From positions 3,162,001 through 3,226,000 of the forward strand of contig NC_017243.1 in the NCBI RefSeq assembly GCF_000223215.1: a stretch of DNA of 64,000 bases. Direction: 5' to 3'. This stretch comes from Brachyspira intermedia PWS/A. Its GTDB lineage: Bacteria > Spirochaetota > Brachyspiria > Brachyspirales > Brachyspiraceae. The translations under genes were made by a program, and so were the position numbers. Position 1 is the stretch's first letter; each line of letters starts with the position of its first letter. This document shows, in pieces, positions 1 through 64,000 of this stretch. The notes under the pieces are model-generated. The model was not told where the DNA came from and ran no database searches. It was given only the letters and a program-made list of their open reading frames with translations.

Positions 1-1455
1 TTGGAGATCTACTCCAGGAGCTATTTCAACTAGTTTTAATCCTTCTTTAACAAGAGTGAAAACAGCTCTTTCAGTTACATAAGTAACTTTTTTATTATTT
101 TTATTAGCAATATTACCGCTGAATGTAACTTGCTCTACATCTTTTACAAATTTCTTAACTTTTCCTTCCTGAAGAATTCTAAGCTCACCATTTTCTACGC
201 CTATTTTTAATCCTCCAGTTGTGAAAGTACCCAAGAATACTACTTCCTTAGCATTTTGAGTGATATTAATAAATCCGCCACATCCTGCAATCTTTGGTCC
301 AAATTTAGAAACATTGATATTTCCGTATTGATCGCATTGTGCTAATCCTAAAAATGCCATGTCTAATCCGCCGCCATCATAGAAGTCAAATTGATATGGC
401 TGATCAACTATAGCTGTAGCATTGAATGTAGCTCCGAAGCTAAGTCCGCCCATAGGAGTACCGCCTATTGCACCAGGCTCAACAGTAGGTGTGAAGTATT
501 GCTCTTGACCTTCTTCATTTACTACCATTGCTATAACTTCTGGCATTCCTATACCATAGTTAAGTATTTTTTTACTCTTATCTAGAAGCATTGCACATCT
601 TCTTGATATTATTTTTCTTTCATCAAGTTTTACTTCTTTAAGACTTCCTTCTACAACGAAGTTATTTTTTACATAACCTTCATTGAAATATTCTCCAAAA
701 GTCTGCATATGATTTTCAGGAGTTTCAGCTATAACTACATAATCTACTAAAATTCCAGGAATTTTTACTTCTTTTGGAGGTATGCTTCCTCTTTTTACTT
801 TTCTTTTTACTTGTACAAAAACTTTTCCCCCATTATTTTTAGCGGCAGTTGCTACAGATAAAGCTTCAAGTGTAAGAGCTTCTTCTTCAAAAGAGATATT
901 ACCATCTTCATCTGCAGAAGTACCTCTTAATATAGCATAATCTAGTTTTGGAGCATGATAGAATAATAAATCTTGTCCACTGAATTTACATCTTTCAACG
1001 ATATCTTCAGTTGTTACGCTATTAAGTTTTCCGCCTTGAAGTTCCGGATCAACAAAAGTTCCAAGTCCTACATGTGAAAGTATACCTGGTTTTCCGGCTG
1101 CCATTTCTCTAAACATTTGAGAAATAACACCTTGTGGAAGATTGTAAGCTTCAATTTCATTGTTGTTGGCTAATTCGCCAAGTTTTGGAGCCAATCCCCA
1201 GTGTCCTGCTACAACCCTTTTTACAAGTCCTTTATGAGCTAAGTGTCCTGCGCCTCTTCCTTTACTATCTCCGATTCCAGCTGCAAAAATGACACTTAAA
1301 TTATTAGGAGATCCTTTTTCTAAAAAGGATTTCTCAACGCTAGTTAAAATTTCTTCAGCAGATCCGATACCTACAAATCCGCATAACCCTACAAAAGAGT
1401 TATCCTTGATAAGCTCAGGAACCTGACTTGCTTTTATAAATTTTCCTTTATCCAT
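1..1455 (-). CDS. acyl-CoA:acetate/propionate CoA-transferase, 3' end outside window
   Basis: The reading frame starts at an ATG at 1455 with a GGTGG ribosome site just upstream and runs 485 codons off the window edge without a stop, so only the C-terminus is missing. It resembles the YdiF/propionate CoA-transferase family (about 520 residues), cytosolic enzymes that move CoA between acyl groups through a glutamyl-CoA intermediate. The C-terminal half has EPGAIGGTPMGGLSFGA; Glu326, in this motif, is the expected catalytic residue. The N-terminal half carries the glycine-rich stretch FVGIGSAEE. This fits a fermentative anaerobe making or using short-chain acids. The exact substrate cannot be read from sequence. 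Confidence 0.88.
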   Translation of the reverse strand, partial: MDKGKFIKASQVPELIKDNSFVGLCGFVGIGSAEEILTSVEKSFLEKGSPNNLSVIFAAGIGDSKGRGAGHLAHKGLVKRVVAGHWGLAPKLGELANNNEIEAYNLPQGVISQMFREMAAGKPGILSHVGLGTFVDPELQGGKLNSVTTEDIVERCKFSGQDLLFYHAPKLDYAILRGTSADEDGNISFEEEALTLEALSVATAAKNNGGKVFVQVKRKVKRGSIPPKEVKIPGILVDYVVIAETPENHMQTFGEYFNEGYVKNNFVVEGSLKEVKLDERKIISRRCAMLLDKSKKILNYGIGMPEVIAMVVNEEGQEQYFTPTVEPGAIGGTPMGGLSFGATFNATAIVDQPYQFDFYDGGGLDMAFLGLAQCDQYGNINVSKFGPKIAGCGGFINITQNAKEVVFLGTFTTGGLKIGVENGELRILQEGKVKKFVKDVEQVTFSGNIANKNNKKVTYVTERAVFTLVKEGLKLVEIAPGVDLQ

Positions 1456-2221
1456 ATTACCACCTTCTTAAAATAATTGAAATAGTTCTTAGTTAATTAT
1501 AGGACATTTTTTTTTAAAAATCAATGCATAATGTGATAAAATAGCCATTTTGTTTAATGCCAAAACTAAAAAAACATAAAATTTCAAGATATTGTATTTA
1601 AGTATTTCTTAATTTTATAGTATAACAAATATTTGAAATATAATCTTTATCAAAAATGTATACAAAATGTCATTATATTTTTTTTAGATTTTAATTAATT
1701 TTTCATTAGTTTTTTATAATATTAATTCTAGACTACAAAAAATAATATAAACGTTTCATAATTATAAAAAACTATAAAATAGGGGATTGTGGTATTATAA
1801 AATAATAACAAATTACCTAATATTGAACTTTGACATATTAAAATACTTTTCTTTGATCAATGATAAATAAGATTAACATTATTTGTTACACACAATAAAA
1901 ATATTTTTTAAATATTGTTCCTATTATAATGTAGAAAATAATTATTTTATATGATTACAAGCAAAAATTGTGAGTAAATAGCTAATAAATAAAATATACA
2001 CTCACAATGTTTATAAAAAAAATACATATAAAACTACCTATAGTTTATAGTGCTATTTTTTAAAGTGATGATAAAAATACTTAAATATTTTTTAACAATC
2101 TTATTGATAATATTAATAATAAAATTACATCTAACTAGTTTTTAAAACTATAACAAGCAGCTGATAATTTTAGTTGTCAGATCTTTTTATCAAGTTATAT
2201 ATAAACAATAATAAAAAATTA
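1456..2221. other. gene-free A+T-rich intergenic region
   Basis: About 765 bp lie between the CoA-transferase start and the PIN gene end. No convincing reading frame, RNA gene or long repeat is visible. A weak GU-containing hairpin is centred near 2170 (CTGATAA / TTGTCAG) and could help end transcription of the PIN gene. The side next to 1455 should hold the CoA-transferase promoter, but no clear consensus was found. Confidence 0.5.
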
Positions 2222-2770
2222 TTAGTTTTTACTTCTTTTAAATTCTGATGAAGACATATATTTAATATTCTGAGATTTTGCTTTATTCTTTAAATTATTA
2301 TCATCTGTAACTATTACAACATTTTTATTTGAAAATTTCATTGCGGTTGCAAGTATTTTATTATCATTATTTCTCATATCAAAATCTTTTGGTAAAGCAT
2401 GTTCGCTATATTTTTCTATACGAACATTTGATTTATTAATGGTTCTTATAGCATTACTTGCTTTTTGTGATCTATTTTTATCCAATTTTAATTTATCCAA
2501 TTCTTCTAAAACTACAATAGGCACAATATAACTGCTGTTTCTTTTTGGTATGCTGATTAAATTAGGATCATTCATTAAGGCATTAGTATCAAATACATAT
2601 AATATTCCGTTTTGATTTTGTAACTCATCAACAACAGACTTAGAAGTTGTTAATATCTTGCCTAGAACATTGGCTACCGTACCTATATCAGAAAAGAGTT
2701 TTTTTACATCAATTTTATTCTTGTTATTTTTACTATTATTTTTGTTATAACTATTATTTGTTTTATGCAT
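2222..2770 (-). CDS. stand-alone PIN-domain protein (PhoH2-type PIN)
   Basis: This is a 182-residue protein. After a lysine/asparagine-rich N-terminus it has a PIN nuclease fold: FDTNALMNDP supplies the first acidic residue, VVLEELDKLK the second, and a DNDNKILATA ... IVTDDNNL block the last acidic cluster. This subtype normally forms the N-terminal half of PhoH-like proteins, where an ATPase follows. Here the gene stops after the PIN domain, so it is a short or reduced relative. No antitoxin gene lies beside it. An upstream TTG at 2782 is also possible as start; the ATG at 2770 is preferred. The role is probably RNA cleavage, inferred from the fold only. Confidence 0.72.
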   Translation of the reverse strand: MHKTNNSYNKNNSKNNKNKIDVKKLFSDIGTVANVLGKILTTSKSVVDELQNQNGILYVFDTNALMNDPNLISIPKRNSSYIVPIVVLEELDKLKLDKNRSQKASNAIRTINKSNVRIEKYSEHALPKDFDMRNNDNKILATAMKFSNKNVVIVTDDNNLKNKAKSQNIKYMSSSEFKRSKN

Positions 2771-2857
2771 AAATATGTCCAATTTTTAATGACCTAATTA
2801 TAAAATAATTCTACAAAAAACATTTAATTTGTCAAACTTTTTTATAAAAAATAAATT

Positions 2858-3056
2858 ACCGCACGCTAAACAAATTCATAATTATGATAATTTTACAATT
2901 TTAATCTTATTAAATAATAAGATAAAATTAACCGTGCGTTGAAAATATCCTCACTCTAATAAAATCTTGGGCGGGTGCTGTAAATTATAATCTAAGTTTT
3001 CAAATCTTAATGAAGTTATAATAAAAAAATAAGTTATCAAATCTTAAAGGGCGGGG
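2858..3056 (+). repeat. modular palindromic repeat, arm A-B-C (copy 1)
   Basis: Module A is the inverted pair CGCACG (2860) ... CGTGCG (ending 2938), outer span 79 bp. Module B (CTTGGGCGGGTGCTGTAA) starts at 2966, exactly 28 bp after A ends. Module C (AAAGGGCGGGG) starts at 3046, 80 bp after B starts. The same order and spacing recur at many other places in the window. This arm lies upstream of the dehydratase gene; a C-like motif and a reversed B follow that gene at 4809-5020, so the gene is bracketed. Function unknown. Confidence 0.8.
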
Positions 3057-3329
3057 TTCTAAATAAATTTCAAAAACATAGAACAGCTTATAAATAAAAT
3101 TGAAAATATTTTTTAACGTTTTTACCATAAAATACAAATAATTAAAAAAATTATCTTATATGTATAAAATATAATAAACTATAAAACTATTATATTAATA
3201 TACTATTGAAAATTTATTTTAAAATAAAACCTTTCTATAAAATTAACAATATATAATAAAATCCTTGTATAATAATAAAAAAAATATATACTATAATTCT
3301 TATTTAACATGTATTTTAGGTTTGAAGCA

Positions 3330-4778
3330 ATGAATAAAAAAAATATAGTTATACTTGGGGCTGGAAATGCTGGGGAAACTCTTGCATCCGAAATATTAAC
3401 TTCTGATGATAGTAATGAATATAATATACTTTGTTTTTTAGATGATGATGAAAATAAGAAACAAGTAAATATTGAAAATCATTCTATTGATGTAAAAGGA
3501 AAGATTAAAGATATAGAAAACACAATAGAATATTATAAAAACCATAGTATAGAAATAGAAGAAATCATCATTGCAATTCCTACTTTAAAACAAAAAGAAC
3601 TTCTTGAAATATTAGATATTATATATCCTACTGGAATAAGATATAAAATACTTCCTTGTTTCTTTGAGATAATAAAAGGAAATGCCTCTATAAAAGATAT
3701 TAGAAATATAGAACCATCTGATTTGCTAGGACGTGAAGAGATTGGTTTCGATGAAAAGGAAATATCTGCATACTATCAAGATAAAACAATACTAGTTACA
3801 GGTGGAGGCGGTTCTATAGGAAGCGAGCTTGTAAGACAATTAATTACACTCCCTGTAAAAAAAGTTATGGCTTTAGATAATTCTGAAAGTGCAATACACT
3901 CTCTTATAATGTCTATAAATGACAGAAAGAACGAAAAAAACAAACATAAATTCCAATATATAATTTCAAATGTCAGAGATTATGTCAAAGTTGATAAAAT
4001 ATTAAAAGAAGAAAATCCGGATATAATTTTCCATGCAGCTGCTCATAAGCATTTACCTTTTATGGAAGCTTATCCTGAAGAAGCAATTAAAAATAATATA
4101 CTAGCAACAGAAAACATTGCCACACTTGCAATTAAAAATAATATTAAAAACTTCGTATTCATATCAACAGATAAAGCAGTTCGACCTACTTCATTGATGG
4201 GAGCAAGCAAAAGAATATGCGAAAGAATGATAATGTCTTTATCTCATGAACAAAACAGCACAGCATTTAAAATAACAAGATTTGGAAATGTTTTGGGAAG
4301 CAGCGGAAGTGTTATACCTGTATTTGAAAAGCAGATTAGAGAGGGTAAGCCATTAACCGTAACTCACCCTGAAATGGTAAGATTCTTTATGTCTATAAGA
4401 GAAGCTGCAAGACTAGTTATAAAGGCATGCACTTTAAATGACGGAATAATATTTACTTTGGATATGGGAAAGCCTGTTAAAATTTTGGACTTAGCTAAAA
4501 ACATGCTTAAAATGTACGGACTAACAGAAAAAGATATACCTATAATATTTACAGGAATCAGAGAAGGTGAAAAACTTTATGAAGAAATTCTAATGGATGA
4601 TGAAACGCTAATACCTTCTCAATATAAAAAATTATTCATAGCAAAAGACCCTGTAAAATGTTTAACTCCTGAAGAACGCAAAGTTATGATTGATGCATTC
4701 GATATAGCCTCACTTGATGCTGACAAAGAAACAATAAAAATGCTTATGCGTAAGTATATAGAAGAGTATACCGGATAA
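3330..4778 (+). CDS. nucleoside-diphosphate sugar 4,6-dehydratase (FlaA1/WbpM/CapD family), lacking membrane segments
   Basis: This is an SDR-type enzyme of 482 residues from the chosen start. An N-terminal Rossmann-like sensing domain opens with ILGAGNAGETLA; the catalytic domain has the NAD motif TGGGGSIGSELVRQ and the STDKA ... MGASKR active site. In this family Met replaces the usual SDR tyrosine. Members convert UDP-GlcNAc-type sugars to 4-keto-6-deoxy sugars for O-antigen, capsule or flagellin glycans. Typical WbpM/CapD proteins have about four N-terminal membrane helices; none are present here. The ATG at 3330 is preferred over 3309 because AGGTTTGAAG precedes it. The gene is alone and bracketed by repeat arms. 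Confidence 0.87.
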   Translation: MNKKNIVILGAGNAGETLASEILTSDDSNEYNILCFLDDDENKKQVNIENHSIDVKGKIKDIENTIEYYKNHSIEIEEIIIAIPTLKQKELLEILDIIYPTGIRYKILPCFFEIIKGNASIKDIRNIEPSDLLGREEIGFDEKEISAYYQDKTILVTGGGGSIGSELVRQLITLPVKKVMALDNSESAIHSLIMSINDRKNEKNKHKFQYIISNVRDYVKVDKILKEENPDIIFHAAAHKHLPFMEAYPEEAIKNNILATENIATLAIKNNIKNFVFISTDKAVRPTSLMGASKRICERMIMSLSHEQNSTAFKITRFGNVLGSSGSVIPVFEKQIREGKPLTVTHPEMVRFFMSIREAARLVIKACTLNDGIIFTLDMGKPVKILDLAKNMLKMYGLTEKDIPIIFTGIREGEKLYEEILMDDETLIPSQYKKLFIAKDPVKCLTPEERKVMIDAFDIASLDADKETIKMLMRKYIEEYTG

Positions 4779-4808
4779 TTTTTTTATTATTGCACAGAGT
4801 AATTAAAA

Positions 4809-5020
4809 AAATAAATGGCGGGGTATGTTAATAAAATTTTGAACTTATTTTTATCAACTTTTCCCGGACTTCGTCAAAGTTGCAAAAGAACATAATTAAT
4901 ACATAAGTCATATAAAATAATTTTAATATTCTAGTTTTATTTAAATAAAAAAAATATATCATATCATTTTTATTTTTTATTCTCTTATTGCTTGACTAGA
5001 AATGTTAACGCCCACCCAAG
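4809..5020. repeat. modular repeat, degraded right arm (C-like motif, hairpin, reversed B)
   Basis: A C-like motif (AATGGCGGGGTATG) sits near 4814, followed by a hairpin around 4845-4890 (TCAACTTTT ... AAAGTTG) with a loop also found near 29930 and 36215. The reversed B motif CGCCCACCCAAG ends at 5020. No A module follows; the next sequence is the 3' end of the oxidoreductase gene. With the arm at 2858-3056 it brackets the dehydratase gene. Confidence 0.65.
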
Positions 5021-5031
5021 TTTTAATTAGA

Positions 5032-6047
5032 TTAAAAATCTATTTTACTTTTTGTATCAGATGATAATTTAATACCTTCTATTATTTTAACAGATTCCAA
5101 AGCAGTAGAAGCATTCGATATAGGCTGTCCGCCATTTTCTAAACATTCTATAATATTATGAACAGCATCAAGCATTCTTTCATTCTGATAATCTCTATTA
5201 TATTGTTTTGTCAAAATTAAAGACTCATATCCTGAACCTGCCTCATTATTATCAACTTGTTTGTATTGATATAATTCAAAACTATTTCCATTATTGTATA
5301 ATCTTATTCTTCCATTCTCCCCCATTATATCCATTTCAAGCATATATTTAAAAGGAGATGTACTTACAGCTTTAATGAATCCAATAGCACCTGATTTAAA
5401 TTTTATAATGCCGCATCCGCCATGATCACTAATACCATGAACTTCTCTTATAAAATCTGCCTGCTTTTCTCCTACAACATACTCCGCTTCAGAGTTTGTA
5501 AAGTAAAGCATTAAATCTATAATATGACTAGCACTGGTATGCAATGCAGTAGCTCCATATCCAACTATTGTATATATTTTACCTATGGCATTTTCTTCTA
5601 TGAGTTTTTTATTTGTTTATTAATATTATCCCATCTTAATATATAATTAACTGCAAATACAGTATTATGCTTCTTTGATAATTCTAATATTGATTTTGCC
5701 TCTTCTATTGAATACGATAAAGTCTTTTCACAAAAAATAGCTTTAACTCCTGTTTCTATACATTTCTTTGCTATATCATAATGAAACTCTATAGGTGTGC
5801 ATATACTCACTATATCAAAATCATTTTCTTCAAGCATTTTATTATAGTCAATATATCCTTTCTCTATATTTTCATCTTTTTGTATTTGCTTAACTAAATC
5901 CAAATTACTATTACCACATATAGCTGTAATTTTAGTGTTTTCTGTATTTTGATAAGCCTTTATATGCGACCATATTATTTTTCTGTTAGGGTCTTTATCT
6001 ATGAAATATGCTATTTGACCAAGACCTATTATGCCAACTTTATACAT
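5032..6047 (-). pseudogene. Gfo/Idh/MocA-family oxidoreductase split by a one-base frameshift
   Basis: Two adjacent frames together make one NAD(P)-dependent sugar oxidoreductase of about 340 residues. The N-terminal part (start ATG 6047, with GGAG 6 bp upstream) carries the Rossmann motif GIIGLGQIA and CEKTLS, matching the family EKP site. It stops at 5598. The C-terminal part continues in another frame with ENAIGKIYTIVGYG and SHIIDLMLYF, which holds the conserved His and Asp. The frames meet at a run of six T on the plus strand (5605-5610); seven would restore one open frame. The 5544 'start' is a TTG inside the conserved region and not real. This may be decay, a switchable tract or a sequencing error. 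Confidence 0.82.
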
Positions 6048-6220
6048 AAAAAACTCCATTCTTATATAATGATAATATAATACAAATATTCTTTAATTTA
6101 TACAATCATATAATATAAATATAGATAACTTAAAACCTTGATTATTTTTTATGTATAATATTAAATTATTATAGCTATTTTATATTATTAATTTTTTGAA
6201 CTAATTGGAATGTATAATAT

Positions 6221-6625
6221 ATGAACATAAAAATAATTAAAGTAATAATATTGGCAGCAGGAATATTATTAATATTAGGAGCAATAGCAGGATTCGTTTC
6301 TATTTTTATTGCTTCAAAAAAGTATGTACATACTGTATGCATAGTTGAAGAATATAATAGTAAAAAAGTATATAAATCTAGAAAATTAAGATACGAAAAT
6401 ACAATGCTTATAAGTTATGAAACTGAAAGATACGGAACATTATATACAACATTAAAAAGTTATTACCCTTTTAGAAAAGTTGGAGATGAATTAGCTTTAT
6501 GGTTTGATCCAAATAAACCAAGAAATATAAAACTTCCTTTTTCTGAAGGCTGTATTTGGATATCATTGATAGTTTCAGGATTAATATGTATATATGTTGG
6601 AACTTTTTTTGATAGCAAAAATTAA
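6221..6625 (+). CDS. DUF3592-like small membrane protein
   Basis: This 134-residue protein has one membrane helix near residues 7-30 and another near 110-128. Between them is an extracytoplasmic segment ending in GDELALWFDPNKP. That pattern (two helices around a small beta domain ending in a 'DP..P' turn) is typical of DUF3592 proteins, whose function is unknown. It converges with lepA across a promoter-ended repeat element. No operon partner is visible. Confidence 0.6.
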   Translation: MNIKIIKVIILAAGILLILGAIAGFVSIFIASKKYVHTVCIVEEYNSKKVYKSRKLRYENTMLISYETERYGTLYTTLKSYYPFRKVGDELALWFDPNKPRNIKLPFSEGCIWISLIVSGLICIYVGTFFDSKN

Positions 6626-6676
6626 AATATTTATAATAAACAAAAAACAAACTTATGATAATTTTAGATTCTTAAT

Positions 6677-6972
6677 TTTATACCTAAACAATTATATTTT
6701 GTCAATTTTGATATTTTTTTAGATGTATTATCAACTTTTTTGTCGCTCAAAAAAGTTGCTGCCACAGGCACGCTTCGCGAAAACGCATATACTATAGCTT
6801 AATATTTTAAGAATATGTATTAAATATATGGTAATATCTAAAATTTAGGTTAAAAATGCAGTCTTTTTGGTTCTTTTGGTCACAAAAAGAACTGGGGGTG
6901 TGGGGGCTAGTCCCCACAAACAATAAAATTAAAAATCTAAATTTTGACAAACTTAAAAATTTTTAGTATATA
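6677..6972. mobile_element. MITE-like element with outward-facing promoter-like ends (copy 1)
   Basis: The left end reads outward on the minus strand as TTGACA (6705-6700), 17 bp, TATAAA (6682-6677). The right end reads outward on the plus strand as TTGACA (6944-6949), 17 bp, TATATA (6967-6972). The two ends are imperfect inverted repeats. The interior has hairpins, including a GTTCTTTT ... AAAAGAAC stem near 6860-6890 and a GGGG-CTAG-CCCC stem near 6905. No reading frame is present. It sits between two convergent genes, so transcription from the ends would be antisense to their 3' ends. A second copy with the same ends is at 41511-41766. Mobility is inferred. Confidence 0.6.
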
Positions 6973-6978
6973 TAAATA

Positions 6979-7000
6979 TAGGCATTATTTCTAATGCCTA
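6979..7000 (-). terminator. rho-independent-type terminator of lepA
   Basis: The stem TAGGCATTA / TAATGCCTA is perfect, with a 4-nt loop, 17 bp after the lepA stop codon, followed on the minus strand by T-rich sequence. Confidence 0.75.
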
Positions 7001-7016
7001 TTAATTTATTATTAAA

Positions 7017-8828
7017 TTATTTTGTGTTATCGTCAGTTTTAAGTACGCTTATAAATGCATCCTGAGGTATCTCAACATTACCGATAGCCTTCATTCTCTT
7101 TTTACCCTCTTTCTGCTTTTCAAGAAGCTTTCTCTTTCTTGTGATGTCACCACCATAACATTTTGCTGTAACATTTTTTCTCAATGCACTTATATTCTCA
7201 CGTGCGATTATACGTCCGCCTATTGCAGCCTGTAATGGAATCTGGAACATATGCTTTGGAATAAGATGCTTTAATTTTTCTATGATTTGTCTGCCTCTAG
7301 TTTCTGCATTGCTTCTATGCGACATAAATGATAATGCATCCACTACTTCGCCATGAACAAGTATATCAATTTTTTCTATTTGGCTTTCTCTGAAATCTGA
7401 AAAATCATAATCGAATGAAGCATAACCTCTTGATATAGATTTTAATTTATCATAAAAGTCATATACAACTTCGATTAATGGTAAATCGAATTTAATCTCT
7501 GCCCTTTTATCATCTAAATAAGTTAATGATGTTTGTGTTCCTCTTCTGTCTATACAAAGAGAAATAATGTTTCCTAAATAATCGGTTGGTACTATTATAA
7601 GAGCATTTATGAAAGGCTCATAACATTTTTCTATATACTGACCAGACGGAAAATCTGCCGGGTTATCAATTAATTTTTCTTCACCATTTGTGAGTTTTAA
7701 TTTAACTTCTACGGAAGGACTAGTTATTACAAGATTAAGATTGAACTCTCTTTCAAGACGCTCTTGTACTATCTCTAAATGTAAAAGTCCTAAAAATCCG
7801 CATCTGTATCCAAACCCTAAAGCAATAGAACGCTCAGGCTCATAAACTAAAGAAGCATCATTCAATTTTAATTTTTCCAAAGCCTTTTGTAAGTTTGTAT
7901 AATCCTCATCTTCAGCAGGGAAAATGCCGGCAAATACCATTGGCAAAACTTCTTTATATCCAATCAAAGGTTCATCTGAAGGGTCTTCTTCAAGTGTAAT
8001 AGTATCCCCTATTTTTATATCAGATATGTTTTTAATGCCCGCAATAATATATCCTACCTCGCCGCTTTTTAATCCATTAGCAGATTTAAGCCCAAGCAAA
8101 AGAGTTCCGCATTCTTCAACTTCATACTTCGCTTTAGTTTCCATTAAAAGAAGTTTATCATCTTTCTTTATAGAGCCGTCAAATATTCTCACTATCATAA
8201 CAGCACCGCGGAAAGGATCATAATAAGAATCGAATATCAAAGCTCTTGTTTTTTTGTTAGTATTATCCTTTGGAGCCGGTATCATCTTAACAACTGCTTC
8301 AAGTATCTCATCTATGCCTATATCATTTTTTGCACTTGCCAAAACTATATCATCTTTATTAACACCAAACTCTTTTTCCATTTGCTCCTTACAAAGTTCG
8401 ATATTGGCGGCAGGCAAATCTATTTTATTTATAACAGGTACAATCTCTAAATTATTTTCAAATGCAAGATAAAAATTGGAAATAGTTTGAGCCTCAACAC
8501 CTTGAGCTGCATCAACTACAAGTATAGCACCTTCGCAAGCAGCAAGAGAACGTGAAACTTCATAATTAAAGTCAACGTGTCCCGGTGTGTCAATCAAATT
8601 AAGAGTATATACTTCCCCATCTTTAGCCTGATATGATAATTTAACGGCCTGACTCTTTATTGTTATTCCTCTCTCTCTTTCTATATCCATAGAGTCTAGT
8701 ATTTGTGCTTTCATTTCTCTACTTGATACTGCTTTAGTATGTTCTATAATTCTGTCAGCTAATGTGCTTTTTCCATGGTCAACATGTGCTATGATACAAA
8801 AATTCCTGATTTTTTCTGCGTATGACAT
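7017..8828 (-). CDS. lepA: elongation factor 4 (LepA), translational GTPase
   Basis: At 603 residues this is full length for LepA (about 600). The GTPase motifs are all present: AHVDHGKST (P-loop) near residue 14, [15 protein letters not shown] and NKIDLP. The elongation-factor domains II, III and V follow, with the LepA-specific C-terminal domain ending in [19 protein letters not shown]. LepA acts on the ribosome at the membrane or in the cytosol and remodels stalled or mis-translocated complexes. AAGGA lies upstream of the ATG. It is followed by its own terminator, so it looks monocistronic. Confidence 0.97.
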
Positions 8829-9032
8829 TTATTAAAATATATCCTTATATAAAAATTGATAAAATTATTCTTATTATTTATTGATTGTTTATTATAATAT
8901 AGTGAGTATGTTTTTGCAAATATTTTTATGTATATTTTTTTTACAATTCTATATAAAAAAATATTGACTTTTTTTCTATAAAATATTATTTTATAACTAC
9001 AACATTTAATACTTAATAAATATATTTTTCAA

Positions 9033-9809
9033 ATGAAAAACATTATTATTTTTATACTATTAATCTTTATTATTGCCTGTAATAATTCTTCAAATACAAA
9101 TATATCTGAAAACAGCAATGAAACTACAAGTATCACAAATAATATTTATTCCAACAAAACATTAAAAGTAGGAATATATCTTTATGATTATCCTATGCTG
9201 TATGTGAGTAATGATAATATAAACGGATTTGATTATGATATAATAAATGCTATAGCAAATGAAGAAAATTTAAAATTAAAATTTATCCCTATTCAATTTT
9301 CAGAACTAATACCAGCATTGCAGACAAACTATATAGACCTTATTATTGCCGGTATGAGCATAACAGAAGAAAGAAAACAGCTTGTAAACTTCTCTGATAA
9401 GTATTGCAGCTCCGGACAAGGTATCATACTAAACAAAGAAAATGATGAAATAAAAGTGAATGATGATTTAATAGGAAAAACAGTAGGTGTTATAAAGGGT
9501 ACTATATCAGACAATATTATATCAGAAGTAGATGGAGTTAATGTAGAAAGATTTGATGTTGCAAGCAGTGCTTTACTTTCATTAAAAGTAAATAAAATAG
9601 ATGCTGTTATGCTTGATACTATTACTTGCGAAGACTATGTAAAATTTGATAATACTATAAAATTGGCTGAAAATATATCATTTAAGTTAATGGATTATGC
9701 AATAGCTGTTAGAAAAGATGATGATGTTTTACTTCAAACAATTAATAGAGGTCTCCATACTATAATGTCTAATGGAACATATCAAAAATTAGTTGATAAA
9801 CATTTATAA
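9033..9809 (+). CDS. amino-acid-type ABC transporter solute-binding lipoprotein (first of a tandem pair)
   Basis: A lipoprotein signal peptide ends in IIAC (lipobox Cys16), then a low-complexity Asn/Ser linker. The mature part is a family-3 periplasmic binding protein: GFDYDIINAIA, DLIIAGMSITEERKQ and NFSDKY are the typical ligand-pocket and hinge blocks. It should bind a polar amino acid or similar small solute outside the inner membrane. No permease or ATPase gene is nearby. It is clearly paralogous to the next gene along its whole length. The upstream ribosome site is weak. Confidence 0.88.
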   Translation: MKNIIIFILLIFIIACNNSSNTNISENSNETTSITNNIYSNKTLKVGIYLYDYPMLYVSNDNINGFDYDIINAIANEENLKLKFIPIQFSELIPALQTNYIDLIIAGMSITEERKQLVNFSDKYCSSGQGIILNKENDEIKVNDDLIGKTVGVIKGTISDNIISEVDGVNVERFDVASSALLSLKVNKIDAVMLDTITCEDYVKFDNTIKLAENISFKLMDYAIAVRKDDDVLLQTINRGLHTIMSNGTYQKLVDKHL

Positions 9810-9833
9810 TTATATCATTTCATAATAAACTGC

Positions 9834-9862
9834 TTGACTTTTTTATACATGCATATTAATTT
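9834..9862 (+). promoter_or_regulatory. sigma70-like promoter for the second binding protein
   Basis: TTGACT (9834) is followed after 17 bp by TAATTT (9857), about 50 bp before the downstream ATG. This suggests the second paralogue has its own promoter. The -10 is imperfect. Confidence 0.35.
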
Positions 9863-9911
9863 ATATATAGGCATCTTAGGATAAACAATATCTGATTTTT
9901 AGGAAATAAAA

Positions 9912-10679
9912 ATGAAAAAAATCATATTAACTATATCGATGATTTTATCATTATTAATATCATGTAAAGACTCTTCTGAAAATATGTCAGTTCAACAAAA
10001 TATCTCAACAGATGAATATATAAATGTAGGAATATATGTTTATGATTATCCTTTCGGTTACCTATCAAATGGTAATATAGGCGGATTCGATTATGATTTA
10101 ATGAATGAAATATCAAAAATATCTGGTTCAAATATACATTTTATTCCTATGCGCTTTGAAGAACTTATACCGTCTTTGGAATCTAAAAAAATAGATGCTA
10201 TCATAGCAGGAATGACTGTAACTGAAGAAAGAAAACAATATCTTAATTTTTCTGATAAATATTATACATCAAGTCAGGCTGTTTTAATAAGAATGGATGA
10301 TGAATCAATACAAACTGAAGAGGATTTGATAGGTAAAAAAGTAGGAGTAATAAGAGATACAGTTGCTGACACTATGATTTCGGCAAAAGAAGGAATAGAT
10401 ATAGAAAGATTTGATACAGGAAGCAGTATAATACTTTCATTAAAAGTAGGTAATGTAGATGCTGCTATATTTGATAGATCAACTTGCGAGCATTATATTT
10501 CATATGATAAAAGTATCAAACTTGCAGAAAATATAAAATATCCTGAAGAAGATTATGCTATAGCCTTTAGAAAAGATGAGAATGTATTACTAGATGAAGT
10601 AAATAAAGCTCTATCACAAATAATGACTAATGGAGCATATGAGAAATTAGTAGAAAAACATTTAGGTACTAATCAATAA
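9912..10679 (+). CDS. amino-acid-type ABC transporter solute-binding lipoprotein (second of a tandem pair)
   Basis: The signal peptide ends in LLISC (lipobox), and the family-3 solute-binding blocks GFDYDLMNEIS, DAIIAGMTVTEERKQ and NFSDKYYTSSQ are present. AGGA lies 8 bp before the ATG. By eye it matches the preceding gene in length, block order and C-terminus (Y.KLV.KHL), so the two arose by tandem duplication. Substitutions across the pocket suggest they may bind different solutes. The membrane components must be encoded elsewhere or shared. Confidence 0.88.
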   Translation: MKKIILTISMILSLLISCKDSSENMSVQQNISTDEYINVGIYVYDYPFGYLSNGNIGGFDYDLMNEISKISGSNIHFIPMRFEELIPSLESKKIDAIIAGMTVTEERKQYLNFSDKYYTSSQAVLIRMDDESIQTEEDLIGKKVGVIRDTVADTMISAKEGIDIERFDTGSSIILSLKVGNVDAAIFDRSTCEHYISYDKSIKLAENIKYPEEDYAIAFRKDENVLLDEVNKALSQIMTNGAYEKLVEKHLGTNQ

Positions 10680-10819
10680 ATACCAAAATTCTTAATTGTA
10701 AAATTATTGTACAAAAATAGTTGTTTAAGTAAATTTTATTCAAATTAAATTTGAATAATAAAAAACAATTATTATATTTATAATATAAAAGCAATAAACT
10801 GTGAATGGGAGGATTGATT

Positions 10820-11248
10820 ATGAAACCTAATTTAATATTAATGAGTCATGGCAATTTAGCATCCACACTTATTGAATCTGCCAAAATGATATTGGGCGAT
10901 TTACCAAAAGATGATTATGATGTAATACATTTGCATACGGATAACACTTTCGCCCAAATAGAAAATCAACTAAAAAGATTATTAGATAAATTTGGAAATA
11001 ATCAAATCTTAATAATGACGGATCTATATGGCGGAACTCCTTTTAATATAGCCAGCAAATTTTACAGAAAAAATGATAATATCTGTTTAATAAGTGGAAT
11101 GAATCTAGATATGGTCATAGAATATTTTTCTTCAGACCTTGATTATAATATAAGTAAATTTATAGATGAAATTATCAGCGTTTCAAAAGATTCTATAGCA
11201 TTGTACACAAAAAATGAACCTGAAATATATGCTGACATAGATATATAA
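10820..11248 (+). CDS. lone PTS EIIA component, mannose/sorbose family
   Basis: This is a 142-residue cytosolic protein with the mannose-family EIIA fold: it begins MKPNLILMSHGNLAS, where His10 is the predicted phosphohistidine, and has the MTDLYGGTPFN block. GGGAGG upstream favours the ATG at 10820 over 10805. EIIA normally passes phosphate from HPr to an EIIB that serves a membrane EIIC/D. None of those genes is adjacent, so it may serve a distant transporter or have only a regulatory role. Confidence 0.87.
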   Translation: MKPNLILMSHGNLASTLIESAKMILGDLPKDDYDVIHLHTDNTFAQIENQLKRLLDKFGNNQILIMTDLYGGTPFNIASKFYRKNDNICLISGMNLDMVIEYFSSDLDYNISKFIDEIISVSKDSIALYTKNEPEIYADIDI

Positions 11249-11312
11249 ACTGCAATTATTAATATTTTTTTTCGATAATACTAATGTTTATTAAGTATTT
11301 GGATATTATTTT

Positions 11313-12092
11313 ATGTTTGTAGAATATATTAAACATGCATTAGGCGACTTTAGTATTTTAGAAATAACAACAAGAATATTAGTGGCATATATTATGGGTA
11401 TATTTATAGGCTGGGAAAGAGAACAGCATAAAAAACCTATAGGAAGCAGAACTACAAGTATTGTTTGTATGGGAGCAGCTCTTTTATCATGCTATGAAGA
11501 TGTATTTGCACGTGCTGTAATATTAGAAAATGCAGAACTTATCAAATCAGGAGCAGAAGCTTTAAGCAAAGTACCTGATTATAACAGAATATCTGCTCAA
11601 ATAGTTTCCGGAATTGGTTTCTTGGGGGCCGGAATGATAATACAAAATAGAGGAAAACTGCATGGAATAACCACTGCTGCTATAGTTTGGGTTACTGCAT
11701 GTATAGGTATAGTCATAGGTTCCGGACAATGGGTGTTATCTACCATAGGATGTATATGTATATTTTTAAGCACTTCTATTTATAGATTTTTTATACCATA
11801 TTATATATCAAATAAAAAAAGATCTATAGTATACTTAATAGAACATCCTACAAAAATAGATTTTGAAACCGAATTAGGAGAATATGGAATAAGATTTATT
11901 AATTTAGAGATAGTCGGCTGGAAGGAAAATAAAGAAAATAATAATACTCCTAATATCATAAGCAAAATAAGAATATTTGTGCCTCAATTAGATTATAAGA
12001 ATATAGAAAATATTTTTAGAAGTTTAAATGTAAAACCTTTAAAAAAATTACGTAATATGATAGAAAAAATCGATTTTGACAGTATTGAATGA
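11313..12092 (+). CDS. MgtC/SapB-family membrane protein
   Basis: The N-terminal half has the MgtC membrane core with several helices: GIFIGWEREQHKKPIGSRT, ISAQIVSGIGFLGAGMI and GITTAAIVWVTACIG are family hallmarks. A soluble C-terminal domain of about 90 residues follows. Relatives act in magnesium limitation, acid tolerance or control of ATP synthase, but many members have no known role. The next gene starts 9 bp after its stop, so they may be co-transcribed. Confidence 0.88.
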   Translation: MFVEYIKHALGDFSILEITTRILVAYIMGIFIGWEREQHKKPIGSRTTSIVCMGAALLSCYEDVFARAVILENAELIKSGAEALSKVPDYNRISAQIVSGIGFLGAGMIIQNRGKLHGITTAAIVWVTACIGIVIGSGQWVLSTIGCICIFLSTSIYRFFIPYYISNKKRSIVYLIEHPTKIDFETELGEYGIRFINLEIVGWKENKENNNTPNIISKIRIFVPQLDYKNIENIFRSLNVKPLKKLRNMIEKIDFDSIE

Positions 12093-12101
12093 ATAATTAT
12101 T

Positions 12102-12950
12102 ATGAATATAAGTGTATATATAGAAAATCTAAAAATAGATGATTATCATGTAAAAGAAAAAGAAATAAAAATATCGCCTGTAACTATATTTTCAAAGAAA
12201 GATATTCATATGACAAATTTAATTTGGTATATAAATAATTTTCATTTTTTTGATTTCTATAAAATAAATGATTATGAATTATTATCTATAAGTAAAATAA
12301 TAAGTGCAATAATGGAAAATTATAAATATAATGGCAGTATCGATAATGATATGATATTAGAATGCATTAATTTTCTAAACGACATATTAGAGTTTTCAAA
12401 GAAAGAAATACTTTTAAAAATATTTAAAGGGCATAGCAATACCAATATAGATAAACTTTATTTAAAATTAAATTATAATGCTGAAATAAATATAAATTCA
12501 TTCTTCGAGTCAGACAATATAATAAATATTATTTTTACATATAATAAAAAAAGTTTTTCATCAAAAGTTTTTTTCAGCAGAAAGATTGATATTTTTTTTA
12601 TGGTTCTTGAAAACATATTTAAAATATTGATTAATAATAATATATTAAATACTTTATATATATACGATTTTACAAATATTGATTTAGTAAATGCTGATAA
12701 AAAAAATATGCCTGAAATGGATTTTATATTTAAATTAAATGAAATATCCCAAAAAGAAAATATTCAAAATATAAACAATAAATTAGATTTAATAAAAACA
12801 TTTATGAAATATTATAATCATAATATCATGATAGAATATTTTGAAGATAAAGAACTATCAAATATAATTTCAAACAATATTAATAGAAGGAATTTTTTAT
12901 TAGTATCTGATAATGCAGAAGATTTAAATAGTTTAGTTTCTAAAATCTAA
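12102..12950 (+). CDS. uncharacterised protein next to the MgtC-like gene
   Basis: This 282-residue protein matches no family I recognise. It is very rich in Ile, Asn, Lys and Phe, and has no signal peptide or clear membrane helix. It opens MNISVYIENLKIDDYHVKEK. It is 9 bp downstream of the MgtC-like gene with no ribosome site of its own that stands out, suggesting coupled translation. No terminator is visible between the two. Confidence 0.6.
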   Translation: MNISVYIENLKIDDYHVKEKEIKISPVTIFSKKDIHMTNLIWYINNFHFFDFYKINDYELLSISKIISAIMENYKYNGSIDNDMILECINFLNDILEFSKKEILLKIFKGHSNTNIDKLYLKLNYNAEININSFFESDNIINIIFTYNKKSFSSKVFFSRKIDIFFMVLENIFKILINNNILNTLYIYDFTNIDLVNADKKNMPEMDFIFKLNEISQKENIQNINNKLDLIKTFMKYYNHNIMIEYFEDKELSNIISNNINRRNFLLVSDNAEDLNSLVSKI

Positions 12951-13027
12951 TTAAAATAAATAGAGAAATACAAAACCAAAATTACAAAATAATTTTTTAG
13001 ACTAGAGACTGGGATTTAAAATAATGT

Positions 13028-13063
13028 AAAATAAAAGGCTTGACTAATATAATTAATCAAGCC
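13028..13063 (-). terminator. terminator of the small lipoprotein gene
   Basis: The stem GGCTTGA / TCAAGCC (13037-13063) is followed on the minus strand by TTTTATTT, just downstream of the lipoprotein stop codon. A degenerate copy lies near 13580. Confidence 0.75.
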
Positions 13064-13083
13064 ATATTTAATTAATTTATAGT

Positions 13084-13473
13084 TTATTGTCTTTTTATAA
13101 GATTTATAGCAGAACCATTATTAATTTTATATGTTGCATTATTAGAATCTTTAAATGTCACTTCATATACCATATCAGTACCAGGTCCTTTACTATAAGT
13201 AACAGTATATGAATTTCCACTTCCTTCAACTTTTTTATCAGGAACATCTCCTGTTTCCATATTCGTAAATGAAATATTTCCATTGGCATCTATTATCATT
13301 GTTGGACTTTGAGCCTGATCATCAGTATACCAATTACCTTCATATGTAGTATCTACTTTTCCATTGCTATTGCTTGATGAATCTGAACCTGTTTTATCTT
13401 TATTGGAACAGCTTACAAATAAAATACCAACTAAAAATAGAGTAAATAAAATACTAAATAGTTTTTTGTTCAT
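13084..13473 (-). CDS. small predicted lipoprotein
   Basis: This is a 129-residue protein. The signal peptide ends in LFVSC (lipobox), followed by a Ser/Asn-rich linker and a small beta-rich domain (YEGNWYTDDQAQSP ... YTVTYSKGPG). The 'YEGNWY' opening resembles small lipocalin-like or calycin-like lipoproteins, but the match is too weak for a family name. Probably membrane-anchored, facing the periplasm or surface. Confidence 0.72.
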   Translation of the reverse strand: MNKKLFSILFTLFLVGILFVSCSNKDKTGSDSSSNSNGKVDTTYEGNWYTDDQAQSPTMIIDANGNISFTNMETGDVPDKKVEGSGNSYTVTYSKGPGTDMVYEVTFKDSNNATYKINNGSAINLIKRQ

Positions 13474-13967
13474 ATTAGAACTCCTTATGCATTTATCATT
13501 TTTTCATATAAAATATTCTAAAATATTAAATTATTATGTCAATATTTAAAATAAATTTATAAGCAATAATTCAAAATAAAAGGCTTGACTAATAATTAAT
13601 TAAACCCTATTTAATTAATTTATTATTTTTTACTATATAATCACCGTACTATTAGTTATAACTATTACTTTAGTAAAATATTATGTTATAAATTTTTTTA
13701 ATCTATAAATGAATAGCTGATAACCTTAAAAAATTCATTTAATATACGCTCATAATATTTGCTTGATTTTTATAAAAATACTACATAAATATAAAAAATT
13801 ATCTTAATCTTTATGTTTACTATGCATTATACCGAAAATAATTAAGACTAATAATATATAAAAACAAATAAATTTACAGTGTTTTTATATATTGTTTATT
13901 TAATTAATTGATTATTTTTTAATAGAATTGTATAATTAACTAATATATACTTAATACAGGAAAAGAG
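13474..13967. other. intergenic region with a duplicated terminator fragment
   Basis: This region separates two divergent genes. The stretch 13571-13625 repeats the terminator region at 13028-13080 (AAAATAAAAGGCTTGACTAAT), but its right stem arm has decayed. This suggests remains of a tandem duplication of the lipoprotein 3' end. Nothing else is visible apart from A+T-rich sequence that should hold the smc and lipoprotein promoters. Confidence 0.45.
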
Positions 13968-16826
13968 ATGTACATAAAGAATCTTAATTTGCACGGATTC
14001 AAATCATTTGCCATAGAAACAAATATAGAGTTCAATGAAGGCGTTACTGTAGTACTTGGACCTAACGGAATAGGGAAAAGTAATATAGTAGAGGCTTTTC
14101 TATGGGTTATGGGCGAGCAGTCCGCAAGCAGATTGAGAATTGACAGTGCTAAAGGACTTGAAAGCGTTATATTCCATGGCACAGATACTAGAAAACCATC
14201 ATCTCTTGCACAGGTAGCACTTACTTTAGATAATAAGTCCAGATGGATAAAAAAATACGATCTTGATGAAGTTATAGTAACACGTAAATATTATAGAAAA
14301 GGATTATCAGAATACTATATCAATGATGAACAAGTACGTTTAAAAGATATAGTTGATATGTTTTTGGATACTGGGCTTGGTAAAAATGCCTATTCAGTTA
14401 TAAAGCAGGGTACTGTTTCAGAGATAGCTAAGCAGAAGCCTGAAGAGAGAAGAAGCATTATTGAAAATGCTGCTGGAATTAGTAAATATCTTGAAAGGAG
14501 AAGAGAAGCTGCTAAAAAGCTAGAAGAGTCCGAAAGAAATCTTGATAATGTTAAAATAGAAATAAAGAACGCTGAAAAACATTATAAATCTTTGAAAGAA
14601 CAGGCAGCAAGAACTGAAAAGTATTATAATCTTAAAGATGAACAGAAAAAAATAAATATAAGTTTAAATGTTAATCAGGTAAAAAAATTAAAAATCACTT
14701 TAGAAGATCAAAATAAAAGCCTTGAAGAACATACAAATAAAAAGTCTGAATTAGAAAAAGAACTTCAGGATTTGGATAAACAGAAACAGCAGGAGCTTTT
14801 AAAATTTGAAGAAACAAGAACATTATCGATAGAGCTTGATAAACAAGTTTCGCTTATAATAACAGAACTTACTCATATAGAGAAGATGTCTAATCAATTA
14901 AAGAATCAGCTTGATAATGCAGGCAAAGAAAAAGATGAAACTATAAGCAGAAAGAATTCACTATTAAAAAGAATAGAAGAAGATAAAGCCCAAATAGCAG
15001 AACTTGAAGAGGCAGTAAAAACTATAGCTGAAAATATAGAAAAATCTCTTAAAGAACAGGAAGCAGAAGAAACTAATATTGCAAATGAACAAAATAAAAT
15101 AGCTAGCTTAAATGATCAAATATCTACTTTGACAAATGAAAATCAAAGTGCCACATTAAAAATTGCTGATGCCAGAGAAAGACAATTAGAGGTTATAAAT
15201 AAAATAATCACAGAGATAGATGAAAAGAAAAAAGATGTAATGGGCAACAGCTTTTATCAGAATATAGGAAAGCATGAAACTGACATTGATATAGGATTTA
15301 ATAATCTTTTAAATGCTATAAACATAAAAATGAACACTATAAAAGAATTTGAAGAAGACGGCGTACTATCAAATTTAAATGAGCTTAGCTATAATTCATT
15401 ATGCAGTTTTATTCGTAATTTAGGTGAGAGTTTAGACACAGAAAAAAAAGATGCATTATTTTTGCAGGGTATATTTAAAGAGTATACAAAAATAAAAGAC
15501 CCTTTTGTTGATTTGCTTTTCGACAAGGAAGGTACTTATATGCAAAAAGAAGCTATAGACAAAGAAATATCTGACTTAGAAAGTTTTATCAAAACTAATA
15601 TAGAAAAAATTGAAGAAATAAATAATGAAATAAAAATAGCTACTGATAATATTAATAAATCAAATGCTAATCTCACTACACTAACAATAGAAAGAGCAAA
15701 ATACGAAACAAATAAAAAAGCATCTGAAGACAGAAAAGAAATGATATTAAAAAGTATGAAGATGATAGAAGATGAATTTGGCTCTCTCAATGAGAAAATA
15801 AACAGATTAGAAGAAGAGTATAAAAAACTTAATGAAGAATATAAAGAAAACTCTATAAACTATAAAGAATTAGAGAAGAAAAAATCCAAAACTGAAAGCG
15901 AATCAAGACATAAAGCAAATGAAATCAAAAAGGCTGAATCTGCATTATCCAATTTTGAAACTAGTTTAGCTAAAAGAGTTAAAAAACTTAATGAGATAAA
16001 TGAAAATATAACAAGAGTTGGGGAGCGAATAAATCAAAGCAATGATAAAATAAAAGATATTTATAGTCATTTCTATGAAAATTATGCTCTTAACTTAAAA
16101 GACTTTGAAGAAAATACTCAGAACTTAATAGATGAAGAATCTTATAAAAATAAACTCAATACTATTAATGAAAGAATAAAGAATCTCGGACATATAAATG
16201 AAATGGCACTTGATGAATATCAGGAAGCTAAAAATAGATTTGAATTCCTTACTAAACAAAAAGAAGATTTGGAAAAATCAAAAGAAGAGATATTAAAAAT
16301 AATAGCCGATGCCAATAAAAAAGCTGGTGAAGATTTCTTAAAAACATTCAATGAAATAAATAAAAAATTCTCAGAAACATTTAAAATACTATTCGGCGGA
16401 GGAAATGCCGGACTTAAAATACAAAATGAAGAAGATTTATTAAACAGCCCTATAGATATATTCGCTCAGCCTCCGGGAAAAAGAATGGAGAACATTGTAT
16501 CTTATTCAGGCGGCGAGCTTACTATGACAGGACTTGCTTTGGTATTTGCGATATTCCTATACCGTCCTAGTCCTTTCTGTATACTTGATGAGGTGGATGC
16601 TGCACTTGACGGAGCGAACATTATAAGATACAAAAACATGGTTAAAAACTTATCTGACAAGACTCAGTTCTTAATCATCACGCATGATGAAGTATCTGCA
16701 ACTATAGCCGATGCTTATTATGGAATAACTGCTGAAGAGAAAGGGGTTTCAAAAATATTCACTGTTAAAGTAGATAAAGAAGGAAAAGTTAATGGCAGTG
16801 AAGAAAAGCTGGTTAATCAGGAATAA
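13968..16826 (+). CDS. smc: SMC chromosome-segregation ATPase, short form
   Basis: The N-terminal head has the Walker A motif GPNGIGKSNIVEA near residues 32-44; the C-terminal head has SYSGGELTMTGLAL and the Walker B ILDEVDAALDGAN. Long coiled coils lie near residues 170-425 and 530-790. SMC dimers organise and segregate the chromosome with ScpA/ScpB. At 952 residues it is much shorter than usual SMC (about 1,180): both coils are short, and the central 425-530 segment lacks the Gly-rich hinge pattern I would expect. The signature reads YSGGEL rather than LSGGEK. Head organisation supports SMC over RecN or SbcC. It ends 5 bp before a repeat. Confidence 0.85.
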   Translation: MYIKNLNLHGFKSFAIETNIEFNEGVTVVLGPNGIGKSNIVEAFLWVMGEQSASRLRIDSAKGLESVIFHGTDTRKPSSLAQVALTLDNKSRWIKKYDLDEVIVTRKYYRKGLSEYYINDEQVRLKDIVDMFLDTGLGKNAYSVIKQGTVSEIAKQKPEERRSIIENAAGISKYLERRREAAKKLEESERNLDNVKIEIKNAEKHYKSLKEQAARTEKYYNLKDEQKKINISLNVNQVKKLKITLEDQNKSLEEHTNKKSELEKELQDLDKQKQQELLKFEETRTLSIELDKQVSLIITELTHIEKMSNQLKNQLDNAGKEKDETISRKNSLLKRIEEDKAQIAELEEAVKTIAENIEKSLKEQEAEETNIANEQNKIASLNDQISTLTNENQSATLKIADARERQLEVINKIITEIDEKKKDVMGNSFYQNIGKHETDIDIGFNNLLNAINIKMNTIKEFEEDGVLSNLNELSYNSLCSFIRNLGESLDTEKKDALFLQGIFKEYTKIKDPFVDLLFDKEGTYMQKEAIDKEISDLESFIKTNIEKIEEINNEIKIATDNINKSNANLTTLTIERAKYETNKKASEDRKEMILKSMKMIEDEFGSLNEKINRLEEEYKKLNEEYKENSINYKELEKKKSKTESESRHKANEIKKAESALSNFETSLAKRVKKLNEINENITRVGERINQSNDKIKDIYSHFYENYALNLKDFEENTQNLIDEESYKNKLNTINERIKNLGHINEMALDEYQEAKNRFEFLTKQKEDLEKSKEEILKIIADANKKAGEDFLKTFNEINKKFSETFKILFGGGNAGLKIQNEEDLLNSPIDIFAQPPGKRMENIVSYSGGELTMTGLALVFAIFLYRPSPFCILDEVDAALDGANIIRYKNMVKNLSDKTQFLIITHDEVSATIADAYYGITAEEKGVSKIFTVKVDKEGKVNGSEEKLVNQE

Positions 16827-16831
16827 CTTAC

Positions 16832-17244
16832 CGCACGTTAAGTCAAATTTAAAATATAAGTTTATCTCAAACTCAAATTTCATTATATTAAAAAAATTAT
16901 TATACGTGCGTTGAAAAGATTTTAAATCTAATAAACGCTAGGGCGGGTGCTTTTATGACAAATTAAAATTTTAAATATAAAAAAACTATAACAACAAATA
17001 AAATCAAAAAATATAAAGGGCGGGCAAGTGTAATTAAATTTTAAAATTCATTTTCATACCCCACCCACTAGACTTTTTAATTTATTTTGAAATTTTAATT
17101 TTTTATTTTTTTATAATATAACTAGAATTTTTTAGCTACCCACCCAAGTTATAATGCATTCACCGCACGCAGAATATTATTATATTATTAAGTATATTAA
17201 TTAATTATAATTATCATTATATATAAAAGTTTACTTACCGTGCG
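16832..17244. repeat. complete modular palindromic repeat A-B-C-C'-B'-A'
   Basis: Left A spans 16832-16910 (79 bp). B (CTAGGGCGGGTGC) starts at 16938, 28 bp after A ends. C (AAAGGGCGGG) is at 17015. The reversed C (ACCCCACCCACT) is near 17058 and the reversed B (CTACCCACCCAAG) ends at 17148. The right A spans 17164-17244 (81 bp). The right A is a near-identical reverse complement of the A at 35882-35962. Five bases separate the smc stop codon from the left A core. No reading frame is present. Confidence 0.85.
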
Positions 17245-17308
17245 TTATGGAAATTTAAAAATTTAAATAATTTTGCTTTTATAGATAAATATAATATAAT
17301 TATAATAT

Positions 17309-17545
17309 ATGGAGAGTTTAATAAATTATATAAAAAAATTTCCCTATTTATTTGGAATATTAATAGGACTTATATTTATTCTAGCTGCAATTTTTAAATG
17401 GAATGGGCTTTTAAACAATAACAGCTCAAATTTTATGATAGGCATATATGAAATGTTTGGTGAGATTGGAGTTAGAATACTTACCGGTATTTTAGGAACT
17501 GTAATTATAATAAGCTCTGTAATTATTTTGATAATAAGAAAATGA
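17309..17545 (+). CDS. small two-helix membrane protein (possibly Imm17-like)
   Basis: This 78-residue protein has helices near residues 12-32 and 54-76, separated by a short segment with FGEIGVRILTGILG. The two-helix layout and the 'F.G..GVRI..GILG' block resemble Imm17-type predicted immunity proteins; this is recalled similarity, not a search result. Its stop overlaps the ATG of the next gene by four bases (ATGA), so the two are translationally coupled. No toxin gene is adjacent. Confidence 0.55.
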   Translation: MESLINYIKKFPYLFGILIGLIFILAAIFKWNGLLNNNSSNFMIGIYEMFGEIGVRILTGILGTVIIISSVIILIIRK

Positions 17546-18249
17546 ATATTGAAAAACATTTATTTGATGATACAAATTTCTTTCCTAATAAGATGCAAAT
17601 TTTGATATTAGGTACTTTCCCTGTTCCATTATATTCTAATGTAGAAAAGTTTGATAAATTAAGTAGAGAAGAACAAAATAATGCTTGGTATTATTCAAGT
17701 AAAAGAAGCGAATTCTGGAAAATAATAGCTGACTGCTTTGATATAGATTATAAAAATGATTTTCTTTTTAATAAGATCAAAAAGAAAAAACTTTTTGAAG
17801 AAAATAAAATAGGTATAGCAGATGTATTTTCAAAATGCAAAAGAAAAAATGAAAATAGTGCAAGAGATACAGATTTAATAATATTAGAGCATAATAATAT
17901 ACTTAAGAATCTTATTACAGATGAAAATAATTATAGAGATTTAAAACTTATTATATTCACAAGCCGATTCACAGAAAATCACTTTTTAAAAATCATTAAT
18001 GATATTGAATATAATATAGAAGAAAGCAAAGAAGTTTATGAATACTATAATAATGGAATCAATGAAAAAGGAATAAGTATTGATATAATAAATGCTTTAA
18101 GGGAAAGATATTTATATGTTAATGCTTCAAGAAAGATTAAATTATCCACAATAACTTTGAAAATAAGTCCAATAAAAGGTGTAAGTTTATATTCTACCAA
18201 AAAAGAGCTTTATAAATATTATTTAAATAATAGTAAAAATAAATCATAA
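17542..18249 (+). CDS. uracil-DNA-glycosylase-superfamily-like protein
   Basis: This 235-residue protein has blocks resembling the superfamily: ILILGTFPVP (motif-I-like loop), WYYSSKRSEFWKII (as in 'YY...N.FW'), and GIADVFSKCKRKNENSARD. Such enzymes remove uracil or hypoxanthine from DNA. The usual catalytic Asn of the 'NRFW' block is Ser here (SEFW), so activity is uncertain. It starts inside the stop codon of the small membrane protein, a fixed two-gene unit. Cytosolic, with no signal peptide. Confidence 0.55.
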   Translation: MNIEKHLFDDTNFFPNKMQILILGTFPVPLYSNVEKFDKLSREEQNNAWYYSSKRSEFWKIIADCFDIDYKNDFLFNKIKKKKLFEENKIGIADVFSKCKRKNENSARDTDLIILEHNNILKNLITDENNYRDLKLIIFTSRFTENHFLKIINDIEYNIEESKEVYEYYNNGINEKGISIDIINALRERYLYVNASRKIKLSTITLKISPIKGVSLYSTKKELYKYYLNNSKNKS

Positions 18250-18324
18250 ACTAATTAAAATTAATATATCTTATTCCGAAATTTGATAATAGCAAAAATT
18301 CTATACTTTAAGGAAGAATTAAAA

Positions 18325-19430
18325 ATGCGTTATTTAAGTTTTATTTTAATATTTTTAAATACTTTTTTGTATTGTTCGCACAAATGCCTAATACAGGAAG
18401 ATTAGATCAGTTACTAGATTATGCTAATGCCGGAGATACTAACGGTATAAAAAGATTAATCTCTCAAGGACCTATTTCAAGTTTCATAGACTTCGGTGAT
18501 AATCAAGGTCATAATGCTTTAATCACAGCAGCTTCTAAAGGATATAAGGATATTGTACTTCTCCTTCTATCCCAAAATGCTAATGTTAATCTCACTTGCA
18601 TACATGGAAAAACAGCTTTAACTTATGCTGCTGATGCAGGATATGTTGATATAGTTTCTTATTTGCTTGCTAAAAATGCTAACCCTAATATAAAAATAAA
18701 TGGCGGTACAACAGCATTATTACAAGCAGCAGGAAAAGGATATTACAGCATAGTAGAAATGATAGTTAATGCTAATGCTGATTTAAGAATGATGGGAACT
18801 TACAGAAGCGGAAATGATGACGGAATAAATTATAATATGACTCCTTTAATGGTAGCTTCCTATAATAATCATGACTTAATAGTGAGATTATTATTAGATA
18901 AAGGAAGCGATATTAATTATGTGAATGAATATGGTGCTAATGCCCTATTTTATGCTATAGCTAGAGGAAATAATGATATTGCAAAACTTCTATTAGAGAG
19001 AGGGGCAGATGCCAATATAGTTGCTTCTTATGGCCCTTATGGTAATATTACACCTCTTGCCCTAGCCTCTACATTAGGTTTGACAGATATTATATCTTCA
19101 TTACTTATAGGAAAATCTGATATAAACTTTAAAATGAGAGATGGAAGAACTGCTTTAATATGGGCAGCTATTGCTGGTAAAAGTGAGGCTGTAAATTCTT
19201 TAATAATGAATAAAGCAAATTTAAATATTGCTGATAATGACGGAAAAACTGCTTTAATGTTTGCTGCTGAAAATGGAGATTATGCTTCAGTAGAATATTT
19301 AATTAATGCTGGAGCTTATTTAAATACCTTGGATAAATTTAAAAAGACTGCTTTAATGTACGCTATGGAAAATGGTAATACAGAAGTTATAGATTTACTT
19401 ACTAGAGCAAGCCTAACTTATAATAAATAA
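18325..19430 (+). CDS. secreted ankyrin-repeat protein with frameshift in its signal peptide
   Basis: Ankyrin repeats of about 33 residues (NALITAASKGYKDIVLLLL, KTALTYAADAGYVDIVSYL and others) fill the protein from about residue 20 after the signal region to the C-terminus. The ankyrin frame has only a TTG (18372) or a late ATG (18384) as start. A better start is the ATG at 18325, with AAGGAAG upstream, whose frame gives a hydrophobic signal peptide (MRYLSFILIFLNTF) but then shifts out. The switch is at a run of six T (18363-18368); seven would give one open frame ending the signal in VLFAQ. The mature protein is probably periplasmic and mediates protein contacts. Confidence 0.78.
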
Positions 19431-19456
19431 TGCATTAATAAATATAAAAAATAAAA

Positions 19457-19480
19457 AGGGACTGTATAAGTCCCTATTTT
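19457..19480. terminator. bidirectional terminator between ankyrin gene and rex
   Basis: The stem AGGGACT / AGTCCCT with a 5-nt loop has a run of A before it and T after it, so it can end both convergent transcripts. Confidence 0.8.
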
Positions 19481-19497
19481 TATTTTCATAACTATTA

Positions 19498-20163
19498 TCA
19501 ATTATTCTTATCTGCTTTTTCTTTATGCTTTTTACTGCTAGAAGAAGTATCTTTCACATCATTGATAAAATAGAATAAAGATTCAATCTCATCAGCTATA
19601 TTAACATCATTGATTATACAATCAGGTCTTTCTAAAAGTTTTATAGGAGCAAAATTTAAAACACCTTTTATTCCTGCATTACATATAACATCAAACATTC
19701 TTTGAGCTTCCAAATCAGGTACAGTCAATATTGCTACTTCTATTTTATTATTGATTATAAAATCCTTTACTTCTTCTATAGGAAGTATAGGAGTGGATGC
19801 ATTTCTATCAATTTTTTCAGGATTATGATCAAATGCTGCAACTATTCTTATAGATTCGCTTTCAAATCCTCTGTAATTTACCAATGCTTTTCCTATTTTA
19901 CCATATCCTACCAATATAATATTATGTGATATTTGTTTACCTAATATGCTGTCAATTTGCTCTAGTAAATCATCTATATTATATCCGCCTTTCTTGTTTC
20001 CAGAAATGTTGAATAATGAAAAATCTTTTCTTACTTGAACTGATGTTATACCTATTGCATCACCTAAATTATTAGAATATGCTTTTATAAATCCAAAACT
20101 CTTCATGCGTCTTAAAGCATTCTTGTATTTTAATAAACGCATAATTTGTGTTCTGCTAATCAT
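19498..20163 (-). CDS. rex: redox-sensing transcriptional repressor Rex
   Basis: This 221-residue protein has an N-terminal winged helix (GDAIGITSVQVRKDFS) and a C-terminal Rossmann domain (ILVGYGKIGKALVNY) that binds NADH/NAD+. Rex represses fermentation and NADH-reoxidation genes when NADH is low and releases them when it rises. It fits an anaerobe with CoA-transferase and glycolytic genes nearby. No convincing Rex operator (TTGTGA-type palindrome) was seen in its upstream region. Full length, single gene, shares a terminator with the ankyrin gene. Confidence 0.93.
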   Translation of the reverse strand: MISRTQIMRLLKYKNALRRMKSFGFIKAYSNNLGDAIGITSVQVRKDFSLFNISGNKKGGYNIDDLLEQIDSILGKQISHNIILVGYGKIGKALVNYRGFESESIRIVAAFDHNPEKIDRNASTPILPIEEVKDFIINNKIEVAILTVPDLEAQRMFDVICNAGIKGVLNFAPIKLLERPDCIINDVNIADEIESLFYFINDVKDTSSSSKKHKEKADKNN

Positions 20164-20423
20164 AATATATCCTTAAATTTTTTCTTCTAGTTTACTATTC
20201 AGTAATATGTTATATTATAACATATTAAAGTTATCTGTCAATAAAAATATTATCATAAAACAGCTACTTTATGAGAACTTATATATGAATGAAAGAACAT
20301 TAATAATATTTTTTATATTATTCTTATTTGTTAAAATGAATTAATTATATATAATTTTATTTTTAAGCATTTATTTTTCATTTTTACTGGAAAAAAAACA
20401 TTATTGTTATATAATAAGTCATT

Positions 20424-21155
20424 ATGATAGATTATAAATTAATAGCACAAACAATAAAAGAATCAAAATATGCTGTAGCCTTTACAGGTGCAGGTATAAG
20501 CGTAGAAAGCGGGGTACCCCCTTTCAGAGGTGAAAATGGGCTTTGGGAAAAACATGGAAGTCAGTTCGCTGAAATTTCATATTTTGTAAAGCATCAAAAG
20601 GAATCTTGGAAATCTTTGAAAAAAGTTTTTTATGATCCTATTACTGATGTTAAGCCTAATAAAGCTCATATAGTATTGGCAAATTTGGAGAAGATGGGTA
20701 TAATGCGTAGTGTCATCACTCAAAATATTGATAATCTTCATCAAGAAGCCGGAAGTAAAATAGTATATGAACTTCATGGTACAGCTCAATATGCAGTATG
20801 CATGAAATGTAAAACTAGATATAAAATCAATAAAGAAATACTTGCCATGGATCCGCCTTCTTGTGAAAAATGCGGTTCTACTTTAAAACCTGATTTTGTA
20901 TTCTTTGGAGAACAGCTTCCTGCAATAGATTTCAATTCTTCAATAGAAGATGCCCAAAAAAGTGATTTATTTATTATAGTAGGTACAGGCGGAGAAGTAA
21001 TGCCTGCAGCACAAATTCCGCATATAGCAAAAAGAGCAGGTGCTAGAATTATGGAAATTAATCCTCAGCCATCAAATTTTACTAATAACATAGTTGATAT
21101 TTATATTCAAGAAAAAGCTGGGGTGGCATTTGAAGAAATAGAAAAATATTTATAA
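20424..21155 (+). CDS. cobB: sirtuin-type NAD-dependent protein deacylase
   Basis: At 243 residues this is the usual size for bacterial Sir2. AFTGAGISVESGVPPFRG and TQNIDNLHQEAG form the NAD pocket, with the catalytic His in YELHGT. A zinc-binding set CMKC ... CEKC follows, then PDFVFFGE. It removes acetyl or other acyl groups from lysines, producing nicotinamide and O-acyl-ADP-ribose, in the cytosol. The start ATG at 20424 directly precedes the conserved core. Monocistronic, with a shared terminator downstream. Confidence 0.94.
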   Translation: MIDYKLIAQTIKESKYAVAFTGAGISVESGVPPFRGENGLWEKHGSQFAEISYFVKHQKESWKSLKKVFYDPITDVKPNKAHIVLANLEKMGIMRSVITQNIDNLHQEAGSKIVYELHGTAQYAVCMKCKTRYKINKEILAMDPPSCEKCGSTLKPDFVFFGEQLPAIDFNSSIEDAQKSDLFIIVGTGGEVMPAAQIPHIAKRAGARIMEINPQPSNFTNNIVDIYIQEKAGVAFEEIEKYL

Positions 21156-21169
21156 TAAAAAATATAAAA

Positions 21170-21200
21170 AGCCTTATAGTTTATCACTATAAGGCTTTAT
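21170..21200. terminator. bidirectional terminator between sirtuin and hemerythrin genes
   Basis: The 10-bp stem AGCCTTATAG / CTATAAGGCT has A-rich sequence on one side and T-rich on the other, between convergent genes. Confidence 0.85.
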
Positions 21201-21215
21201 TTATACAAAATAAGC

Positions 21216-21689
21216 TTAATTCATTTCTTCTTCATACATTTTAGCCAATGTAGTTTTTACTTCAGCTATAAACTTTTTGTCCTCAAGCACTATATGGTTC
21301 AAAAGCCAGTCTTTTAAAAATGTAATAAAGTCTTTAATTACTAAATCATCACCTCTCTCATAGCTATTAACTTCATCAACTATTTTTAGAGAAAAAGATC
21401 TATGTTTGGAAATATGGTCTTTAGCAGCGGAATAATTTATAGCACTCATAATCTTTTCTTCATAAGCGAAGTGATAAGTAGCATAATCTATAGTTCTTTT
21501 GACAATTTCTTTGAATGCTTTTTGTACTTCTTCATCTCCAATATCGCCTTTTACACCCGTTTCATAAAGGTCGTTTATGATATTTACCAATTCTTTATGC
21601 TGATTATCTATTCTTTTATAACCAGTTTTGAATCTCTCTTCCCATTTAATCCAACCTTTTCTCACAGTAATTTCTACCATTTCTTCCAT
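21216..21689 (-). CDS. bacteriohemerythrin (second of tandem pair)
   Basis: The 157-residue protein has the four-helix diiron oxygen-binding pattern: IDNQHKEL, YHFAYEEKIM, DHISKHRSF and NHIVLEDKKF supply the His, Glu and Asp ligands. It starts MEEM with AAGGAG upstream of the first ATG. Bacteriohemerythrins bind O2 reversibly and may buffer or sense oxygen in this anaerobe. It lies 10 bp downstream of a paralogue, so they form an operon. Confidence 0.93.
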   Translation of the reverse strand: MEEMVEITVRKGWIKWEERFKTGYKRIDNQHKELVNIINDLYETGVKGDIGDEEVQKAFKEIVKRTIDYATYHFAYEEKIMSAINYSAAKDHISKHRSFSLKIVDEVNSYERGDDLVIKDFITFLKDWLLNHIVLEDKKFIAEVKTTLAKMYEEEMN

Positions 21690-21699
21690 ATAAAGCTCC

Positions 21700-22143
21700 T
21701 TATTCTTCTTTAGAAAGCTTTTCTAATGCTTCCTTCACTTCTTTTATAAATTTTTTATCTGTAACTAAAATATGGTTCAAAAACCAATCTTTTAGATACT
21801 GTACTAAATTATTGATAGCATCTAAAGAGCCATTCTCATAAGATTTGACATAATTGTAAATTGTATTTGTAAATTCTTTATGATATGAGGAATGTTCTAT
21901 TAATTTATCATATTTAATAACATGCATTATCTTCTCTTCATAAGAAAAATGGAATGCCACATAATCTACTGTTTTCCTTAAAGCCTTTTTAAACTCAGCT
22001 TTAAGTTCTTCGTCTTCTGAATCTCTATTATCCATACAATCATGCAAATCATTTATTATTTCTATTAATTCTAAATGCTGATCATCTATTCTTTTATATC
22101 CTACTTTGTACTTATCTTCCCATACTATGTATTTATCGCTCAT
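21700..22143 (-). CDS. bacteriohemerythrin (first of tandem pair)
   Basis: This 147-residue paralogue of the next gene has the same ligand set: IDDQHLEL, FHFSYEEKIM, EHSSYHKEF and NHILVTDKKF. AAGGA lies upstream of the ATG. It is transcribed first in the pair. The two proteins are alike throughout, pointing to tandem duplication; different surface residues may give different oxygen affinity or partners. Confidence 0.93.
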   Translation of the reverse strand: MSDKYIVWEDKYKVGYKRIDDQHLELIEIINDLHDCMDNRDSEDEELKAEFKKALRKTVDYVAFHFSYEEKIMHVIKYDKLIEHSSYHKEFTNTIYNYVKSYENGSLDAINNLVQYLKDWFLNHILVTDKKFIKEVKEALEKLSKEE

Positions 22144-22543
22144 AATTATTCCTTTAATATAAAAAAGACAATTATGTTTAATATCGTAATATATATACTA
22201 TTTAATTATATAAATATTTTTATCTTTTTAAAGATAAAAACTAAATTTATTAAAAATTTATTTTTTGTTAGTTTAATCAAACAATTCAAACCAACTAAAT
22301 TAAAATATTATATCACTATCTATTTTTACAGTCTAAATAAAATTTTATATTACAATGTAATAAACTAAAAATTTATTACATTGTAAAAGCATATATTATT
22401 TCATAATAATACATATAAAAAACTTGTATACAGTAAAAAATGACAATACTTTAATGTCATTGAATTTCGATTGCTAGCATTAAATGTATATAAAATGAAT
22501 CCCTAAATATAATATCGATTTTTTAATTATGCCTGCAAAAAAT

Positions 22544-22573
22544 ATGGGGCAACATTTTTTAATGTTATCCCCA
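22544..22573. terminator. strong hairpin in the hemerythrin-eno gap
   Basis: TGGGGCAACATT and AATGTTATCCCCA pair with one mismatch around a T-rich loop. It is the last in a row of hairpins downstream of eno and could end minus-strand readthrough. Upstream, 22144-22540 shows only A+T-rich sequence with no gene. Confidence 0.5.
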
Positions 22574-22599
22574 TTTGTTTATTTTATATTTAGCTTATT

Positions 22600-22731
22600 A
22601 TTATTTCTATGTTCGTTACGAAGTCCAATAATCAGCAAATAAATAAATTTATTTACTGGCTACGACTCGCTTTCTTGTTGCTAGCGATAAACTAGTATAA
22701 AAAAGCTGGCAACAATAAATTGTTACCAGCT
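22600..22731 (-). repeat. hairpin-repeat plus terminator, distal copy downstream of eno
   Basis: On the minus strand: terminator stem AGCTGGTAACA / TGTTGCCAGCT followed by TTTTTT (22731-22698), then a flank GCGAGTCG, an A+T stem (GTAAATAAATTTATTTAT) and a CGAAC flank near 22612. The block is a near copy of 22812-22961. Together with the eno remnant between them it forms a tandem duplication. Confidence 0.6.
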
Positions 22732-22778
22732 CTCATTTATCGATTTAAAGCTAAATTATTCTATAATACTTAATCAAT

Positions 22779-22808
22779 TATTATTTTATAACGTTATAGA
22801 AAGCTTTT
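22779..22808 (-). pseudogene. remnant of an eno 3' end
   Basis: These bases encode KAFYNVIK and a stop, identical in protein to the end of the intact eno gene at 23047, with one synonymous difference (GCA/GCT). Upstream of this the match stops at once. It is a leftover gene tail, not a functional gene. Confidence 0.7.
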
Positions 22809-22811
22809 TAT

Positions 22812-22961
22812 TTATTATTGCTATACTCGTGACGAAGTCCACCTCTCAAGGTGCCGCCAATAATCGCAAATAAATAAATTTATTTGCTGGCTACGATTCG
22901 CTTTCTTGTTGCTAGCGATAAACTACATAAAAAAGCCGGCAACAATAAATTGTTACCAGCT
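22812..22961 (-). repeat. hairpin-repeat plus terminator, proximal copy downstream of eno
   Basis: Same organisation as 22600-22731. The terminator stem (AGCTGGTAACA / TGTTGCCGGCT, then TTTTTTAT on the minus strand) spans 22961-22927 and is the first plausible eno terminator. It carries an extra short palindrome, CCACCTCTCAAGGTG, absent from the distal copy. Confidence 0.6.
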
Positions 22962-23046
22962 CTCGTTTATTTTTTATTATTGCTAATAAAAATTATTTTA
23001 CAAGTAAACTTGCCAAAGGCAAATAATTTTTATGTTTAGATTTTTA

Positions 23047-24360
<1,314 letters not shown>

Positions 24361-24375
24361 TTATAATTCTTATAT

Positions 24376-24403
24376 ATAATATAACATAAAATATAAATTT
24401 CAA
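24376..24403 (-). promoter_or_regulatory. sigma70-like promoter of eno
   Basis: On the minus strand TTGAAA (24403-24398), 16 bp, then TATTAT (24381-24376), about 35 bp before the eno start codon. Confidence 0.45.
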
Positions 24404-24509
24404 GTGAAAAAATTGAACATATAAAAAAATGCATATTGAAACTATTATTAAATTATTTTATATTATTTTTTATTACTTGATCTGTTTTATACTTTGAGAG
24501 GGTTTTATC

Positions 24510-24950
24510 ATGAAAAAAATTGGATTAATACTTTTATTTACATTACTATTTTTGGTAAGCTGCAATATGTATGTCAGCGATAAAGTGAGTATCCTAATGT
24601 TCGATGAAGATACTAAAGGAAATAGGCTCACAAATGAAACTTTAAATTTTATTCTAGTAAAAAGAGAAGATACTAACAGCTTCAATAAATTAACATATAT
24701 TTCGGGTACTATTAATAATAAAAGCGGAAATCAGATTATAAAAACTATAGAAGAAGCTAAATATATAGAAGATATTAAAAATACTAATAATGTTAAAGAT
24801 TTGAAATTTGATAATACTAAAATGACTATTAATTATAGTAAAGATAAAATACTGTTTACAGATATTGATGGTAAAAAATACACACTTCCATTGAATAATT
24901 CCGAAAATACTTGGTTTTATAAACTACTAAATAATAGTACAAATTTATAA
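24510..24950 (+). CDS. predicted lipoprotein of unknown function
   Basis: This 146-residue protein has a signal peptide ending in FLVSC (lipobox). The rest is rich in Lys, Asn and Asp and matches no family I know. GAGGG lies upstream of the ATG. It is likely anchored to a membrane. The next gene has its own strong promoter, so this one is probably transcribed alone. Confidence 0.68.
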   Translation: MKKIGLILLFTLLFLVSCNMYVSDKVSILMFDEDTKGNRLTNETLNFILVKREDTNSFNKLTYISGTINNKSGNQIIKTIEEAKYIEDIKNTNNVKDLKFDNTKMTINYSKDKILFTDIDGKKYTLPLNNSENTWFYKLLNNSTNL

Positions 24951-24972
24951 TAATTTTATATTAAATTATAAG

Positions 24973-25000
24973 TTGACATATTATAAAAAAAATGTAATAT
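24973..25000 (+). promoter_or_regulatory. strong sigma70-like promoter
   Basis: TTGACA (24973), 16 bp, TAATAT (24995), 20 bp before the next ATG, so the leader would be very short. It can drive the run 25020-27056. Confidence 0.62.
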
Positions 25001-25019
25001 TGTAGCAAGGATTTATGTT

Positions 25020-25406
25020 ATGCCAAAATATCTTTTACCCCAAGACGAACTTTCAAGGGCATCTGATTGGATAAGCAATTTTCTGATGCGTGAAGGTTAT
25101 CATGCTGATTATACTATAGAAAGTCTATTTGAAATAGATAAATTTTTTAAAGAAAAAATGAATTTAGTCTTGGAAAGAGATGATAATAGAAATTTTATAT
25201 TTTCTATAAGTGCGTATATAGGTGAAGTTATAAGGAAAAAATTTAATGGTCATTGGGAATTATCCAGAGATATAGATTTAGATGATGAAACTATAGGAAT
25301 TGGTTTCAAAAATCATAAAACTATATATCCCCTTAATATCACATTAGAACTAATACAAAAAAAATATACTATGAAAGAATATTTAAAAGATAATTTTGGA
25401 ATTTAA
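25020..25406 (+). CDS. uncharacterised 128-residue protein
   Basis: This is a small cytosolic protein without a signal peptide. The middle part FSISAYIGEVIRKKFNGHW resembles a motif seen in several DUF families where a Gly-rich 'YIGE..R...G.W' block forms the core, but I cannot name the family. It starts 20 bp after a good promoter, with AAGGA upstream of the ATG. It leads a run of genes including EIIA and kdsB. Confidence 0.6.
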   Translation: MPKYLLPQDELSRASDWISNFLMREGYHADYTIESLFEIDKFFKEKMNLVLERDDNRNFIFSISAYIGEVIRKKFNGHWELSRDIDLDDETIGIGFKNHKTIYPLNITLELIQKKYTMKEYLKDNFGI

Positions 25407-25457
25407 TATAAATTTTTTATATTAAATTATTATATTATATAATGAAGGTTAAATTAT

Positions 25458-25946
25458 ATGATTTCATTAAATGATGTTGAAAAATACATAAATAATTCTT
25501 ATGTTATTTTAGATTTAAAAGCTGACAACAAAGAAGAAGCTATAAGTGAGATGTTAATATATTCAGAGGCTAATGGACTTAGAATCAATATAGCTCAAAT
25601 AATAGAATCTATGTATAAAAAAGAAGATATTATAAGTAGTGGTTTGGGATATGGGGTAGCCTTTCCGCATGTAAGAACTAATCAAGTTGAAGATAATGAT
25701 ATAATATTTGCAGTATCAAAAAAAGGATTAAACTACTCGGCTCTTGACAAAAAACCTGTACATTTACTTACTATGTTTTTAACTAATAAAAACAGTAATG
25801 AAAAATATTTAGGACTGCTTTCTCTATTTACAAAGATTTCAAGAATGAGTATGTATCCTGTTGTATTATTAGAATCAAAAACTATAGAAGAATTTAAAGA
25901 AAAATTAATAGATATATCCAGAGAAATGCTTAATGCTAAACAATAA
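25458..25946 (+). CDS. lone PTS EIIA component, fructose/nitrogen (EIIA-2) family
   Basis: This 162-residue protein has the EIIA-2 fold with the phosphorylation site GVAFPHVRT (His near residue 71) and the SKKGLNYSALDKKPVHLL block. No EIIB or EIIC is adjacent, so it may act like PtsN (EIIA-Ntr), passing signals instead of transporting sugar. It lies 33 bp upstream of kdsB and probably shares its transcript. Confidence 0.85.
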   Translation: MISLNDVEKYINNSYVILDLKADNKEEAISEMLIYSEANGLRINIAQIIESMYKKEDIISSGLGYGVAFPHVRTNQVEDNDIIFAVSKKGLNYSALDKKPVHLLTMFLTNKNSNEKYLGLLSLFTKISRMSMYPVVLLESKTIEEFKEKLIDISREMLNAKQ

Positions 25947-25979
25947 AATAATAAAAATAAATATTATTGGAGTAATAAT

Positions 25980-26750
25980 ATGGCTAAAATCACAGCAATA
26001 ATACCTGCTAGATATGAATCAACTAGATTTCCAAAAAAATTAACTTATGAGTTATTAGGAAAGCCTATAATAATAGCGGTTTATGATAATGTCAAGGCCG
26101 CTAAAAAAATAGATGACTGTATTGTTGCAACAGATTCTAAAGAAATAATGGATATATGTGAAAAAAATAATGCTAAAGCCGTAATGACTTCATCAGAGCA
26201 TACTTCAGGAACTTCAAGAATAATAGAAGTTGCAAAAAAGATAGAAAGCGACATTATTATCAATGTACAAGGAGATGAGCCTTTAATAAATGAATCAGTG
26301 CTTAATCCTTTAATAGATGCTTTTGATGATGAAAATGTTGATATTGCCACTTTAAAAACAAGAATAGAAGATGACAGCCAATTAATAAAAGATGAAAATG
26401 CTGTTAAAGTTGTTACTGATATAAATAATTATGCTATGTATTTTTCTAGAGCCACAATACCTCATAAAAGATTCGATCAGAATATTAGTGCTGAATACTA
26501 TAAACATATAGGAGTTTACGCTTTTAGAAAAGATATTCTATTAAAGATAGAAAAATTAGAAGAATGTAAATATGAAATGATAGAAAAACTAGAACAATTA
26601 AGATGGCTTTATAATGGTATAAAAATAAAAGTTTTAGAAACTAAAAAATTCCTACATGGTATAGATACTAGAGAAGATTTAGAGTTCGTTCAGAATTATT
26701 TAAGAAATTTTGCTCAAAGTGAATTAAATAATGAAAATTTATATAAGTAA
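25980..26750 (+). CDS. kdsB: CMP-KDO synthetase (KdsB)
   Basis: This 256-residue cytidylyltransferase starts ITAIIPARYESTRFPKK (nucleotide-binding loop) and has the INVQGDEPLI metal site and HIGVYAFRKD. It activates KDO with CTP for the inner core of lipo-oligosaccharide, so this organism makes a KDO-type outer-membrane glycolipid. Length and motifs are complete. It follows the EIIA gene closely. Cytosolic. Confidence 0.95.
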   Translation: MAKITAIIPARYESTRFPKKLTYELLGKPIIIAVYDNVKAAKKIDDCIVATDSKEIMDICEKNNAKAVMTSSEHTSGTSRIIEVAKKIESDIIINVQGDEPLINESVLNPLIDAFDDENVDIATLKTRIEDDSQLIKDENAVKVVTDINNYAMYFSRATIPHKRFDQNISAEYYKHIGVYAFRKDILLKIEKLEECKYEMIEKLEQLRWLYNGIKIKVLETKKFLHGIDTREDLEFVQNYLRNFAQSELNNENLYK

Positions 26751-26825
26751 TTATTAATTACGACAAAAAATGTCAGCATTAAAATGTATTATTCCTAAAT
26801 ACAATTTTTATTTTAAGGATTTAAT

Positions 26826-27056
26826 ATGCTTGAAATTATTTTTATAGTATCAGCTGTAAGTTTATTTTTATTTACAGACTTTGAAAAGATTTTCATTGTT
26901 ATATTGGATACAGTATTTGAACTTATTAAAAGTGTATTCATTATTATATTTTTAGCGAAAAGATTTTTAGTAAAAAATATAAGTCAATTCTTATATGATA
27001 TTTTTATTGAACCTATAATTTATATTTTTGGTTTTCTAAATAAAAAGAACAATTAA
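26826..27056 (+). CDS. small hydrophobic protein of unknown function
   Basis: This 76-residue protein is mostly hydrophobic, with one helix near residues 3-25 and another near 30-48, and a basic tail. AAGGA lies 6 bp before the ATG and a terminator follows at 27081, which supports a real gene. No family recognised. Confidence 0.5.
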   Translation: MLEIIFIVSAVSLFLFTDFEKIFIVILDTVFELIKSVFIIIFLAKRFLVKNISQFLYDIFIEPIIYIFGFLNKKNN

Positions 27057-27080
27057 AACTAAATATACAATTTAATAAAA

Positions 27081-27118
27081 AAGGAAGTCTTTAATTATTA
27101 AAAGACTTCCTTTTATTT
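27081..27118. terminator. bidirectional terminator
   Basis: GGAAGTCTTT pairs with AAAGACTTCC; A-run before, TTTTATTTTT after, between the small membrane protein gene and gpmA, which converge. Confidence 0.85.
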
Positions 27119-27151
27119 TTAGAAAATAAAAAACTATATATTTTTATATTC

Positions 27152-27898
27152 TTATTTTTTCTTACCTTGATTTGCTACTGCTTCCATAGCTTTTTTAACA
27201 GCTTCAGGATCTCCTAAATACTGTTTATTAACTGCTTTGAAATTATCATCAAGCTCATAAACTAAAGGCATTCCTGTAGGTATATTAAGTTCAGTAATAT
27301 CTTCATCAGAAATATTATCCAAATATTTTACTAAAGCTCTTAAGCTGTTACCATGTGCAGCAATGATGATTTTTTTGCCTGCTTTAATATCTGGAAGTAT
27401 AACATTTTCCCAGAAAGGTACTACTCTTGCAACTGTATCTTTCAAACATTCAGTTAATGGAAGTTCTTTTTCTGATAAGTTTTTATAACGTGGATCATGT
27501 CCAGGATATCTTTCATCAGATTTTTCTAATGCTGGAGGCGGAGTATCATAACTTCTTCTCCAAATTTTTACTTGATCTTCACCATATTTTTCAGCTGTTT
27601 GTGATTTGTTTAATCCCTGTAAAGCTCCGTAATGTCTTTCATTTAACTGCCAGCATTTGTCTACAGGTATCCATAAAAGTCCCATTTCTTCTAATACTAA
27701 ATTTAAAGTTTTGATAGCACGAGTTAGTGTAGAAGTGTATGCCTTATCGAAAGTAAATCCTGCTTTTTTTAACTCAACTCCGCCTGCTTTAGCTTCTTCT
27801 ATTCCTTTTTCTGATAATGTAACATCTGCCCAACCTGTAAACAGATTTTCTTTGTTCCAAACACTCTCACCATGACGAATTAAAACAACTTTTGTCAT
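27152..27898 (-). CDS. gpmA: 2,3-bisphosphoglycerate-dependent phosphoglycerate mutase
   Basis: The 248-residue enzyme has [12 protein letters not shown] (phosphohistidine), [25 protein letters not shown] and [10 protein letters not shown]. It interconverts 3- and 2-phosphoglycerate, the step just before enolase. Full length, with AAGGAG upstream of the ATG. Monocistronic, with a shared terminator. Confidence 0.97.
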
Positions 27899-28027
27899 CT
27901 TTATAACTCCTTATAATGATATTAAGTTCTATTATATACTAAAATCATAAAAAAGTTAAACAAAAATATATTGTTTTATTATCATAAATATATTATATTT
28001 TACCAATAACAAATAAGGATATTATGT

Positions 28028-29593
28028 ATGAATAATGAAGAATTAGATTTACAATTTCACAAATTATATGAAGAAGGAAATCATAAAGGAATTATTGAAT
28101 TAATACTTTCCTTACCTGAAGAACAATTAAATGATGATATTAAAGGTCAGCTTGCCGTAGCATATAATAATACTGGAGAATTTGACTTAGCAATAGAAAT
28201 ATTAAATTCTTTATCCGAAGAAACCAAAAGCCATCATACTTGGTTTTATAAAATTGCCTATGCATATTCAGGAAAATCTGATATGAGCAATGCCAATTTA
28301 AATATAGACAGAGCATTATATACATTAGAAATGAACAAATCTTTAATAAGCAATGAAGAATATGATTATTACAGCAATTTATATAATAATTTAAAAGAGT
28401 ATATACAAGGCGGAAGTCTGCATTATGAAGCTAATTCAGTTAATATTGATGATCCTGATTCTATCATAAAAGATATATCATCTATTTTATCAAATGATAT
28501 AGATAATGAGATAATAGAAGGAAGCATTGTCATAAAAAAATGGAATATATTTATAAATGCTTATCCTGATACTATAACAGATAAAAGTGCCGTTATAAAT
28601 TATTATATATCCAGTCCTGATTGGGACAGAGATATATTTGAATGCTGTGCTAGTGCAGGAAAAGATGCCAATACTTCTGTAGGGCTTTCAAATGGTAGTT
28701 TTATATTTGGTATAATGACAGGCATAAAAGCTATGAATGAAAACAGAATACTTGATGAAGTTGAAACTGAATTTGCCGGCAAAAAACATAAATGGAAAGT
28801 TTATACAAGTAATTTAGTTAATATGGGTGGAGATAATGGAAAGCCTAAAAATGTAAATATTTATTGGGATATGTTCAAAGATGATATTTTAAAAAGAATA
28901 GGAAATCAAAAAATATGCTACATTAAAATATATGGAGCTAAGGCAGGAAATGATTATTCTATAGGAGAGCTTAGAATCAATGATGTTAATATACCAGAGC
29001 TTGCCGACAAAATGAATGAATATGTTAAAACTTGGAATGAAACAGATTTTTCATCAGACAAGCAGTTTTTCTTTTTACTACAAGATAATGAAACTTATAC
29101 TCCTTATCCATTCAGCAATGATGAGATTTTAAAATTTATTCGAGAATATTCAAATATAGTTTTAAATTTAAAAGAGTCTGAAGAATCATACGATAAATTA
29201 GGAAATTTAGCAGAAGAGCTTACAAAGGATTATAGTCTTGCAAGTGATTTATTTTTATTCTTACCAGAAATATGTGCTGATAATGAATTTTATAATGAGC
29301 TTCATTCCGGAGAAATTGTTAATTTCAATTTTCAATCATCTCAAAAAAATTGTTCTGTATACAAAACCCAGCTTTATACATATCATTTAATCAATAATTA
29401 TCTCTTTGAACTTTTTAGAGAAGGGGCATTTAACGGCAAGGAAAATGAAATATATTTAAGATTTATAAATATGAGTGCAGGATACAATATATATTCACAG
29501 ATTAAAGCTGACTATGAAAAGAAAAATCAAAAGTTAGAAAATCTTGAAGTTAATTTAGGTTTTAATGTAGATGATGATTATGAAATTAGATAA
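28028..29593 (+). CDS. 521-residue protein with N-terminal TPR-like region
   Basis: The first about 130 residues look like TPR helices (GQLAVAYNNTGEFDLAIEIL). The rest is an acidic, aromatic-rich region (for example ISSPDWDRDIFECCASAGKD and FFFLLQDNETYTPYPF) that I cannot place in a named family. No signal peptide, so probably cytosolic. AAGGA lies 8 bp before the ATG. The stop codon (29591-29593) directly abuts repeat module A, with no spacer at all. Confidence 0.72.
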   Translation: MNNEELDLQFHKLYEEGNHKGIIELILSLPEEQLNDDIKGQLAVAYNNTGEFDLAIEILNSLSEETKSHHTWFYKIAYAYSGKSDMSNANLNIDRALYTLEMNKSLISNEEYDYYSNLYNNLKEYIQGGSLHYEANSVNIDDPDSIIKDISSILSNDIDNEIIEGSIVIKKWNIFINAYPDTITDKSAVINYYISSPDWDRDIFECCASAGKDANTSVGLSNGSFIFGIMTGIKAMNENRILDEVETEFAGKKHKWKVYTSNLVNMGGDNGKPKNVNIYWDMFKDDILKRIGNQKICYIKIYGAKAGNDYSIGELRINDVNIPELADKMNEYVKTWNETDFSSDKQFFFLLQDNETYTPYPFSNDEILKFIREYSNIVLNLKESEESYDKLGNLAEELTKDYSLASDLFLFLPEICADNEFYNELHSGEIVNFNFQSSQKNCSVYKTQLYTYHLINNYLFELFREGAFNGKENEIYLRFINMSAGYNIYSQIKADYEKKNQKLENLEVNLGFNVDDDYEIR

Positions 29594-29963
29594 CGCACGG
29601 TAAGTAAATCAATAAATATAATAAAAGCTATATTTCAAATAAAATAATATTTTTTGATTTTGTTTATCGTGCGGTAAATAGATTTTTAAATTAAAAAATA
29701 CTTGGGCGGGCATTAACATTTCTTTTTAAACAACAAAGAAACAAAAAACAAAAATAACCGAATAAGGCAATAAAATATAAAGGGCGGGAAATTAGAAAAG
29801 ATTCATTCTAAAACCAAGCTATTTAAATTTTTTATCTTTATTAAAATTCTAATTTTATAATAAAATATAAAAGTTTAGAGGGAAGTGTATATAAATAAAA
29901 AATTTTTAACTTATGTGCTTTATCAACTTTTCCTGGACTTCGTCAAAGTTGATAAAGCACATA
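29594..29963 (+). repeat. modular repeat arm A-B-C with a perfect 19-bp hairpin
   Basis: A spans 29594-29673 (80 bp). B (CTTGGGCGGG) starts at 29701, 28 bp after A ends. C (AAAGGGCGGG) is at 29779. Downstream, 29912-29930 and 29945-29963 form a perfect 19-bp stem with a 14-nt loop. The stretch 29701-30040 is nearly duplicated at 35990-36322. The matching right arm is at 30459-30702, so the small gene at 30007 is bracketed. Confidence 0.82.
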
Positions 29964-30006
29964 AAATTTATTTAAGAATAATTACAAATATAATCAATCT
30001 TTGCCG

Positions 30007-30270
30007 CTATTTAATATCCCAGCCTTTATCTTCACAGAATTTTTTTGCTATATCATTTCCTTCTTTAGCCATACCAATAATTGAATTTTTTATCATTTCT
30101 TTAGACCGTTCATTACCTGAATTGTAGTATTTATCCAAATCATTATATGCTTCTTCAACATATTTTTTAAATTCTTTTGAATCTTTGCTAAATATTTTGG
30201 GTAATATAAAATATCTAGTAAAAATGGATATCACTAATAAAAATGCAAACAAAAATGTTAATCCTGACAT
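30007..30270 (-). CDS. small membrane-anchored protein inside a repeat cassette
   Basis: This 87-residue protein has an N-terminal membrane helix (residues 3-22) followed by a charged helical domain with NSIIGMAKEGNDIAKKFC, ending EDKGWDIK. The helical tail resembles a single Sel1/TPR-like unit. AGGAG lies 7 bp before the ATG at 30270, preferred over the upstream TTG. A fragment of its 3' end is found at 36293-36322, so this locus has been copied. Confidence 0.6.
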   Translation of the reverse strand: MSGLTFLFAFLLVISIFTRYFILPKIFSKDSKEFKKYVEEAYNDLDKYYNSGNERSKEMIKNSIIGMAKEGNDIAKKFCEDKGWDIK

Positions 30271-30458
30271 ATACAACTCCTATATAAATATTATAAACAA
30301 TATTTTAATTTTTGTATATTAATTTATATAAAAGTATACAAATTTTAAAATTAATATGTATTTTGTTTTGTATATTATAATTCATAAATAAATCATCATT
30401 GTTATTAATATTTTCAAAAAATATAAAATAAAAGTAACAGAATAAAGCAATAAAACAT

Positions 30459-30702
30459 AAAGGGCAGGAAATTAGAAAAGATTAAAAAATAAATTTTATT
30501 CTAACTCCCCACCCTCTAAATTTAGAATCTTAACTGTTATTTTTATGATATTTTATTTTGTTATTTTGCTCTGTTATTTTAACACCCACCCAAGCTGTTA
30601 TTATATTGAAAATTTTTATTAACGCACGGTAAATGTATTTTTTAATATAGTTTAAATTATTATTTGAAATAAGTTTATATTTTAAATTTCACACACCGTG
30701 CG
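30459..30702 (-). repeat. modular repeat right arm C-C'-B'-A'
   Basis: A C-like motif (AAAGGGCAGG) at 30459, reversed C (CTCCCCACCCTC) near 30505, reversed B (CACCCACCCAAG) ending at 30594, then A at 30623-30702 (80 bp), 29 bp further. About 200 bp are nearly the same as 35690-35890. Closes the bracket opened at 29594. Confidence 0.78.
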
Positions 30703-30720
30703 TGATAGTTTAAATTATAA

Positions 30721-30760
30721 TCAATCTAAATCTTCGCCATTAGAGGCTATAACTTTCTTA
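30721..30760 (-). pseudogene. remnant of a second GH1 glucosidase 3' end
   Basis: The bases encode [12 protein letters not shown] and a stop, identical in protein to the end of the intact gene at 30914. The 40-base stretches differ at six codon third positions, all synonymous, plus one base at the edge. It is a tail of a once-selected paralogue or homologue, now lost. Confidence 0.72.
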
Positions 30761-30776
30761 TTTTATTTATATATAA

Positions 30777-30834
30777 AAAAATCTCGCTTTTATACCTCTA
30801 TCAGCTAAAGCTGATAGAGGCTCGATTTTTTTAT
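30777..30834. terminator. hairpin repeat / probable terminator of the bgl operon
   Basis: A perfect 12-bp stem, CCTCTATCAGCT / AGCTGATAGAGG, is flanked by AAAAAATC ... GATTTTTT, so it can terminate in both directions. The flanks match the hairpin-repeat family seen in 5' leaders near 37.8, 39 and 40.4 kb. Confidence 0.65.
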
Positions 30835-30913
30835 TTAAGAATTAACTCACAACTTCCTTTGTCAGTTGCCAGCTGCTCGTTTATCGCTGAATTTTAAACC
30901 GCATCAATAATAA

Positions 30914-32341
<1,428 letters not shown>

Positions 32342-32379
32342 TTATATCTCCTATATTATTTAAACTTTTATTTAAATAA

Positions 32380-34335
<1,956 letters not shown>

Positions 34336-34389
34336 TTATAATAATTTTTTTATAATAATGAAGGTTTGGCCAACTTAATGTCACCATCC
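34336..34389 (-). promoter_or_regulatory. RAT-like antiterminator site upstream of the PTS gene
   Basis: On the minus strand GGATGGTGAC followed by GGCCAAACCTT matches the layout of BglG/LicT-family RNA targets (GGAT.GTTAC ... GGCAAAACCT). It is followed by an A+T hairpin (ATTATTATAA / TTATTATAAT) just before the GGAGG ribosome site. Binding of the antiterminator would control expression of the transporter. Confidence 0.6.
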
Positions 34390-34414
34390 AAATATATTAA
34401 ATCCTATAAATATT

Positions 34415-35260
34415 TTATTCTCTCCTTTTTGCTTTCTCTATATGTATAGTTAAATATAATTTCTCCTCATCGCTTATATCATAAGAATAAGAAAGCAAAA
34501 TATATTCTGCTATTTTTAAAGTGCATTCATAAGATTCTTTATATTTCATCTTTACCACAGATAACAAATCTTCATCTTCTTTATCATTATAAATATTTTT
34601 CTGAAACAATCTCAAAGCAAAAAATTTTAAATGAGTTATAAATCTGTTATAATACAAAGATTCTTCATTGAACTTTATATTAAAATGCCTCTCTACTATC
34701 ATAACTATTTTTTGTATAAGTTTTGTAATCTCGCCCATTTCTTTTATGCATCCGTAATCATCATTAGTTTGAGCATTAACTATATGAAGTGCTATAAAAC
34801 CTGCCTCATCATCTGAAAGTCTTATATTAAAATCTTCTTCTATAATATCCAAAGCTTTTAAACCTATATTATATTCATCTTTATAAAATTTCTTTATATC
34901 CCAAAGCATCATATTTTTTATATTTACACCGTCTTTAGTTCTAACTATTGCCATATATATATGATCCATTAAAGTGATATACAAAAAATCATTTAAACTT
35001 CTTTCTGCTTTAGTTTTTGCATATGCAATAATTTTTTCTGTAGTATTTAAATATTCTGCAGGTATATCTTTTAATAATTGCTGAAGTTTGCTGTTATTAT
35101 CTGAATTTTCTAATAAGAACGTTTTATCAATTTTCTCTTCGTCTATACTATCACCAACTTTTTTACCAAAGGCTATACCTCTGCCCATAACAATTTTTTC
35201 TGTTTTACCGTTTTCAAAAACAACAACAACATTATTATTAAGTATCTTTCCTACTTTCAT
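34415..35260 (-). CDS. bglG: BglG/LicT-family transcriptional antiterminator
   Basis: The 281-residue protein starts with the RNA-binding domain (MKVGKILNNNVVVVFE and GRGIAFGKKVGD), then two PTS regulation domains: PRD1 has MDHIYMAIVR and ALHIVNAQ; PRD2 has HLKFFALRLF and LTIHIEKAK, with the conserved His residues. It is phosphorylated by the PTS and, when active, stops termination at RAT sites. Two such sites are visible in the operon. AGGAG precedes the ATG. Confidence 0.95.
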   Translation of the reverse strand: MKVGKILNNNVVVVFENGKTEKIVMGRGIAFGKKVGDSIDEEKIDKTFLLENSDNNSKLQQLLKDIPAEYLNTTEKIIAYAKTKAERSLNDFLYITLMDHIYMAIVRTKDGVNIKNMMLWDIKKFYKDEYNIGLKALDIIEEDFNIRLSDDEAGFIALHIVNAQTNDDYGCIKEMGEITKLIQKIVMIVERHFNIKFNEESLYYNRFITHLKFFALRLFQKNIYNDKEDEDLLSVVKMKYKESYECTLKIAEYILLSYSYDISDEEKLYLTIHIEKAKRRE

Positions 35261-35280
35261 AATAAATTCTCCTAAAATAA

Positions 35281-35374
35281 AAAACCTATTTATATAAAAA
35301 CAAAATATACAATACTTCCGAATTTCGTCTTTATATAAATAGGTTTAGCTTGTCTTAAAAGATTTAAAACAATC
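35281..35374 (-). promoter_or_regulatory. RAT-like site and overlapping terminator in the antiterminator leader
   Basis: On the minus strand GATTGTTTTAAATC ... GACAAGCTAAACCT is the RAT-like segment (35374-35341). Its end overlaps the left arm of a long terminator stem AAACCTATTTATATAAA / TTTATATAAATAGGTTT followed by TTTATTTT. This is the classical arrangement for autoregulated antitermination. Confidence 0.65.
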
Positions 35375-35531
35375 ACTATCCAATATGATGCTTTTATCAT
35401 AAACCATATAACATTAATTGTCAAGGATTTTTTTATATTAAGTTTTATAAAGCTATAAATACTTTTAAAATTTAAACTTTAAACTGCAATTTTTCCAACA
35501 CAGTTTATCTAAATTTGTTATGCTTATATAC

Positions 35532-35962
35532 CGCACGTTGAATAAAATTAATAATATAACAAAATTTAAAATTATAATCTAATCATATAATTAAATTTCA
35601 TTAATCGTGCGTTAAATAGATTTTAAATTTAAAAATCGCTTGGGCGGGCGTTAACATTTCTTTTAAAACAACAAAAGAAATAAAAAACAAAAATAACATA
35701 ATAAAGCAAAAAAATATAAAGGGCGGGAAATTAGAAAAGATTTAAAAACAAATTTTATTCTAACTCCCCACCCTCTAAATTTATAATCTTAACTGTTATT
35801 TTTATTATATTTTATTTTATTATTTTGCTATGTTATTTTAATACCCACCCTAGAGTTTATTAAATTGTGAATTTTTATTAACGCACGGTAAGTAAAATTT
35901 TATATATAATGATAATTGTAATTGATAAATATACTTAATAATATAATAATATTCTGCGTGCG
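35532..35962. repeat. complete modular palindromic repeat A-B-C-C'-B'-A'
   Basis: Left A 35532-35611 (80 bp); B (CTTGGGCGGGCG) at 35639, 28 bp after A; C (AAAGGGCGGG) at 35718; reversed C (CTCCCCACCCTC) near 35764; reversed B (ACCCACCCTAG) ending at 35853; right A 35882-35962 (81 bp). Same layout as 16832-17244, and its right A is the reverse complement of that element's right A with few differences. Confidence 0.85.
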
Positions 35963-35989
35963 GTGAATGCATTATAAATTTAAATAAAA

Positions 35990-36260
35990 CTTGGGTTGGC
36001 GTTAACATTTCTTTTTAAACAACAAAGAAACAAAAAACAAAAATAACAGAATAAGGCAATAAAATATAAAGGGCGGGAAATTAGAAAATATTCATTCTAA
36101 AACACAGCCATTTAAATTTTTTATCTTTATTAAAATTCTAATTTTAGAATAAAATATAAAAGTTTATAGGTAAGTGTATATAAATAAAAAATTTTTAATT
36201 TATTTTTTATCAACTTTTCCCGGACTTCGTCAAAGTTGCAAAAACACATAAAATTATTTA
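35990..36260 (+). repeat. extra B-C arm with hairpin, duplicate of the 29.7 kb region
   Basis: B (CTTGGGTTGG) starts 28 bp after the preceding A, C is at 36068, and a hairpin (TCAACTTTT ... AAAGTTG) lies near 36210. It follows 29701-29980 closely base by base. The preceding A therefore has a B on both sides, so A is used as a shared boundary. Confidence 0.75.
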
Positions 36261-36292
36261 AGAATAGTTACAAATATAATCAATCTTTTCCG

Positions 36293-36322
36293 CTATTTAA
36301 TATTCCAGCCTTTATCTTCATT
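36293..36322 (-). pseudogene. fragment of the small membrane-protein gene's 3' end
   Basis: It encodes EDKGWNIK and a stop, matching the end (EDKGWDIK) of the gene at 30007. It comes with the duplicated repeat arm and is not expressed as a gene. It touches the end of the next gene. Confidence 0.65.
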
Positions 36323-36887
36323 AATTTTTATTATAATGAAGTTCTTTTATTTTTGTCCATATAGAGTTTAATTTCTTTTGCATAATAATATCAGGAATGA
36401 GTAACATAGCAGTAATCACTAAAACAATAATAATGAGTGCTAATATAGTACCTGCAAATACTAATAATACTTCAGGATTCAAAGTAAAACTATTATAAGC
36501 TCCTCCGTAAAGTACTGACATACCGCTTAACAATGCTCCCATAACAAAAGCAAATATTAAGCCCCCTATAATTGGTATACCCACAAATAATACAATAATA
36601 AATGAAACCATAACTGCTTGAGTAACATCATTTTTATCGTTTTCATCAATTTTTAAAGCTATTTCTTTATGAATAATATTTCCGTATTTGTTGTACCAAA
36701 ATATGCTGTAAAGATTGCATGTAATAATAGTAAGTAAAAGTTCTAATAAAGGAGATATATCTTTTCTTTTGGTAAAATTCTGCACTTCTAAAGTAATATA
36801 ATAAATCCAATAGTAATGGTATATTCCTAAAGTAAAGAAGTTTAGAATAAACATTGTAGGAATTGATCTTACAGCACCTATATTCAT
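36321..36887 (-). CDS. DUF4234-like membrane protein
   Basis: From the ATG at 36887 (TAGGAAA upstream) it is 188 residues. The N-terminal region RSIPTMFILNFFTLGIYHYYWIYY fits DUF4234, a family of small membrane proteins of unknown role. Further hydrophobic helices follow near residues 45-65, 90-125 and 135-170, and a basic tail. The gene could open further upstream (36956), but that extension has no ribosome site. Its last codons overlap a duplicated fragment. Confidence 0.65.
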   Translation of the reverse strand: MNIGAVRSIPTMFILNFFTLGIYHYYWIYYITLEVQNFTKRKDISPLLELLLTIITCNLYSIFWYNKYGNIIHKEIALKIDENDKNDVTQAVMVSFIIVLFVGIPIIGGLIFAFVMGALLSGMSVLYGGAYNSFTLNPEVLLVFAGTILALIIIVLVITAMLLIPDIIMQKKLNSIWTKIKELHYNKN

Positions 36888-36983
36888 GTTGTTTCCTATT
36901 GTTGTATGCCACCTGTAAATTGGCACTGCTGATATGCATACTTCATAAGCACACAAAGCATTGCCTGTATAGCCTTTCTATTT

Positions 36984-37790
36984 TTAATTATATCTAGTTT
37001 TTATCTGCGAACCATGAACAAAGCCATGAATCGTACCTTTGCCGTCATTATCATCAGGAGGTAAGTAATACACTTCAATCCAGTTTTTTTCCCAATCACT
37101 TAAATCGCCGTTACTATCAACTAATAATAAAAGCCCCCCATTATTAATCATATCGTTTTTCAAAATCTTTCCTATTATTTTTCCATTTGGTTTATCTCTT
37201 ATATTCACATAATCATCTTTAGAATTATATTCAAGAGTATCATAATAATTTCTATCATAATTATCTTTAGTAAAATACTCTGTTTTAATATCCCCCAATA
37301 GTTTGAAATTTACAAGATCACCATAAGCCTCTCTTCCTGCTTCGCCTTCACCATAAAAAGAATAGTTTCTTATCGTTACCTCCGCCCTTACAGCTGATAC
37401 TCCTAAAAATGCTTTATTCAAAGGAGATGGTAAATTTACATTTTTATCATCTAATAAAATACCGAAGTCTAATCTTTCAAATTCTTTATAATCATCTATA
37501 TTATGGGAATCTGTACTAAATAAAAAAGGCAAGTCAATATTATTATCAGGATAAAATCTTAAAGCATTATTAGTCTCAAAATCATCAGCTCTTTCAAGTA
37601 CCCCTGTCAATGTAACCTCACCATCAAAATAAATTTTAGCAGCAGAATAAGTGCCATCAAGTTTTTTTACTTTAAGTGTATTTTTTGTCATTTTACCATT
37701 ATCACTTAAAAGTTCATTGAAGTGTGCCGCATCAGGCGGAAATGCCCATAAGAAATTAATGCTTAAAAGAAATAAAATAATTTTCTTCAT
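36984..37790 (-). CDS. secreted protein with C-terminal SH3-like domain (paralogue 2)
   Basis: From the ATG at 37790 (AGGAG upstream) the protein has a signal peptide MKKIILFLLSINFLWAFPP, a middle domain unique to this pair, and a C-terminal bacterial SH3-like segment (DDYVNIRDKPNGKIIGKI ... GFVHGSQI). SH3b domains often bind peptidoglycan or peptides. The periplasm is the likely location. The next gene upstream encodes a close paralogue. The start at 37841 given by the longest frame has no ribosome site. Confidence 0.75.
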   Translation of the reverse strand: MKKIILFLLSINFLWAFPPDAAHFNELLSDNGKMTKNTLKVKKLDGTYSAAKIYFDGEVTLTGVLERADDFETNNALRFYPDNNIDLPFLFSTDSHNIDDYKEFERLDFGILLDDKNVNLPSPLNKAFLGVSAVRAEVTIRNYSFYGEGEAGREAYGDLVNFKLLGDIKTEYFTKDNYDRNYYDTLEYNSKDDYVNIRDKPNGKIIGKILKNDMINNGGLLLLVDSNGDLSDWEKNWIEVYYLPPDDNDGKGTIHGFVHGSQIKTRYN

Positions 37791-37804
37791 TGAATAACTC
37801 CTAT

Positions 37805-38050
37805 TATTGTTATGTTCGCCTACGCTAATATAAGCCAGCAACTAAAGTTACTGGCTGCTACGGCTCACTTTTTTGTTATATAGTTTTCAAAATCTTGTAA
37901 TTTTTTATTTTGTTGTTATGTCATCCGTAATGGTGTCTTGCCTACGCCTTTTTATTATATATAAAAAAACTTGTTCGTCACTACACTCACAAGTTTTTTA
38001 TTTAGTTTATATAGTCTTCAAAGGCTAATAATTTTTTATTATTGCTATGC
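37805..38050 (-). repeat. 5'-leader hairpin repeats between the SH3 paralogues
   Basis: In transcript direction: a GAGCCG flank, stem AGCCAGTAACT / AGTTGCTGGCT (37856-37833), then GGCGAACATAACAATAATAG running into the AGGAG of the gene at 36984. Further upstream a second palindrome (AAAAACTTGTGAG ... CGAACAAGTTTTT, 37965-38000) has the same flank logic. Confidence 0.6.
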
Positions 38051-38053
38051 TCT

Positions 38054-38923
38054 TTAATAGCCTCCGTTTTCAAGTTTTATCTGTGAACCATGCACAAAGC
38101 CATGAATTGCATCTTCTCCGTTTCCAGCCTCTGGAGGAAGATAAAATACTTCAAGCCACTTTGTTTCGATATCTTGATAATTCTCATAATCAATACCTTC
38201 TCCATTGATAGATAATAAAACTCCCCCATCATAAAGCATATCGTTTTTCAAAATCTTACCTATTATTTTTCCATTTGCTTTATCTCTTATATTCACATAA
38301 TCATCTTTAGAATTATATTGAAGTTCGTTGTAATGAACCTCCCCTACATTATAATTATATTTACTAAAATACTTTGTTTCTACATCACCTAAAGCCTTAA
38401 AACCTACAATAGCACCGTAAGCCTCTCTAGATGCTTCACCTTCTCCATAAAAACGATAATATCTAATTGTAACTTCAGCTCTTACAGCAGCAGTACCTAA
38501 AAATCTTTTATTCAAAGGTTCTGGTAATTTTACTTCAATATTTTTTAATAAAACACCGAATTCCAATCTGTCAAATTTAACGCCGCTAAAATCCCAAGAA
38601 TCACCATATTTAGAAGCACCTTGATTTTTCAAATTCATTTCAGATGAATCATATAAAAAAGGAAGATCTACATTATTATCAGGATAAAATCTTAAAGCAG
38701 TATAATTATTTCCCATATCTTCATTATCAGATCTTTCAAGAACTCCTGTTAATGTAATCTCTCCATCAAAATAAACCATACCATAACTTTCTACATTATA
38801 GGCTTTAAGTGTATTTTTTGTCACTTTACCATCATCGCTTAAAAGTTCAGAAAAATACGCTTCACTAGGTGGAAATGCCCATAATAAATTAATGCTTAAA
38901 AGAAATAAAATAATTTTTTTCAT
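38054..38923 (-). CDS. secreted protein with C-terminal SH3-like domain (paralogue 1)
   Basis: This 289-residue protein has the same architecture as the next gene: signal peptide MKKIILFLLSINLLWAFPP, similar middle domain (RFYPDNNVDLPFL, AAVRAEVTIRYYRFYGEGEA) and SH3-like tail (DDYVNIRDKANGKIIGKI). Tandem duplication is clear. AGGAG precedes the ATG, and a hairpin leader similar in layout but different in stem sequence precedes that. Function unknown. Confidence 0.78.
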   Translation of the reverse strand: MKKIILFLLSINLLWAFPPSEAYFSELLSDDGKVTKNTLKAYNVESYGMVYFDGEITLTGVLERSDNEDMGNNYTALRFYPDNNVDLPFLYDSSEMNLKNQGASKYGDSWDFSGVKFDRLEFGVLLKNIEVKLPEPLNKRFLGTAAVRAEVTIRYYRFYGEGEASREAYGAIVGFKALGDVETKYFSKYNYNVGEVHYNELQYNSKDDYVNIRDKANGKIIGKILKNDMLYDGGVLLSINGEGIDYENYQDIETKWLEVFYLPPEAGNGEDAIHGFVHGSQIKLENGGY

Positions 38924-38939
38924 TGAATAACTCCTATTA

Positions 38940-39290
38940 TTGTTATGTTCGCCTCGCCTTAAAGTAGTGAATAAGTAAACTTATTCACTGGCTCGGCTCA
39001 CTTTTTTATTAATATAATTTTCAAAAGCTCGTAATTTTTTATTCTGTTGTTATGTCACCCGAAGGGTGCCTTGCCTCCGGCACGCAGAGCGTTGGTCGCC
39101 TTAAAGTAGTGAATAAGCACGTCTGTGTTTGGCTCACTTTTTTATTAATATAATTTTCAAAATCTTGTAATTTTTATCTTGTTATTATACCCCCAGTAAG
39201 TGTGTCCTACTACATTTTTTTATTATATATCAAAAACTTATTTTTTACTACATTCACAAGTTTTTTATTTACTTTATATATATAAATTAA
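38940..39290 (-). repeat. hairpin-repeat cluster upstream of the SH3 paralogue
   Basis: The leader hairpin stem is AGTGAATAAGT / ACTTATTCACT (38966-38989), between a GAGCCGAGCC flank and a GGCGAACATAACAATAATAG flank that leads to the ribosome site. A partial second copy lies at 39090-39140 and an AAAACTTGTGAATG-type arm near 39250. No gene is visible in this approximately 400 bp gap. Confidence 0.6.
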
Positions 39291-39322
39291 AACATAAATA
39301 TTACAAATTTATAAAAAATTCA

Positions 39323-40357
39323 CTATTTTACTATTTTATAACCGTATTCTTTTGCTATATCATTAGCTGTTTTACCTTCTTTATTTTTTATATTCACATT
39401 AGGATTTAATTTTAATATATCATCTACAAGAGGTTTATATTTAAAGGTTACAGCATACATTAATAAAGTGTTTCCTTTGTTATCCTGTGAATTGATATCT
39501 GCACCATTATCTATTAATAGCTTTACAAATTTAATAACATTTTTAGTTGCTTCTTCTTGTTCTTTTTTTCTATTCCCTGTTATAAATTCAGTTATCTCAG
39601 TGTTAATTTTTCCAAACATATTATATGTCATATTTTTACCATAATCTATAGCATAAAAATATAATAATGTATAAAATAAAGCAGTTTTTCCTTCTTTGTC
39701 TTTTATATGAAGATTGGCATTTGCTGATAAGCACATATTTACTATTTCAATATTATAATCCTTGACAGCAAACATCAATGTTGTTATTCCTTCATTATCC
39801 TGAGCATTAACATCAGCACCGTTTTCAATTAAAAACTTTACAATATTTTGGCTTTGGTATGCTAAAGAATATTGTATTAAAGCAGTTCTTCCAGTTATAT
39901 CTTTTTTATTAACATCAATACCGTTTTTTATTAGATAATCCATAGTTTCTATTTTACTAGCATAAAATAAAGCAGTAGCACCATCATTATCTACAGTATT
40001 AAAATCAGGATTATATTTTTCAAATAGTTTTAACATTTCAAGTTCATCTAAAGCAGCAGCCCAGAAAAAAGCATTTCTTCCGTTATTACTTTTTATTTTA
40101 GTAACATCTGCATTATGTTCTAATAAAATTTTAACAGTTTCTATTTTTCTTCCTCTTATAGCATTCATTAAAGGAGTATATCCTTTTTCTTCATCTTGAA
40201 CATTAATATTAACTTTATCAATTAATTTTTCAATTATATCAATGTAACCATAATGACAGGCATTCAAAAAATTTCTTTCATCTTGAGATATACCATAAGA
40301 AATATTTACCATTAAAACTATTCCAACAATAATTAATACAATATATTTTTTTACCAT
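39323..40357 (-). CDS. secreted ankyrin-repeat protein
   Basis: The 344-residue protein has a signal peptide (MVKKYIVLIIVGIVLMVNISYG) and about eight ankyrin units such as YTPLMNAIRGRKIETVKILL and NTLLMYAVTFKYKPLVDDIL. A longer insert near residues 230-270 (GKINTEITEFITGNRKKEQEE) interrupts the array. Likely periplasmic protein-protein contacts. A hairpin leader precedes its ribosome site. Confidence 0.85.
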   Translation of the reverse strand: MVKKYIVLIIVGIVLMVNISYGISQDERNFLNACHYGYIDIIEKLIDKVNINVQDEEKGYTPLMNAIRGRKIETVKILLEHNADVTKIKSNNGRNAFFWAAALDELEMLKLFEKYNPDFNTVDNDGATALFYASKIETMDYLIKNGIDVNKKDITGRTALIQYSLAYQSQNIVKFLIENGADVNAQDNEGITTLMFAVKDYNIEIVNMCLSANANLHIKDKEGKTALFYTLLYFYAIDYGKNMTYNMFGKINTEITEFITGNRKKEQEEATKNVIKFVKLLIDNGADINSQDNKGNTLLMYAVTFKYKPLVDDILKLNPNVNIKNKEGKTANDIAKEYGYKIVK

Positions 40358-40380
40358 TTGAGTTCCTATTATTACTAATA

Positions 40381-40720
40381 AAAATTGTTCGCCAATAAAC
40401 CTCTAGCAAATAAATTTGCTAGAGGCTCACAATTTTTATAAATTATATTTTATTATTACTATGCCAACCATAAGTAGTATTACCTACAGCACAAAAAGTG
40501 ATGACCGACCTAGATTATTACTAATAAAAATTGTTCGCTAATAAAACTCTAACAAATAAATTTTCTAAAGGCTCACAATTTTTATAAACTATATTTTATT
40601 ATTACTATATATATAAAATGATCTGCTTTCATATATTGCTATGCCTCATCGAAAGTGCATACAGCATCACCAATATAAGCCAGCAACTAAAGTTACTGGC
40701 TGCTATGGCTAACTTTTTAT
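40381..40720 (-). repeat. cluster of 5'-leader hairpin repeats
   Basis: Copy nearest the ankyrin gene: outer arms AAAATTGT / ACAATTTT and inner stem CCTCTAGCAAAT / ATTTGCTAGAGG (40400-40425). A decayed tandem copy lies at 40525-40585 with the same flanks but a mispaired stem. A third (AGCCAGCAACT / AGTTACTGGCT) near 40680-40705 matches the stem used at 37833. Nothing else is seen in the gap. Confidence 0.6.
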
Positions 40721-40725
40721 TATTC

Positions 40726-41307
40726 TTATCTTTTTGCACCAAGCTCTATTAATTTTTCTTTAGCCTCTTTTTTACGAGATAAAAGCAGAGCAGTTACTCC
40801 TAAATCATCCATATGATTTACATCAAGACCTAAATCTTTTACTAAATATTCAAATACATCTATATTACGAAAATCCGCTGCTATAATAATTCCATTAGCA
40901 TTATTGCCAGTTCTTGAATTAACTAAATTAGGATCATGTTCAACTAACATCTGTATAATTTCAACATTACCTGCACCGCAAGCCCAAAGAAAAGCATTTC
41001 TCTCTCTGCCATCATAAATAGAAGGATCAGCACCATTATCAAGCAGATATCTTATCATATCTTTATTTCTACTAAGTACAGCTAATATGATAGGAGTTTC
41101 TTTATTAATCTCATAAGATCTATCTAATATAGAAACCTCATCCTTTATGGTTATTCCAGTATTAATATTTTCTTTGTTTATTAGTTTTTTAAGACCTTCT
41201 AAATCATTATTTACTATAGCATCTAATATATTATTATTATTATTATTTGAACAAGATATACTAAAGATACTCAATAAAAATGATAGAATTAAAATTAGTT
41301 TTTTCAT
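40726..41307 (-). CDS. ankyrin-repeat lipoprotein
   Basis: This 193-residue protein has a signal peptide ending in FSISC (lipobox), an Asn run (NNNNNN), and about four ankyrin units (ETPIILAVLSRNKDMIRYLL, RNAFLWACGAGNVEIIQMLV). Membrane-anchored. The Asn run is encoded by repeated AAT/ATT-rich DNA and could vary in length. It is upstream of another ankyrin gene, the two separated by hairpin repeats. Confidence 0.82.
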   Translation of the reverse strand: MKKLILILSFLLSIFSISCSNNNNNNILDAIVNNDLEGLKKLINKENINTGITIKDEVSILDRSYEINKETPIILAVLSRNKDMIRYLLDNGADPSIYDGRERNAFLWACGAGNVEIIQMLVEHDPNLVNSRTGNNANGIIIAADFRNIDVFEYLVKDLGLDVNHMDDLGVTALLLSRKKEAKEKLIELGAKR

Positions 41308-41510
41308 TATATACCTCCATTATTGTTTATATTTTTATAAGTATGTGCACTTACTTACTAATTTGGCATTAGCTTTATTATTTTTTAATATTATTTATGA
41401 TGTTGTGTTGGAATATGCAATTAATGACATAATACAACTTTTCATAAAAATAAAACCTCGTTTAATAATATATATTATAGAAATAAAAATGTCAATATAG
41501 GTATATACGG

Positions 41511-41766
41511 TATATATCTAAACTAATATATTTTGTCAATTTTTTATTATTTTTGAATGTAATTATAACTTATAAAATATTAACACATAGTATTAAAATA
41601 TTTTTTAATGTAATATAAAACTATATATTTGTAAAATAACAAGTAATCAGCCGCACGTATAGTTGGCTATCCATAATGATTTGCAATACTGTGCGGAAAG
41701 CCCACACGAAGTGTACCCGTAGGGTATAGGCGAATAGTTGACAAACTTAAAAATTTTCAGTATATA
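41511..41766. mobile_element. MITE-like element with outward-facing promoter-like ends (copy 2)
   Basis: The left end reads outward on the minus strand: TTGACA (41539-41534), 17 bp, TATATA (41516-41511). The right end reads outward on the plus strand: TTGACA (41738-41743), 17 bp, TATATA (41761-41766). The ends match those at 6677-6972, while the interior differs and includes CCGCAC ... GTGCGG and GTGTACCC-GTA-GGGTAT hairpins. No gene lies inside. Confidence 0.6.
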
Positions 41767-41831
41767 CAATTTTTTATATAAATAAACTAAAACACTTTAG
41801 AAAACATGCCAAAGCATATTTATGCAATTAA

Positions 41832-41867
41832 AAAAGGTGATAATATTAATAATACTATCACCTTTTT
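41832..41867 (-). terminator. terminator of the C-terminal protease gene
   Basis: AAAAGGTGATA pairs with TATCACCTTTT; T-rich on the minus-strand side, about 25 bp after the stop. Confidence 0.85.
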
Positions 41868-41889
41868 ATATTAAAGAAATTAAAACTTA

Positions 41890-43359
41890 TTAATTTTCTT
41901 CTTTTTCATTTGACCAATTTTCTCTAGGCTCTTCTTTATCTTGAGGAGGCTCTTTACCTGTTTGTAAATATTCAATAGCAGCCTTCAACTGTTTATCATA
42001 ACGAAGATCATATATCTCTTTATAATTATCTAAGTTTCTTTCATTATATATTAAACGCTCAAGTAAATAATCGCTAGGCATTATATTTTGTTTTCTAAGC
42101 TCTTCTTTGAAAGCAGGCAAAGCTGTAGCATCTGAACTTTCATTAGGGTATTTTTTAGCATAAGCAGAAATCTGTCCGCCTTTTCTAAGCTCTGTTAAAG
42201 CTGTGATATCTGTGCTTGTAAGTTTAGGCTCTACCACAACAAAGTCAGGAGTTAAACCTTTACCATGAAGTCTTCTTCCATTTGGTGTATAATAATGTGC
42301 TACAGTGAATTTGAAAGAAGTATTATCTCTAGCATCTAATGGAAGCACATACTGAACACTGAATTTTCCGAATGTAGTTTCGCCCAAAAGTTTAGCTCTT
42401 CCGCTGTCTTGTAATGCACCTGAAAGTATTTCAGAAGCAGAAGCACTGTATTGATTAACTAAAACTAATGTATCGCCTTCAAGCCATTCATCGCCTTTCT
42501 TAGAAGCATAATAATCCTGATTTTCATTTCTGCTTCTTCCTCTTGTATAAACTATTTTTCCTTCAGTAAGGAATTCTTCTACTATATTTATAGCAGTATC
42601 AAGTCTTCCGCCAGGATTGTTTCTTAAATCAAGAATAAGTTTTTTCATACCTTGTTTTTTAAGATCGATCAAAGCATTTTCTAAATCTCTAGCAGTATCA
42701 TCACCGAAAGTAGTTATTCTTATATATCCTATATTATTATCAACCATTTTATATTTAACGCTTTTTATTTCAATGATTGCTCTTGTAAGAGGATATTTAA
42801 TAGGCTCTGCAACTCCTTCTCTTACTATAGTTAAAGTTACTTTACTGCCCTCTTTTCCTCTCATTATATTAGCGGCATTATCAACAGACATATCTTTTGT
42901 GCTTTTTCCGTCTATCTCTGTAATAATATCGCCTGATAATATACCAGCTTTTTCACCCGGGCCATCTTCTATAGGAGAAACTACCATTAAGCCTTTATCA
43001 GCATTCTTTGAAATAGAAAGTCCTACTCCGCCGTATTTACCAGACATTTCTGTATTTAATGCTGTATTTAATTCCTCATCAAGTAAAAATGTAAATGGAT
43101 CTTCAGTAGCTTCAAGCATACCTTTTATAGCTCCATACATAAGTTTTTTTGTTGTTACACTATTAGTATCAACGAAATTCTGCTGTAAAGTTGCAAATAC
43201 TTTTTGGAACAATCTGCTGTAATAATAAAAATCATTATCAGACTGAGCATTTCCCTGCTGTGCTATTGCAAGCGAAGGACTTTTAAAATTGAAAAAAGAA
43301 ATTGCTACTACAAAAATTAAAAGAAATATCCATAAAAGTCTTTCTTTGTTTTTCATCAT
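41890..43359 (-). CDS. C-terminal processing protease (CtpA/Prc, S41 family)
   Basis: The 489-residue protein has an N-terminal signal anchor (residues 8-30), a PDZ domain (GKYGGVGLSI ... GDIITEIDGKST), and the protease core with the catalytic Ser in SASASEIL and Lys in TFGKFSVQ. A Glu/Lys-rich tail follows. It works in the periplasm, trimming or degrading envelope proteins from their C-termini. AAGGA lies upstream of the first ATG. Monocistronic. Confidence 0.95.
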   Translation of the reverse strand: MMKNKERLLWIFLLIFVVAISFFNFKSPSLAIAQQGNAQSDNDFYYYSRLFQKVFATLQQNFVDTNSVTTKKLMYGAIKGMLEATEDPFTFLLDEELNTALNTEMSGKYGGVGLSISKNADKGLMVVSPIEDGPGEKAGILSGDIITEIDGKSTKDMSVDNAANIMRGKEGSKVTLTIVREGVAEPIKYPLTRAIIEIKSVKYKMVDNNIGYIRITTFGDDTARDLENALIDLKKQGMKKLILDLRNNPGGRLDTAINIVEEFLTEGKIVYTRGRSRNENQDYYASKKGDEWLEGDTLVLVNQYSASASEILSGALQDSGRAKLLGETTFGKFSVQYVLPLDARDNTSFKFTVAHYYTPNGRRLHGKGLTPDFVVVEPKLTSTDITALTELRKGGQISAYAKKYPNESSDATALPAFKEELRKQNIMPSDYLLERLIYNERNLDNYKEIYDLRYDKQLKAAIEYLQTGKEPPQDKEEPRENWSNEKEEN

Positions 43360-43568
43360 GTCTAAAATCCTTATTAAAAAATATATATAACAAATATACT
43401 ATAGTTCTAAAATTTTATACCTTATATAAGTAAATTATAACATAAATAGTAAAAAATTTATATACATAAACTTTAAAATATTATGATAACTTTATATTAT
43501 TTGCTTTACTTTTAAAATACTTTCTATATAATTAATATGTAAGTCTTTAAAATTGAACGGACATATTT

Positions 43569-44267
43569 ATGAAATATACTAAAAACTTTATATTAACTTT
43601 TGTAGTATTGGCAGCATTACTATCTTGCAATAATATCCCTACATCAGCAATATATACATTAAAACTAAAAGATAGAGCAGGCAGATATTCAGTAAAAGGC
43701 AATTTTAATAAAGATATAACATTAGACTTCATAATATTTGAAACAGGAAACATCAATTTTATAGGAAAGAAAGCAGACACAGCAAATAATCTAGGAACTT
43801 ATATACTTGGAAACCCTGAAACTACAAATAAAACTTTTTCTTTCGATATAAAAGAAACTATAAACGGAGTAGAACCTAATACTTATTTTATAGATTTTTT
43901 ATACAGTAAATTAAGATATTCTAATAATGAAATTCCATTTGAAAAAACTTCAGACAGCACAAATATAAAGTTTAATGAAAGAGTAGGAATATACTATAAT
44001 CAAAATAAAAATAATAAAATTACAGTATCAAAAAATAAAATAGAATGGAGTTATTTTACTGATGCTTATATTGATATAGCTGATTCATATAGTGAAGAAA
44101 TGGTATTTACAAAAACTGTTGATTTTCAAAATGCAAATAATGAAAATCATAGTTTTACTATAACATTTACTTTTACAGATAATTCAATAAAATTAAGATT
44201 TACTATAACAGATCCTGCATATAGTAAATATAATAGAGAAGAAGAATATAGAATAGTTTGGGAATAA
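43569..44267 (+). CDS. predicted lipoprotein of unknown function
   Basis: This 232-residue protein has a signal peptide ending in ALLSC (lipobox), then a beta-rich domain (RAGRYSVKGNFNKD, ITFTFTDNSIKLRF). It resembles no named family. The glycosyltransferase gene starts 21 bp after its stop, so they may be co-transcribed. Confidence 0.72.
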   Translation: MKYTKNFILTFVVLAALLSCNNIPTSAIYTLKLKDRAGRYSVKGNFNKDITLDFIIFETGNINFIGKKADTANNLGTYILGNPETTNKTFSFDIKETINGVEPNTYFIDFLYSKLRYSNNEIPFEKTSDSTNIKFNERVGIYYNQNKNNKITVSKNKIEWSYFTDAYIDIADSYSEEMVFTKTVDFQNANNENHSFTITFTFTDNSIKLRFTITDPAYSKYNREEEYRIVWE

Positions 44268-44288
44268 AAAATTAAAAGGTTATAATTT

Positions 44289-45398
44289 ATGATAAAAGTA
44301 TCAGTTGTTTTGCCTATATATAATGTAGAAAAATATTTACCTAAATGTTTGGATAGCATTATCAATCAGACATTAAAAGATATAGAAATAATATGCGTTA
44401 ATGATTGTTCTACAGATAGCTGTGAGAATATAATTAAAGATTATAATAAAAAAGATGATAGAATAAAACTTATTAATCATGATGAAAATCAGGGTTTAGG
44501 TTTTGCAAGAAATACAGGATTTAATAATAGCAATGCTGATTATGTGGCATTTATAGATTCAGATGATTTTGTTTCTAATGATTATATAGAACATTTATAT
44601 AATACAGCAAAAAAATACGATGCTGATATAGTTTTTACAGACAATATATATACAGTTAATGAAAGCAAGGGATATATAAAACCTTATTATCATAATAGAT
44701 TAGAAAAATGGAAAAAAGATTTCAAAGATAAATACCTTGAAGGAATAAGTAATTTTGATGTAAGCGCAATAGAAAAAGAAAATACACCTGAATATCCTCT
44801 TGCTGTTGCTTGGAATAAATTATATAAAAAAAGTTTTCTTAAAGAAAAAAAATTATTATATACAAAAGTGAGATTGGCTGAAGATGTTGATATGTTCTAT
44901 AGGATTTTGGCTAATAATCCTAAAATGTATTATAATCATAATTCAAAATATTATTATCTTCAAAGAAGTACGTCTCTTGCAGGAAGTGTGCATACTGCTA
45001 AAAAAATCCCAATAGCTATATTAGAAGTTTTTGAAAATGTATTTAATTATTATAAAGAAAATAAAAAAGAATTATTAATAGAATGTAATTATTATAATTT
45101 CTTATCATTAATGCATACATTCAATAATTATAAGGCGGATAATAAAAATGAGTTCTATAAAAAATGTCATGAACTAATGAAAAAATTAGATGTAGAAATA
45201 GACAGAGATAAACATGCTTTTTATGCTTATAGTGTATATATAATGAAAACTTATGATGATTATAATATCTATTTAGAAAAGATTGAATCAATCAAGAAAA
45301 AAGTTTTTGATGCAGCTTGGTGGATACCTTCAATTACATTAAGAGAGAAATATAAAAAAGCAAATCTCGATAAGCTTGCAAATAAAAATTGGAAATAG
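44289..45398 (+). CDS. family 2 glycosyltransferase
   Basis: The 369-residue enzyme has the GT-A core: SVVLPIYNVEKYLPKCLDS, the VNDCSTD turn, FARNTGF and the metal-binding FIDSDD. Soluble, with no membrane helix, so it acts at the cytosolic membrane face on surface glycans. AAAGG precedes the ATG. The sugar cannot be told. No other glycan genes are adjacent. Confidence 0.93.
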   Translation: MIKVSVVLPIYNVEKYLPKCLDSIINQTLKDIEIICVNDCSTDSCENIIKDYNKKDDRIKLINHDENQGLGFARNTGFNNSNADYVAFIDSDDFVSNDYIEHLYNTAKKYDADIVFTDNIYTVNESKGYIKPYYHNRLEKWKKDFKDKYLEGISNFDVSAIEKENTPEYPLAVAWNKLYKKSFLKEKKLLYTKVRLAEDVDMFYRILANNPKMYYNHNSKYYYLQRSTSLAGSVHTAKKIPIAILEVFENVFNYYKENKKELLIECNYYNFLSLMHTFNNYKADNKNEFYKKCHELMKKLDVEIDRDKHAFYAYSVYIMKTYDDYNIYLEKIESIKKKVFDAAWWIPSITLREKYKKANLDKLANKNWK

Positions 45399-45480
45399 AA
45401 AAAGATCAAATACTTGAAAAAACATTCAATTATACTATACTAATAAAATTAAAAATAATAAAAGGTATTAAAACTGCATA

Positions 45481-45999
45481 ATGAAAAAAGAATATAAATA
45501 CAGATTAACAGAAGATGATTTTATAGATTTTCAGCTTCATTATTTGAAATCAAATTCAAATATGACTTCATCAGTAAAGAAAACTATTATAATACTTGTA
45601 GTGTTGTATATTGTAGTATTTGCATCTATGGCAATATATTTCAGAGATAATGCCTTTTTAATAGTAGTAATAGCTTTACTAGTGTCTGCTTTTTCTATTC
45701 TTCAAATATTCACATATAAAAAACGCCTTGAGAAAAAGATTGTTAAAAAAGTAAAAGAGTATGTAAGAAGCGGTAAATTGGATAAGGTTTTTGGAGATAA
45801 AGAATTAACTATATATGACAATAAAGTTGTTTTCAAAGAAGATAAAGGAACAAGTCAATTTAATAAAGATGAAATAATAAAAATAGATTCTACAAATAAA
45901 TGCGTATTTTTTTATATAGATGAAATGTCGGCCATAATAATACCTAAGCAAATATTGAACTCTGAAGATATAGATTTGCTTTTATCGTATAAAAAATAA
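45481..45999 (+). CDS. YcxB-like membrane protein
   Basis: This 172-residue protein has two adjacent membrane helices (about residues 35-55 and 58-78) followed by a soluble tail where VFKEDKGTSQFNKDEIIKID and FYIDEMSAIIIPKQ fit the YcxB C-terminal domain. Function of the family unknown. Its stop is only 4 bp from the end of the convergent alr gene, with no terminator between. Confidence 0.68.
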   Translation: MKKEYKYRLTEDDFIDFQLHYLKSNSNMTSSVKKTIIILVVLYIVVFASMAIYFRDNAFLIVVIALLVSAFSILQIFTYKKRLEKKIVKKVKEYVRSGKLDKVFGDKELTIYDNKVVFKEDKGTSQFNKDEIIKIDSTNKCVFFYIDEMSAIIIPKQILNSEDIDLLLSYKK

Positions 46000-46003
46000 T
46001 TTA

Positions 46004-47101
46004 TTATTCTATATAAACTCTTTTTACTCTTTCGCCTATATTAACAAGCACTTCATGGCTTATGCTTCCTATTCTTTCGGCTAAAGTATCAGCATTAATT
46101 CTTTCATCATTTCCGAATATCAAAACTTCATCGCCAATTTTTATATTATCATTTCCTATTTCGGCAATGATAGAATCCATGCACACTCTTCCGCGTAAAG
46201 GATAATATTTTCCATTAATTTTAACTTCCCAATTATTGGATAATTTTCTTGGTACTCCGTCAGCATATCCTATAGGTATAACGGCAACTTTAGTATCTTT
46301 CTCTGCAGTCCATGTCATTCCATAAGAAATACTTTCACCTTTCTTTATATTTCTTACTAAAACAACATGAGATTTTAAATTGAGTATAGGCTTAATACCT
46401 AAAAATTCATCATTATAGCCGTAAAGTATAATTCCAGCACGTACCATATCAAAATAAGTGTTCTTATATGAAATTATAGCTGCAGAATTGGAAGTATGAG
46501 CATTTTTTATTTCTATTCCATTTTTATTCAAATCATTCAATACATTATTAAAAACTTCAATCTGTTTATTAGTAAAGCTCACAGAATAATCATCTTGCAT
46601 ATCTGAAGCAGCATAATGAGTATTGATACCTTCTATATTCAAAGTATCATAAGATAATATCTTTTTTGCCAAGGAAACTACTTCTTCAGGCTTAGCACCC
46701 ATTCTGTTTAATCCTGTATCAACTTTTATATAAAGGTTCAAATTACCGCCGTTCTTTTTCAAAAAATTATCATAAGATTCTAAGCATTCATCATTGCTGA
46801 TAATAGGACTTAGATTATATTTGCATACCAAATCTGATTCATCTTTAAAATGCTGAAATAAAACTAATATAGGAAGTTTAATTCCTGCCTCTCTTATTTT
46901 TATACCCTCTTCAACATTGGCAACACCCAAAGCATCCGCCCCAAATCTTTCTGATGCCTTCGATATCTCTATCAAACCATGTCCGTAAGCATTAGCCTTA
47001 ACAATATTAAGAAGTTTTACATCTTTTATAATAGACTTTATAATCTGCATATTTTTTTTCAAAATAGATAAATCAATTTCTGCTATAGTATAATTTGCCA
47101 T
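46004..47101 (-). CDS. alr: alanine racemase
   Basis: The 365-residue enzyme has the PLP lysine in VKANAYGHG, the LYIKVDTGLNRMG barrel strand, the catalytic Tyr in ISYGMTW, and VCMDSIIAEIG. It makes D-alanine for peptidoglycan. Cytosolic. It sits in a minus-strand block with murA, another cell-wall gene, although mcp and flgF lie between. Ends 4 bp from the convergent gene. Confidence 0.96.
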   Translation of the reverse strand: MANYTIAEIDLSILKKNMQIIKSIIKDVKLLNIVKANAYGHGLIEISKASERFGADALGVANVEEGIKIREAGIKLPILVLFQHFKDESDLVCKYNLSPIISNDECLESYDNFLKKNGGNLNLYIKVDTGLNRMGAKPEEVVSLAKKILSYDTLNIEGINTHYAASDMQDDYSVSFTNKQIEVFNNVLNDLNKNGIEIKNAHTSNSAAIISYKNTYFDMVRAGIILYGYNDEFLGIKPILNLKSHVVLVRNIKKGESISYGMTWTAEKDTKVAVIPIGYADGVPRKLSNNWEVKINGKYYPLRGRVCMDSIIAEIGNDNIKIGDEVLIFGNDERINADTLAERIGSISHEVLVNIGERVKRVYIE

Positions 47102-47154
47102 AATCTAAACCTACTTATTTTTTAATAGTTAAAACTTTATTATTAGAGAAATAT

Positions 47155-47190
47155 AAAAAATGAGATATTATTATGCATAATATCTCATTA
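47155..47190 (-). terminator. terminator of the chemotaxis receptor gene
   Basis: The stem TGAGATATTAT / ATAATATCTCA with a 5-nt loop is followed on the minus strand by TTTTTTATA, 22 bp after the receptor gene's stop codon. Confidence 0.85.
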
Positions 47191-47211
47191 TTAAAAGTCA
47201 TAAATATATAT

Positions 47212-50097
47212 TTACATACTAAACATTTCAGGATTTTTGAAATCCTCTTTAAGCATCTCTAATACATCATCATCTTTTTTGAATTCATCATTATCCCTCT
47301 TGAATTCTTCTTCAAGACTTCTAAGCTCCATATCCATTCTTTCATCAACAGTATAATTTTCAGGATTCTTTTTAGCAACTCTTTCATTTTTAGCTTCTTC
47401 TAAATTGTCTGCATTAGTAACAAACTTACCCATAAGCTCATTAAATTTCACAAATATTTCATTTAATTTACTTGTGGCTGTGTAGAATTCTTTATTACCC
47501 TCAACAGTTTTTACAGAAAGCTCATTCAAAAAGCTCATAGCATGCATAACTTCTTTAGCACCGGAACTATTAGCTTCAATTATATCAGAAACTTCTCTAG
47601 TAATCTGGTCAAGCAAAGTAATTTGGCTGTCTACCACATCACCGCTGTTCATCTGTTCTTTTACGCTATCTTTAACCCCTGTTGTAATATTATTCAAGTG
47701 TCTAATTGTTTCAAGTATATCTCTACCGCCAACCTCTAACTCACTGTTTGCAGTATTTATCTCAGAAACAACTCTTGCGGTATTTTCTGACATATCAAGT
47801 ATGTTATCAAGAGATTTACCACTATTACTTGCAAGCTCCACTGTTTCTTCTATTCTCTTAGTAATAGCTTTAATGATGTTAGTAATAGATTTAGTGTTAT
47901 CAGCTGTGTGCTCAGCCAAAGATCTAATCTCGTCAGCAACTACAGAGAAACCTCTTCCTTGTTCTCCAGCATGTGCAGCCTCGATAGCTGCGTTCATAGC
48001 CAAAAGGTTAGTCTGTTCAGCAATACCTTGAATAACGTTAACTATCTCTTTAATCTGGTCAGAGCTTTCCTCAATACCTCTAACCGCCTCAATAACTTCG
48101 TCTACCGTATCACCGCCGTCATGAGCATCAACAAGAAGTTTTTTAGAGAAACTGTCTGCTTTATTAACGCTTCTTGCCACTGATGTAATATTAGATATCA
48201 TCTCCTCAATAGAAGCTGATGTTTGTTCCACAGCTGATGACTGACGTTCCATATTATCATTAATTTTATAGATTGTCTGTAAAAGCTCTTCTACAGCAAT
48301 AGAAGCTGATGAAAAGGCATGTCTTTGCTGATCTGTAGAATTAGTAACATTCTGTATAGAAGTAATAATATTATTAACACTAGCTACACTTTCAGTGATA
48401 CTTGAGCTTTGATCATTTATTCTGTTGGTATTTTCATCGATAATTTTTTCTATTACTTTTATCTCCTCAAATACCTTATAACTTTCTATTTTTAAGTCTC
48501 CTATAAGATTATCCAAACTAGATAAGAATAAGTTAAAATTATAAATTAAAACACCTATTTCATCATTGTTCTTTGAGGATATTCTTTTTCTTAAATCTCC
48601 ATTTCCACCTAAAAGCATTTTTGTAGATTGATTAGCTCTGCTTATAGAAGATAAAAGTATTTTTAATATAACTAAATAAATAACAAAGAACAAAATAAAT
48701 ATAGATATAAATATAAATATAAAATTAAATATTTGTATATTTATATCAGAATCTTTTATTATTGTACTTACATCTTTATAATATAAGCCTATAACTTTTA
48801 ATTCCTCTATATATGAAACTATAGCAATAGATTTTTTTCCTGCTATATTAATAGGATAAAATATTTCAAATGTTTTATTAGCTCCAAATGATTTCTCAAA
48901 ATTTTCTATATTTTTAACAAGATCTGGAGATGATGATAATACCTCTGAAGCACTTTCAGCTATATATCTGCTGTCAGAGCCAAGTATTATATCTCTTTTT
49001 ACAGCAACATAATAAATATAAGACCATTGAGATAGAAGATCATTCTTTTTTATTATACTATTAACATTTCCTATACCTGTTTCAGATATAAGATATCCAA
49101 TGTCTCTTCCAAATAACCTTAAAGGAGTATAAGCAGATACATATATATTATTTCTATCATAAACATCTATGCCTAAGGTTACAAAGTTATTTTGTATGTC
49201 ATTTTCTAAAAAATTATGAATAGTTAAAGCATCTGATACTCTACTTGTATATCTGTCTGTAGCAGAATCTTTTGATATTGTTACAGAATAAGGAAGATCT
49301 GTATCTAAATATTCCTGATTTATATTAACTGAAACTGAATCATATTTATTTTCTAAAGTATCATTTATATATGCCAATCTATTAACAAAATGAGTTTGTA
49401 TATCATCTCTTGAAATTACATTCTTATTAGAATAAATATTAAGTACTGCTTCTGAATAGGACATCATATCTAATTTTATATTATCATCAAATTTTTTCAT
49501 ATTATCAGATATAGTAAGCATTTCATTTAATACTAAATTGCTGTAATTTTTTAAATAAACATCTTCTTCTATAGATACATGATTCAAAAGAAAAGCTAAT
49601 ATTATAGTTGAGAAGAACAAATATACTATAAGTCCCAATTTAGCTATAAGAGGTATATAAAAAGTTACTATATTTTCATCTAATTCAAAATTCTTAGATA
49701 ATAATTTAAATAATAGCATAAATACGCATGATAATAAAGCGGCATTTATGGTAGCATTGAATATAGCCAATGCCGTAGTATGTAAAAATGCTTTAGTTAT
49801 AAGAGAGTATCCTATTATTTCTATAATACTTCCTACTAAGGAAATTATAAAAAACACCAATATCACTCTGCTGGCTAATTTTATCTCAGAATTTAACCTC
49901 CACATTTTTAAATACTTAAAGAAGAATATAAAAGAGATTGCAGAAAAGACTATTTTTAGTCCATAAATTGGCGGGATTTCTTTATATATAAAAAATAAAG
50001 CTATATTCCAAATAACGATATCCACTAATAAATATATTGGAATAGTTAAAATTCTTAGCCTTCTAATAACATGTAGTTTTATCTTTTCTGAAGCCAT
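47212..50097 (-). CDS. large methyl-accepting chemotaxis protein with multi-helix N-terminus
   Basis: The 961-residue receptor starts with about five membrane helices (residues 16-170), then an extracytoplasmic sensor of about 280 residues, another helix (452-480), a HAMP-like region, and the signalling hairpin tip [20 protein letters not shown] with [17 protein letters not shown]. The tip pairs with CheW/CheA. Most receptors have only two helices; the extra N-terminal bundle is unusual. The ligand is unknown. It ends in an acidic/basic tail without a CheR-docking pentapeptide. Confidence 0.93.
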
Positions 50098-50197
50098 AAT
50101 ATCCTCTATTAAATAAATGCATTAATATACTATTATATATTATCGTTTATTTTTTATCAAAATTTATTTGTAAAAAAATGAAGCATATATTAAAAAA

Positions 50198-51046
50198 TTA
50201 TACTCTTCCTACTTCATTAATTACTCTGCCAACCAATGTATCATGAGTAGCTATAGTTTTGGAATTTAATTCATAAGCACGCTGAACTTCAATCATTCTA
50301 ACCATTTCATTTATAGGGTTTACATTGCTCATTTCTAAAAATCTTGATAATACTTTAGGTCTATCTACACCTTTTTGGGCTATATAAGCAGGACCGCTGA
50401 TATCTGTATCTACCCAGAAAGATTCACCTTCTTTTTTCAAATATCTTTCATTATCAAATCTTACTATTTTTAATGTATCAAGTATCTCTTCATCTTCCCA
50501 TTCATTATCATTAAACTGTACAAATGTATTGCCGTCTTGATATCTTCTATTTATACTTACTCTGCCTTCTTCGTCTATATTGAAGTTATTAGTTTTTATC
50601 TGAATATAACCATTCTCGCCCATAACTTTATAGCCATGTTTAGTTACAAGATAATGATCTTTATCTATTAAAAAACTTCCGTTTCTTGTATATCTTTCAC
50701 CATTAGGAGTTTCTATAGCAAAGAATCCTTTATCGCCCAAAGCTATATCAAGCTGATTGCCTGTTTCTCTCAAAGAACCCTGCTCCCATTCTGTGAAAAC
50801 TTCATTAACTTCAACACCTGTTCCCATTCTTCCTACATAAGGTCTTACATCTGTAGAACCAAGCGGAAATATTACTACTCCGTCATCTTCTGTTCTTGCA
50901 GCCATCATTTCTGGAAAAGCCTTAAAGCTTACTGTATCTCTTTTAAATCCAGGTTTATCTACATTAGCCAAATTGTTAGCTACAACATCTAGTCTAGCCT
51001 GTTCAGCCATCATTCCGCTAGCACCTGTATAAACTCCTCTTACCAT
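50198..51046 (-). CDS. flgF: flagellar basal-body rod protein, FlgF/FlgG family
   Basis: The 282-residue protein has the rod/hook N-terminal motif ASGMMAEQARLDVVANNLANVDKPGFK, a middle domain with GSLRETGNQLDIALGDKGFF, and the C-terminal EMSNVNPINEMVRMIEVQRAYELNSK. Such proteins form the distal or proximal rod of the periplasmic flagella. Whether it is FlgF (FlhO) or FlgG cannot be settled here; no second rod gene is next to it. It starts 17 bp after murA, so both are probably on one transcript. Confidence 0.9.
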   Translation of the reverse strand: MVRGVYTGASGMMAEQARLDVVANNLANVDKPGFKRDTVSFKAFPEMMAARTEDDGVVIFPLGSTDVRPYVGRMGTGVEVNEVFTEWEQGSLRETGNQLDIALGDKGFFAIETPNGERYTRNGSFLIDKDHYLVTKHGYKVMGENGYIQIKTNNFNIDEEGRVSINRRYQDGNTFVQFNDNEWEDEEILDTLKIVRFDNERYLKKEGESFWVDTDISGPAYIAQKGVDRPKVLSRFLEMSNVNPINEMVRMIEVQRAYELNSKTIATHDTLVGRVINEVGRV

Positions 51047-51063
51047 CTATAATCCCCCTAATT

Positions 51064-52359
51064 TTAATTCTTAATAATATAATTATAAAATATCATCTTT
51101 TTCTTTTTTGTTTCTATATTAATAGTTTTTAATTTTTCTTCTAAATTTTCATATCCTCTTTCTATATGATAGATTCTATGAACATTAGTTGTACCTTTAG
51201 CTATAGCTCCGGCAGCAACCAAAGCAGCACCCGCACGCAAATCGCTAGCTTGAACATCGGCACCTGATAACTCTTTACCGCCGTTTACAACTATATCTGA
51301 AGTATTCAACTCTATATCAGCGCCCATACGAACAAGTTCCGGTACATGACTAAATCTATCAGGATAAATGCCCTCTATAAGCTCGCTCTTACCTTTTATA
51401 GTGCATGCCAATGTTGTATAAATAGCCTGCAAGTCTGTAGGAAAACCGGGATAAGGCAATGTTTCTACTTTAAAAGGCTTTAATTCTTTATTTCTTGCAT
51501 CTATTTCTATAGTAGTTTCTGTAGTTTTTATATCACAACCTATATCTGAAAGCAAATCTAATACATAAGTTAAATGTTTAGGCTCTGCATTTTCAAGCTT
51601 CAACTTACCTCTTCCGGCAGCAGCTATTGCTAGGAAAGTACCTGTTTCTATTCTATCAGGAATAACAGTAAACTCTGCACCATGAAGAGCTTCAACACCC
51701 TCTATAGTTAGAATATCAGTACCGCCGCCTGTGATTTTTGCTCCCATAGCACTAAGCAAATCAACCAAATTAGTACATTCCGGTTCTTTTGCAGCATTTC
51801 TTATGATAGTAGTACCTTTAGCCAAAGTAGCCGCCATCATAACATTATCAGTACCTAATACTGTAGGACCGAATTTGCCTGACAAGTCCATATCAGCACC
51901 TATTAAATCGCCTTCAACTCTAGCATCTATATATCCTGCTGTAATATCTATTTTAGCTCCTAATGCTTCCATTCCTTTCAAATGCAAATCTATTGGTCTT
52001 GGACCGAAAGCACATCCGCCCGGATATGATACTCTGCAATGCTTTCTTTTAGCTAGTAATGGCCCTAATACTATTATAGAGCCTCTCATCTTTTTAACTA
52101 ATTTATAAGGAGCTTCCTCGCTTTTTCCGTTATGAGATATTATTACAGTGGTATTATTTTTAAAATCTACTTTTTTCCCTAAAGGCTCTAATATATTTAT
52201 AAGAACATGCACGTCTACCAAATCTGGAACATTATGAAGTATAACAGGCTCATCTGTTAAAATAGATGCAACAAGCAAAGGCAATGATGCATTTTTTGAT
52301 CCTGATACCTTTAATACTCCCCCAATATTGTTTGAACCTTCTATCATATATTTATACAT
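51064..52359 (-). CDS. murA: UDP-N-acetylglucosamine 1-carboxyvinyltransferase (MurA)
   Basis: The 431-residue enzyme has SGSKNASLPLL (catalytic Lys) and the loop YPGGCAFGPRPIDLH, where Cys is the fosfomycin target. Repeated inside-out alpha/beta units fill the rest, ending with RAGAALVAAG and the RGYENLEEKL tail. It commits UDP-GlcNAc to peptidoglycan using PEP. First gene before the flagellar rod gene. GGCGGA precedes the ATG. Confidence 0.97.
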   Translation of the reverse strand: MYKYMIEGSNNIGGVLKVSGSKNASLPLLVASILTDEPVILHNVPDLVDVHVLINILEPLGKKVDFKNNTTVIISHNGKSEEAPYKLVKKMRGSIIVLGPLLAKRKHCRVSYPGGCAFGPRPIDLHLKGMEALGAKIDITAGYIDARVEGDLIGADMDLSGKFGPTVLGTDNVMMAATLAKGTTIIRNAAKEPECTNLVDLLSAMGAKITGGGTDILTIEGVEALHGAEFTVIPDRIETGTFLAIAAAGRGKLKLENAEPKHLTYVLDLLSDIGCDIKTTETTIEIDARNKELKPFKVETLPYPGFPTDLQAIYTTLACTIKGKSELIEGIYPDRFSHVPELVRMGADIELNTSDIVVNGGKELSGADVQASDLRAGAALVAAGAIAKGTTNVHRIYHIERGYENLEEKLKTINIETKKKKMIFYNYIIKN

Positions 52360-52483
52360 ATATTTTCCGCCTTTAAACTTTAAAAGTATAAAAATTCTGC
52401 TTTCTTTATTTTCGGTATAATGAAAAAAGCCTTAATAAATTTTATTCATATATTATGTAAATATTAAAAATTCATCATTAAAA

Positions 52484-52772
52484 CGCACGGTAAATAGGCT
52501 TAAATATATAATTTAAATCACCATTCTCCATAATCATATATTTTTAATCTCATTAACTCGTGCGGTATATTCTGCCCCAATTTTAAAAAAACTTGGGCGG
52601 GTGCTGTAATTTATGATTCAGCTTTAAGCTGTAATTTATGATTCAGCTTTAAAATATAATTAAAACTAAAATTCAAAAAATAGTAACAAAGCATAAAGGG
52701 CGGGGTATGTAAATAAAATTTTAAACTTATTTTTTATTAACTTTTCCCGCAGCAAAAGTTGCAAAAGTGCCA
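52484..52772 (+). repeat. modular repeat arm A-B-C with 25-bp internal duplication
   Basis: A spans 52484-52564 (81 bp). B (CTTGGGCGGGTGCTGTAA) at 52592, 28 bp after A. C (AAAGGGCGGGG) at 52695, 103 bp after B and not 77-80, because a 25-bp segment containing ATTTATGATTCAGC is tandemly doubled. A hairpin (TTAACTTTT ... AAAGTTG) follows at 52735-52772. This A is nearly identical to the A at 54081. It opens the bracket around the lipoprotein gene at 53348. Confidence 0.82.
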
Positions 52773-52891
52773 AAATATATTTTATTTGAAACCTTATCAT
52801 GAAGTAAATATTATATTTACAATAATAATTAATTACCACCCTAAAGGGAGGGCAAATGTAATTAATTTTTAAATTTATAATATTAAAATAA

Positions 52892-52919
52892 TTGACATAA
52901 AATATAAATATTTTATAAT
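52892..52919 (+). promoter_or_regulatory. perfect-consensus sigma70 promoter
   Basis: TTGACA (52892), 16 bp, TATAAT (52914). Both hexamers match consensus exactly. The transcript would begin near 52926 and run through the heptamer repeat and a hairpin to the lipoprotein gene, giving a leader of about 420 nt. Confidence 0.62.
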
Positions 52920-52957
52920 TTTGCGTATGGATAATATATTTTATTTAATATCTAGAG

Positions 52958-53065
52958 AGCAATCAGCAATCAGCAATCAGCAATCAGCAATCAGCAATCA
53001 GCAATCAGCAATCAGCAATCAGCAATCAGCAATCAGCAATCAGCAATCAGCAATCAGCAATCAGC
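52958..53065 (+). repeat. tandem heptamer repeat, 15 copies of AGCAATC
   Basis: Fifteen uninterrupted AGCAATC units fill 52958-53062, followed by a partial AGC. Unit length is not a multiple of three and no reading frame uses it. It lies about 40 bp after a consensus promoter and 285 bp before a lipoprotein gene. The perfect copies suggest recent expansion and variable copy number. Confidence 0.95.
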
Positions 53066-53191
53066 TAATTTAAATTTTTTCAATAATATATTTTCATTAA
53101 TTTTTCATAAAGCAATATCGGCATTGCATAATTTTTTTAATTTTGCTTATAACATTATCAGTATAATTTTAAATATTATAAAGCTAATTAT

Positions 53192-53266
53192 AAAAATTGT
53201 GAGTCTCTGTCAAGTTTACTTGACAAATCTTTTGCCGCAGGCACGCAAAGCGAGCGAACAATTTTT
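53192..53266 (+). repeat. 5'-leader hairpin repeat upstream of lipoprotein
   Basis: Outer arms AAAAATTG / CAATTTTT with flanks GTGAG and GCGAAC; inner stem TGTCAAGT / ACTTGACA (53208-53225). The same flanks in the same orientation precede the ankyrin and SH3 genes, with other stem sequences. The arm before GCGAAC also has GCCGCAGGC. Confidence 0.6.
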
Positions 53267-53347
53267 ATTAGCAATAATAAAAAATAATAATTTAATTCTG
53301 TCAATAAAAAAATTTTATATAAAAACAATTTATAAGGAGTTCTTATT

Positions 53348-53914
53348 ATGAACAAAAAAAGTTTTTTAATTTTAATTCTATGTTTATTATTTATTTTCAG
53401 CTGCAAAAATAATAATACAAACCCTGATAATACAGAGCCGCCTCCTACAAAAACAGACTTTGAGGAAAAAATAGAATCATATCAAAAGGATTTTTCTTTT
53501 GGTTCTACAAATGAATTTATAGAAGATTTATCCATAAATAATCAAACTTCATTTGTTAAAGATACTGCTATTGGACATCATTATATAGGATATGATGGTA
53601 AATCTTTATATACTGGTACAGCTGATAGTAAATACTATGTAAAAACAATTTATTTGGCTGAAGAAGTTACTTGGAATGGTGTAAAATATATTGTAAAAAA
53701 AGAAATACCATTTAACATTGAAGATATTAAAACTTTTCTTTCATCAACTGAACCTGAAAAAGTTACTGTAAATGATTTAACTAAAGTATATGAAAATGCA
53801 AATGACTTTATATATTGCATAAGCTATCCTAAAAACTCTGAAGTTAAAAGATATGCTGTACTAGCTTTTAGAGGTATAAGTGCTTATTTTGGTTTGATAC
53901 CGTCTGAAGCTTAA
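53348..53914 (+). CDS. predicted lipoprotein inside a repeat bracket
   Basis: This 188-residue protein has a signal peptide ending in FIFSC (lipobox) and a Pro/Thr linker (NTEPPPTKTD). The rest is an unrecognised domain (YIGYDGKSLYTGTADSKYYV). AAGGAG precedes the ATG. Its long leader holds a heptamer array and a hairpin. Repeat arms at 52484 and 53958 flank it in opposite orientation. Confidence 0.75.
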   Translation: MNKKSFLILILCLLFIFSCKNNNTNPDNTEPPPTKTDFEEKIESYQKDFSFGSTNEFIEDLSINNQTSFVKDTAIGHHYIGYDGKSLYTGTADSKYYVKTIYLAEEVTWNGVKYIVKKEIPFNIEDIKTFLSSTEPEKVTVNDLTKVYENANDFIYCISYPKNSEVKRYAVLAFRGISAYFGLIPSEA

Positions 53915-53957
53915 TTAAAAATATAATAAATATATAAAGAATTGATAATTCAAAGGG

Positions 53958-54080
53958 TTGGGGATTAATTACATTCCCCGCCCTTTATTTTTTATTGTTT
54001 TATTCTACAATTATAATTTAAATTATTTTTATTATTTAATTAGAAAATAAAACACCCCGCCAAACTTTTATTAATTTTTA
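53958..54080 (-). repeat. modular repeat right arm C'-B'
   Basis: Reversed C (TTCCCCGCCCTTTA) near 53974 and reversed B (CACCCCGCCAAACT) near 54052-54065, leading into the A at 54081. Closes the bracket around the lipoprotein gene. Confidence 0.7.
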
Positions 54081-54506
54081 CGCATGCTAAATAGGCTTAA
54101 ATATATAATCTAAATTAAAATTCTCCATAAGCATATATTTTAAATCTCATTAACTCGTGCGGTATATTCTTCACAATTTTTTAAAAAACTTGGGCGGGTG
54201 CTGTAATTTCTAGTTTAAACAGCAAGTAAATACAAAGCAAAAATAACAATATAAATTAAAAAGTCTAAAGGGCGGGCAAGTGTAAATTAAATTTTAAAAC
54301 TTTATTTACATACCCACCCTTTATTCTTTATAGTATATTTTTCAAATTTTAACTTTAATTATATTAATAACTTGATAAGAAAAAGCACACCCACCCAAAT
54401 GATGCTTAAATTTAAAATCCATTTAACGCACGATTAACGAATTTTAATTATTTAATAAATTTCCATTGATAATGCAGTTATTTTTTTGGGTTTTATTCAC
54501 CGTGCG
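54081..54506. repeat. complete modular palindromic repeat A-B-C-C'-B'-A'
   Basis: Left A 54081-54161 (81 bp, first hexamer CGCATG); B at 54189, 28 bp after A; C at 54267; reversed C (ACCCACCCTTTA) near 54314; reversed B (CACCCACCCAAAT) near 54388-54400; right A 54427-54506 (80 bp). Six bases separate the right A from the stop codon of the TPR gene. Confidence 0.83.
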
Positions 54507-54512
54507 TAAAGT

Positions 54513-55214
54513 TTATTTCAAGCCATATTTATCTTGAATCTCTTTTATATTTTCTCTAGCAATATCATAGTTAGGGTCTAATTCCAAAGCCTTTTTATAA
54601 TCTTTTAAAGCTTCATTGTACTCCTCTAAATTTTCTTTAGATACTCCTCTGTTATTATAAAAAGCTCCATTATTAGGATTTAACTCTATAGCCTTATCAT
54701 AGTCTTTAATAGCTTCTCCATATTTACCTAAAACATCTTTAACAGTCCCTCTATTATAATAAGCATCACTATCATTAGGGTTTAATTCTATTACTTTATT
54801 AAAATCTTTAATAGAGTCTTCATATTTACCTAAAACATTTTTAACAATTCCTCTGTTATTATAAGCATCACTGTAATCAGAGTCTAACTCTATAGCTTTA
54901 TCATAGTCTTTAATAGCTTCTTCATATTCACCTAAATAATCTTTAGCAAGCCCTCTGTTATTATAAGCATAAGTATAATTATGGTCTAACTCTATAGCCA
55001 TATCATAATCTTTAATAGCTTCTTCATATTCACCTAAATCAGCTTTAACACTTCCTCTGTTATAATAAGCAGCACTATAATTAGGGTCTAACTCTATGGC
55101 CTTATTATAATATACTATGGCTTCTTCATATTTTCCTTCAAGACAAAAAATATTTGCATTATCAAAATAATATTTTGAATCCATACTAGAATCATTATCC
55201 TTAACAACTGACAT
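54513..55214 (-). CDS. six-unit TPR protein
   Basis: The 233-residue protein is almost entirely six 34-residue TPR units of the form AYNNRG...LGEYEEAIKDYDKAIELDP, plus a capping helix. The units are very similar, also in DNA, so copy number may change by recombination. No signal peptide; cytosolic scaffold. AGGA lies 7 bp before the ATG at 55214. It lies directly between two A modules (54427-54506 and 55295-55374). Confidence 0.88.
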   Translation of the reverse strand: MSVVKDNDSSMDSKYYFDNANIFCLEGKYEEAIVYYNKAIELDPNYSAAYYNRGSVKADLGEYEEAIKDYDMAIELDHNYTYAYNNRGLAKDYLGEYEEAIKDYDKAIELDSDYSDAYNNRGIVKNVLGKYEDSIKDFNKVIELNPNDSDAYYNRGTVKDVLGKYGEAIKDYDKAIELNPNNGAFYNNRGVSKENLEEYNEALKDYKKALELDPNYDIARENIKEIQDKYGLK

Positions 55215-55294
55215 CAAAATTTCCTAATATAAATTTATTGAAATCATTATAATAGAAAAAAATTTAATACTATAATAATTAGCATAAAATATTA

Positions 55295-55630
55295 CGCACG
55301 GTTAACTAAGCTCTATATATAATAAAGATTAAAATTATAAATCTATCTATATTTTAAATATTATTCTGCGTGCGGTATGTGAATTTTAAATTTAAAAAAC
55401 GCTTGGGTGGGCGTTATAATTAAATGAAAAACTATCAAGAAAAATAAAATAAAAATAACAAAATAAATTTACATACCTAAAGGGCGGGGTATGTAAATAA
55501 AATTTTAAACTTATTTTTTATCAACTTTTCCAGCAGCAAAAGTTGCAAAAGTGCCAAAATATATTTTATTCGAAACCTTATAATGAATTAAAGAACCTAA
55601 AGGGCGGGCAAATGTAATTAATTTTTTTAA
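55295..55630 (+). repeat. modular repeat arm A-B-C plus second C
   Basis: A 55295-55374 (80 bp); B (CTTGGGTGGGCG) at 55402, 28 bp after A; C (AAAGGGCGGGG) at 55479; hairpin (TCAACTTTT ... AAAGTTG) near 55515-55550; second C (AAAGGGCGGG) near 55600. Further on, 55630-55830 has only A+T-rich sequence with the next gene's promoter region. Confidence 0.8.
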
Positions 55631-55832
55631 ACTTAATTTGACTCCTCAAACTTCACATTATAAAAACATAATTTAAATTTAATAAGAAAAAAGTATATAC
55701 AACAAGAATTTTATTAGTTTTTTAATATATTTAGCATATTAACATAATATTTTTTTATAAATTCTGTTTTAATAAAAATATAATTATGGTATAATATATC
55801 TAACAATTTTATTAGGAGTAAGATGGGATATT

Positions 55833-56234
55833 ATGACATACATTAAATTGAACAAAGAATATAAAGATGAAATAGTATACGAAACTATGCTTAAAATGGG
55901 ATTTTTACATTATTTTAATACTAACTATTATTATAATAATAAAGGTATTCAATTCAAAAATGATGCTGAATATACTTTTATAGGTTTATTCTTATCATTT
56001 GATAATAACATACTTACTATTAACCATAATCATAGTATTTTGTATTTATCAGAATTTTTAACTAAGCATAATATAACTAAATTAACAGATATAGAGCCTT
56101 CTTCCTTAATTGATGTAGAATATGAAGGAAAAGATCCTTATTACTGTTTTTCAAAATTGAATAATATTACACAAAAAGTTATTATTACTTTTATTGCAGA
56201 ATTTGATAGAATTTACAGTAGTCTTGCAAAATAA
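55833..56234 (+). CDS. uncharacterised 133-residue protein
   Basis: This is a small protein rich in Tyr, Asn and Ile, no signal peptide or membrane helix. TFIGLFLSFDNNILTINHNHS and ITKLTDIEPSSLID are its clearest blocks; no family recognised. GGGA and a farther AGGAG precede the ATG. It stands alone before der. Confidence 0.58.
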   Translation: MTYIKLNKEYKDEIVYETMLKMGFLHYFNTNYYYNNKGIQFKNDAEYTFIGLFLSFDNNILTINHNHSILYLSEFLTKHNITKLTDIEPSSLIDVEYEGKDPYYCFSKLNNITQKVIITFIAEFDRIYSSLAK

Positions 56235-56382
56235 TATAAATAAAAGCGGTAAGAACTAAAAAATATAAGACATACAATTTTTGTCTTCTTCATATAATTA
56301 TAAAATAAAAATATAATAGCAATATATTAAAAATTATGATATGATTAATTTTCATCATAATAAATATAAAAGGCTTAAATAA

Positions 56383-58542
56383 ATGATAAATATCGCTATA
56401 CTTGGAAGACCGAATGTTGGTAAATCTACACTATTTAACAGATTTGCAGGAAGAAGAAAATCTATAGTTGACCCTATGGCAGGAGTCACTAGGGATATAA
56501 GTATAGCTAAAACATATATTGATGATATTGCATTCAATGTTTTTGATACAGGCGGACTGCTTGATGTAAGCGATGACACTTTAAATGAAAAGGTAAGAGA
56601 AAAAGCATTAAAAACTGCATTAGAAGATTCGGATATACTTTTATTTTTAGTAGATGCACATCAAAGCCACCCAGATGACAGACATTTCATTAATATAATA
56701 AGAAAATCCGGAAAACCTATAATACTTGTTATAAATAAAGTAGATGCTGATTCTCATAATAATTTGGTAAGTGAATTCTATTCATTAGGTATAAAAGATG
56801 TATCTATAATAAGTGCCGAGCATAATAACGGCATTGATGATTTAAGAGAAAAAATATTAGAAGTTCTTGAAAGAAACGGATTTGATTTAGAAGCAGAAAG
56901 AGAAATATCTAAAAATAATGATTCTAATAATGATGAATATAATAATACAATAGAAATTGAAAATATTGATGAAGATTTTGAAGAAGAATATTATGATGAT
57001 GATTTAGACGAAGAAGATGATGAAGAAAATTATAATAATAAAAAAGAAAAATCAAAACAATATAGACTCGATGAATATATAGCACAAAAGAAAACAATCA
57101 ATATAGCAATAGTTGGAAAGCCAAATGCAGGAAAATCCACTTTATTAAACACATTAATAGGAAAAGACAGAAGTATTGTTTCAAATATTGCAGGCACTAC
57201 AAGAGATGCTATAGATGAAACATTCAATTTCAAAGATGATGATATTTGTCTTGTAGATACTGCCGGAATAAGAAAGAAAAAAAATGTTAATACTGATGTT
57301 GAATACTATAGTGTAAACAGAGCAATAAAAGCCATAGAAGCATCTGATGTTTGTATATTAATGCTTGATGTTTTTGAAGGGCTTACAGATCAGGATAAAA
57401 CTATTGCCAATCTTATAATAGAAAGAAGAAAAGGAATAGTAATAGCAGCAAATAAATGGGATATAAGAGAGAAAGGAACTACTTGGAATGATTATGAAGC
57501 ATATATGAAAGACGCTTTTCCTGTTCTTAATTATGCTTTTTATGCAAGAGTTTGTGCCAATAGAAAAAACGATGCTGAAAAACTTTTATCTTTGGCAGTA
57601 AGAGTAGCAAAAACAAGAATGCAGAGATTTGAAACTCATGCACTCACAGAAACTATGGTGAGAGCTACTAGAGAATATTCAATATCTGCAGGAGGAAATC
57701 CTTTCAAAATTTTCTATGTAGTTCAAACAGGAGTAAATCCTCCGGCTTTTGCTGTATTTTGCAATCATCCTCATAAATTAAATTCGCATTATAAAAGATA
57801 TTTAGAAAATAGATTCAGAGAGATGTTCGACTTTAGGGGAACACCTATTATCCTCAATTTCAGAAAAAGAGGTAAAAATTTGGAGGTTAAAAATATGATA
57901 GTTAAAATTATAGTAAGCATACTCGTTTCATATATAATCGGAGCAATACCATTTTCATTCATAATAGGAAAAATAAATGGACATGATGTAAGAAAAGAAG
58001 GAAGCTGCAATCCGGGTGCCAGTAACGTACTTCGCGTATGCGGTAAAAAAGCTGGAATCGCTGCTTATATTTGTGATATAGGTAAGGGAATGATTGCCGT
58101 TTTAGTACCGTCTTTTATATTATCAAGCATCATTTCAACTCATAGCTATATATTAGTAGCTTGTGCTGTTGCTTCTATACTTGGGCATGTATTTTCTATA
58201 TTCTTAGGTTTCAAAGGCGGTAAAGGTGTTGCAACTAGTGCAGGTTCTATGTTTATGCTTGCACCTGTAAGCTTGATTCTTACTATGGTATTTTTCTTTA
58301 TAGGTTTATTTGCTTCAAGAAAAACTGTTGCTATAGGTTCTACTTGCGGAGCTATTGCTTTTCCTATAGTTTTAAGTTTTTTATATTTTAAAGCTAATTT
58401 TTTATACAGAATATTTTTTAATATCAATTATATAGTTCTTCTTCCTATAGCTATACTTCTTGCAATATTCATAATGATAAAGCATATACCAAATTATAAA
58501 AGAATGCTTAAGGGCGAAGAAAATAGTTTTTCAAAAAAATAA
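56383..58542 (+). CDS. der: GTPase Der joined in frame to PlsY
   Basis: Residues 1-500 are Der (EngA), a ribosome-assembly GTPase with two G domains: GRPNVGKST / DTGGLLD / NKVD and GKPNAGKST / DTAGIRKKK / NKWD, then a KH-like domain ending ILNFRKRGKN. Between the G domains is an unusually long acidic linker (about residues 180-230, many Asp/Glu/Asn). The frame then runs into PlsY with no stop. One more A in the A5 run at 57874-57878 would end Der as ...RGKKFGG; one fewer would end it at a TGA overlapping the PlsY ATG. So the fusion may be real or a one-base error. Confidence 0.9.
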   Translation: MINIAILGRPNVGKSTLFNRFAGRRKSIVDPMAGVTRDISIAKTYIDDIAFNVFDTGGLLDVSDDTLNEKVREKALKTALEDSDILLFLVDAHQSHPDDRHFINIIRKSGKPIILVINKVDADSHNNLVSEFYSLGIKDVSIISAEHNNGIDDLREKILEVLERNGFDLEAEREISKNNDSNNDEYNNTIEIENIDEDFEEEYYDDDLDEEDDEENYNNKKEKSKQYRLDEYIAQKKTINIAIVGKPNAGKSTLLNTLIGKDRSIVSNIAGTTRDAIDETFNFKDDDICLVDTAGIRKKKNVNTDVEYYSVNRAIKAIEASDVCILMLDVFEGLTDQDKTIANLIIERRKGIVIAANKWDIREKGTTWNDYEAYMKDAFPVLNYAFYARVCANRKNDAEKLLSLAVRVAKTRMQRFETHALTETMVRATREYSISAGGNPFKIFYVVQTGVNPPAFAVFCNHPHKLNSHYKRYLENRFREMFDFRGTPIILNFRKRGKNLEVKNMIVKIIVSILVSYIIGAIPFSFIIGKINGHDVRKEGSCNPGASNVLRVCGKKAGIAAYICDIGKGMIAVLVPSFILSSIISTHSYILVACAVASILGHVFSIFLGFKGGKGVATSAGSMFMLAPVSLILTMVFFFIGLFASRKTVAIGSTCGAIAFPIVLSFLYFKANFLYRIFFNINYIVLLPIAILLAIFIMIKHIPNYKRMLKGEENSFSKK
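57895..58542 (+). CDS. plsY: glycerol-3-phosphate acyltransferase PlsY (separate start inside the fused frame)
   Basis: These 215 residues match a whole PlsY: NPGASNVLRVCGKKAG, GHVFSIFLGFKGGKGVATS and five or so membrane helices. PlsY moves the acyl group from acyl-phosphate to glycerol-3-phosphate, the first step of phospholipid synthesis. TTGGAGG lies 8 bp before its ATG, an excellent ribosome site, so free PlsY should be made even if the fusion frame is real. Confidence 0.82.
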   Translation: MIVKIIVSILVSYIIGAIPFSFIIGKINGHDVRKEGSCNPGASNVLRVCGKKAGIAAYICDIGKGMIAVLVPSFILSSIISTHSYILVACAVASILGHVFSIFLGFKGGKGVATSAGSMFMLAPVSLILTMVFFFIGLFASRKTVAIGSTCGAIAFPIVLSFLYFKANFLYRIFFNINYIVLLPIAILLAIFIMIKHIPNYKRMLKGEENSFSKK

Positions 58543-58649
58543 TAATTAATAAAAATATCAATATTAATTTTTGATAAAATACTATTTACAATTTCATAAA
58601 AAACATTAGTATTGTTTTACATAAAATTAATTTATTTAGGGGTTAAATT

Positions 58650-59027
58650 ATGAAACATTGTATTAAAATTCTAAGTCTATCTTTTATATTTTTATTTATT
58701 TTCAGTTGTTCAAACAAAACTAAAATAGCAGGAAGATATGAGGGTGTTTTAAATACAACTCAAAATACTAAACAGCTTATAACCAATAAATGCATAGTGA
58801 TTGTTAATGATGATAATTCTATGAGTATTGATATACAAGGTGAAAACATATATAAAGATAATATTTCAATATCTAAAGAAGAGCTTATAAAAATTGATGA
58901 TTATTCTTATGTAGCTAGTAAAAATTCTAAAAATTATACATTTGTTTTCCATTCTGGATATATGGTATTAACTATAGAAAATACAGATAATACAACAACC
59001 AAAGGCGAACTTTCAAAAATTAGTTAA
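58650..59027 (+). CDS. small predicted lipoprotein
   Basis: This 125-residue protein has a signal peptide ending in FIFSC (lipobox), then IAGRYEGVL, a short beta-rich domain similar in feel to the lipoprotein at 13084. No family assigned. Its TAA stop is one base from the CGCACG core of a repeat. Confidence 0.7.
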   Translation: MKHCIKILSLSFIFLFIFSCSNKTKIAGRYEGVLNTTQNTKQLITNKCIVIVNDDNSMSIDIQGENIYKDNISISKEELIKIDDYSYVASKNSKNYTFVFHSGYMVLTIENTDNTTTKGELSKIS

Positions 59028-59028
59028 C

Positions 59029-59222
59029 CGCACGGTAATATGATTTTTTAATATATGTTTAATTTATAATTCTAATTAAACATATATTTTTAGCTTTATT
59101 TACGTGCGTTATGTACACAATAAATTTAAAATCCGCTTGGGTGGGCAGCAAGAAATTCTAATTAAGCAAATAAGAAAGTAAAAGTTATATTGCAGAGTGA
59201 AACTTTAAATATAAAGGGCGGG
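59029..59222 (+). repeat. modular repeat arm A-B-C
   Basis: A 59029-59108 (80 bp); B (CTTGGGTGGGCAGC) at 59136, 28 bp after A; C (AAAGGGCGGGC) at 59213. The partner arm (reversed C and B) is at 60850-60949, so the VWA gene is bracketed. Confidence 0.8.
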
Positions 59223-59241
59223 CATATGTAATTAAACTCTA

Positions 59242-59600
59242 TATATACCTAAACAACTATATTTTGTCAAAAATAAATTTATATTTTTGTTTTTATATCT
59301 GGGGCTTTGCCCACCGCTCTGCGTACTTCGTAATACCCCAGTTCTTTTACGACCGAAGGAAGTACTGTAAGTATTGGTATAAAAGAACCTATATCCTCGA
59401 CAGACTCGGATACGCTTCGGGAAAGGCTATATTTTAACTTAAATTTAATAAATTATATTATATGTAAAATATTTTCTAGTATGATTTAGCACTAATTTTA
59501 TACTCGCACTTTTTGCAACTTTGGCGAAGCCCGCAGAGCGTAAGCGGCGGCAAAAAAGTTGATAATAATTATATAATGTGTAGTAGTCGGCAAAATGAAA
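59242..59600. mobile_element. partial promoter-ended element (copy 3)
   Basis: The left end reads outward on the minus strand: TTGACA (59270-59265), 17 bp, TATATA (59247-59242), as in the copies at 6677 and 41511. The interior is rich in hairpins, for example GGGGCTTTGCCC and a pair CAACTTTGGCGAAGCC ... GGCGGC. A clear right end was not found; a weak candidate lies near 59600. No gene inside. Confidence 0.45.
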
Positions 59601-59652
59601 TCATTTCAGTATATCCTAAGCTTTTATTTTATAATGTTATATTCAAAAATAA

Positions 59653-60792
59653 TCAAGATATTACACTGCTTATCCATTTAGAAAGTTCATTAGGTGTAAT
59701 GGCCGCAACTTTAGCACCAATCTTTGACAACTGTTTTGCTGCCTCTTTATCATAACTTGCATCAGCATTATAGTCCAAAGCAGGAAGTACAAAAAGTTTA
59801 GACCTTGCCTCTATTATATCTCTTGCACTTTTATACATATATTTGTAATCTTTATTATCATATAAATCACTTATAAGAAGAACTATAGTTTTATCAGGTA
59901 TAGTTGTAATCTTTTTGGCATATTCCAAAGCCATTACAATATCAGTACCTCCTCCCAACTGTACTTTGAATAATACATCAATAGGGTCTTTTACACTGTC
60001 GCTTAAATCAACTATAGAAGTATCAAATATTATAAGTTTTATTGATAAATATGGAAGGTTTGAAAATATAGAAGCCATTATTGCAGAATATATAACTGAG
60101 TCAAGCATAGAACCGCTTTCATCTATTAATATTATTATATGCCATGGATTATATTTTTTTATGTTTTGATTGAAATATAATTTATCTACAAAAATAGTTT
60201 TATCTTCTATGTTATAGTTTTTTAAATTATTTCTTATTGTTTTTTTAACATCAAGATTTTTAAATATTTTATTTTGAGTAGTAGAGTTCGGAAGTTTTTT
60301 TCCATAGAAAACTTTTTTTATATCGCTTTCCATTTTATTTTTTATTTCATTGACAACTTTTCTTACTATATCATAGGCAAGCTTTTTCACATTACCATTC
60401 ATCATATCTTTAAATGTGAGAATATTTTTTAAAAGCTCCATATTAGGCTCCATCTCTTTTAAAATATTCTCATCAGTAATCATTTCAGTAAGATTATATT
60501 TTTCTAATGCATGAGTTTGCATGATTTCAACTGTTTTTTTTGGAAATAACTTTTTTACCTTCGCAACCCAAGTAGGAACAGTTAAAACACTTGCCCCCTT
60601 TCCGCCTCTCTGTTTATCATTATTTTCAAAATCAGCGTATCCGGCTTCTTTGCTGTATTCTCTATCATATAAAAAACCTAATGATTGATCCATTTCAGCA
60701 TACTCTCCATCAAGCTTTAAATTATCTTCAGCGAAACTTCCGAGTATTAAACGCCATCTATTTATATTTTTATTATCTACATTATTATCCAT
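59653..60792 (-). CDS. VWA-domain protein of the MoxR/CoxE-associated type
   Basis: The 379-residue protein begins RWRLILGSFAEDNLKLDGEY and has a helical middle region; the C-terminal VWA domain has the metal site IILIDESGSM, later LGGGTD and LLISDLYD. Such proteins usually work with a MoxR-type AAA ATPase and partner proteins as a metal-insertion or chaperone-like system. No such partner is beside it, so it is orphaned here. It sits between two repeat arms. Confidence 0.82.
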   Translation of the reverse strand: MDNNVDNKNINRWRLILGSFAEDNLKLDGEYAEMDQSLGFLYDREYSKEAGYADFENNDKQRGGKGASVLTVPTWVAKVKKLFPKKTVEIMQTHALEKYNLTEMITDENILKEMEPNMELLKNILTFKDMMNGNVKKLAYDIVRKVVNEIKNKMESDIKKVFYGKKLPNSTTQNKIFKNLDVKKTIRNNLKNYNIEDKTIFVDKLYFNQNIKKYNPWHIIILIDESGSMLDSVIYSAIMASIFSNLPYLSIKLIIFDTSIVDLSDSVKDPIDVLFKVQLGGGTDIVMALEYAKKITTIPDKTIVLLISDLYDNKDYKYMYKSARDIIEARSKLFVLPALDYNADASYDKEAAKQLSKIGAKVAAITPNELSKWISSVIS

Positions 60793-60849
60793 ACAGTAAT
60801 AATAAAATAAATAAATAAAAAATCAAATTTTTTTATGCTTTAAAATACT

Positions 60850-60949
60850 ATTCTAATTCCCCGACCTCTATGCTTTCTGCTTTATTTTGTCATTTTAGTA
60901 TTTATTTTCTTATATGATTTAATAAGAAATTATAGCACCCACCCAAGCT
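60850..60949 (-). repeat. modular repeat right arm C'-B' (no A)
   Basis: Reversed C variant (TTCCCCGACCTC) near 60857 and reversed B (AGCACCCACCCAAGC) at 60936-60949. No A module follows. Orientation is opposite to the arm at 59029. Confidence 0.65.
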
Positions 60950-61034
60950 TTTTTAAGTTTTTTTATCTTTACATATTTGATATTGTTTTGTTTTTATAAG
61001 GTTAAAGAGAAAATATATTAAAAAATAAAATAAT

Positions 61035-62225
61035 ATGCTAAAAAAATTTACAATTTCAAATTACAGATCTTTTTATGATGAGGCTGTCTTGGATTTAACC
61101 GTTGATATTGCCAAAGAAAATGAATGCCGATTTATAAAGAAGATCAATGATGAGTATATATCAAAATTATGTCTTTTATACGGATATAATGGATCTGGTA
61201 AAAGTAATTTAATTAATGCTTTAAAATTTATTCTTTATTCTAATAATGGATATATAACTTCAAGCGATGACAGCATCAAAAAACTTTTAGACCCGAATAT
61301 GATTCATGGCAAAAATGATAAAAGCCGATTCTGTTTGGAATTTTACTCTAATGATGAATGTATATTATATTTGTATGAACTGGTACTGGATAATGAAAAT
61401 AAAAGAATATATTCAGAAAAATTGATTAAAAATAATGATATTATAATATTTAAAAGAGAATTAAATTATATAAAAGACGGCATATTTAATTATAATAAAT
61501 ATATTCCAGATACAAATACATTTTTAAGTTTTATAAATGATGAAAAAATAGATGAATACCGAGAAGAAGTAAATTATTATCTTTCATTATTTAAAAATCT
61601 ATGTTTCTTATTTCCATTTACAAATGAAGCAGACTTTTCTTCTTATGCTATAGTAGAGGCTTTCGATTATTTCAATAAATATAATGTTTGGTATATATAT
61701 AAAAAACTATTATCTTTTATTGATATAGATGATTTGAGTATAGAAGAAAGCATATCTCAAAATGAATTTTCTTTTATTATAGATAATAAGAGATTAGTAT
61801 CTAAACATGACAGTTATAAAAATGATTTTGATGAAGTAGAATCTGAAGGAAGCAAAATTTACGCTATTAATTTGATTTATATATTAGTTTCTCTTCTTAA
61901 TGGCACATTATCTATAGTTGATGAATTTAATGGAATACAGTCAGAATTATTAGAATTTGTTGTAAATTTATTCGGCAGCAATGTTTTTAATAAAATTCAC
62001 CCAATAGAAACAGATACTTCTCAGCTTATACTTTCCACCCATGATTCATCTCTTATGAGCATTGAAGGAACTATGCTTTATAATTATTTTATAACAAATA
62101 AAGAAAATAATATAAGCCGTATTTATAGAGTCGATGATTTATCTAAAACAAATAATAATTTAAATATTGATAATTTAGAAAAAGAGTATAGAAAAAATAG
62201 ATTAGGACTTACAAAGAAAAAATAA
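61035..62225 (+). CDS. AAA-family (AAA_15/21-like) ATPase
   Basis: The 396-residue protein starts with KFTISNYRSFYDEAVLDL and the Walker A GYNGSGKSN, and ends with SIVDEFNG (weak Walker B) and STHDSSLMS (H-loop), like SMC-related or OLD/abortive-infection ATPases. Members often pair with a nuclease or toxin; none is adjacent. The Walker B has Asp-Glu but its preceding hydrophobic strand is normal. The role is unknown, and defence is only a guess from family. It lacks a clear ribosome site. Confidence 0.75.
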   Translation: MLKKFTISNYRSFYDEAVLDLTVDIAKENECRFIKKINDEYISKLCLLYGYNGSGKSNLINALKFILYSNNGYITSSDDSIKKLLDPNMIHGKNDKSRFCLEFYSNDECILYLYELVLDNENKRIYSEKLIKNNDIIIFKRELNYIKDGIFNYNKYIPDTNTFLSFINDEKIDEYREEVNYYLSLFKNLCFLFPFTNEADFSSYAIVEAFDYFNKYNVWYIYKKLLSFIDIDDLSIEESISQNEFSFIIDNKRLVSKHDSYKNDFDEVESEGSKIYAINLIYILVSLLNGTLSIVDEFNGIQSELLEFVVNLFGSNVFNKIHPIETDTSQLILSTHDSSLMSIEGTMLYNYFITNKENNISRIYRVDDLSKTNNNLNIDNLEKEYRKNRLGLTKKK

Positions 62226-62239
62226 ATATATTTTAATGA

Positions 62240-63421
62240 TTAATATTTATATATATATAATGAACCTCTATTATCATAAAGAGCTTCAGCAGAATTAATT
62301 TTGAATGCCATATTACAATCTTCTATAGATTTGTCAAAATATTTTTTATCACCGGAGTTTTTATATTTAGTAAAATACAAAGCACTTCTATTGTTAAGAG
62401 CATATATATTATTGTAATCTATTTTTATAAGCTCATCATAATCATTTAAAGACCTTGAGAATATGTTTTCATCTCCGCCTATTTTATATTTCACAGAATA
62501 TAAAGTTGCTCTGTTATTAAGAAGCTCTACATCCAAATGATTAGCAGATAAAGCATCATTAAATATAATCAAAGCAGTTTCATAATCTTCTTCCGATTTC
62601 TTTAACTCATATCTTACAGAATATAGTATTGCTTTGTTGTTTGATACATTTTCATTATTTGTATATAATGATAAAGCATATTGAAAATATTCATTTGCTT
62701 TTTTGAAATATTCATCTTTATTTTCTCTGCCGTACATTTTTGTATATAATATACCAGCTCCATTCAAAGCTAAATGATTTCTATCATCTAATTGAAACAT
62801 CTTTTCTATTATTTCTAATGCCTGATCATCTCTAGAGTTTTTCATCTCTTTTACTAATCTTTTGTACATTTCCTCGATCTCAAGTCTTATAGCCTCGCTT
62901 GAAGATGAATCAATCATATTTCCTATAGGATTAGAAGGTTTTTGAGTATCCTCTTTAATATTTTCATTTACATTATTAGCTGGCGGACTAACATAAGATG
63001 TATTACTTATACTATTATTAGTGAAATTAATTACAAGAGTCAATATAAACATAAGAACTGCTATAAACAATAAAGCATAAGTAGTTGTTCTTACATTATT
63101 TTTCATTGTATAGTCTACAGAAAATTTTAACGAATTAAAGTGAGGAGTTATACCTAATCTTACCTGTTCTTTAACTAAATTAGTAAATTCATTTGCTATG
63201 GCATAATTATTCAACTCTTCTTTAAAGTATAAAGTCATCATATCCATATACTTACTTTCCATTCTCAATGAAAGTGAGTTTGTAAAGTTTTCAAGTTCTT
63301 TTCTTATTCTATTTTCTGTACCTACACTATATATGTTATATGTAATAGAGAATACTAAAAGCATTATTGGGAATAGTATTAATATAACTAAATTGAGTTT
63401 TCTTATAGCTTTTTCTTTCAT
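62240..63421 (-). CDS. two-helix membrane protein with cytosolic TPR region
   Basis: Membrane helices near residues 11-32 and 111-133 enclose an extracytoplasmic segment of about 80 residues. A Pro/Asn/Ser linker follows, then TPR-like units (LNGAGILYTKMYGREN, VSNNKAILYSVRYELK, LLNNRATLYSVKYK, ALNNRSALYFTKYKN) to the C-terminus. The units are about 40 residues, longer than standard TPR. Sensor or scaffold role possible. Convergent with the ATPase gene, 14 bp apart. Confidence 0.72.
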   Translation of the reverse strand: MKEKAIRKLNLVILILFPIMLLVFSITYNIYSVGTENRIRKELENFTNSLSLRMESKYMDMMTLYFKEELNNYAIANEFTNLVKEQVRLGITPHFNSLKFSVDYTMKNNVRTTTYALLFIAVLMFILTLVINFTNNSISNTSYVSPPANNVNENIKEDTQKPSNPIGNMIDSSSSEAIRLEIEEMYKRLVKEMKNSRDDQALEIIEKMFQLDDRNHLALNGAGILYTKMYGRENKDEYFKKANEYFQYALSLYTNNENVSNNKAILYSVRYELKKSEEDYETALIIFNDALSANHLDVELLNNRATLYSVKYKIGGDENIFSRSLNDYDELIKIDYNNIYALNNRSALYFTKYKNSGDKKYFDKSIEDCNMAFKINSAEALYDNRGSLYIYKY

Positions 63422-63493
63422 TTCTTATAAAAAACCTTTTTCTATTACATTGTATATATTTTAACACATTTACTCAAATAATCAATTTTTCTT

Positions 63494-63567
63494 CGCGTCT
63501 GAGAGGAATCGAACCCCCAACCGGCGGAACCGAAATCCGCTGCTCTATCCAATTGAGCCACAGACGC
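63494..63567 (-). tRNA. tRNA-Arg (anticodon TCG)
   Basis: The acceptor stem GCGTCTG / CAGACGC pairs fully. The anticodon stem GCGGA / TCCGC encloses TTTCGGT, so the anticodon is TCG and it reads CGA/CGN arginine codons. The T-loop GGTTCGAATCC is normal. The CCA end is not encoded. Arg CGN codons look rare in this genome compared with AGA. Confidence 0.95.
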
Positions 63568-63761
63568 TTTACAATATTATTATAATTATCGGCAATTATG
63601 AACTATAGTTTACAACCCAGAGGTAAATCTTAATAAAACACAGTATAAATATACATTGATTAAAACTATTATTTTGTAATAACCTTAAAACTAAATATAT
63701 ATAATAGTATATTAATATATGAAAAAATATCAAGTTATATTAAAATTAATATATTTTTTAT

Positions 63762-64000
63762 TTATAATTTGGGAGAAAATCTTAAACCAATCTGAAAACC
63801 AAAGTCAAAACTATCAACTCTATATTTTTCATTTAAGTCTGTAGCTTTATATGATAGTCCTATATCATACCCAAAATAAGCCCCTAAATTGAAAGCTAAT
63901 TTACTTGTAAAAAAGAAAGAATAATCGAATGTAACTTTAAAATAGCTTATAAAAGATGATAAATAGTCTGATTTTTTATAATCTTTTTTAACATTATACT
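63762..64000 (-). CDS. C-terminal end of an outer-membrane beta-barrel-like protein (partial)
   Basis: The last 79 codons are inside the window; the start lies beyond 64000. Alternating strands such as VTFDYSFFFTSKLAFNLGAY and GYDIGLSYKATD, ending FGFQIGLRFSPKL, have the beta-barrel pattern. Probably a small outer-membrane protein. The family is not identifiable from this piece. Confidence 0.65.
   Translation of the reverse strand, partial: YNVKKDYKKSDYLSSFISYFKVTFDYSFFFTSKLAFNLGAYFGYDIGLSYKATDLNEKYRVDSFDFGFQIGLRFSPKL

Follow-up and report, generated by a model that had tools for sequence, protein, structure and literature searches.

A dispersed palindromic repeat family of Brachyspira brackets single genes and probably acts as a substrate for homologous recombination

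The 64,000-nt stretch of Brachyspira intermedia PWS/A DNA analyzed here (the window; G000:C2:3162001-3226000 of a genome of 3,304,788 + 3,260 bp) contains several genes that lie between repeat arms, and we found that these arms are members of a dispersed, non-coding palindromic repeat family of the genus Brachyspira. We consider it probable (roughly 0.6) that the repeat is recombinogenic and that the brackets are what homologous recombination between direct copies has left behind, rather than the work of a gene-cassette machine. Surface lipoproteins, TPR proteins and sugar operons come and go, or are exchanged, at sites marked by the repeat, and these turnover sites adjoin promoter-region repeats typical of switchable genes. 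The family thereby provides a specific candidate origin, open to testing, for the large pool of accessory genes that has been reported in Brachyspira (PMC3163572). No description of it was found in the literature searched, Brachyspira genome papers included, and it is apparently undescribed so far.

Structure, census and placement of the repeat

The repeat consists of short motifs set in a lattice, CGCACG-62-CGTGCG (A), TTGGGYGGG (B) and TAAAGGGYGGG (C), followed by the mirror motifs c and b, with a period of ~345 bp. The A-B-C-c-b unit has two symmetry centres, the first in A and the second between C and c. Motif spacing is tight, with A-B distances of 108–115 and B-C distances of 74–78 in nearly all of ~55 halves. 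The filler between the motifs has a mean identity of only 57% between distant copies, and the two arms of one copy are just as unmatched (0.55 and 0.53 vs. 0.57), indicating that a long hairpin is not under selection and leading us to reject a long-hairpin or attC-like structure. On its own, the C core is predicted to form a strong hairpin with T-rich sequence after it on one strand, and it looks like an intrinsic terminator on that strand, which also carries a weak excess of G-U-compatible differences.

Searching with the pattern TTGGGYGGGYGCTR gave 39 matches in the B. intermedia PWS/A genome and 0 in the reversed control, and a two-motif pattern gave 88 matches (exact B-C halves) vs. 0 in the control. 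The latter pattern was present in 23 of 26 Brachyspira genomes and had 0 matches in 270 non-Brachyspira Spirochaetota genomes. We mapped 82 repeat blocks in the PWS/A genome (24 ABCcbA, 18 cbABC, the remainder partial or compound) from element regions at BLAST and pattern matches, so that blocks outside these regions may be missed. One tandem element with an identical 345-bp period, at G000:C2:24380 and 24725 (L292), was absent from the BLAST census, and the stated copy number is therefore a lower bound. Blastn gave no match for plasmid or phage carriage of the repeat, IMG/VR contained three pattern matches to it, and the only known RNA family matched in the window was tRNA.

Along the chromosome (C2), repeat copy number drops steeply with distance from the GC-skew origin, with block counts per 165-kb step outward of 29, 24, 13, 5, 2, 2, 4, 2, 1 and 0. 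The origin has been placed at coordinate zero (PMC3163572), with which the position of rpoB at 2.68 Mb on the minus strand is consistent. In 46 of 50 C-centred copies, one arm has C and its partner T as the middle base of GGGYGGG, and no copy has C in both arms; such two-type (C-type/T-type) arms are seen, for example, at 17014, 35717 and 54266. This asymmetry follows neither gene strand nor replication direction. A candidate DNA-binding partner of the repeat is suggested by its constant motif spacing, its two-type arms and its concentration near the origin.

The blocks are intergenic and convergent neighbors are over-represented around them (34 of 82 blocks vs. 61 of 333 background gene pairs), and an element lay ≤40 bp from the gene end in 49% of cases for 3′ ends and 3% for 5′ ends. 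This placement behind stop codons, along with the hairpin core, its T-rich tail and the G-U-compatible excess, is what would be expected of host regulatory or terminator elements (bidirectional at 3′ ends) acting in RNA processing or supercoiling, with brackets reflecting gene density and gene turnover being incidental. We judged this explanation unlikely, given that arms within a copy resemble each other no more than arms of unrelated copies do, that repeat polarity showed no association with neighboring gene strand (or with replication direction), that the element is missing at many orthologous junctions, and that near-identical direct pairs and cross-species blocks (see below) would be left unaccounted for.

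Bracketed loci in the window and in relatives

An earlier note on this DNA had described a lipoprotein gene between a left A-B-C arm and a right c-b-A arm, similar brackets around a dehydratase gene, a small ORF at 30007 and a VWA gene, and a TPR gene between two A modules. All of these arrangements are present, with the right b of the lipoprotein bracket degenerate and the right arms of the dehydratase and VWA genes degenerate or partial. The features of the lipoprotein (focal) locus are as follows:

52482–52567, plus strand: A module of the left arm (CGCACG at 52484, CGTGCG at 52559)
52592–52603, plus strand: B motif of the left arm
52694–52706, plus strand: C motif of the left arm
52842–52854, plus strand: second C motif (GGGAGGG), where the L079 sequence switches from left-copy to right-copy sequence
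52958–53065, plus strand: heptanucleotide array (AGCAATC) x15.4 upstream of the lipoprotein gene (20 copies in G004, L262:1792)
53348–53914, plus strand: lipoprotein gene, lipobox IFSC
53975–54164, minus strand: right arm (c at 53975, degenerate b at 54053, A at 54079)
54079–54508, plus strand: intact C-centred palindrome A-B-C-c-b-A
54513–55217, minus strand: TPR gene, between A modules at 54425–54508 and 55293–55377
55293–55610, plus strand: A-B-C element with an extra C at 55598

The A at 54079 serves twice, closing the right arm of the lipoprotein gene and opening the intact palindrome. Judging from its repeat structure, the (AGCAATC) array is likely a slippage-variable promoter region.

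The lipoprotein is absent from the focal site in G007, G022, G025, G005 and G006, and present in the distant G014. At the G022 site (L079), one palindrome and the TPR gene are kept while the lipoprotein is missing, and the sequence combines, as a mosaic, parts of the left and right repeat copies of the window. The sister genome G007 (a 3.04-Mb chromosome, with most genes at 90–98% protein identity to those of PWS/A) has a single ABCcb with neither the lipoprotein nor the TPR gene, the latter being present in G022 and G014. Between EPSPS and g55833 there are no genes and one period in G007, two in G005 and four in G006, the number of 345-bp periods at one site thus varying from one to four. In G004, the focal slot holds the same leader, (AGCAATC)20 and signal peptide, then an unrelated mature lipoprotein, and then a shared 3′ region; the left limit of this allele swap falls inside the signal peptide and outside any arm.

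G014 shares the arm-lipoprotein-arm-TPR block, 52523–55516, whose limits lie at ~52523 (mid A) and ~55516 (near the C centre of the element at 55293). Within the block, the lipoprotein is 91% and the TPR gene 87–90% identical, and visual comparison puts the non-coding left arm at ~98% identity across ~300 bp, its BLAST score of 87.7% resulting from a 25-bp duplication. Comparison genes were 78–83% (three), 86% (der-plsY) and 90% (m5996) identical, so that the shared block does not stand out against all of them equally. The left neighbor gene differs in G014, and the der-plsY region on the right is shared. We read the block as putatively transferred DNA with its ends within repeats, the alternative being vertical inheritance with loss elsewhere. 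A broader proposal would make the palindromes a dispersed, integrase-free gene-exchange system, in which the centres (A or C|c) break, the halves act as portable homology arms, gene blocks with half-palindrome ends cross between distant Brachyspira species (52523–55516 being one such unit), and the C-type/T-type arm difference serves the exchange; we regard this as conceivable but doubtful.

Elsewhere in the window, we identified the following:

2858–3057, plus strand: A-B-C element left of the dehydratase gene, not detected at this G007 junction
4811–5021, minus strand: degenerate right arm of the dehydratase gene
16828–17246, plus strand: intact C-centred palindrome, with equal structure at the orthologous G007 site
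29592–30006, plus strand: left direct copy of the island bracket (A-B-C, hairpin, locus flank ...CCGCTATTTA), with its A-B-C arm at 29592–29790
30007–30276, minus strand: 89-aa ORF, patchy in distribution (96% in G022, 94% in G021, and 89% and 82% in the distant species G013 and G016, respectively)
30458–30704, minus strand: c-b-A arm between the 30007 ORF and the bgl operon
30914–35260, minus strand: operon of GH1 beta-glucosidase, PTS EIIBCA and BglG-type antiterminator, in the island and absent from the G007 site
35528–36295, plus strand: right direct copy of the island bracket, an A-B-C-c-b-A-B-C array with hairpin and locus flank
59027–59224, plus strand: A-B-C element left of the VWA gene
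60858–60947, minus strand: partial c-b arm right of the VWA gene, with no element at this G007 junction

Another hairpin, CAACTTTTCCCGGACTTCGTCAAAGTTG-like and likewise dispersed, is frequently positioned immediately internal to the C motif (4818–4899, 29887–29968, 36174–36255 and ~52737), and a further dispersed repeat, with ends AAAAATTGTGAG...TTTTTATTAGCAATAATAA, occurs at 22967–23052, 40368–40608 and 53171–53287. The 30007–30276 ORF resembles parts of longer ORFs elsewhere, and may have been transferred or be a gene remnant.

The 6.3-kb island at 29.6–36.3 kb, which holds both the 30007 ORF and the operon, is flanked by direct copies that are 92% identical over the 247-nt repeat, and the duplicate includes ~46 bp of locus flank. 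At the corresponding site, G007 has one A-B-C half in a 344-bp gap, which is left-like on its left and right-like on its right, and in other species the bgl site is occupied by divergent operons or other genes. A second bracketed lipoprotein was found at the L172 site, where the PWS/A genome reads cbA-lipoprotein-cbABC and the two cbA copies are 94% identical over 243 bp. In seven relatives the lipoprotein is missing from this site and one cbABC stays. GATGC-type repeats upstream of this second bracketed lipoprotein number ~4 in the PWS/A genome (L172:4850-4880) and ~10 in G005 (L268:1677). The L172-site element is present in eight close relatives and G014, and the convergent genes without the element in G021 (5 bp apart), G017 (15 bp), G018 and G002 are ≤15 bp apart or overlapping. 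At L155, the difference amounts to exactly one 345-bp period, between A modules.

Sites that lack the gene and retain the repeat, which the earlier note's cassette picture led one to expect, were thus found at three loci: the focal site (G022 and G007), the L172 site and the island. These loci do not share one kind of junction, and the pattern is compatible with homologous recombination. Differing gene content within unchanged flanks was likewise found, in the swapped mature lipoprotein of G004 and the divergent operons of the bgl site. The view that all bracketed genes are accessory proved wrong. Besides lipoproteins, TPR and ankyrin proteins, the brackets hold an NAD-dependent DNA ligase, a flagellin, a dicarboxylate symporter, a LUD protein and a terminase. 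Bracketed genes occur on both strands and do not form a class of cargo. Both the dehydratase and the VWA gene are retained in G007, where the neighbor on the tested side is kept and no element was detected there, and this conservation goes against the cassette picture. The frequency of single-gene brackets exceeds chance, with 17 such brackets in the origin-proximal third vs. 5.0 ± 2.0 in simulations that kept the orientation preference and the density gradient. The facing ends of 19 brackets were CC in seven, AA in six and mixed in six. Brackets with C facing the gene were weakly enriched (7 of 19 vs. 18% expected, p = 0.04), and with A-facing brackets equally common (6 of 19), we rejected C-facing as a rule.

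Recombination between direct copies and comparison with known systems

Among repeat pairs <8 kb apart, filler identity exceeded 0.7 in 19 of 65 direct pairs and in 1 of 74 inverted pairs, giving no support to gene swapping by recombination between inverted arms. At junctions compared between PWS/A and G007, relative orientation was mostly kept, with three flagged as different, and inverted arms showed no recent exchange. Element presence at a given site varies within the genus, and neighboring copies are often near-identical direct duplicates. For most near-identical nearby pairs, homology stops at the element edges, and we therefore rejected tandem duplication of gene plus element, although the duplicate at the island extends ~46 bp into locus flank. 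DNA between direct copies (lipoprotein, TPR gene, 6.3-kb sugar operon) is present or missing by species, with the repeat left behind. Gene-neighbor breaks between PWS/A and G007 were found at 35% of element junctions vs. 15% elsewhere (p = 6e-5) and, with the test restricted to gaps ≥150 bp since longer intergenic gaps confound it, at 35% vs. 20% (p = 0.013), both p values being optimistic because every junction was counted from both sides.

Near-identity of direct pairs and neighbor breaks both fit homologous recombination, for which a dedicated enzyme is not needed. We propose that direct copies and their flanks would recombine homologously with chromosomal or transduced DNA, moving genes in or out, and that breakage at a palindrome centre may sometimes precede this. 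New copies might first have arisen by MITE-like transposition by some enzyme or by template switching. This reading comes from comparing static sequences, and the difference at any one locus may be a gain or a loss. Two observations speak against it: the left limit of the G004 allele swap in the signal peptide rather than in an arm, and a lipoprotein relative in G005 that adjoins a single element with no left copy.

The alternative of a true cassette system, in which the palindrome is an integron-like site recognized by a dedicated recombinase that inserts gene-plus-palindrome units, would account for the empty sites that retain an intact palindrome, for the serial gene-cbABC-gene-cbABC arrays at L174 and L163, and for the limits of the G014-shared block near an A centre on the left and a C centre on the right. 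Integron cassettes are likewise single genes beside imperfect palindromes, with gene content varying by strain while the palindrome stays. An attC site spans ~57–141 bp and folds as a single strand, whereas the Brachyspira repeat unit measures 345–430 bp and the arms of one copy do not match. A search for integron integrase (TIGR02249) returned nothing above the cut-off in any of the 26 Brachyspira genomes, only weaker, sub-cut-off relatives of the profile, and a survey found Treponema to be the only spirochaete clade with integrons (PMC3607928). With no integrase, 82 blocks dispersed over the chromosome, and genes in both orientations with core genes such as DNA ligase and flagellin among them, we rejected an integron. 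That G007 carries the dehydratase and VWA genes with no such arms also speaks against cassettes, as do junctions that are not alike from locus to locus. Furthermore, flanking copies at one site are far more alike than distant copies, and the island duplicates carry locus-specific flank, which suggests that resident DNA was duplicated rather than a site imported. Overall, we consider a dedicated cassette system highly improbable. Since many bracketed genes are ordinary and fixed, a recombination hot spot describes the repeat better than a true cassette system does; what stands of the cassette idea is gene turnover with the repeat kept, which at a few loci resembles cassette exchange, and what does not is its extension to a general rule with dedicated machinery.

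The repeat could also be a MITE, that is, a non-autonomous transposon mobilized in trans, with genes at times captured between two copies in the manner of a composite transposon. Like bacterial MITEs, it is non-coding and dispersed, has inverted ends, and is present or absent in relatives; at the L172 site, nine relatives have the element between the convergent genes and four do not, and the element occupies what in relatives is a 5–15 bp gap between stop codons. No parent transposase was found among the bracketed genes examined (Pfam), and no clear target-site duplication was seen at the one clean empty site, relatives being too diverged for a base-exact call. The ~40% filler divergence between copies and the many sites shared across species give no sign of recent hopping, and we think it improbable that MITE mobility explains the brackets.

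Similarities to the REP, BIME and REPIN sequences of Enterobacteria and Pseudomonas include dispersed intergenic palindromes near 3′ gene ends, alternating orientation and variable-copy arrays, the latter represented here by A-B-C-c-b repeats of one to four periods. REPs are 20–40 bp and tied to RAYT transposases (PMC3733652, PMC2817692, PMC3116915). The Brachyspira repeat differs from this pattern of a 20–40 bp unit, usually in >100 copies, in that its motifs, short and GC-rich, sit at constant distances within AT-rich filler, and in its ~345-bp unit, 82 mapped blocks and 88 exact B-C halves. Y1_Tnp (PF01797) was found in 0 of 26 Brachyspira genomes and in 5 of 14 controls, and we rejected a REP/RAYT system for want of the transposase in the genus. 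In its overall behavior, the repeat resembles BIME or MITE families.

For homologous recombination between direct copies, incoming DNA could have been supplied by VSH-1, a gene transfer agent that carries random pieces of DNA, 7.5 kb in size, in Brachyspira (PMC3163572). At 1.4, 1.5 and 6.3 kb, the segments that come and go here would fit this size, making VSH-1 a possible carrier of DNA to repeat sites.
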